Shown: positions 1-32,394 of the stretch, piece after piece
How the letters are laid out: every line of letters begins with the position of its first letter
How positions within the stretch are numbered: the first letter of the stretch is position 1
Notes under the pieces: generated by a model
Seen by the model: the letters and a program-made list of their open reading frames with translations, nothing else
What the model was told of the DNA's origin: nothing
Database searches by the model: none
Made by a program: the position numbers and the translations under genes
From: a virus
Length of the DNA: 32,394 nucleotides
IMG/VR virus record: IMGVR_UViG_3300022752_000249
Coordinates: 1-32,394 of that record
Strand: one strand, 5' to 3'

Positions 1-1292
1 ATCTTGGATTTACTTGGAGAAGCAAAAATAATATTATGTAAATTTTTTATATTAACTCCAGTAGAGAATGTCCCCACCGATGCTACTATTATAGCATTAT
101 TTTCTTTTTCTGTCAATTGTCTCACTAGTTCTCGTTGTTCTGTATCTGTGCCGCCATAAACAAAAAATACTTGTCTATTCTGTGCTTTGGATAAAATCAT
201 ATCATGAAGTATTTTACCATGTTTCTCGACATATTGAAATAAAACTAAGGTATTGCCTTTTTGATCTAATGCTAGATTTCTAATAAACTTATTTCTTTCA
301 TTATAGGAAACTATAAAGTCCATTTCCTGTTGATAATCATATCCTTTAACTGTTTTTCTTATTTCGTCTGGATATTCTAGAATAATACTATAAATCTGTA
401 GATCAGCCAAAGTCTTTTCTGTTATTAATTTTTTAGTAGTAGTAACTTTGTATACTGGTCCAAACAATCCTTCAAGAACTAACTTATGCGTTTTAGAACC
501 ATCTAAAGTACCAGTTGTTCCGATTCTAAACGGTGTAGAAATACATTTGTTAAGTATGCTGGTAAGTGATTTTGCCTTAAAGAGATGGGCTTCGTCACCA
601 TAAATGACGTGAAATTCGGAGAAAAATGCTTTGGGAAGTTTGTAAATTGACTGCCAAGTACTAATAACAACGTTGTATAAATTAGACTTTTCATAACCAC
701 CATAAATTCTATGACAATGTTCTGATGTTTTCCAACCATTTAGTTCCGAGTAATCTTGGAAATCTGAGTACATCTGTTCTACAAGGCTTGTTGTAGGAAC
801 AAGTATGAGTTGTCGTCTTCCATATTTTTCATGCCATCGTAATAGGCAGTAAATGATAAGAGATTTTCCCGAACCAGTTGGCGATAATAATAAGCGTCTT
901 CCATTGACAATTGCTTGATAGACTGCATCTATTTGATAATCCCTTATTTCTATACTTTTACCGTTTGAAACTAATTTCAAGCTAAGACAAAAAGCTTTTA
1001 CTTCTTCATAGCTTACGTTATCATATGATTTTTTGTAATTGCTTTCATCTACTACATATTCTCGTTCTTCAGCAAATTTTTTTAAATACTCTAAAAGACC
1101 AACATATATTTCTTTGGAGAATGTAGAAACTAGACGAATTTTGCCGTCCCAGATTCTGGATTTATACAAAGGATGAAATTTGGCTCCAGGGGCATCAAAA
1201 GTAAAATACTCAGATATTTCCTGCATAACAGAAGGACTGGTATTTAATACCAAGTGCACTTCATTTTTTTTGGATACTTCTATTATTGACAT
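1..1292 (-). CDS. uvsW: UvsW-like DNA/RNA helicase, cut by left edge
   Basis: Superfamily 2 helicase. In T4, UvsW unwinds branched DNA and R-loops during recombination-dependent replication and repair. I translated 430 codons from the ATG at 1292 without a stop; the frame runs off the window. An N-terminal segment around residues 40-55 (FHPLYKSRIWDGKIRL) resembles the T4 UvsW N-terminal domain. Walker A SPTGSGKS is near residue 140 (about 855-882), DEAH near residue 233 (585-596), a GTTGTLDGSK motif follows, and FSTGVNIKNLHNIIFASPSKSK lies at the very left edge, matching the T4 STGISVKNLH motif. T4 UvsW has 503 residues, so roughly 70 are missing, including the motif VI arginine region. The start lies 7 nt after the uvsY stop, suggesting co-transcription. 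No promoter is seen directly in front. Confidence 0.93.
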   Translation of the reverse strand, partial: MSIIEVSKKNEVHLVLNTSPSVMQEISEYFTFDAPGAKFHPLYKSRIWDGKIRLVSTFSKEIYVGLLEYLKKFAEEREYVVDESNYKKSYDNVSYEEVKAFCLSLKLVSNGKSIEIRDYQIDAVYQAIVNGRRLLLSPTGSGKSLIIYCLLRWHEKYGRRQLILVPTTSLVEQMYSDFQDYSELNGWKTSEHCHRIYGGYEKSNLYNVVISTWQSIYKLPKAFFSEFHVIYGDEAHLFKAKSLTSILNKCISTPFRIGTTGTLDGSKTHKLVLEGLFGPVYKVTTTKKLITEKTLADLQIYSIILEYPDEIRKTVKGYDYQQEMDFIVSYNERNKFIRNLALDQKGNTLVLFQYVEKHGKILHDMILSKAQNRQVFFVYGGTDTEQRELVRQLTEKENNAIIVASVGTFSTGVNIKNLHNIIFASPSKSK

Positions 1293-1299
1293 TATTGAA

Positions 1300-1740
1300 T
1301 CACATTAAACCATTCGTGAATTTTGCCCATTCTATGCTGGACTTTATATCCCATGTTCTTGAATTTATGGAACGAATAATTTGTTCCAATTGATACAAAA
1401 TAGTTTTATAGTATTCTACTTTATCTGTTAATAAAATTAAATCTATATCTCCCTGCAGAAATTCATCTATTTCATTTTTAAGAGGTTTGGCTCCTTGCCA
1501 TTGTTCCCATCCCTCTTCTTCTAATTCCGCACGAGACATCTCTCCCCGATAATATCGGTATTTCTTTCTTCTACAATTTAAGTAATCTGATTCCGTTTTT
1601 CTCAGATTAAGTCTTGTAGAGGAAAGAAGATTAATATATTTAGCATGAAGTAGCGGAACGCGAGCAGATTCTTTGCCTAGATTTGTTTCATCAATCTTGC
1701 AATCCTCTGCCCACATTAGCTGCAGATCAGAAAGTTTCAT
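1300..1740 (-). CDS. uvsY: UvsY-like recombination mediator
   Basis: 146 residues; T4 UvsY has 137. In T4, UvsY loads the UvsX recombinase onto single-stranded DNA coated with gp32. The sequence starts MKLSDLQ..W..D..ID and carries a basic segment (about residues 45-65, RKTESDYLNCRRKKYRYYRG) that corresponds in position and character to the T4 segment around ARLDYYSGRG. The C-terminal half (YYKTILYQLEQIIRSINSR.W.IK) matches the T4 helical C-terminus with LDAIKSRGFAIKH. Its ATG shares one base with the stop of the upstream glycosyltransferase-like gene (TAATG at 1738-1742), suggesting translational coupling, and uvsW follows 7 nt after its TGA. UvsX is not in the window. Confidence 0.88.
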   Translation of the reverse strand: MKLSDLQLMWAEDCKIDETNLGKESARVPLLHAKYINLLSSTRLNLRKTESDYLNCRRKKYRYYRGEMSRAELEEEGWEQWQGAKPLKNEIDEFLQGDIDLILLTDKVEYYKTILYQLEQIIRSINSRTWDIKSSIEWAKFTNGLM

Positions 1741-2615
1741 TAACTATTAATTTGAATAATTTGTGCAGGGTTGCCCTGAAAATTATAAGAGCCATAATGA
1801 TTAAGAGAGATAGAGGGATCTAACCAAATATCTCCGTTAATGGCTTGCCAGCGACGACAGAAGGTATAATCTTCAGACAAATATCGTTTATCAGTTGGAT
1901 CCAACATTGTATCAAACATTGCATAGAAAAAATCTTGTAATTCTGGTCCGGTATTTAAATCATTATTATATTTTAATTCAGGATATGCTGCAATCATTTT
2001 ATCTATTGCAGATCTTTTAATCATCATAAATCCTGTGCCGGCATCATGTAAACGAATTAATCCATTCTCAATAGCAATTTGTTTTGCATCTCTATTTACA
2101 AACTTAAAATTAATAGCATAATCGCTTCCTAGAGCAGCGATTTGTTGATCGGGCATAGTATCTTTACCCTGAACACCTTCACGAATACGTTGCCAATTAA
2201 CACCCTTTTTAGGATATGCGCCAACTACTACTTCTTTATTATGTGCAATTAATTTAAGAACATCCTCAGTTTGGAATTCAATGTCTGCATCAATAAACAA
2301 TAGATGAGAAAATCCCGATTGTAAAAAATATGCCAAAAGTACATTACGAGCCCTAGTTACTAGAGATTCGTTGGCAATTGTACCAAAAGCCAATGGTATT
2401 TGGTGTTGATTGAAAAAAGTCAGAGTTCTAATAACAGAACGAAAATAAGCCTCATGCAACATTCCCCCATAACAAGGAGTGCCAACAAATATTTTTTGTT
2501 TTCTTAGTTCATCTATTTTTATTTCTAACTGACCAGGTTGCGGGCCAACAACCGGAGAAGGTTGTGTTGTAATGTTTTGCGGAACAATTTTTGTAGGATT
2601 CAATTTAATTGCCAT
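1740..2615 (-). CDS. Glycosyltransferase-like protein (GT-A fold, DxD)
   Basis: 291 residues. After a proline-rich N-terminal stretch of about 35 residues, the core begins KIFVGTPCYGG (residues 41-51). It continues with an RARN..L..FL segment near residue 89 and LLFIDADIEF, whose D109-A-D111 is the DxD metal/nucleotide-sugar motif of GT-A enzymes. Near the C-terminus are YLSEDYTFCRRW and LNHYG, which resemble the acidic catalytic region and metal-binding histidine of such folds. No signal peptide or membrane segment is evident. A good Shine-Dalgarno (GGAG, 5 nt spacing) precedes the ATG at 2615. The gene sits between a tube-fold gene and uvsY. The substrate (DNA bases, a virion protein, or host glycan) cannot be read from the sequence; a transferase role is inferred from fold motifs. 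Confidence 0.72.
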   Translation of the reverse strand: MAIKLNPTKIVPQNITTQPSPVVGPQPGQLEIKIDELRKQKIFVGTPCYGGMLHEAYFRSVIRTLTFFNQHQIPLAFGTIANESLVTRARNVLLAYFLQSGFSHLLFIDADIEFQTEDVLKLIAHNKEVVVGAYPKKGVNWQRIREGVQGKDTMPDQQIAALGSDYAINFKFVNRDAKQIAIENGLIRLHDAGTGFMMIKRSAIDKMIAAYPELKYNNDLNTGPELQDFFYAMFDTMLDPTDKRYLSEDYTFCRRWQAINGDIWLDPSISLNHYGSYNFQGNPAQIIQINS

Positions 2616-2631
2616 ACTAACTCCAAAAGAT

Positions 2632-3219
2632 TTATAAAGATTCTATTTCAAATAGTTTATATCTGAATGCTGCTATTGCTGTTAAATAATTTACTTGGGA
2701 TGTTGCTACATCATAATCTAAAGCTTCTAAGGAAATGGGAAATAACTCTTTAAAAATTATATTGATTTTAGGATTGTTTGTCGAGTCTAAAATAGTTAAA
2801 GTTCCATCTGAGTATGCCAAAACTTCAGTATTATTTTGTTTATTTCTTATAAATGGAAAAGCTGATGGTCTTAGTTTAGCAAAAGATTCAAATTGAGTAT
2901 AATCATTTGGAAATCCCAATGCTACTAACCATTTGTATAATTCTAAGTAATTGGACATATCTTCAGAAATCAAAAATCTAACAGTAAAATCGCCATAAAC
3001 CAATTTATCGCCTATAGTTGGGATATCTACAAAAGGTGTTGTTTGTAAGGCAAACCCCAAAGCTAAAGAGGGAAGATTGGCAGATTGACAAGTATATGAA
3101 GTATTTGGTAAATCTCTAATAGTAAATCTGAAAGCATTTGGTCTTAGAAAGTCATAGGTAGTGGGCCTAGAGCTTTCATAAGCAGTTTTTACAATACTTA
3201 TATTACCTGTATATGCCAT
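2632..3219 (-). CDS. Tail-tube-fold protein (gp19/gp54-like paralogue)
   Basis: 195 residues from the ATG at 3219. An in-frame GTG at 3231 is possible, but GGAGG at 3225-3229 is correctly spaced (5 nt) for 3219 and overlaps the GTG reading, so the shorter form is preferred. The pattern FLRPNAFRFTI....YTCQSANLPSLALG, followed by PFVDIPTIGDKLVYGDFTVRFLISED, then GTLTILD and a C-terminal LEALDYD....Y....AFRYKLFEI, parallels T4 gp19 (RPN.F.V, C.A..LP, AGDRTF.D..VTV.ND, LQLDWD). It is therefore probably a member of the tube/tube-initiator/terminator fold family. It is distinct from the main tube gene at 8690-9277. It has its own late promoter and lies after the gp23 terminator. An exact T4 equivalent (gp54, gp48, gp3 position) cannot be fixed. 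Confidence 0.65.
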   Translation of the reverse strand: MAYTGNISIVKTAYESSRPTTYDFLRPNAFRFTIRDLPNTSYTCQSANLPSLALGFALQTTPFVDIPTIGDKLVYGDFTVRFLISEDMSNYLELYKWLVALGFPNDYTQFESFAKLRPSAFPFIRNKQNNTEVLAYSDGTLTILDSTNNPKINIIFKELFPISLEALDYDVATSQVNYLTAIAAFRYKLFEIESL

Positions 3220-3234
3220 TTGTACCTCCACTTA

Positions 3235-3242
3235 TATTTATA
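3235..3242 (-). promoter_or_regulatory. T4-type late promoter box TATAAATA
   Basis: Exact TATAAATA on the minus strand, 15 bases upstream of the tube-fold gene ATG (3219). In T4 this -10-like element is read by gp55 with gp33/gp45. It directly follows the gp23 terminator, so it probably restarts transcription for the tube-fold, glycosyltransferase, uvsY and uvsW run. The transcript leader would be very short and begin close to the GGAGG. Confidence 0.75.
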
Positions 3243-3273
3243 AAGACAAAAAAGGGGATCCTAGGATCCCCTT
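3240..3273 (-). terminator. Intrinsic terminator after gp23
   Basis: A perfect inverted repeat, AAGGGGATCCT (3252-3262) paired with AGGATCCCCTT (3263-3273), is followed on the minus strand by a T-rich run (TTTTGTCTTTA). It begins about 20 nt after the gp23 TAA. The GC-rich stem stands out in an AT-rich genome. It would end the abundant gp23 transcript. Confidence 0.9.
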
Positions 3274-3292
3274 AAGATCGCTCTTACGGCGA

Positions 3293-4597
3293 TTACATCA
3301 AATTAACAACCTTGGTACGGCGGTAGTACTGATTGCGATCTGCTGTGAATGTAGCACCATCTAAATCAGTTGTATTTGCCGATGATGTCACATATGGGTT
3401 AGCAATTAAACCATAACGTGTCTTGAAGCCAATCTTTGGCTGGAAGCTATTAGGATCAACTGCACGAACCATTTGAAGTGGAACATATGGGCAATAGAAT
3501 AAACCTGCGTCATATGGACTTGAACCTTTATATCCAACAACATAAAACTGATTAGCATTATTAAGATTTGCTGAATATGGATCAATGTATACGCGATAGC
3601 GTCCATTCAAAACACCCGCAAATGTGTTGCCTGTGTCATCTACGTTAAGATTTGTTGATAAAGCTGGAGCATAATCAAGAACACCTGACATAGCTAATGC
3701 ACTTGCAACGTCTGCAGAGCAAACAATGAAGTTACCTTTACCACGACGTGTATCTTGGGCAATTGCGTTAGCATCGCGCTCAATATTGAATAACAAACCC
3801 TTGAAGCGCTCTACTGACCAACGACCATTAGAATCGATATCTAGATCAAATGTACCTGCAGTTGCGGTTGCTGGTGAACCTGGCTTAGCTACGGTGTAGA
3901 TCAAACGAACGATTTCACGATTGATCTCAAACATAAATTCTTGCGAAAGAATGTTTGATAACTCCGACTCAGCATCAAGACCATGAATTGCTTTCAAGTC
4001 TTGTGCTAATTCAACAGTGTATTCTGCTTTCAATGCACGTGATTTAGCAGTAACTGTTGTCTTATCAATCGAGAAAGACATCTCACTAAATGCACCACCC
4101 TGTGTAGCACCTGTACCAGTAAGATTTTCTGCTGAAGCTGTAGTCAATCCACCGCTAGTTGTATAAGTACCACTAACTGGGTTTGAACCTGTATGTGTAC
4201 CTGCACCAGTAAACGCAGTGTTAGCTTCATTGAAAAGAGCTTCTACACGTGTTGAAGTATTGGCACGCTCTGAACCATAGATTGATCTCATTGCAAAGAT
4301 CAAACCAGTGGGACCAGTCATAGGCTGAACACCACAAATGTCATATGCCATTAAATTTGGCATAGAACGGCGGACCAATCCTATTAAAATTGGATCATAT
4401 GCTTGAATACCGCTGGTGGCTTGAATGTTGTTTGAAGGAGCTTCCAAAAGTGCTGATCGCTCTTCACGTAAGGATTTTTCCTGATTTTCAAGCAATACTG
4501 CAGTAACAGCTCGCTTATAGGCATCTTTAATTTCTGGTAAATCGGGATGCTTGATAATAGCATCCCATTTTTGTTGTAATTGTTCTGATAAAAACAT
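3293..4597 (-). CDS. gp23: Major capsid protein
   Basis: 434 residues, HK97-fold capsid family of T4-like phages (T4 gp23 has 521). The N-terminal helical region ends in ALLEAPSNN. L50-L51-E52 fits the L/I-x-E consensus of the gp21 protease, so maturation after E52 is predicted. Then come typical gp23 features: YDPILIGLVRRSMPNLMAYDICGVQPM.GPTGLIFAMRS.YG (residues 66-110), a Ser/Thr/Gly-rich loop, SFSIDKTTVTAKSRALKAEYTVELAQDL.A.HGLDAE.EL..IL..E....INREIVR, a GNFIVCSADVASAL segment, and a C-terminal NQYYRRTKVVNLM. Start is ATG with AAGGAG 6 nt upstream. It lies 26 nt after gp22 with no own late box, so it is probably transcribed from the gp22 promoter and stopped by the terminator at 3240-3273. 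The expected neighbour gp24 (vertex protein) is not present. Confidence 0.97.
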   Translation of the reverse strand: MFLSEQLQQKWDAIIKHPDLPEIKDAYKRAVTAVLLENQEKSLREERSALLEAPSNNIQATSGIQAYDPILIGLVRRSMPNLMAYDICGVQPMTGPTGLIFAMRSIYGSERANTSTRVEALFNEANTAFTGAGTHTGSNPVSGTYTTSGGLTTASAENLTGTGATQGGAFSEMSFSIDKTTVTAKSRALKAEYTVELAQDLKAIHGLDAESELSNILSQEFMFEINREIVRLIYTVAKPGSPATATAGTFDLDIDSNGRWSVERFKGLLFNIERDANAIAQDTRRGKGNFIVCSADVASALAMSGVLDYAPALSTNLNVDDTGNTFAGVLNGRYRVYIDPYSANLNNANQFYVVGYKGSSPYDAGLFYCPYVPLQMVRAVDPNSFQPKIGFKTRYGLIANPYVTSSANTTDLDGATFTADRNQYYRRTKVVNLM

Positions 4598-4623
4598 CTT
4601 GTTCTCCTTGAAACCTTTGAAAT

Positions 4624-5739
4624 TTAAGCACGCTTAACTGATCTGGACAATGCCTTAGCATAGGCTTCAACTGTGCTACTAGTTACAGCAGTGTCAGTTG
4701 TTTCCGAAGTGTCCTCAATTAGTGTTTGTGCCTGGGGTTGAGTTTTAGGTGTAATTTTATTCTTTGGAAAATAATTATCTTTAATAACAGACACTTTCTC
4801 TTTAAACATGTCTGAATCATCAAAATTTACACCCTCAACTAGTTTTCTTAATTTGGCCGATTCTGTATCAGCTAAATCCTTGGACATTTCATCTAAAATA
4901 GCATCACGTTTTAATTCTGCAACTTGAGAGTTAAGCTCAATATTGGTGTTAATAGCTTCATCTAATTTAGCTTCTAATTCTTCAGCTTTATCTTGAAGTT
5001 CACCAACAACATCATATCTATCTTCTGGGACTTCAACATAATGTTCTTTAAAAAGATTCTTCAATCCTAAAATAAAATCTTCAGCAATTTCAGTACGTAA
5101 ACCATTTTCTATTGCTAAAGCGTTGTCTTGCATATACTGCTCTACAACATAATTCATATAAGAATCAATCTTATCCACCATACCTTCTCGTACTTCTTCA
5201 AAGTCCTGAATAAATTTTTCTTCTAATGAAGCAGTTATTTTCTCCATCTCATGATTTACACGAGCAATAACTGCTGCTTCAAAAATTTCTGTAGCTTTTT
5301 CTTTAAACTCTTCTGAAAGATCCTTACCGAAAATGGGAGACAGATCAATAGCATCTGGCTCACTAATTTCTTCTATATCACCTTCTAGATCCTCTTCCTC
5401 ACTCATAGGGGCATTGCCGCTAGAATTTTGCATATTAATTACTTTGGTTGGATCATCTGTGGTAGTAAAATTAGGAGCAGTACCCGGACCTTTAGCTTGG
5501 AGATTATTTTTGCTAATTCCCTTGCTAACCTTGGTTCCCTGATTTTCTGTCTCATCCCTCTCTTCAAAAGAAGAATCCTCAGAACTTCCCTGTTTCGGAC
5601 TAGAAGCATCGCCCGGATTAGCAGGCTTGATAGTAGTATCTTTGCTAACAGATCCTGCACCCATTTGATCAGCTTCGTCAAGACCTGCTTTTGCTTCTAC
5701 ACGCGCTAGCAACTCTTTAATTTTGCTTTCTACTGACAT
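4624..5739 (-). CDS. gp22: Prohead core scaffolding protein
   Basis: 371 residues, very acidic, low-complexity N-terminal third (GDASSPKQGSSEDSS..ERDETE) as in marine T4-like gp22. The middle is long alpha-helix/coiled coil (about residues 150-290, e.g. ELQDKAEELEAKLDEAINTN). The C-terminus is basic (AKALSRSVKRA), plausibly contacting the capsid shell as in other scaffolds. Scaffold proteins fill the prohead and are degraded by gp21. TAGGAG precedes the ATG at 5739, and an exact late promoter box lies 29 nt upstream. Position between gp21 and gp23 is as in T4. Confidence 0.88.
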   Translation of the reverse strand: MSVESKIKELLARVEAKAGLDEADQMGAGSVSKDTTIKPANPGDASSPKQGSSEDSSFEERDETENQGTKVSKGISKNNLQAKGPGTAPNFTTTDDPTKVINMQNSSGNAPMSEEEDLEGDIEEISEPDAIDLSPIFGKDLSEEFKEKATEIFEAAVIARVNHEMEKITASLEEKFIQDFEEVREGMVDKIDSYMNYVVEQYMQDNALAIENGLRTEIAEDFILGLKNLFKEHYVEVPEDRYDVVGELQDKAEELEAKLDEAINTNIELNSQVAELKRDAILDEMSKDLADTESAKLRKLVEGVNFDDSDMFKEKVSVIKDNYFPKNKITPKTQPQAQTLIEDTSETTDTAVTSSTVEAYAKALSRSVKRA

Positions 5740-5767
5740 TATTGTCTCCTAATGGAATTTACTCAAT

Positions 5768-5775
5768 TATTTATA
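5768..5775 (-). promoter_or_regulatory. T4-type late promoter box TATAAATA
   Basis: Exact TATAAATA on the minus strand, beginning 2 nt after the gp21 stop codon and ending 29 bases before the gp22 ATG. It would drive gp22 and gp23, the most heavily needed head proteins, up to the terminator at 3240-3273. Confidence 0.8.
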
Positions 5776-5776
5776 A

Positions 5777-6427
5777 TTATGGTTTACTAGACAAACTAGA
5801 CATGAACTGCTCAAAGATTTTAATTTTAATAAAATCTAAATCTTTTGATTTGGCTTCTTTTAAATGTTTTTTGGCATTTTCTATTTCAATGGCTTTCCAA
5901 ATACCGTTTTCACAAATCCAATCTACATTCTCCATAATACCTTGGACAAAAGCATCTGGGGCGGAAGGATCTGACACTATATCTACTGTAGCTAAATGAA
6001 AATCGTCTTGAACTTCCATTATTCCGTTTTTTTCCTTTAACGATCCCAATCCTCTAGAAGATACTCCAAGCATCACGCCTTCCTCAATAAAATTTTTAGC
6101 AATTTTGCCCATCGGTGTTTCTAGTATCTTGGCTCGACCAACCACATTATCTTCATTAAATTTTAAACTTGTAATTAAATGTGACACTTGATTCAAATTT
6201 ATCTGTGGATTTGGAGGATGTCCGAGTTCCCCTAACGAACGTTTTTGTTCAATAAGAGATTGATATCTATTAATCTCTTTTTCCATTACTGATCTTGGAT
6301 AAATTCTACTATTTTTGTTCGGTTTATTCGATTGCATAAAGATGCCTTCTATAAAGACATTCTTATTGCCATCAGATTCCTCGGTGATATACTGAATATT
6401 GTGAGTAACTTCCGTTATAAGTTTCAT
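5777..6427 (-). CDS. gp21: Prohead maturation protease
   Basis: 216 residues, close to T4 gp21 (212). Serine protease of the herpesvirus-assemblin-like fold that cleaves scaffold and capsid proteins during head maturation. Diagnostic blocks: VFIEGIFMQSN...N.RIYP (about 24-44), LGELGHPPNPQINL with the catalytic histidine near residue 69, VVGRAKIL (about 95-105), and GVSSRGLGS with the nucleophilic serine near residue 122. DFHLATVDIVSDPSAPDAFV follows, matching T4 VGVDAVWGPSAPDAWV. The ATG is 1 nt after the previous gene's stop and lacks a clear Shine-Dalgarno, so translational coupling is likely. Confidence 0.95.
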   Translation of the reverse strand: MKLITEVTHNIQYITEESDGNKNVFIEGIFMQSNKPNKNSRIYPRSVMEKEINRYQSLIEQKRSLGELGHPPNPQINLNQVSHLITSLKFNEDNVVGRAKILETPMGKIAKNFIEEGVMLGVSSRGLGSLKEKNGIMEVQDDFHLATVDIVSDPSAPDAFVQGIMENVDWICENGIWKAIEIENAKKHLKEAKSKDLDFIKIKIFEQFMSSLSSKP

Positions 6428-6428
6428 T

Positions 6429-6830
6429 TTAATCGTATTTGCTAGAAAGAGTTTGTTGATTTGGCAAGGTATAACCCTGTGTCTTAGATAACGTTAAAAA
6501 TACAGTCCCGCCTGATCCACTAAGAGTACAATCTAAATTTGCGTTATTATTGGCAGTATCAGTAAATCCAAATTGTTGATTTAGGGACCAATTATCATTA
6601 CCATACAATACCATTACTGTACTACTATTTCTTGCAATAGTTAAAGAATCTGTGCCTCCAAATGTCCACAAAATACCTGCTATATTTACATTAGAATTAG
6701 CATATCCTAAAAAAGATTCCTTGGTAGTTTTAAGATCAGTATTTAAATCAATAGTAGAAGATCCCGAACCAACCAATTTAACTACAGCAGTTTGTGGTGT
6801 TTTCTTTAGTACAGTTTTAGTTACTGCCAT
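6429..6830 (-). CDS. Small beta-rich virion-associated protein
   Basis: 133 residues, starting MAVTKTVLKKTPQTAVVKLVG. It contains mainly alternating hydrophobic beta-strand patterns with short turns (LGYANSNVNIAGILWTF, LTIARNSSTVMVLYG, FLTLSKTQGYTLP) and no catalytic motif, membrane segment or coiled coil. Such proteins occur in marine T4-like phages beside the portal/protease genes. A head decoration or other minor virion role is inferred from location only. The Shine-Dalgarno (AAGGA) is inside the last codons of the upstream 102-aa gene. It occupies roughly the place of T4 gp68 but shows no visible similarity to it. Confidence 0.7.
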   Translation of the reverse strand: MAVTKTVLKKTPQTAVVKLVGSGSSTIDLNTDLKTTKESFLGYANSNVNIAGILWTFGGTDSLTIARNSSTVMVLYGNDNWSLNQQFGFTDTANNNANLDCTLSGSGGTVFLTLSKTQGYTLPNQQTLSSKYD

Positions 6831-6833
6831 TTA

Positions 6834-7142
6834 TTATTCCTTGTTTGAACCATCAGATTCTTTATGACTCTTATAACCCTTATTCTTCATATACCAGGCT
6901 AAAGCATAAGGATTATCTATCTCTTTATGTTTCTTCATTGCCTTAATTGTTCCCTCAAACCCAGGAGGGGATACTTCTTCTATTTCTTTATTGTAAATTG
7001 TTTTAGCAATTTCATTTTTCTTATCATCTATAGCATCTGCTAATTTAAATTTCATTAACTCATTGAATTTATCTAGAGCATCAACACTTTTATCTGATAA
7101 TATATCATCTATCATAGATTTTATAACAACTGAGTTATCCAT
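6834..7142 (-). CDS. Small prohead-core-type protein (gp67 position)
   Basis: 102 residues, helical and charged. The N-terminal half (IKSMIDDILSDKSVDALDKFNELMKFKLADAIDDKKNEIAKTIY) looks like a small core/scaffold helix pair. The C-terminal part has PPGFEGTIKAMKKHKEIDNPYALAWYMKNKGYK, a motif recurrent in T4-like phages next to the portal gene. T4 has the prohead core protein gp67 (80 aa) at this position, so a core role is inferred from synteny. Start is ATG with AAGGA upstream, 9 nt after the portal stop. Confidence 0.72.
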   Translation of the reverse strand: MDNSVVIKSMIDDILSDKSVDALDKFNELMKFKLADAIDDKKNEIAKTIYNKEIEEVSPPGFEGTIKAMKKHKEIDNPYALAWYMKNKGYKSHKESDGSNKE

Positions 7143-7151
7143 AAATTTTCC

Positions 7152-8666
7152 TTACTGATTATTAGTAGTTGAAGTATCTGACTGAGATACAGGTTCACTT
7201 TGAATATCCTGTTCCATTTCAGATATTTCATTATCATCTAAACGCAACACCTTTTTTAATACGTATTTTTTGCTAAAAAATGTCCCAACAAAAGGAGACA
7301 TTTGTGTAAGAACATCTAATCTGTTTCTTAAGTTTTCTGCATCCTTCATTTCGGCATAATATTGATCCTGCGTAAATTTGTACGATATATTATCTCTAAT
7401 AACTTCCCAATCAGCAGGAGCAATAATACCTTTAAGTATTAAATTTTGTTTTAATAAATCATCAAATAAAATGCTAAATTTTTTGCGCAATCTATCTACA
7501 AATTTAGCAAATTTAATTTCATCTCTACTTATTTCTGCAGCACGTCCAAAATTAAATCCAGATTGTTGTTGTAATCTAGATAGAGGAACATTCAATGCCT
7601 GGTACAACTTTGTCTGAAAATAGTTAATATCGTCAATTTGCCCCAAATTTTCGCCACCGGGCAAAGTAGTAATTTCTGTACCTCGGCCGCCTTCTCTTCT
7701 AGGCAACCAAAAATCTTCAAGCATAGACATCATTTTACGATCGTCTCTGATTTCCCCCGTCTGAGAATCATAAACAATCTTATTTCTATAGCGAGCCATA
7801 ATATCTTTTAAATATTGTTCTGCTTTAATTTTAGGTAAATTGCCAACATCAATGTAAAATATTCTTCTTTCTGGAGCACGAGATATTCTATAAATTACTA
7901 GGGCATCCTCCATCATTTTTAACTGATTAACAGGTTTAATTGCCTTATGTAAATAACCTAGCACTATATTTTTTTCTAAATCACTAATACCAGAAGGAAC
8001 GAATGTAATTGTATCCGGTGCAATCTTAATACTTCCATTATTTATAGTAGTAGAAAAATTTGCATTGTACGAAAGCCCTTTATCATTGTATATAAAAAAT
8101 TCTTCAATCTCAGTAATATTTTCTATTCCGGTCTTAGTATCCTTTTGTTTTTTAACATTTCTTACTTTCTTTATTTTTCTAGGATCTATTTGCCGCAATT
8201 CTACAATACCCTTTTTAGCATTTTGTAGGTCTACTACTTTTTGAAAATACAATCTTCCATCAATGTACCAACGCCTAAAAATATCATAAGCTTTATTATT
8301 AAAATCCAATAAACGTATTACTTCATTAAATTCTTTTTTTATAGATAACTTAATTTGATCATCTAAATCTAAGTTATCGGTGTTTATCGTAACAGGTTTT
8401 TCATTATCTAAAGAAGCAATGGCTTCAGTAACTATTTCCTCAATAGCAGAAGAAACATCAACATACATTGCTGCTTCTCTATATCTAGTTATTAAATCTG
8501 CTTCAGATTTAGTAGTAGCATCTAATTCGACGTAAGTGCCAAAATATCCACCCCCCTCAACAGTAGAAATACCATCATCAGAAACTGGAGTAGCAAAATC
8601 CTGAACTAATGACCTTTTATTTTCATCATCTCTAGAGATAGTATAGCCAAACAATTTAACTGCCAT
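7152..8666 (-). CDS. gp20: Portal vertex protein
   Basis: 504 residues (T4 gp20 has 524). It forms the dodecameric DNA entry channel at the unique head vertex and docks the terminase. Recognisable blocks: YREAAMYVDVSSAIEEIVTEAI (about 65-85), FRRWYIDGRLYFQKVVD (about 128-145), ELRQIDPRKIKKVR (about 155-170), GYLHKAIKPVNQLKMMEDALVIYRISRAPERRIFYIDVGNLPK, and GGRGTEITTLPGGENLGQIDDI.YFQ.KLYQALNVPLSRL. The last 25 residues are acidic and Ser/Thr/Gln-rich. It is preceded by gp19 with a 23-nt gap. AGGTGA lies 8 nt before the ATG. Confidence 0.97.
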   Translation of the reverse strand: MAVKLFGYTISRDDENKRSLVQDFATPVSDDGISTVEGGGYFGTYVELDATTKSEADLITRYREAAMYVDVSSAIEEIVTEAIASLDNEKPVTINTDNLDLDDQIKLSIKKEFNEVIRLLDFNNKAYDIFRRWYIDGRLYFQKVVDLQNAKKGIVELRQIDPRKIKKVRNVKKQKDTKTGIENITEIEEFFIYNDKGLSYNANFSTTINNGSIKIAPDTITFVPSGISDLEKNIVLGYLHKAIKPVNQLKMMEDALVIYRISRAPERRIFYIDVGNLPKIKAEQYLKDIMARYRNKIVYDSQTGEIRDDRKMMSMLEDFWLPRREGGRGTEITTLPGGENLGQIDDINYFQTKLYQALNVPLSRLQQQSGFNFGRAAEISRDEIKFAKFVDRLRKKFSILFDDLLKQNLILKGIIAPADWEVIRDNISYKFTQDQYYAEMKDAENLRNRLDVLTQMSPFVGTFFSKKYVLKKVLRLDDNEISEMEQDIQSEPVSQSDTSTTNNQ

Positions 8667-8689
8667 AATTTAAATCACCTAAAAATTTT

Positions 8690-9277
8690 TTACTGAGTTC
8701 CAGCAAAATTAGCCGCGGCATTAACTATTTGTGCTGCAGGATTAGGACTAACAGTGAAGGTTTGATACTGAAACGTTGCCCCAAAACTTGATATAGTATC
8801 ATTCAAACCAAAGTCTAGTTGAACATCGCCTATATCGGAAGGGAAAACATCCTGTAAGTTATATGCTTTTAATTCATTTCCATTACGATCCAATTGGGTA
8901 ATTTGCATATTACACATATATTCAGATGGTCTTATCTTACCTATTTTGGTAATTAAATTATCCATTCCGTTCATCCATTGCTCTAAAGCTGTTCTTACGG
9001 AAAATTCAGAATCATTTAAAATTAATAATTGTATTGGGGCAAAAGTTCTATCACCTGCAAATTTTACTTCTCTTCCCCTGTAAAATACTGGAGCTACTCC
9101 AATATTTTGGCCTGGCATAGTTGCCTGAGTAACCAAAAAAGGTACCTTTTGCCCTGCCAAAGATGCGTTAGGAACAAAACCTACTGGGAAAGTCATTGTT
9201 ACAGAAAACTGATTAGGTCTAGCTCCACCATTAGTTAAAGCTGATTTGAACTGATTTACATTAAATCGAATGGCCAT
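8690..9277 (-). CDS. gp19: Tail tube protein
   Basis: 195 residues (T4 gp19 has 163). Hexamers stack to form the inner tail tube through which DNA passes. The T4 pattern is visible: ARPNQFSVTMTFP (about 19-32), PFLVTQATMPGQNIG, VKFAGDRTFAPIQLLILNDSEFSVRTALEQWMNGMDN (about 70-107), and a C-terminal LQDVFPSDIGDVQLDFGLNDTISSFGATFQYQTF that matches T4 LWPTNVGELQLDWDSNNEIQTFEVTL. It lies directly after the sheath gene with an 11-nt gap and a GGGG Shine-Dalgarno. The last 20 residues (NPAAQIVNAAANFAGTQ) are an Ala-rich tail absent in T4. Confidence 0.95.
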   Translation of the reverse strand: MAIRFNVNQFKSALTNGGARPNQFSVTMTFPVGFVPNASLAGQKVPFLVTQATMPGQNIGVAPVFYRGREVKFAGDRTFAPIQLLILNDSEFSVRTALEQWMNGMDNLITKIGKIRPSEYMCNMQITQLDRNGNELKAYNLQDVFPSDIGDVQLDFGLNDTISSFGATFQYQTFTVSPNPAAQIVNAAANFAGTQ

Positions 9278-9288
9278 TTATTTTCCCC

Positions 9289-11298
9289 TTAAGCGCCTAC
9301 TTCTTCAAAACTAATTCCAGATCTAGTCGCAATAAAGTTCAATTGAATAAAATTTATGGATCTTGCAGGCTTTATGTATATATCTGCTACAAATTCATTT
9401 GAATCTATGACCTGGGAGGTATTGTTTGTTTCATCGCAAATTACTCTGAAATCGGTAATGCCTCGTCTGCCTTGTACGTCTCTTAAAAATGGTTCAACAA
9501 GGTTTCTAAATTGTGCTCTTGTAAATGCATCGTTAAATTCAAATAATTGAAATTTTGCAGCAGTTGCGATTGCTTTTTCCAATACTATGAACAATCTACG
9601 AACATTTATTCTGTCAAATGCACTTGGTTTAGTTAACAACGTTTTATCACCAAAAAGAACTGTGCCCTGACCGGGAAAGGATACCACTGGATTAATTTCC
9701 TTTTTATATAAGGAATCTCTATCAGTTTTACTAGGTGAGAATGCCAATCTAACCACATTCTTTATTTGGCCTCTACTAAAACCTGCAGGAGAAAACCATG
9801 GATCAGCTATAAAATCTGTTCTTGCTGCCAATCCTGCAGTATCACCGTTTAGGGGAATCCAACGATAAACATCATTATATCTATCGTATTGTTGTTTGTA
9901 TCCAGAATCCATTACAGCATAAGAAGAATTAATATTAATAGTATCTCTAAAATTTATTACATTATTAACAGGAAGACTTACTCCAACAACATCTGATTCT
10001 TTTGGGGAGAAAAATACAACACAATCCCTTCTTACATCTGCTATATTATTAACTACAGATATAATAGTATTGGTATTTGCGTCACCCATTGGAATTAAAC
10101 TTATATCATATTTCTCATCGTTAGCAAAAATATTATATGATGTTGTTAAATTACCAATTGTTGGAATTCCTTGAGCACCATTTTGAAGATTCAAAGTTAA
10201 GGTTCCACTAGGAAAAGATCCAGGTGCAACAGATAATCTACCAAATGTGGTATTTCTTGCCTCAGCGCCCCAATTATCTATACCTGGATATGTTGGATGA
10301 GATAACCAACGAATATATTCCGATCTAGTATTAATTACTTCCTTATAATAATTGGAACTTCCATCGGCTAATCTGGCATCACTTGCCTTTGAAACAAAAG
10401 AATATTTTTCTAAAATAGAATTTCTTGTACCTGATATGGTTCCATCTCTATCTATTACTGCTATATGCATTTCATCATTTAGACCCCCGCGTTCTGATAC
10501 ATACGCAGAGGTGCCTGGCACACCTCTAAATCCAGTATTGGCAGTAAAAGTTGAAAAATCTGAACTAGAGGACGAATCAAAAATTACAACTCGAACAGAG
10601 TTACCCTTTTTTCCTGGATACTTTGCACAAAATTCTCCAAAATAATCTACAGGAGAAGCAATGTGATTATTTTCATAATCATCTTGATTATAAACAAGTT
10701 TTGTATTTTCCAAAACACATGTAGCGGTTAAAACAGTATTAGCATTTGCCAGATTCGAAATTGTTATTCTAGGGGCATTAAAATAACCAATACCAGGATT
10801 AGTTACTACTATGGAAGTAATCGTATTACCTGCAACTAGTGCATACCCTGTAGCTGATTGTGTAGTAGTATTGTAAGTACCTGCACCGATCGAAGTATTT
10901 GCTGGGGTATCAAAAGTAACAGAAATATTAGCATTTGCATTTCCAAAAGGGCCAGCATCTGGATAAGGAATATTTATAGAACCTAAAGTTATAGCAGTAC
11001 TGATGCCCGATAAAGCAACAGAAGTTCTCATAATTGCCTTGTTTCCGGATCTTACAACCTGAAGATTATTGCCGTACCCTAAAAAATTAGCAGCAGTGAA
11101 GAAGGATTTATAAGTTTCGCTATCTGGGGGACCAAAAACTTTTACTAAATTATTTTCAGAGTCAATGGTTATTACTTCGTCCAAGGGGCCCCATTGAAAA
11201 GCGCCAGCAAAAGCTCCAGCAGTTGTAGCGACAGCAGGAACAATTGATGTAAGGTCCCTTTCTGTTACTACTACTCCAGGTGAAAGCTGAAATGCCAT
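9289..11298 (-). CDS. gp18: Tail sheath protein
   Basis: 669 residues (T4 gp18 has 659). Contractile sheath subunit around the gp19 tube. N-terminal SPGVVVTERDLT..VPAV.TTAGAFAGAFQWGP (about 5-38) is typical of the family. The C-terminal KPSAFDRINVRRLFIVLEKAIATAAKFQLFEFND..TR.QFRNLVEPFLRDVQGRRGI..FRVICDETNN is the conserved core, ending in IKPARSINFIQLNFIATR.G..FEE. Residues about 150-195 contain a short beta module with ITSIVVTNPGIGY like those in gp8 and the 555-aa protein. Own late promoter at 11350-11357 and a leader hairpin at 11322-11339; AAGGAG before the ATG. Confidence 0.97.
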   Translation of the reverse strand: MAFQLSPGVVVTERDLTSIVPAVATTAGAFAGAFQWGPLDEVITIDSENNLVKVFGPPDSETYKSFFTAANFLGYGNNLQVVRSGNKAIMRTSVALSGISTAITLGSINIPYPDAGPFGNANANISVTFDTPANTSIGAGTYNTTTQSATGYALVAGNTITSIVVTNPGIGYFNAPRITISNLANANTVLTATCVLENTKLVYNQDDYENNHIASPVDYFGEFCAKYPGKKGNSVRVVIFDSSSSSDFSTFTANTGFRGVPGTSAYVSERGGLNDEMHIAVIDRDGTISGTRNSILEKYSFVSKASDARLADGSSNYYKEVINTRSEYIRWLSHPTYPGIDNWGAEARNTTFGRLSVAPGSFPSGTLTLNLQNGAQGIPTIGNLTTSYNIFANDEKYDISLIPMGDANTNTIISVVNNIADVRRDCVVFFSPKESDVVGVSLPVNNVINFRDTININSSYAVMDSGYKQQYDRYNDVYRWIPLNGDTAGLAARTDFIADPWFSPAGFSRGQIKNVVRLAFSPSKTDRDSLYKKEINPVVSFPGQGTVLFGDKTLLTKPSAFDRINVRRLFIVLEKAIATAAKFQLFEFNDAFTRAQFRNLVEPFLRDVQGRRGITDFRVICDETNNTSQVIDSNEFVADIYIKPARSINFIQLNFIATRSGISFEEVGA

Positions 11299-11321
11299 CT
11301 TTATCTCCTTAAATTTTATAG

Positions 11322-11339
11322 ATAGTTGTCTTCAACTAT
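11322..11339 (-). promoter_or_regulatory. Hairpin in gp18 leader
   Basis: Perfect 7-bp stem ATAGTTG/CAACTAT (11322-11328 with 11333-11339) and a 4-base loop. It lies between the late promoter and the gp18 Shine-Dalgarno, near the predicted 5' end of the transcript. A 5' hairpin could stabilise the mRNA. There is no U-run, so it is not an intrinsic terminator. Confidence 0.5.
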
Positions 11340-11349
11340 GATTACTATT

Positions 11350-11357
11350 TATTTATA
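11350..11357 (-). promoter_or_regulatory. T4-type late promoter box TATAAATA
   Basis: Exact TATAAATA in the 70-nt gap between gp17 and gp18, 52 nt upstream of the gp18 ATG. It probably drives the sheath, tube and portal genes. This gap is one of the longest in the window, consistent with holding a regulatory unit. Confidence 0.8.
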
Positions 11358-11368
11358 ATATACATATT

Positions 11369-13084
11369 TTAGACACTTTCTATCCATTTTTGTTTGAGTT
11401 TTTGCATTTCTTTTTCTGGATCTGAATCAAACCATAAATCATCACCTATTACTTCTGGCGGTTTTTCCTTTAACTCACCAATATCTATGAATCCAAATGG
11501 GGTCAACCCTTCCTCAATTGCCTTAAACTGTTCCTCATAAAGTTCCTTTCTTAAATGTATATTAGTTAATTCTTTAAAAAAGGAATTATTTGTGGCCCAT
11601 CCTAGAAGAACAAGAGTCATCACCAGATCATCATGATACCCTACATCTGCAGAAAAAGAATTACGTTGTTCTATAAATGTAGAAATTTCATGAATTATAT
11701 CAGGATCATGTATAAGTAGTTTAGTATTTTCTACCAAGCTTTTAAAATTAGTACAACCTAAGGACTTTACATTTTTAGTAGTTCTGACACCAAGAGTTGC
11801 GCCAGATTGAAAACCCGCAGATATAAATTGACCAGATTTACTATTATGACCAATAAAGAAAACGTTTTCGTATTCTAAATCTGAATATAATGCGTCTGCT
11901 ACTTGTTGTCCATTATCATTAATTTCTATCAAGCAAAATGCATTATTATAATCTTTAGCAACCTTATAGATTATATTTGGATACATTAAAGGACTTATTC
12001 TATTACTTCTATATTTAGCAACTATTTTGTAAGGAAATTCTGTTATATTAGTAACAGTAAAAGCACAGTAGTCACCACCTATTCCTCTAGATGTATCTGC
12101 CACTATTACATATGTATGATTTTTACCTTCTAACTCTCCATTATCATTGCGTATAACTCTTATTGGTTCTTCAAGAACATCTAAACCATCTCGTCTAAAA
12201 ATAAAGGGTTTAGCAGATAATCTAGCAATGGTGTCGGGGTTAATTAGAGTATTTGAAGATCCTAAGAATTTACATAAAACTTCCTGGTTAAACTTAAGAT
12301 CTCCAAGAATAGCTTTTTGAGCATCAGCCCATTCCTTTGTTCTTCCTGGAATCTTATCATAAGGAATAAAATGAGAAACGAATCCATTGAGATTTTGCTC
12401 TGCTTCATTCCAAAATTTCCAAAAATGATTATATCCCATGGGTGTTGATGTCAAAAGAATCTTAGTTGTTTCTCCTGAAGAAATTGTCGGATAAACTGAA
12501 GTAAAAAATTCATCAGCAATGTTATTTGGAATAATAGCAGCCTCATCTATATACAACCAGTTTACAGATTTGCCTCGAATACCAGAACTTGAAGTAGCAG
12601 CAGTAAATATTCTACAACCATTTTCTAATTCTATATCGCCTTTATTCCAAGTCTTTAAACCTTGTTGCATCCATAAAGGCAAATATTCATACATCAATTG
12701 ATATCTATATAAAACTTCTCTTGCAGCAGATGATTTATTGGCTAGTATAGCAACTGTTTTATTTTCTTGAAAAAGCGTGTACCACAAAATACAAGCAGCA
12801 GCAGTAATGGTTTTACCCTGTTGCCTGCCCTCCATCAAAATTACCTTACGATTATTTAAAATAATATCAACTTTTTCTTTTTGGCATTCATATAATTTAA
12901 ATGGTATCAAACCTTTGTCCAATGAAACTATAAAACAATAATTTTCTATAAAATAAATTGGATTTCTGGAACATTTTAAAATTTCTTTTATATTATCTTC
13001 AGAATACTGCATAGGAAACCCTATCTGTTTTAGATTTTGATTTCCATTGTAAGAATTTTTAGTCAGAGTCAATTGTTTTATCAT
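11369..13084 (-). CDS. gp17: Terminase large subunit (packaging ATPase-nuclease)
   Basis: 571 residues (T4 gp17 has 610). It powers DNA packaging and cuts concatemers. ATPase: Walker A MEGRQQGKT near residues 83-91 and Walker B WLYIDEAA near 174-181 (catalytic Glu of DEAA), followed by the coupling motif LLTSTPMGYNHFW. Nuclease: VIVADTSRGIGGDYCAF near 325 (metal-binding Asp), CLIEINDNGQQ near 383 (Glu), and GYHDDLVMTLVLLGWA near 480 (Asp). These correspond to T4 D401, E458 and D542 with a near-constant offset, so about 75 residues of the T4 N-terminus are absent, as in other short marine forms. The start overlaps the end of gp16 by 26 nt in another frame. Confidence 0.97.
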   Translation of the reverse strand: MIKQLTLTKNSYNGNQNLKQIGFPMQYSEDNIKEILKCSRNPIYFIENYCFIVSLDKGLIPFKLYECQKEKVDIILNNRKVILMEGRQQGKTITAAACILWYTLFQENKTVAILANKSSAAREVLYRYQLMYEYLPLWMQQGLKTWNKGDIELENGCRIFTAATSSSGIRGKSVNWLYIDEAAIIPNNIADEFFTSVYPTISSGETTKILLTSTPMGYNHFWKFWNEAEQNLNGFVSHFIPYDKIPGRTKEWADAQKAILGDLKFNQEVLCKFLGSSNTLINPDTIARLSAKPFIFRRDGLDVLEEPIRVIRNDNGELEGKNHTYVIVADTSRGIGGDYCAFTVTNITEFPYKIVAKYRSNRISPLMYPNIIYKVAKDYNNAFCLIEINDNGQQVADALYSDLEYENVFFIGHNSKSGQFISAGFQSGATLGVRTTKNVKSLGCTNFKSLVENTKLLIHDPDIIHEISTFIEQRNSFSADVGYHDDLVMTLVLLGWATNNSFFKELTNIHLRKELYEEQFKAIEEGLTPFGFIDIGELKEKPPEVIGDDLWFDSDPEKEMQKLKQKWIESV

Positions 13085-13481
13085 CTTTTTTCAAAAGTTT
13101 TAGTAAATCAGAAGTTGTTCCGGCAAAAACAATATTATTTTGCGTACCTATATGGCTTGAATTTATATCATCTGAATCATCTAATTCCTTAACTTGTTTT
13201 TGTAATCCTATTAAATCTTTAGCAACATCAGACATAGTCTTTATTAACTGACCAGCAACTTCATATGTCCTCGGATGTTCAGAATTTCTAGCAAGATTTA
13301 TCATCTCATCCAAAGTTATATCCCCCTTAACTATTAAATTACGTAGAGTTCTTCTTGCAAGTTGATAATCATCCTCTATATCGTCTTCTTTTTTAGTAAA
13401 AACTGTGGGCAGTAAAGGTTCTTTTATTTTTTCCTCAGCTGATAAATTAAAGAGTTTATCTAGTTCTTCTATCTTTTTCAT
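13059..13481 (-). CDS. gp16: Terminase small subunit
   Basis: 140 residues from the ATG at 13481. A longer reading would need a TTG at 13496 inside gp15. The ATG follows the gp15 TAA by a single base with GAAGAA upstream, so it is preferred. T4 gp16 has 164 residues, forms rings and regulates gp17. The central helical region (DIEDDYQLARRTLRNLIVKGDITLDEMINLARNSEHPRTYEVAGQLIKTMSDVAKDL, about 35-95) matches the T4-like gp16 oligomerisation core. It is followed by a coiled-coil-like IGLQKQVKEL and a flexible acidic C-terminus. Order gp15-gp16-gp17 is as in T4. Confidence 0.92.
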   Translation of the reverse strand: MKKIEELDKLFNLSAEEKIKEPLLPTVFTKKEDDIEDDYQLARRTLRNLIVKGDITLDEMINLARNSEHPRTYEVAGQLIKTMSDVAKDLIGLQKQVKELDDSDDINSSHIGTQNNIVFAGTTSDLLKLLKKDDKTIDSD

Positions 13482-13482
13482 T

Positions 13483-14235
13483 TTAGAATTCTTCAAAAGT
13501 TTCCAAATAATCTATATCATCTCCGGGAACCGAAGTAATTGGATCTACACTAGCTGTATATTTTTGATTTTGTTGTGTTAGATTTTTGTCATTAAATGTT
13601 GATGCTATAACTTTTTTAATCAATCCTTGTTTATTGATGGGTCCATAAAAATTAAGTTTCATAACAAACTGCAATGTCCAAATTATAGATCTTCTTAGGA
13701 CAAAATCTCCTTCGTAATTATCTTCATAAGTAATATCTTCCAATAAAATTGGCAGATCATTTTTTATATCCAATGCAGGAATTGCCTTGAGAGTTAAATT
13801 ATAATCAGGATTAAAGTATGGTAAAATTTGTTCTAGCACTTGTAAACCATCGTCTTGATTCTTAGAGTAGATGTATAGATTAACATTAATATTATATGGT
13901 GTGGGGGCATATTGAGAATTTAAACTATTTATAGAACCATTGATATATCTATTCTGCTGTATAGGCGATATTTTTCTAGTAGGATCATAAACTATACCAA
14001 TCATTTCAAATGACATTCTAGGTAATATAACTTGAAAATTTTTGCTGTCGGGATCAGGTTGTTCCTCAATTTTAGCTAAAAACTTTTGCTTGGATGCATA
14101 GGCTAATGGGACTCGAATAGTTTCAACTACATTTTTACTTGAATCTTTTCTATCAATTGTAATACCATTAAACATATTACCAAATGCTACTATAGATTTT
14201 CTTACGGTTCCCCAATAAAATTTCTCATCTAACAT
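13483..14235 (-). CDS. gp15: Tail sheath stabiliser / tail terminator
   Basis: 250 residues (T4 gp15 has 272). It caps the finished tail and joins it to the head neck. Matches to T4: a start of FYWGTVRKSIVAFGNMFNGI.I.R, IRVPLAYASKQKFLAKI (T4 IRVPITYASKEHFMMKL), ILPRMSFEMIGIVYDPTRK, SQYAPTPYNINVNLYIYSKNQDDGLQVLEQILPYFNPDYNLT, and DFVLRRSIIWTLQFVM. Its ATG shares one base with the gp14 stop (TAATG at 14233-14237). Confidence 0.95.
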   Translation of the reverse strand: MLDEKFYWGTVRKSIVAFGNMFNGITIDRKDSSKNVVETIRVPLAYASKQKFLAKIEEQPDPDSKNFQVILPRMSFEMIGIVYDPTRKISPIQQNRYINGSINSLNSQYAPTPYNINVNLYIYSKNQDDGLQVLEQILPYFNPDYNLTLKAIPALDIKNDLPILLEDITYEDNYEGDFVLRRSIIWTLQFVMKLNFYGPINKQGLIKKVIASTFNDKNLTQQNQKYTASVDPITSVPGDDIDYLETFEEF

Positions 14236-14981
14236 TATCTAAAAACCTCACCAAATGGATTTCTTTCAGTAAAATCTAAAATATCTGTTATATCAGTATC
14301 AAAATCTTCATTTTTAATATTAAATAAATCATCTTTAGATATATAGGATTCTAAGATTAGTGACATATTTTCATATTCTTCAAGTAATAGTGCGTCGCCG
14401 CCCTCCAAAAGGAATTCAAATGCTGTAATGTCTTGATCTGCGTAATCTGCTATTTCATCTATTTCTACAATGTCTGTATTGAAATTTTCACTACTGTATT
14501 GCATTAATTCTGTTTGTAATGTGAAAACAAATAATTTGCCTATTTGAAAAAATGGTGTTTCGGTATCTACTTTTCGTATTTCAAAAAATGATTTAGTTAA
14601 CGGAAAAAATACTATATCTCCTTCTGCGGGTCTAATATCTAAAATAGAATTTCCTGTTCTACCCACAGTTTCTAACCATCTTTTCTTAGAAACTATAAAA
14701 GTAGCAGTATCTTTAATTTCCACACCAAATCTCGACATTAATTCGCCGTCTCCCTGAAAACCATTAGAATTTTGTAGATACATTTCCAGAGGATAAGCAT
14801 GCTCGAAAGAACTAATAGTATCTTCTCCAAAAATTCTATCTATATTGTTAAATTTTCTTGGGACGTAAAATGCCTCAAAACCATAAATTTTCAAGCATTC
14901 TATTATCAAATCCTCATAGAGATTCTGTTCCGATCTACGACCCATCGGAATGCCCGATTGAAAATAATGATTAACTGCCAT
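14235..14981 (-). CDS. gp14: Neck protein
   Basis: 248 residues (T4 gp14 has 256). Together with gp13 it forms the neck that seals the packaged head and receives the tail. Diagnostic: IIECLKIYGFEAFYVPRKFNNIDRIFGED (about 27-56, T4 [26 protein letters not shown]), MYLQNSNGFQGDGELMSRFGVEIKD, EGDIVFFPLTKSFFEIRKV..ETPFFQIGK, and a C-terminal ERNPFGEVF resembling T4 SSPFDNDF. The C-terminal third is unusually acidic. No good Shine-Dalgarno is visible before the ATG at 14981. The 61-nt gap to gp13 contains no canonical late box. Confidence 0.94.
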   Translation of the reverse strand: MAVNHYFQSGIPMGRRSEQNLYEDLIIECLKIYGFEAFYVPRKFNNIDRIFGEDTISSFEHAYPLEMYLQNSNGFQGDGELMSRFGVEIKDTATFIVSKKRWLETVGRTGNSILDIRPAEGDIVFFPLTKSFFEIRKVDTETPFFQIGKLFVFTLQTELMQYSSENFNTDIVEIDEIADYADQDITAFEFLLEGGDALLLEEYENMSLILESYISKDDLFNIKNEDFDTDITDILDFTERNPFGEVFR

Positions 14982-15042
14982 TTGTATTTTTATTGACTTT
15001 CTATAGACAAGGTGTTAACATAGCTCTGAGCCTAGATGATAA

Positions 15043-15786
15043 TTATCCTGTAAAAAAATCCACTGGTAATTCAAATCTAGATTGCATTTCATCTTCAATA
15101 GCTTTTATTTCTTGTTCTGCTTCTTGAAATATTATATCACCATTAAGTGTTACTCCCCCAGGAAGTAGAACACCTGAAAACTTCTTTAAATTTGTACCCC
15201 ATTGTCTTTTAATTAAAGCAGTACAATATCTCTTAAGAAACATATCATCATAAACATCTAAATACGTATCTGGATCCAAAATACGATAGCATTCGACAAT
15301 AATATAATCTCCTTCCTTCGCATCTGCAGCCCAATCCATATCCATATATAATCGATTCATATGTCTATTAAATCTTACAGGTTTAATACCTACTAGTAAT
15401 TGATTTATTAGTTCTATATGAGACTTAACCATTGAATAATAGATTAAGTCTGTCGACATTAAACTATATAGATCATTTATTAAAATTTGATATCTAATAT
15501 CAAATATATTGATACCTGTGCTTCTATTAGAAAATGGTAATATTCTAGTAACACCTACAATATTATCATTTAATTCTATATATTGACTGGAAATATTATT
15601 GGCAGTAAATTGATGTTTTAAATAGACTAATTCAACAGCATCGTAATGATATTCTCTATAAAATTGAAATGCATCATCTATACGATCTTCAATCTGATCG
15701 TCATCAACATTTATTTCAATAACCGGATGCCCCAATCTTCTAAAACAATAATCTCTAAGTTGTTCCCTAGATGCTACTTTAGCCAT
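15043..15786 (-). CDS. gp13: Neck protein
   Basis: 247 residues (T4 gp13 has 309). Head completion/neck protein partnering gp14. The N-terminal [46 protein letters not shown] matches T4 [49 protein letters not shown] follows, and the C-terminal ..[44 protein letters not shown] corresponds to T4 [28 protein letters not shown]. The internal region between the two conserved ends is about 60 residues shorter than in T4. The start overlaps the preceding stop by one base (TAATG at 15784-15788). Confidence 0.95.
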   Translation of the reverse strand: [247 protein letters not shown]

Positions 15787-16115
15787 TATCGTGTTACCTC
15801 TGGTAGGACTGTTACTGAACCTTCTTGGATTCTGTATACCACATTCGCATTGAATAATTCTACATCATAAACATATCTTCCAGATTTAATATTTGCAGTT
15901 TCATTGTGTGTTAACGATATGTTTACATTACCATAGATATTGGAAACTATAGTAGTTGTAAAGGTGATAGAATTCGAGGAATAATACGATCTACGCATCT
16001 TAGCTCGGGGCGTAAGACCTGTGATATCTATAGAATTTTTAGCTTTATCCTGGTATAGAATATATTCATTAAAAGTGGCTCCTTGATCCAGAACAATATC
16101 TCTATATTTTTTCAT
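15786..16115 (-). CDS. Small beta-rich structural protein
   Basis: 109 residues. Pattern: YRDIVLDQGATFNEYILYQD..KNSIDITGLTPRAKMRRSY, then alternating strands, NVNISLTHNETANIKSGRYVYDVELF, and V.RIQEGSVTVLPEVTR. The motif of an LTG turn, then LKSGRYVYDVE and an EG.V.V.PEVTR end recurs in small proteins of many tailed phages near neck or fibre genes and looks like an Ig/beta-sandwich. Its exact role is unknown; a virion or baseplate/fibre attachment role is inferred. It is linked by one-base TAATG overlaps on both sides, with the fibre-like gene upstream and gp13 downstream. Confidence 0.72.
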   Translation of the reverse strand: MKKYRDIVLDQGATFNEYILYQDKAKNSIDITGLTPRAKMRRSYYSSNSITFTTTIVSNIYGNVNISLTHNETANIKSGRYVYDVELFNANVVYRIQEGSVTVLPEVTR

Positions 16116-16807
16116 TATAGTTCTAAAGGTAGTATAGCTATTTGTAATTGTACAGATTTATTGCTTCCCGAATTATTAGTTACACTAGCATAAATAGTCT
16201 TTGTTCCCAAACTATCCCATGCTACTAATGCAGGAGAAAACCTCTCAGTTTGTATTCCAGGAGTAGAAAAATCACACAATACTCCTGCATTGCTGCTGTA
16301 GGGAACTCCTGATGCTCTAGCTGTATCTGTTAATCTATCTGCATCAGATACATACAATCGTACTCTAGATGCAACATTTGTATATACTGTACCTATGGCA
16401 AAAGTATTTGCATTGGTCAATATATTGAATGTGGCAGATGTAGCTGTGGGTATTGTAGAACTATTGCCTACAGCTACAAATCTTCTTGCTAAACCTAGCC
16501 CGCCACCAATTAAGGAGGTTCCATTAAATGTTATGGAACCAGTATTTCTTATAACTAATCCATCCTGACCATCTACTGCAATTCCCACTGTTCCTATACC
16601 AGAATGATACATTCCGCTTCTGGGAGCATCGGGCCAGGAATAACCAGGAGATATTTTTGAATCAACCACATTTGCTTGAAATTTTCCATTTGCATAAATG
16701 TTTGAAAAATTATTGTTAACTTTTGCAAAAGCAGTTCTAAGAGGATCACCTGATCCATCATTTGCAGCATTTCCTATACTAACTAAATCTAAATTAGCGC
16801 TTCGCAT
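16115..16807 (-). CDS. Short fibre-like structural protein
   Basis: 230 residues. The N-terminus (VSIGNAANDGSGDPLRTAFAKVNNNFSNIYAN, about 9-40) is a module often found at the start of phage tail-fibre or whisker-like proteins. Next is a beta-rich shaft-like segment (SGMYHSGIGTVGIAVDGQDGLVIRNTGSITFNG, about 63-97). The last half is a compact beta domain (FNILTNANTFAIGTVYTNVASRVRLYVSDADR, ending VQLQIAILPLEL). It occupies the T4 gp12/wac region just before gp13. Short fibre or fibritin-like function is inferred from layout and the N-terminal module, without visible T4 sequence similarity. Stop and start overlap neighbours by one base on both sides. Confidence 0.7.
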   Translation of the reverse strand: MRSANLDLVSIGNAANDGSGDPLRTAFAKVNNNFSNIYANGKFQANVVDSKISPGYSWPDAPRSGMYHSGIGTVGIAVDGQDGLVIRNTGSITFNGTSLIGGGLGLARRFVAVGNSSTIPTATSATFNILTNANTFAIGTVYTNVASRVRLYVSDADRLTDTARASGVPYSSNAGVLCDFSTPGIQTERFSPALVAWDSLGTKTIYASVTNNSGSNKSVQLQIAILPLEL

Positions 16808-17007
16808 TATTGTTTTCCATTTACTAAAATTTCTAAAAGTTTTTTAATTTCACCTATATCTTTTTCAATGCTATTCACTCTTTGTTCCAAAATTTTTCTG
16901 GATTCAAAATTTTTAAATTCAATTTGATTATTGAATAATAACGCAAAACTATCTGGGTCTTGTACATAGTTTTGATTTTCTTTAACTGGCAAATATTCTT
17001 TATGCAT
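16807..17007 (-). CDS. 66-aa coiled-coil protein
   Basis: 66 residues. The N-terminal half contains NYVQDPDSFALLFNNQIEF, similar to the V.DP....L.N... phrase of small proteins seen in marine T4-like phages. The C-terminal half is a short heptad-like helix (ILEQRVNSIEKDIGEIKKLLEILVN, about 39-63) with I/L/V at regular spacing, so a trimeric or dimeric coiled coil is plausible. Its ATG overlaps the upstream 567-aa gene by 8 nt, and its stop overlaps the fibre-like gene by one base. The location suggests a small assembly or attachment protein for the adjacent fibre-like gene; this is inference. Confidence 0.6.
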   Translation of the reverse strand: MHKEYLPVKENQNYVQDPDSFALLFNNQIEFKNFESRKILEQRVNSIEKDIGEIKKLLEILVNGKQ

Positions 17008-18703
17008 AGGTTGCAGTTGCTATTAGATTTTTTATTTTTGGCACAACCGAATTGTTGTCTGAATAAAATACTATTTTTATTTGATATGTATTGAAATCAC
17101 TAAACACAGTATTCGAAATAGGATTAGTATAATTTATAGATAAATTTTCATAAATTTCACTGGTATAATTACTATCGGATAATCCAACATAAATTTTAGG
17201 TGTAGCATTACTTAAGGGTATTCTTTGCCAGGGCAATTCGCTAAATAGCAATTGTTGTTTATCAGAAAAGGATCGTATTTTAGCAAAAATATCTATGTCT
17301 GTATAAATTTTTCTATTTACATCTAAACTTATTCTAATACCATTAGCACTAACCCCATCTGAAAATATAACTTGCCTTCCAATATAACTTGCATTAGCTG
17401 TGGCAGTTCTATCAAATTGCTCATTTAATCTTATTGTATCTTGATTAGATAATTTATCTACTTCAAATTTAGTAATACTAAAAAATGTTTTATCTAAATC
17501 TATAACAGGAGACGAATCATAAGTTTTATTTGTAAACGTTACTTGTAAACCTACATCACCTGTTATATTAGCCTTTTTAGTTTCATAAGTAGGATTATCT
17601 ATAAGAATTTGTATGGGAGAATAACCAGAAAAAGTTCCTGATAAATTTTTAGTCTGCAGAGAAAAATTTATGTCACTTAAATCTCCAAATTTATCAGTAG
17701 CAGATTGAACTAAAATAGAATCATAATTTACTGAGGGTATTTCTCTATTTTGCAAATTAAATATTTTAGTGCCTGTTTCAAACCTAGCTTTTATTAATTT
17801 GAAACACAATGATTGATTTGGGTCTCCTGTCCAGGAATAAGAAATTCTAACTTTCTTTCTAAGACCAAACCATTTCCATTTAACAGTTCTCAATTGATTC
17901 GTTTTAAATAACTGTCCCACGAATGGTTCTTTATTTACTTTACTATTTGTAGTAGAACCTACTATTAATTCGTTTAATCTGCCCGAAAAAACTGAATAAT
18001 CACTTGAAGTGGATAAAATACAAATTGCGTAGGTTTGTCCTTCTTTTAAATAAACTAAATTATCAAAATTTATTCTAGTAGCATTTCCAAGACCTGAATC
18101 TAAATTACTAGGCACACTTATTTGACTTGGTTGCAAAACCACAGATGTACCTGCTATGTAAGCATCTGATCTTGGTATACCGAATTCGCAAGGCCTCAAT
18201 TCTATAACTACAGGTTGATCTATACTTTTTGTTCTAAAATAAATTTCAACACCTTTAATGTATACTCCTTGAGGATAAACACCAGCATCCACAAAAAATG
18301 TTTGTGATAGAGGACTATTTTGATTTGTTAAGCTTACTAGTGGTCTTTGTAATGCAGTAGTTTGATCTAAAAATGTGGTAGTTGTATCAGCTATAGCTTC
18401 TATATTTTTTTCCGCAACAAAACTAGATTCTTGTTCAGGCCAGTTATTATTGTCAACTATACTAACTTTTAATGGACCTGCTGGTATACTAAAATATGAA
18501 TTATTGGGTATGTAAACATTTGCATTTAATGCCCCTAAAGAATCAGTAAATATTTGTTGATTAAAGAATGAATTAACACCTTGTACTGCTGTAAGAGGCG
18601 TCATATCAAATTCATTCAAATACAAATATACTCGTTTATTTGCAGGTAAACCTGCAGCATTAACTGTAATTGTTTTTGGACCTATTGTGAAGTAATTTGT
18701 CAT
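17000..18703 (-). CDS. QTFFV-type virion structural protein
   Basis: 567 residues. Residues about 1-90 are a beta domain (FTIGPKTITVNAAGLPANKRVYLYLN). From about residue 130 comes SPLSQTFFVDAGVYPQGVYIKGVEIYFRTKSIDQPVVIELRP.E.GIPRSDA, continuing to NLVYLKEGQTYAICILSTSSDYSVFSGRLNE. In marine T4-like phages this block often forms the C-terminal part of very large proteins that begin with the DUF4815 domain. Here it is a separate gene, with a 192-aa gene between it and the DUF4815 gene. A baseplate or fibre-base role is inferred. No clear Shine-Dalgarno precedes the ATG at 18703; the leader is A-rich. Confidence 0.72.
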   Translation of the reverse strand: MTNYFTIGPKTITVNAAGLPANKRVYLYLNEFDMTPLTAVQGVNSFFNQQIFTDSLGALNANVYIPNNSYFSIPAGPLKVSIVDNNNWPEQESSFVAEKNIEAIADTTTTFLDQTTALQRPLVSLTNQNSPLSQTFFVDAGVYPQGVYIKGVEIYFRTKSIDQPVVIELRPCEFGIPRSDAYIAGTSVVLQPSQISVPSNLDSGLGNATRINFDNLVYLKEGQTYAICILSTSSDYSVFSGRLNELIVGSTTNSKVNKEPFVGQLFKTNQLRTVKWKWFGLRKKVRISYSWTGDPNQSLCFKLIKARFETGTKIFNLQNREIPSVNYDSILVQSATDKFGDLSDINFSLQTKNLSGTFSGYSPIQILIDNPTYETKKANITGDVGLQVTFTNKTYDSSPVIDLDKTFFSITKFEVDKLSNQDTIRLNEQFDRTATANASYIGRQVIFSDGVSANGIRISLDVNRKIYTDIDIFAKIRSFSDKQQLLFSELPWQRIPLSNATPKIYVGLSDSNYTSEIYENLSINYTNPISNTVFSDFNTYQIKIVFYSDNNSVVPKIKNLIATATYA

Positions 18704-18741
18704 AATTGATGTTTTTTAATTGTTTTAATTTTTATCATTTA

Positions 18742-19320
18742 CTATTCCCCTCCACCTTGATAATTATTGTAATCAATATATAATCCATCAAATTCATTTT
18801 GTCTACTAAATGAATCTGTATAGTCTGTATTTCCTGGGGGTTGCGTAACAACGTCATCTGTAGTTTTATTATTAGAGCCACTATTTGAAAAAGAAGTAGT
18901 TCCTCCGGAATTGACATCTGTATTATTAAACGTACCTGGTACCTTTTTAATACCGCTCAAATCGCTACTAATAACATCTATTAAATCCTCTATAAATCCT
19001 GCGTATGTCGTAACAATTTTATCTAGTCCTAAATTAGTTATTGTTAAATTCACAAAAGATGAAACTGTTATTTCTCCTGCTATTAAAAGTTTAGCACCAT
19101 TGAAAATATTAGTAATGCTTGTAGCAAAAGTATTAGTAGAAGACTGAAAATCACCAAATTTCAATTTATTATAAGGATTGTTACCTAAAATGTTTCTTAA
19201 GGTAGTATCAACTGTTCCCAATACCTTAACAGCAGTAGGATAAAGTAAACTTTGAACAGATTGTGCTGCATAAACTATATATGATTTAGATAAAATGTTT
19301 TCTGTTGTTATTGCTGCCAT
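18742..19320 (-). CDS. Unrecognised protein between two baseplate-type genes
   Basis: 192 residues; no family recognised. Residues 1-125 are predicted mostly helical and hydrophobic with repeated Ile/Leu/Val (SIVNLTITNLGLDKIVTTYAGFIEDLIDVI-like stretch near 85-115) but no convincing transmembrane segment or signal peptide. Residues about 130-192 are a low-complexity Ser/Thr/Asn/Gly linker ending DYNNYQGGGE. AAGGA precedes the ATG. It sits 18 nt after the DUF4815 gene and 38 nt before the QTFFV-type gene, so a virion or assembly function is likely by position only. Confidence 0.6.
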   Translation of the reverse strand: MAAITTENILSKSYIVYAAQSVQSLLYPTAVKVLGTVDTTLRNILGNNPYNKLKFGDFQSSTNTFATSITNIFNGAKLLIAGEITVSSFVNLTITNLGLDKIVTTYAGFIEDLIDVISSDLSGIKKVPGTFNNTDVNSGGTTSFSNSGSNNKTTDDVVTQPPGNTDYTDSFSRQNEFDGLYIDYNNYQGGGE

Positions 19321-19338
19321 TTTTTTCCTTTTTTAAAC

Positions 19339-22300
19339 CTAGCTGGAGCCTTCTCCCCCACTATCACTTTGACTGGAACCATAATCATAAATTATTTCAG
19401 GAGTAACTTTTATTCTGCCTGTATCAACTGACGCTTCTGCTAAGTTCACTGTATTAAAATGGCTTACTCCAAGTTGAGAAATCATGGTTTCTTCAGTATT
19501 TTTAGTAGTAACAAAACTACCGCTTACACTCACATCTGCAGTATTTTGTAATTGTATTGGTATTATATTTTTAGTGAATTTAGGCGAACAGTATCCTTCA
19601 ACAGTATTTATTGCCGCACTAAAATATCTATTTCTAAAGTCTGAGCGTATAGTTGTGGAAAAATCATCAGTAAAAATAGATATATTTAAAGTTATGCTAC
19701 CATCAGATTTATAAATTCTTTGTGCTAATCCAGTAAGCTCTATATCATGTCTATTAACTATTTTTTCTAATCTAGAAAGTTTTTTATCTATATCTCCAAT
19801 GTCCTTCATAGTATATCTTGATATAGGTGTATATTCTATATCTATTATACTACTATCTCTAGTATATGGAGGAATACTTAATATACAAATACTTTGTTTG
19901 GTGGCATCTGAAAGATCAGGATTTACAACAGGTGTTTCAGAAGATACACCCTTATCAACATAAAAAATTTCTGCAGGATCTATATCTGAAGCTTCGTTAT
20001 TTACCACATAAAATCTATCTTTTCTACCTAAGTAATATTCTAAATCTGAATCTGCATCTGTAAAATTGGGATTTGGAACAATTGAAGTTCTAAATACTAA
20101 ATTTTGACTATAAAAAGAAGATTCTTCTCTAATAGGTCTAAAATCGATACTATCTCTTAGATTATACGATATACCGTCAAAAATAAATGTTGGTATATCC
20201 CCATATTCTGAATATGAGGATGCTATTGATGGACCTAAATAACTTGTACCAGATGATGGGCTGTGTAAATAGTGATCATAAACTAGTAATACGTTTCCGG
20301 GGGCAGTTGCATTTGCTCCTAAGTATTTTATACTACCAAAAGAATGATATTGTGAAGTAGATCCAGAGTCAAATTTAAAAAGATATGAAGGTAGAGGATC
20401 CACTCTTTGCCACGCTGAAGTGTTACTTAAGGCTGCACCAGTTGAGGTAATATTTGCTCGATAGATAATATATCCATTGCTTACAAAAACATTAGAAGCA
20501 TAGGTAGAGGATACATTATAAATTCCCAAATAACTATTTCCTCCTATTGGAAATACGTTTTTAAAAGATTTAATATCAGCATTGGGTAATAGTAAAACTT
20601 GTCCAGAATAATATAAATTACCGACGTAGACTCTATTAGATACTAAAGTTTTTAATCTTGGGGAAACACTATTATTGTCTATTGTAGTATATAAATCCAC
20701 TTTACCTGAAAATGCTGCATCATTTAAATTAAGAGATAGCCCGGTACCGGTTGAACTAATAGATAAAGAAATTCCTGCGCCATCTAATCTTACATATTTT
20801 CCTGCTACATATGAACCAGATGAAGTTTTTATAACAGCATAATAATTTTGCAATGCGGTGGAAGTAGTAAGTACTGTTCCTGCACCGCCAACAAATCTTT
20901 CTGGACTAGCTACAGAGGCTGTTACAACTCCTCCGGATGCTGTTAGATTAGCAAATTTTCTAACATATTGAACATTAATATTTTGTACATTTTTAATATA
21001 TTTTTTAGCTAAAGGATAAATTAAACTCGTATTAACCGCAGAATCATATAAAATTACATTACCTTGCAAAGGATTAGGTGATTGATACGTTCCATATAAG
21101 TAATTTATATTGGCTTTAAATTTAGGTGAAGCATAGGAGGAACCGCTAAGAGTAGGTTCGCTAATAAAGCATGCTATATTGGTAGCTTTAGATGCAGCCA
21201 CATTTGCAGTAGCATAATGAAAGTAAGCTTTATACGCAACATTACTTCCTTCCGTTCCATGAAACTCGAGATGCTTAAGCACCATGGTATCGTAAACTAA
21301 TGTTGATCTATCAGTAGGATTCGAAACAGAATGTGCTTCTAAAATATATTCAGTAACTAAAGTATCCTCTGGTATTACTGATCCTTCCGGATTTTGCACT
21401 ATAAAATACTGACCATATTTAGGAGAAAAATTGGAGTTTTCTATAGTAGCAGTTACTCTTGCTTTATCAATACCTAGTAAATAATTGGAAATACTTTTTA
21501 CTTCTCTGCCCCCAACAAATGCTATCCCTGGAGTTACAGAAAATGCAGTAATTAGTGATTCGTTATTTACTGAATATGGTAAAAGTCTAAAATCTTTAAC
21601 AAAGAAATTTCCTGTTGTATCAAAAGATCTTTTTTGTATTTGATTATCTATTTCACTATATTGAGTTTCTTCATTTAAGTATGATGCAACTCCCTTTTTA
21701 TATCTAACTAATTCAATATATTCATCATTATAATCAGGTGTCCCATCTGTTTTTAAATCAACAGATTCTCCTACTAAACTTACTTTTAATCTATCCGCTC
21801 CCCTAGCAAAGTAATTTGAACTTCCCAATGCTGGATCTAATAATGAATTATCATCGTCACTAGTTATTATTTCCTCATTGTATTTGAGTATTACTGATTT
21901 ATCCGGATATCGTTTATATTTGTCTACAACTACAATTTGAGGATCTACTTTTATAAAATAACCATTTTTGTAATACACTCCCTCACTTATACCGACAGCT
22001 ATAACTGGGGCACTACTTTTACGATACATAAAGATAGTAGAACTTATTAAAGTTGCATTAACTCTTTTATTTGTTCTAAAAGAAGTACTGTTTAAAATTT
22101 CTATAACATACAAACCATCGGGTAAATTTGGATTAACCAAATAATCTCCAATTTCTATTCCAGACGTACTTGCTACAGATACTTCAGCAGTTAATTCGCT
22201 AGTAGTACCAGTAATAGCATAAACAAAATCTGTGGCAGTTGTTGCAGTTACTGTTGTTGTTATTTTTGATACTGCATCAGAATAGTTATTGTAAAAATTA

Positions 22301-22728
22301 AGTATCTCACCGCTATTAAAAACTCCATCATTTTCATAACCTGGTTTAAGAGCTGCTACAATAGTAGGAGGATCTCCGATAGTAGGATTATCTGCAGCAT
22401 AAACCTTTAAAACCTTTGCTACTACATTGGATGTCACTCCTGTAACAAATTTATCTAAATAAGCAGTAACATCTGGTGTTCCTGATAATTTAATACTTGT
22501 TACTGCCTCATTGGGTTGTATAGTAGAAGGATCTGATTTTTGAATGACAGTTCCATCTTTAAATATATGATTAGCAAATCTTTTTATTTGATTATAGATA
22601 ACAGTTTGTAATTGTGTGAGTTCTCTAGCTTGGACAGCTTGTCCCGGCTTAAATAAAATTCTATGATAATTTTTACTTTCTTGAAAATCATCATAGTAAG
22701 GATTTACATTGGTATTAACTTTAGCCAT
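19339..22728 (-). CDS. DUF4815-type virion structural protein
   Basis: 1129 residues. The N-terminus (NPYYDDF.ESKNYHRILFKPGQAVQARELTQLQTVIYNQIKRFANHIFKDGTVI, about 8-62) is the DUF4815 signature of large structural proteins in marine T4-like phages. The middle is beta-rich with Ser/Thr/Asn repeats. The C-terminal region has RYTMKDIGDIDKKLSRLEKIVNRHDIELTGLAQ (a short coiled coil near 985-1020), then FTDDFSTTIRSDFRNRYFSAAINTVEGYCSPKFT, and ends in a Ser/Gly-rich tail. It lies directly after gp8, in the T4 gp9/gp10 position. A role in baseplate or fibre attachment is inferred from this. TAGGA precedes the ATG. Confidence 0.82.
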   Translation of the reverse strand: MAKVNTNVNPYYDDFQESKNYHRILFKPGQAVQARELTQLQTVIYNQIKRFANHIFKDGTVIQKSDPSTIQPNEAVTSIKLSGTPDVTAYLDKFVTGVTSNVVAKVLKVYAADNPTIGDPPTIVAALKPGYENDGVFNSGEILNFYNNYSDAVSKITTTVTATTATDFVYAITGTTSELTAEVSVASTSGIEIGDYLVNPNLPDGLYVIEILNSTSFRTNKRVNATLISSTIFMYRKSSAPVIAVGISEGVYYKNGYFIKVDPQIVVVDKYKRYPDKSVILKYNEEIITSDDDNSLLDPALGSSNYFARGADRLKVSLVGESVDLKTDGTPDYNDEYIELVRYKKGVASYLNEETQYSEIDNQIQKRSFDTTGNFFVKDFRLLPYSVNNESLITAFSVTPGIAFVGGREVKSISNYLLGIDKARVTATIENSNFSPKYGQYFIVQNPEGSVIPEDTLVTEYILEAHSVSNPTDRSTLVYDTMVLKHLEFHGTEGSNVAYKAYFHYATANVAASKATNIACFISEPTLSGSSYASPKFKANINYLYGTYQSPNPLQGNVILYDSAVNTSLIYPLAKKYIKNVQNINVQYVRKFANLTASGGVVTASVASPERFVGGAGTVLTTSTALQNYYAVIKTSSGSYVAGKYVRLDGAGISLSISSTGTGLSLNLNDAAFSGKVDLYTTIDNNSVSPRLKTLVSNRVYVGNLYYSGQVLLLPNADIKSFKNVFPIGGNSYLGIYNVSSTYASNVFVSNGYIIYRANITSTGAALSNTSAWQRVDPLPSYLFKFDSGSTSQYHSFGSIKYLGANATAPGNVLLVYDHYLHSPSSGTSYLGPSIASSYSEYGDIPTFIFDGISYNLRDSIDFRPIREESSFYSQNLVFRTSIVPNPNFTDADSDLEYYLGRKDRFYVVNNEASDIDPAEIFYVDKGVSSETPVVNPDLSDATKQSICILSIPPYTRDSSIIDIEYTPISRYTMKDIGDIDKKLSRLEKIVNRHDIELTGLAQRIYKSDGSITLNISIFTDDFSTTIRSDFRNRYFSAAINTVEGYCSPKFTKNIIPIQLQNTADVSVSGSFVTTKNTEETMISQLGVSHFNTVNLAEASVDTGRIKVTPEIIYDYGSSQSDSGGEGSS

Positions 22729-22735
22729 TTTTTTC

Positions 22736-24034
22736 CTAAAACTCTATAACTATATGTATATTTTCTGATTGATCCGCAGCCCTGGAAATTTTACCTCGAT
22801 TTTCATAGAACAAAATTTTACCAGTATTTTTTACTACTTCTGAATTTTTTATAGAATGAACATAAGCAGTTGCAGCTGAGGAACTTCCTGTAATTGTATC
22901 GCCTACTCTGAAACTAATAAATCCGTTACTAATATCTCGATTTTGAATATACTTTACATCAAATCGTGCACCTGTTCCAGTTGAAATAATTTGAGCATTT
23001 GCTTTAGAAACACTTCCTAATATAAACTCATCAGGTAAAAATATTCCAGATAATGGGGCAACATTTAATGTATTTGTTGCATCATAGGTTAAAAGCTCTG
23101 CTTCTAATAAGGTATTTGCATCAATCGGCGCTTCTATTAAACCTATGGTTCTAAAATCATTAGAAATAGGAAAATCTCCAGATCCCTCTGCAAAATCAAT
23201 TCTACTATTAATAAGTACCCGGTAACCTCCCAACTCCTCAATGGAATCTTTTCCATGTCCTCCGTAAGGAGATACAACTAATCTTGCATTAGCTCCAGAG
23301 CCTCCTCCGCCCATTACAAAAAGATTAGCATAAGTATAGTTAACACCGGGATTATTGACAGTATAACCTACTATACTGTTAGCTGAAGATACAATAGGTA
23401 CTATATTCGCATTGGAACCGTTTCCTACAACATTGACAGTTAGATTTGCCACATTTGTATAATTGGAACCAAGAGTTAAAATTTTTACATTTTCCAATGA
23501 ACCATTTTTAGCATAATATGCAACATCCGTATTCAAATTAACAGGCATATAGTCTCTAGTTTCAAATCGTAATCTGTCATTATCATCAATAGAATACATA
23601 TACTTCCACTTGTAACTATCGGCAGTTAAAAAATAGTTAAATGATTTACCCCGAGGTTCTTGAGTTGAAATAGATCCATAATTATTAGAAATACATTTAT
23701 AAACGTTATTTTCTGAATTTTTTACAAAATAATTTTTATTAAATAAATCAAAATCTAAATCATCGTATTCATCCACTATTATACCTGCTGTCCATTCTAC
23801 TCTAGGAATTACATGTTTAACATCTGCAAAATTTATTCGTTTTAATGCTATTATATCTTCCCAAGTTCTAAAATGATCAGAAGAGTCCGTGGGGGTAGGG
23901 GGAGACAAATCATCGTCCCATGGTCTAGCCCTTGCTATAAACAAATAAAGCTTTCTATTGTTAATAGGATTTAATGAATTTATAAATTGTTTCGCATTAT
24001 AAATTCTAAAAGATCTAGTGGCTATTTTTGGCAT
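22736..24034 (-). CDS. gp8: Baseplate wedge subunit
   Basis: 432 residues (T4 gp8 has 334). N-terminal matches to T4: LYLFIARARPWDDD..PPTPTDS (T4 IFITFGRSEPWSSN...PPYPTDS), DVKHVIPRVEWTAG, then VYKCISNN, and SYKWKYMYSID. The C-terminal GKILFYENRGKISRAADQSENIHIVIEF closely mirrors T4 GEMIYMENRPPIIMAMDQTEEINILFTF. Between these ends, residues about 175-260 carry two copies of a G-x-x-Y beta module (LTLGSNYTNVANLTV and VNNPGVNYTYANLFV), which explains much of the extra length. GAGGAAAT precedes the ATG, and an exact late promoter box lies 19 nt upstream. Confidence 0.93.
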   Translation of the reverse strand: MPKIATRSFRIYNAKQFINSLNPINNRKLYLFIARARPWDDDLSPPTPTDSSDHFRTWEDIIALKRINFADVKHVIPRVEWTAGIIVDEYDDLDFDLFNKNYFVKNSENNVYKCISNNYGSISTQEPRGKSFNYFLTADSYKWKYMYSIDDNDRLRFETRDYMPVNLNTDVAYYAKNGSLENVKILTLGSNYTNVANLTVNVVGNGSNANIVPIVSSANSIVGYTVNNPGVNYTYANLFVMGGGGSGANARLVVSPYGGHGKDSIEELGGYRVLINSRIDFAEGSGDFPISNDFRTIGLIEAPIDANTLLEAELLTYDATNTLNVAPLSGIFLPDEFILGSVSKANAQIISTGTGARFDVKYIQNRDISNGFISFRVGDTITGSSSAATAYVHSIKNSEVVKNTGKILFYENRGKISRAADQSENIHIVIEF

Positions 24035-24052
24035 TATTTCCTCGAATCTTAT

Positions 24053-24060
24053 TATTTATA
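24053..24060 (-). promoter_or_regulatory. T4-type late promoter box TATAAATA
   Basis: Exact TATAAATA on the minus strand, overlapping the TAA stop of the 555-aa gene and 19 bases upstream of the gp8 ATG. It gives gp8 and the following baseplate genes a transcript independent of the giant adhesin gene. Confidence 0.75.
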
Positions 24061-25723
24061 TGTAATCAAAAATAACAAAAGAATGATCTGCAGTAAGATA
24101 AAAATTTGTACCGAAAACAACAGTATCTACTGTCACTGTACTTTTATCACAAGTAATTGCTAAATAATTCCAAATTTCTGTACTAACCGATGTTGTGTCT
24201 ACCGAAACATTACTTTCTGTTGTTATAAAAACCTCACCAAATACTTCTGTTCCAGCAGGATGAACAGTTTTTCTTATTACATCTTGCCATTCTTCCTTTG
24301 GTATATTAGTTTGTACAACGTATGAATATGGTTGGTAATAAAGGGGATATTGATTTATCTCAGATTTTGATCCTCTTAAATAAATTAATTCAGATAATTT
24401 ACCTCTAGAGTTTTTCCAATAACCATCTGAAATTTTTATAGCACCTATATTAGCCAACAAATTTGCAGTATTATTATAAATAAGATTTGCAAAATAATTG
24501 CCAGGAGCTTGGCTTGTTCTAAATCTAAATGATTGAGAATTAACTACAGTATATATTTTTGCTGTTACATTTACAACACTATTTAATTCTACATTACAAG
24601 TATTTAGATTTAATAATCCGTGTTCCAATGAAGTACTTGTAAAGGTAGCAATATTATTTGGGGTACTAGATACTATGGAAACCGTCCCTTCTATACGTTT
24701 AAGGGGCGAATCAATGGTGACTATTGTATTAGAATAATAAAAGACACCATTGTCTATTATTTCAATATAATTTAATCTTCCAGAACGATCCAATCCCTTT
24801 ATTTTTACAATTGCTAGTTCACCATTTAAACTATTTACTATTATTTTATTGTTGCTAGTATAACCTATTCCTCGATTTATTATATCTATACCTATTAAAC
24901 TTGGAATAATTTTGGCATTTACAGTTATAACATTACTAGTATCTACTAATTTATTACTCACTATTATTTCATCAGCAATAAATTGACCATCAATTGAATT
25001 TTCATCTATATTAAGTTCATAAAAAATTTTAGTATTGCTAGTTATTTGTGTAACTCTACTTACTGTAGCAGTAGCTCCACTAGTTTGCCCAATAATTTTA
25101 CTATTTTCTAGAAAAAATGGATTGTATCCATTTCCTTTTTCCACATGCATAATATAATCTTTTATCCATTGGCCATCTGATGCCTTTAAAACAAAATCTT
25201 CTGGATAAAATATTTCTATTTCCTCATTGTATAATGCTCTAAATAAAATTTTATGAGCATTTGCTGTTCCATTAGTTTTATATAAATCTTTTACTCTTTT
25301 TATAAAAGTTCTTTTATCAGTAATTAAATTTTGGGGAATATTACTTGCATAATTAGTAAAAAAATTACTTAGTAGAGAATCTACAGTTGTATCAATATCC
25401 GTATACGATTTTATATTTTGTAAAACTTCTTGCGCATTACCATTAGATTCTAAAAATTTATAGTAAGCATCTAAAAATTTATTAAATTTTGATTTTTCTT
25501 CGTCTCTTCCAAAACCAAAATTTCCAGAAACTATAGTTACCGGAAAAATATTACTAGCTATTAATCTTGTACTGGATTTTATTGATTGAATGTAAATAGG
25601 GGATATAAAGGATCCATGTATTATTGTATCACCAATTTTTAAATCTTCGGATGGTTCTACTAGTACTAAAACATTAGAATTAGCACTTACTGATCCATTG
25701 AGATTAACTATTCTTACAGTCAT
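24056..25723 (-). CDS. Baseplate wedge-associated structural protein
   Basis: 555 residues. Helical N-terminal region: EEKSKFNKFLDAYYKFLESNGNAQEVLQNIKSYTDIDTT (about 75-115), DKRTFIKRVKDLYKTNGTANAHKILFRALYNEEIEIFYPED (about 137-178), then SDGQWI. Blocks like these are common to marine T4-like structural proteins next to gp6/gp8. The middle has GQTSGATATVSRV and two G-x-x-Y beta modules (INRGIGYTSNNKIIV, IDNGVFYYSNTIV). The C-terminal EEWQDVIRKTVHPAGTEVFGEV (about 477-498) is also recurrent. It lies in the T4 gp7 position, but no similarity to T4 gp7 is visible. The ATG shares one base with the adhesin stop, with AGAGGAGG 6 nt upstream. Confidence 0.72.
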   Translation of the reverse strand: MTVRIVNLNGSVSANSNVLVLVEPSEDLKIGDTIIHGSFISPIYIQSIKSSTRLIASNIFPVTIVSGNFGFGRDEEKSKFNKFLDAYYKFLESNGNAQEVLQNIKSYTDIDTTVDSLLSNFFTNYASNIPQNLITDKRTFIKRVKDLYKTNGTANAHKILFRALYNEEIEIFYPEDFVLKASDGQWIKDYIMHVEKGNGYNPFFLENSKIIGQTSGATATVSRVTQITSNTKIFYELNIDENSIDGQFIADEIIVSNKLVDTSNVITVNAKIIPSLIGIDIINRGIGYTSNNKIIVNSLNGELAIVKIKGLDRSGRLNYIEIIDNGVFYYSNTIVTIDSPLKRIEGTVSIVSSTPNNIATFTSTSLEHGLLNLNTCNVELNSVVNVTAKIYTVVNSQSFRFRTSQAPGNYFANLIYNNTANLLANIGAIKISDGYWKNSRGKLSELIYLRGSKSEINQYPLYYQPYSYVVQTNIPKEEWQDVIRKTVHPAGTEVFGEVFITTESNVSVDTTSVSTEIWNYLAITCDKSTVTVDTVVFGTNFYLTADHSFVIFDYI

Positions 25724-28700
25724 TAGATGCCTCCTCTGGTAAATTCTGGTATTAGTTGCTGCACAATTGAGGATGGCCTATTATCAGTATCTCCTAAATT
25801 TTCAATAGATGTGGTATTAGATGGAGGAGGTAAAATAATTTGACCTGGCTCAACAACTACGGGTAATACTTCTTTAAAATTTGCCGGCACTATAGTTTGA
25901 AAAGAGTAATCATTAACAAAAATAGTTATATTAGTTTGAGGTCTATTTGTAAGAGTGACTATAAAGGTTTCTGTACCTTCTACCTCAAAATCTCTATTAA
26001 AAGTAACACTAATAGTAGAATTTCCATATTCATTTATAACAAAATTACCCGAGGATATATTTGAGTAGTCTACGCTATCTGTAGTTCCTGAAATACTATA
26101 AGGAATAATAGTATTTTGAATAATACCAGTTGTGGACAAAGTTATATTTACAGTAGAACCTTCCGTCACTATTGTGGCAGGTGTTATAAGTGAAAAACTT
26201 TCAGCAGGTTTAGAAGTATCAGTAATAAATACTGTGACAAATTCTGTTCTACCATCTAACGATACATTTAAGAATTCTGAACCTTCTAGTAATCCATCAG
26301 CAGTAATTGATAAAACTAAACTAGCTGCTCCTGCTGCATTAGTGGTGAAATTACCTGTTAAAGAAGCCCCGCCTATATCTCCTGGTCCGACTCCAAAAAT
26401 AGTATAAGGAACATTGGTACCTGTCGGTAAACTAGTAGTGGTTAGAATAATAACTAATGTATTTCCCTCATTATTAAACAAAGTATTTGCTGTCAAAGAA
26501 TAGGTGGGGAATCCTGTTGAAGTATCTACTATAGGAATATCAATAAATGTCGATGTTCCAAAAATTGTCAATCTTAAAGTTTCTATACCTTCCGTGGTAA
26601 AATCTGAAATAGCATTTAAAGTTACTGATGCTTTACCTGCAGAATTAAGAAGAAATGAACCCCCAGACAAGGGTCTGTTTATATCGGATTGAGATACCCC
26701 TGTGATATTGTATGGAACTGCTACTCCTACTCCTAAATTAGTTGTAGAAAGAATTATTACTATACTTTCGCCTTCTCTAAGTGTAGCAGAATTGGCAGTT
26801 AAAGAATAACTTGGTAAAACAGGTGACGGTGTTAACGATGTATCAACTATTCCGATATCTACATATTCTGATGTCCCATTAATAGCTAATCTTAAAGTTT
26901 CTGCACCCTCAGTTAAACTATCAGCAGTTATGGATAAAACCAAACTTGCCCCGCCTGAGGCATTAGCCGTAAAATTACCTGTTAGAGAAGCACCATTTAT
27001 ATCACTTGTAGAAACACCAGTAATAGTATATGGTATAGTAGTTCCAGCTGCTACGTTAGTAGTTGCTAAAATAATAGCAACAGATCCCCCTTCATTGACA
27101 GAATAACTCGATGCAGATAAGGAATAACTAGGAACTGTTGGAGGTGTTACAGATGTGTCAATTACAGTTATTACAAGTGGAGTTGCTAAACCATTAACTA
27201 AAGAAACAATTAAATTTTCTAGACCTTCTGTCCTTAAATCGTTAGCTAAAGTAAAGGAGATAGTTGCAATTCCTGGAGTGGATCCAGTAGGATTAATAAT
27301 AAAATTGCCTGATAGTGATCCTGCACTTAGATCAGCTGAATTTATTCCTGTTACTACATATGGTACAAGATCACCATCATTTAAACCTGTTGTAGTTAAA
27401 GTAACTGTTACGGATGATCCTTCTGAAACAGTAGGATTTCCAGTAAGAGAATAGGTAGGAAAAGAGGTATCTACAACTGTTACTGATTTAGTTGCGCCAC
27501 CATTATTTAAGCTTAAGGTTAAGGTTTCATTTCCCTCAAGTTTTAAATCATTTGATAAACCAAATGTTACAGATGCCCCACCATTAGCGTTAGTTGTAAA
27601 GTTACCTGTTAATGAACCTGAACTTAAATCTGCAGCATTGATACCTGTCACTGAATATCCTAAAGTGACACCTGATCCAACTCCCGTTGTACCGAGGAAA
27701 AATGTAACACTACTTCCCTCGTTTACAGAATCACCAGCAGCATCAGTGGATAATGAATATACTACTCCGGGGGTAGTAGATGTATCATTGATAGGAACTG
27801 TAATTGATTCAGATCTTCCTATACCTGTTAGAGTAAGGGTAAAAGATTCACCTGCATCTGTTAGTTGATCTGCTTTTATTCTAAAAGTTTTGGAATCTCT
27901 ACCATCACTACCAAAACTTTGTAGATTAAATGTTCCAGATAAGGGAGAACTAAAATTTAAATCTAAATCTGCTGAAGTTATTCCCGAAACAGTATAACTT
28001 TGAATTACATCTTGTGAAGCATAAGGAGATTGAACTAGAAAAATAGTTAAATCATCTCCTTCATTAACTGAGGATTTATCCGCAGTTAAGGTGTAAGTAG
28101 ATGCAGGAAACGAAGAATCGGTGATATCAATATCATTGTATATTGCTACATTATTAATTAACCTAAATCTAAATCTTTCTGTTTGTTCAGTTTTTAAATC
28201 TTGTTTAACAGTTACTGATGCTGTTGCAACACCTGCAGCATTTATTACAAAATTACCAGTGGCAGGAGTATTAAAAAAGTCATCGGTATCTGTTGGGTAT
28301 GTTCCTATTCCTCTTATTTCCCATGGTACAGACGTACCAGAAGATATATTAGTTGTAGTCAAGGTAAATACTACAGTAGTCCCCTCATTAATCGGCGAAT
28401 TTACGTTATTCGTTAAAGTAAATGTTGGAGATGACGGCGAGGTTGAAGTGTCGATTACATCTACAAAGGATGAAACAGGTAATCCATTTAATGTTAATGT
28501 TAGTCTTTCTGTTCCTTCAGATGTTGCATCATTTGAAAGAGTAAATGAAGCAGTATCAGTAGTTCCAACAATAAAATTACCAGTTAAAGACCCAGAACTT
28601 AAATCTCCTGCGGATATTCCAGTAACAGTCCAGGGTATACTTGTACCATTGGACACATTAGTTGTTGCCAAAGTAAAGATGACACTACTGCCTTCATTTA

Positions 28701-31700
28701 CTCTATTATTAGTAGCATTGTTAGTTAAAGTATATACTGGTATAGGTGTAGTGGAAGTATCAAGTACAGTTACTGAAATAGATTCAGCTCTTCCATTCAA
28801 GGTCAATGTAAGTGTTTCAGTGCCCTCTGTCAAGGAATCATTTGAAAGAGTAAATGAAGCAGTATCAGTAGTTCCAACAATAAAATTACCAGTTAAAGAT
28901 CCAGAACTTAAATCTCCTGCAGATATTCCAGTAACAGTCCAAGGCACTGATGTTCCAGCAGCAACATTGGTTGTGGCCAATGTGATAGTGACACTTTGCC
29001 CCTCATTAATAGTAGCTACTGATCTAGTTAAATTATAGGTTGCTACAGGAGCACTAGAAGTATCTAAAATTGATACTGATGCTTGCAATGTCAAAGGAGT
29101 TTGTGTTAAAGGCAACAACGTATTATTTTTATCCACAGCTTGACCAGTTATAGTCATTACCATGGTTTCAGTACCCTCTGTTATTAAATCAGGATTGGTA
29201 ACAAAGGAAATAGAAGTATATATTGAATCCGTTAAATCATTAAATAAGGAAACTGGATCAGATAAACCAGTAAAATCGGGCGCATCTTCTAGACCAAAGA
29301 CTACAAATTCATCAATATTGGAAATGGATAGTAAATTGTTGTTATAGTTATTGACATCAGAATAAGTTTGGGATAAATATCTAAATCCTTGTAATATTAT
29401 TTTTGTTTGTATATTTAAACTACTATATCTGCTTACTGTAGAGGAAGCCCAATTATATAATCTAGTAGCATCCCAGTAGACACTGTTGTTTAAAATACTT
29501 ACTGATGCATTGGCGGGCCATAAGTAAGGAGTAATTGCTATAAAATCTAAACCAGAATTTACTATTTCGTTAGAAATAAAAGCTTCAGTTTTAGTTGAAC
29601 CTTCTGTTCCAGGAAAAGTGTGAGTAAATACTACGGGAGTTAAAGTTACTCCTGTTCTATAACCTAAAGCTTTATAACCATCAGAAATTCTTTTAAGAAC
29701 AGATCCTGTAGGGCAAGCAGGATTCCAAAAAATTCCATCAGATATAATTACCTCACTACCTCGTATATAAACCGAAACAACATCTGTACCTGCACTTGTT
29801 TGAATTTCTCTATTCGGATAAAATACCCAACCTCCTAAATCATTTATATTGGATTTACTAGAGGTGGGATCACTTACTACAAAATTGCCTGTTAAACTAG
29901 GAGATCCTACTAGATCTGAGGAGCTAATTCCAGTTATGGAATAAGGGATCAATGAGCCAGGAGGAATATTTGCAGTATTAAGTGTAAATGTTATGGTTTG
30001 ATTATTTTCATTTACAACGCCTGTAGATGAACTTAAAAGATAAAATGCATTTTGATCTTTAGTGAAAATTGAATAACTACCAGCAGTTGTAGCTACTCTA
30101 GTAGAAAAAGAAGAATTAGTATAAATTTCCATAACAATAGTTTCATTGTTATCAGAAATCGAATCGGTAGTTATTGTTTTTGTTATCTGTCCTCGGCCAT
30201 TACTTCCTATAGTAACAGAACCCGTTATTAAATTATCTGTAAAATCATTAGCTGATACAGTACCAGTAATTTTATAATAGAGAACTGTGCCATTCGATAC
30301 TCCTGTAGTAGATACGGTAAATACTATAGATTTAGATTCTCCAACAACTGTTGTACTAGGATATACATTGTAGGTTTGACTTACAGCAGATAAATTAACA
30401 GAAGTAGTTGCCCTAGAGGGTCCAGAAAAACTACCCTCTAATAAAGTAAGTATTGATGTTTTCGCAGTTGTAAGATTGCCCACTGTTCTTGAAATAGTGG
30501 CGGTATTGTTGTTAATAGTGACAGAATTTTGAATCCATTGAAAATCTGTTGCGGAAGCGCTTCCTGTTTCCTTTAAATATAAAGTAATACCATTCGGTAC
30601 ATTACTAGTTGTTATAGTATAATTTATTACTGTACCAAATTGACCAGTAGTTGGACTAGCTGATATACTAAAAGTCTTTACTGAGGCATTAAAGATATTC
30701 TGCACTGTTCCTGATATCGAAGTAGCCCCCTCGGTTGTACTAGCGGAGTTACTTATATTGTTAGATATTGTTGTGGTGCCACCTACAGAATTATTCTGAT
30801 GATCTCTTATTTGAGATAGTGTATTATTATAATTATTATTATTGGTTATAGTACAGTTATCTATTGTTCTAGAATTTGGCGCTCTGTAAAAAAATATACC
30901 TATCGGTTGGCTAGTATTTCCTGTAGTATTAAAACATCTATTGTATCTTATTGTATTAAGAGTAGCATTAATTGCTCTGTTGGATAAAGATGCTAAAGTT
31001 ATTCCTGCGGCTAAAAAATATGCAGCATAAGTAGTTTCAACTCCGTTATCATAACAGGTATTGTATTCTACAGTGCATCCCGATACATCTGATAGAGAAA
31101 TACCATCTGCGCCACAATTATGAATAGTATTATTTCTAACAGTATGATTATTTCCCCCTAATTCTAATCCTGAGGACGAAATATTTCTTCTAGTTTGCTT
31201 GTAAATATAGTTATTTTCTATTAATAGAGAATTGGCATTTTCATTGGAAAAAACCCCAGATTCTAAATTATTTACAAGTAAATTATCCTTAAATATTCCA
31301 CCTGTCGGCATAAAGTATGCAGCAGACCATCTGTTATTTAAGAATAAGCACTTTTCTATATAAACGTCTTGTGAAGGTATTCCCGCAATAGTATCAGTCC
31401 AAAATGCAGGTGAGCTTACTGGTTGCAGATCTCCTGCCGAACCAAAAATGCCGCAACTTTCAAATTTGGATCCCCATACTCTTACATCTCTGCAGCTACC
31501 TGCTGCCATTCCCATAAAAGAAGTATTTTGTATTATACATTGTATTAAATACAAATATCTATTACCATTAAAAGATAATAGCGCAATAGTTCTTCCACTA
31601 TTATTATTGCCATCAAAAATAATTTTTTGAAAATAAACATTATTGCCCGTGCTAGTAAACATTGAACTACTAGCAGTTAAGGCACTTGTAGCCTTTATAA

Positions 31701-32394
31701 CAGTATTTTGTAGTACACTATCGCCAAGTAATCTAGTATTAGCAGGAACAGTTAGAGTGCTACTAACAAGATAAGTTCCTGCTGGAAAATAAACTGTTTT
31801 ACCTGCCCCGGCATTAAGTGCAGCTTGTATAGCTGTTGTTTGATCTGTACCATTGCCTGAGGCACCATAACTAGCTACACTAATTTGAGTTGTTGAGATA
31901 GCTGCCGGCAATGCATATGCGCTTCCTGCTGCGGTTAAATCTGCAGCACTAAGTATATTTAAATAACCAAAATCACTTTGATAAGAATTTAGAAAATTTG
32001 TTAAAGTACCAGAAATAACATTATTAATTGTTATTGTCGATGTAGCTTGTATTGTGCCAGTGTATCCTCCAGTTTTTAATGATGCAGTGGAATTAATATT
32101 AACTCTATTAGAATTAATTGTCCTTGTCACAGTCGCACTGTTACTGTTTATAACTACTGCTGTTTCGGATAGTCCGTCAACAAAATCTGTGTTAAATGCT
32201 GAACCTGAATAAGTTAAATATAAAGTACTTCCATCTGGAACATTTGTTGTAGTAATAGTATAAGTTATGATCTCACCATTTGCATAACTTAGTTTATTTG
32301 TATTAATAGCAAAAGTAGGAGGCAAAAATCCTAAAGTTAAATTTTGTGCCCCTGCAATTCCAGTTGGATCGTAATAGTTACTGCTTGTCGAATT
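25723..32394 (-). CDS. Giant beta-helix / Calx-beta-like repeat tail adhesin, 5' end outside window
   Basis: At least 2223 residues. The first in-frame start-like codon is a TTG at 32325, but the frame stays open for all 23 codons up to the right edge (reads ..YYDPTGIAGAQNLTLGF), so the true start is outside. Order: one Ig/Calx-beta-like repeat; a pectate-lyase-superfamily beta-helix beginning ISVASYGASGNGTDQTTAIQAAL (about 30740-31885); then 13 further repeats of about 100 residues with N-E-G, TTN, P..ITG, TGNF, EG.E.L.L and DTS landmarks. The fourth repeat overall is interrupted by a separate domain (29220-29870). A Pro-rich tail follows. A side-fibre or depolymerase-adhesin role for host surface contact is inferred. 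Confidence 0.82.
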   Translation of the reverse strand, partial: NSTSSNYYDPTGIAGAQNLTLGFLPPTFAINTNKLSYANGEIITYTITTTNVPDGSTLYLTYSGSAFNTDFVDGLSETAVVINSNSATVTRTINSNRVNINSTASLKTGGYTGTIQATSTITINNVISGTLTNFLNSYQSDFGYLNILSAADLTAAGSAYALPAAISTTQISVASYGASGNGTDQTTAIQAALNAGAGKTVYFPAGTYLVSSTLTVPANTRLLGDSVLQNTVIKATSALTASSSMFTSTGNNVYFQKIIFDGNNNSGRTIALLSFNGNRYLYLIQCIIQNTSFMGMAAGSCRDVRVWGSKFESCGIFGSAGDLQPVSSPAFWTDTIAGIPSQDVYIEKCLFLNNRWSAAYFMPTGGIFKDNLLVNNLESGVFSNENANSLLIENNYIYKQTRRNISSSGLELGGNNHTVRNNTIHNCGADGISLSDVSGCTVEYNTCYDNGVETTYAAYFLAAGITLASLSNRAINATLNTIRYNRCFNTTGNTSQPIGIFFYRAPNSRTIDNCTITNNNNYNNTLSQIRDHQNNSVGGTTTISNNISNSASTTEGATSISGTVQNIFNASVKTFSISASPTTGQFGTVINYTITTSNVPNGITLYLKETGSASATDFQWIQNSVTINNNTATISRTVGNLTTAKTSILTLLEGSFSGPSRATTSVNLSAVSQTYNVYPSTTVVGESKSIVFTVSTTGVSNGTVLYYKITGTVSANDFTDNLITGSVTIGSNGRGQITKTITTDSISDNNETIVMEIYTNSSFSTRVATTAGSYSIFTKDQNAFYLLSSSTGVVNENNQTITFTLNTANIPPGSLIPYSITGISSSDLVGSPSLTGNFVVSDPTSSKSNINDLGGWVFYPNREIQTSAGTDVVSVYIRGSEVIISDGIFWNPACPTGSVLKRISDGYKALGYRTGVTLTPVVFTHTFPGTEGSTKTEAFISNEIVNSGLDFIAITPYLWPANASVSILNNSVYWDATRLYNWASSTVSRYSSLNIQTKIILQGFRYLSQTYSDVNNYNNNLLSISNIDEFVVFGLEDAPDFTGLSDPVSLFNDLTDSIYTSISFVTNPDLITEGTETMVMTITGQAVDKNNTLLPLTQTPLTLQASVSILDTSSAPVATYNLTRSVATINEGQSVTITLATTNVAAGTSVPWTVTGISAGDLSSGSLTGNFIVGTTDTASFTLSNDSLTEGTETLTLTLNGRAESISVTVLDTSTTPIPVYTLTNNATNNRVNEGSSVIFTLATTNVSNGTSIPWTVTGISAGDLSSGSLTGNFIVGTTDTASFTLSNDATSEGTERLTLTLNGLPVSSFVDVIDTSTSPSSPTFTLTNNVNSPINEGTTVVFTLTTTNISSGTSVPWEIRGIGTYPTDTDDFFNTPATGNFVINAAGVATASVTVKQDLKTEQTERFRFRLINNVAIYNDIDITDSSFPASTYTLTADKSSVNEGDDLTIFLVQSPYASQDVIQSYTVSGITSADLDLNFSSPLSGTFNLQSFGSDGRDSKTFRIKADQLTDAGESFTLTLTGIGRSESITVPINDTSTTPGVVYSLSTDAAGDSVNEGSSVTFFLGTTGVGSGVTLGYSVTGINAADLSSGSLTGNFTTNANGGASVTFGLSNDLKLEGNETLTLSLNNGGATKSVTVVDTSFPTYSLTGNPTVSEGSSVTVTLTTTGLNDGDLVPYVVTGINSADLSAGSLSGNFIINPTGSTPGIATISFTLANDLRTEGLENLIVSLVNGLATPLVITVIDTSVTPPTVPSYSLSASSYSVNEGGSVAIILATTNVAAGTTIPYTITGVSTSDINGASLTGNFTANASGGASLVLSITADSLTEGAETLRLAINGTSEYVDIGIVDTSLTPSPVLPSYSLTANSATLREGESIVIILSTTNLGVGVAVPYNITGVSQSDINRPLSGGSFLLNSAGKASVTLNAISDFTTEGIETLRLTIFGTSTFIDIPIVDTSTGFPTYSLTANTLFNNEGNTLVIILTTTSLPTGTNVPYTIFGVGPGDIGGASLTGNFTTNAAGAASLVLSITADGLLEGSEFLNVSLDGRTEFVTVFITDTSKPAESFSLITPATIVTEGSTVNITLSTTGIIQNTIIPYSISGTTDSVDYSNISSGNFVINEYGNSTISVTFNRDFEVEGTETFIVTLTNRPQTNITIFVNDYSFQTIVPANFKEVLPVVVEPGQIILPPPSNTTSIENLGDTDNRPSSIVQQLIPEFTRGGI
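28528..28941 (-). repeat. Near-identical 105-bp direct repeat pair
   Basis: Copy 1 is 28528-28632 and copy 2 is 28837-28941, a constant offset of 309 bp. Read by eye they differ at two positions (28591 versus 28900, and the third base of a CCTGC[G/A]G stretch). They encode the TGISAGDLSSGSLTGNFIVG and following strand of two adjacent repeats. The flanking parts of the same repeats are more diverged. Confidence 0.9.
29220..29870 (-). other. Domain nested inside an adhesin repeat
   Basis: About 215 residues between SLTGNFVVSD (first half of a repeat) and TSISFVTNPDLITEGTE (second half). It has strand-helix alternation: ISDGYKALGYRTGVTLTPVVFTHTF, GLDFIAITPYLWP, IQTKIILQGFRYLS, IDEFVVFGLEDAPDF. 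This resembles part of a TIM-barrel-like alpha/beta enzyme, but I cannot assign a family or catalytic residues. The break falls in the loop where other repeats have a short NASGGAS-type turn. Confidence 0.65.
30740..31885 (-). other. Pectate-lyase-type right-handed beta-helix domain
   Basis: About 380 residues inside the adhesin. It begins with SVASYGASGNGTDQTTAIQAAL and VYFPAGTYLVSSTLTVPANTRLLGD, the usual entry to pectate-lyase-3-type helices. It continues with short strand rungs rich in Asn and Gly (FDGNNNSGRTI, IIQNTSFMG, VRNNTIHNCGADGISL, VEYNTCYDNG). Phage domains of this fold commonly bind or cleave surface polysaccharide; the active site is not identifiable here. Confidence 0.82.

Follow-up and report, generated by a model that had tools for sequence, protein, structure and literature searches.

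In RTX adhesins such as AhLap of Aeromonas hydrophila, the axis of the fibre is flanked by ligand-binding domains that Ig-like "split domains" hold away from it (PMC12077191), and split domains have also been described in FrhA and in RTX adhesins of A. veronii (PMC10865825). The split domains of RTX adhesins are further treated by Graham et al. 2024 (prot.26689), as cited in PMC12077191 and PMC10865825. In the evolved distal tail proteins (evoDit) of lactococcal skunaviruses, Dit contains insertions that harbour carbohydrate-binding modules and that promote adsorption (PMC10688798).

The DNA analysed here, referred to as the window, is the whole 32,394-base stretch of the IMG/VR virus record IMGVR_UViG_3300022752_000249, from an uncultured, T4-like phage of aquatic origin. 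The adhesin that it encodes resembles both the RTX adhesins and evoDit by its anatomy and is a member of neither. As in the RTX adhesins, an Ig-like domain of a repeat array is interrupted by a whole budding domain, the ends of which lie on one side and which would be held off-axis. It differs from them in being the product of a phage structural gene located beside baseplate genes, in having a Calx-beta-like repeat as the carrier instead of an RTX extender, and in that the nested domain is predicted to be TIM-like; no RTX (nonapeptide beta-roll) family is found among the Pfam matches of the part of the adhesin in the window. With evoDit it shares the principle of a phage adhesion protein with internal insertions, carbohydrate-binding in the case of evoDit, the ends of which align with an uninserted form; however, the carrier is a repeat/beta-helix fibre of a T4-like myovirus and not Dit, and the predicted TIM-like domain differs from the BppA-like CBM of evoDit. 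Among the papers searched, none describes this architecture in a phage. The split-domain principle being already known, what is new here is most probably its use by a phage, in a split domain that carries a new orphan domain family.

Genomic context and architecture of the adhesin

The window encodes the head and baseplate module of a T4-like myovirus, as judged from PHROGs matches, and its major head protein shows approximately 63% identity with its counterparts in Synechococcus phage S-SKS1, Methylophilales phage Melnitz, and Pelagibacter phage HTVC008M. The adhesin gene adjoins the baseplate genes (PHROGs matches), and the protein is presumably located on the tail. The relevant features are as follows:

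3293-4597: major head protein, phrog_138 match
22736..24034, minus strand: baseplate wedge subunit, 432 aa, phrog_438 (E 4.2e-108)
24056..25723, minus strand: gene after the adhesin, product of 555 aa with similarity to baseplate wedge/virion structural PHROGs, phrog_17744 (E 1.7e-53)
25723..32394, minus strand: adhesin/fibre gene, one continuous frame of at least 2223 residues, 5' end outside the window
25726..25899, minus strand: C-terminal tail following R13, residues 2166-2223, last residues PSSIVQQLIPEFTRGGI
25900..29043, minus strand: ten unsplit repeats, R4-R13, residues 1118-2165
29044..29217, minus strand: split repeat R3, second half, residues 1060-1117, first residues TSISFVTNPDLITEGTE
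29218..29871, minus strand: nested domain, predicted to be TIM-barrel-like, residues 842-1059, 218 aa
29872..30051, minus strand: split repeat R3, first half, residues 782-841, last residues SLTGNFVVS
30052..30678, minus strand: repeats R1 and R2, residues 573-781
30829..31884, minus strand: pectate-lyase-like right-handed beta-helix between R0 and R1, residues 171-522
32011..32319, minus strand: repeat R0, residues 26-128

Within the window the adhesin thus consists of a beta-helix and 14 repeats. The beta-helix matches PF12708 (E 1.1e-15) and PF13229 (E 3e-9) in Pfam and the tail spike family phrog_2234 in PHROGs. The repeats score 12 bits against PF03160, for which the Pfam gathering cut-off is 27, and since they fall below this threshold they are called Calx-beta-like only.

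A relative of the adhesin is encoded by another IMG/VR contig, L020, whose baseplate wedge subunit is 64% identical to that of the window; judged from this neighbouring protein, L020 and the window belong to the same phage lineage. The C-terminal ends of the adhesins of L020 and of a further contig, L021, are similar to that of the window (KPSSFIENLIPEINRSG). In L020 (56-7033) a subtilase domain occupies the N-terminus, in the region that for the present adhesin lies beyond the edge of the window. As the first residues encoded in the window (NSTSSNYYDPTGIAGAQNLTLGF, positions 32320-32394) resemble the end of this subtilase domain, the window adhesin may also start with a subtilase. R0 has its closest match in the L020 repeat that comes just after the subtilase domain. 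An open frame of 305 codons runs on the plus strand opposite the repeats (28121-29038) and is probably only a by-product of their codon use.

A repeat interrupted by a complete domain

The first-pass annotation had proposed that the fourth repeat of the adhesin is split in the loop right after its SLTGNF strand by an insert of about 215 residues. This is confirmed: R3 (the fourth repeat when R0, which lies before the beta-helix, is counted) is a beta-sandwich repeat with a whole domain lodged between two neighbouring strands, and the bounds given at that time, 29220-29870, are off by at most 2 bases for an insert that proves to be 218 residues long. With a repeat profile built from R4-R13 alone, the two halves of the whole R3 (residues 782-1117) match profile columns 2-57 and 59-91. 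When the halves are run separately, the first reaches 47.9 bits over columns 2-55 and the second 15.2 bits over columns 62-92, with an additional match to columns 82-101, as compared with maxima of 7.8 and 7.5 bits for shuffled controls of the first and second half (200 per half).

The insertion site is the tight hairpin after SLTGNF, typically NxxGxAS. Counted from the F of GNF to the D that is conserved in DxxTEG, this stretch measures 230 residues in R3 versus 14-20 in the ordinary repeats of the window; across 120 unique repeats of related loci the median is 15. The insert is no outlier relative to the repeats in GC or GC3. An assembly artefact is strongly disfavoured, because the independent contig L020 has the same domain at the same site.

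Relatives of the nested domain

Searched by itself, the insert matches nothing in Pfam, PHROGs, or the PDB sequences, and its NCBIfam matches are at chance level only, in agreement with the first-pass annotation, which had recognized no family. PDB sequence matches with E values of 0.24 and above were rejected as chance, and so was a weak similarity (E 0.8) to the lysin of a Rhodococcus phage, which falls in the LGFP repeats of that protein. Neither tblastn searches against sequenced phages and plasmids nor pattern scans of IMG/VR and GTDB genomes gave relatives of the insert. A search of IMG/VR with the repeat instead gave 79 loci, and among these tblastn with the insert detects two copies in L020 (E 2e-48 and 3e-16) and one in L021 (E 3e-11). 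Later scans with alignments of the insert gave no contigs beyond these two, and none among genome contigs.

The three relatives are 24-45% identical to the window copy, and all of them are nested in the same repeat hairpin, the L020 pair in successive repeats. Judged on the flanks alone, the first split repeat of L020 is the best match of R3, and the second is without a split counterpart in the window. The window copy and the first L020 copy form an A type (45% identical), and the second L020 copy and that of L021 form a B type (48%). Across the four copies 23 positions are invariant, and the loops differ greatly. On these comparisons, the insert is an undescribed domain family with four members.

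Predicted fold

When AlphaFold2 was run on the single sequence, pLDDT was 34. This low value is attributed to the absence of an alignment, since with one of 22 rows, composed of the four split repeats and 18 ordinary (unsplit) ones, the mean pLDDT rises to 81.4 (pTM 0.62). In the resulting model the insert alternates strands and helices, and the repeat halves are almost entirely beta with high pLDDT, the unsplit rows of the alignment favouring a joined sandwich. Taken by itself, the single-sequence result would agree with an insert that is disordered or that represents one or two degenerate repeats; both are highly implausible, given the pLDDT reached with relatives in the alignment, the clear helices of the insert as opposed to the all-beta repeats, and the lack of any repeat-profile match inside it.

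The matches of the model to the PDB in Foldseek are weak, the best being a putative alpha-L-fucosidase (4h41, E 1.7e-3, TM about 0.28), followed by various TIM barrels and chitinases, so that the assignment of the fold rests on VIA-align and on secondary structure. VIA-align, run on the Foldseek-matched PDB chains with model residues 61-271 as the aligned region, gives Z scores of at least 8 for 30 chains, with PdxJ at the top (Z 9.9 over 144 residues, rmsd 3.2), followed by 4h41 (9.2), GH10 and galactanase (9.1), GH128 (9.0), and GH26 (8.8). The insert is accordingly predicted to have a TIM-barrel-like fold, perhaps a reduced one. The earlier expectations of a separate, compact, barrel-like domain of alternating strands and helices nested in a loop of what is in other respects a normal repeat, and of glycosidase folds among its structural matches, are borne out by the model and by the many glycosidases among the best VIA matches, and the disordered or degenerate insert that the first-pass annotation had named as counter-evidence is contradicted.

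In BFVD, the best match is the baseplate hub of Synechococcus phage S-CAM3, which covers the whole model with an rmsd of 12.7. The baseplate hubs of Synechococcus phages Sf-FR1 and S-WAM2 (L016:6943-10443 and L017:7093-9927) have Calx-beta-like repeats that are unsplit; as no TIM-like insert is seen in them, the S-CAM3 match is read as a repeat-to-repeat similarity.

Binding, catalysis, or spacer

A common fold does not give function, and with a family of four members conservation says little. Within these bounds the predicted fold resembles that of TIM-barrel glycosidases (4h41, GH10, GH26, GH53, GH128; VIA Z 8.2-9.2), from which the insert differs in having no detectable sequence relation to them and no strand-end acid present in all copies; similar Z scores are also obtained with PdxJ, which is not a glycosidase. 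TIM-barrel sites lie at the C-terminal ends of the strands. No acidic residue at such a predicted end is conserved in all four copies, with the strand numbering being uncertain, and the invariant acids D109, D187, and E188 precede or begin predicted strands. The invariant W49 and Q161, on the other hand, are found at or just past the C-terminal ends of predicted strands, a placement that would suit sugar binding. As these two strand-end residues are invariant and the acids there are not, glycan binding is favoured over catalysis and, as a conclusion drawn from four sequences, is rated somewhat above even.

It has to be noted that catalytic activity of the insert, such as the trimming of polysaccharide on the host surface by a glycosidase, would also account for the TIM fold and for the prominence of glycosidases among the best structural matches, and predicted hydrolases are present in the same repeat arrays. 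Moreover, E22, E195, and D196 are kept in both A-type copies, E195 and D196 directly after the last predicted strand. These three positions are, however, gaps in the B type, no strand-end acid is common to the four copies, and no Pfam or NCBIfam enzyme family matches the insert; membership in a glycosidase family is rejected on sequence grounds, as searches of Pfam, NCBIfam, and the PDB sequences yielded no glycosidase. Catalysis is thus unlikely, and of the earlier proposal of a nested, possibly enzymatic domain the nesting is retained and the enzyme is not. The insert might also have no ligand and be a mere spacer or decoration that drift, or selection for a variable surface, has maintained. 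This would agree with the lack of a family match and with the widely differing loops, but it is less probable still, as a folded core with its 23 invariant positions has been kept at this level of divergence and different domains recur in the repeat slots of other phages. Glycan binding is therefore the reading carried forward here.

Nested domains in related loci

A repeat is clearly split by an insert of at least 80 residues in 8 of the 79 loci (L020, L021, L036, L042, L024, L058, L030, and L031, with L042 and L031 judged by the same coordinates only), and as some pairs look near-identical the number of independent events is smaller than eight. The split repeats suggested for L032 and L033 were too weak to be counted. 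In four of the loci a mostly helical domain of approximately 300 residues is located in the loop before the GNF strand:

L036:10457-11359, L024:10778-11671, also L042 and L058: helical nested domain with an EVIEHVxHTLHxHG-type motif

It has no family match in PHROGs or the PDB, and a stretch of the baseplate wedge protein Syn33_094 of cyanophage Syn33 (NC_015285) shows 70% identity to the copy in L036. Syn33_094 is without Calx-beta-like repeats and is thus a different scaffold, which implies that nested modules are found in more than one scaffold. The Syn33_094-type module resembles the window insert as a portable nested module of other aquatic phages, from which it differs in being unrelated in sequence and in using a different loop. 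The hairpin that carries the window insert is occupied in L030 (9314-9568) and L031 by a beta-rich insert of 85 residues, in which no similarity to the sequence of the window insert was seen.

The arrays of this repeat family also carry accessory modules aimed at surface polymers, namely the beta-helix of the window, subtilase, GDSL lipase, and BD-FAE esterase; subtilase domains are found in the arrays of L020, L021, L024, and L036, and the GDSL lipase and BD-FAE esterase in L021. In the latter contig (2220-12088), three successive adhesin genes encode a string of predicted surface-acting hydrolases: the first a subtilase, a repeat, a BD-FAE/alpha-beta hydrolase, and PA14/GLEYA, the second two repeats and a GDSL lipase, and the third the nested TIM-like domain with repeats. 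Nesting of the alpha/beta-hydrolase and GDSL domains was rejected, as they look appended after repeats.

Proposed model and implications

In the model proposed here, which we consider moderately probable, an autonomous TIM-like domain of an undescribed family has been inserted at the beta-hairpin of a single Calx-beta-like repeat and is displayed so as to bind, and possibly modify, a host-surface glycan during adsorption. The repeat would close around the insert, and since both ends would then leave on one side, the far face of the insert would be directed away from the fibre axis, as in the RTX split domains. Nesting, the recurrence of the family in a single hairpin, and the different domains in the slots of other phages are direct observations, to which the outward display and the glycan binding would be added by the model. 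In a broader and more tentative extension, which we regard as possible though somewhat doubtful, the repeats of aquatic phage adhesins would have two standard slots, one in the hairpin that follows GNF and one in the loop that precedes it, and would exchange unrelated domains there as cassettes, including a new TIM-barrel lectin or enzyme, and the reach of the adhesin would be changed by nested modules and not by fibre tips alone.

How T4-like phages of marine and fresh waters recognize their hosts is, to our knowledge, little understood, and most of the long adhesins that they encode lack annotation. Under the split-domain rule of bacterial RTX adhesins, the interruption of a repeat by a whole domain marks the site of a binding or processing module. 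Since a single repeat family accommodates several unrelated domains at two of its loops, this rule seems to be valid for phage fibres as well and could consequently be used to pick receptor-interacting modules from the sequences of uncultured phages.
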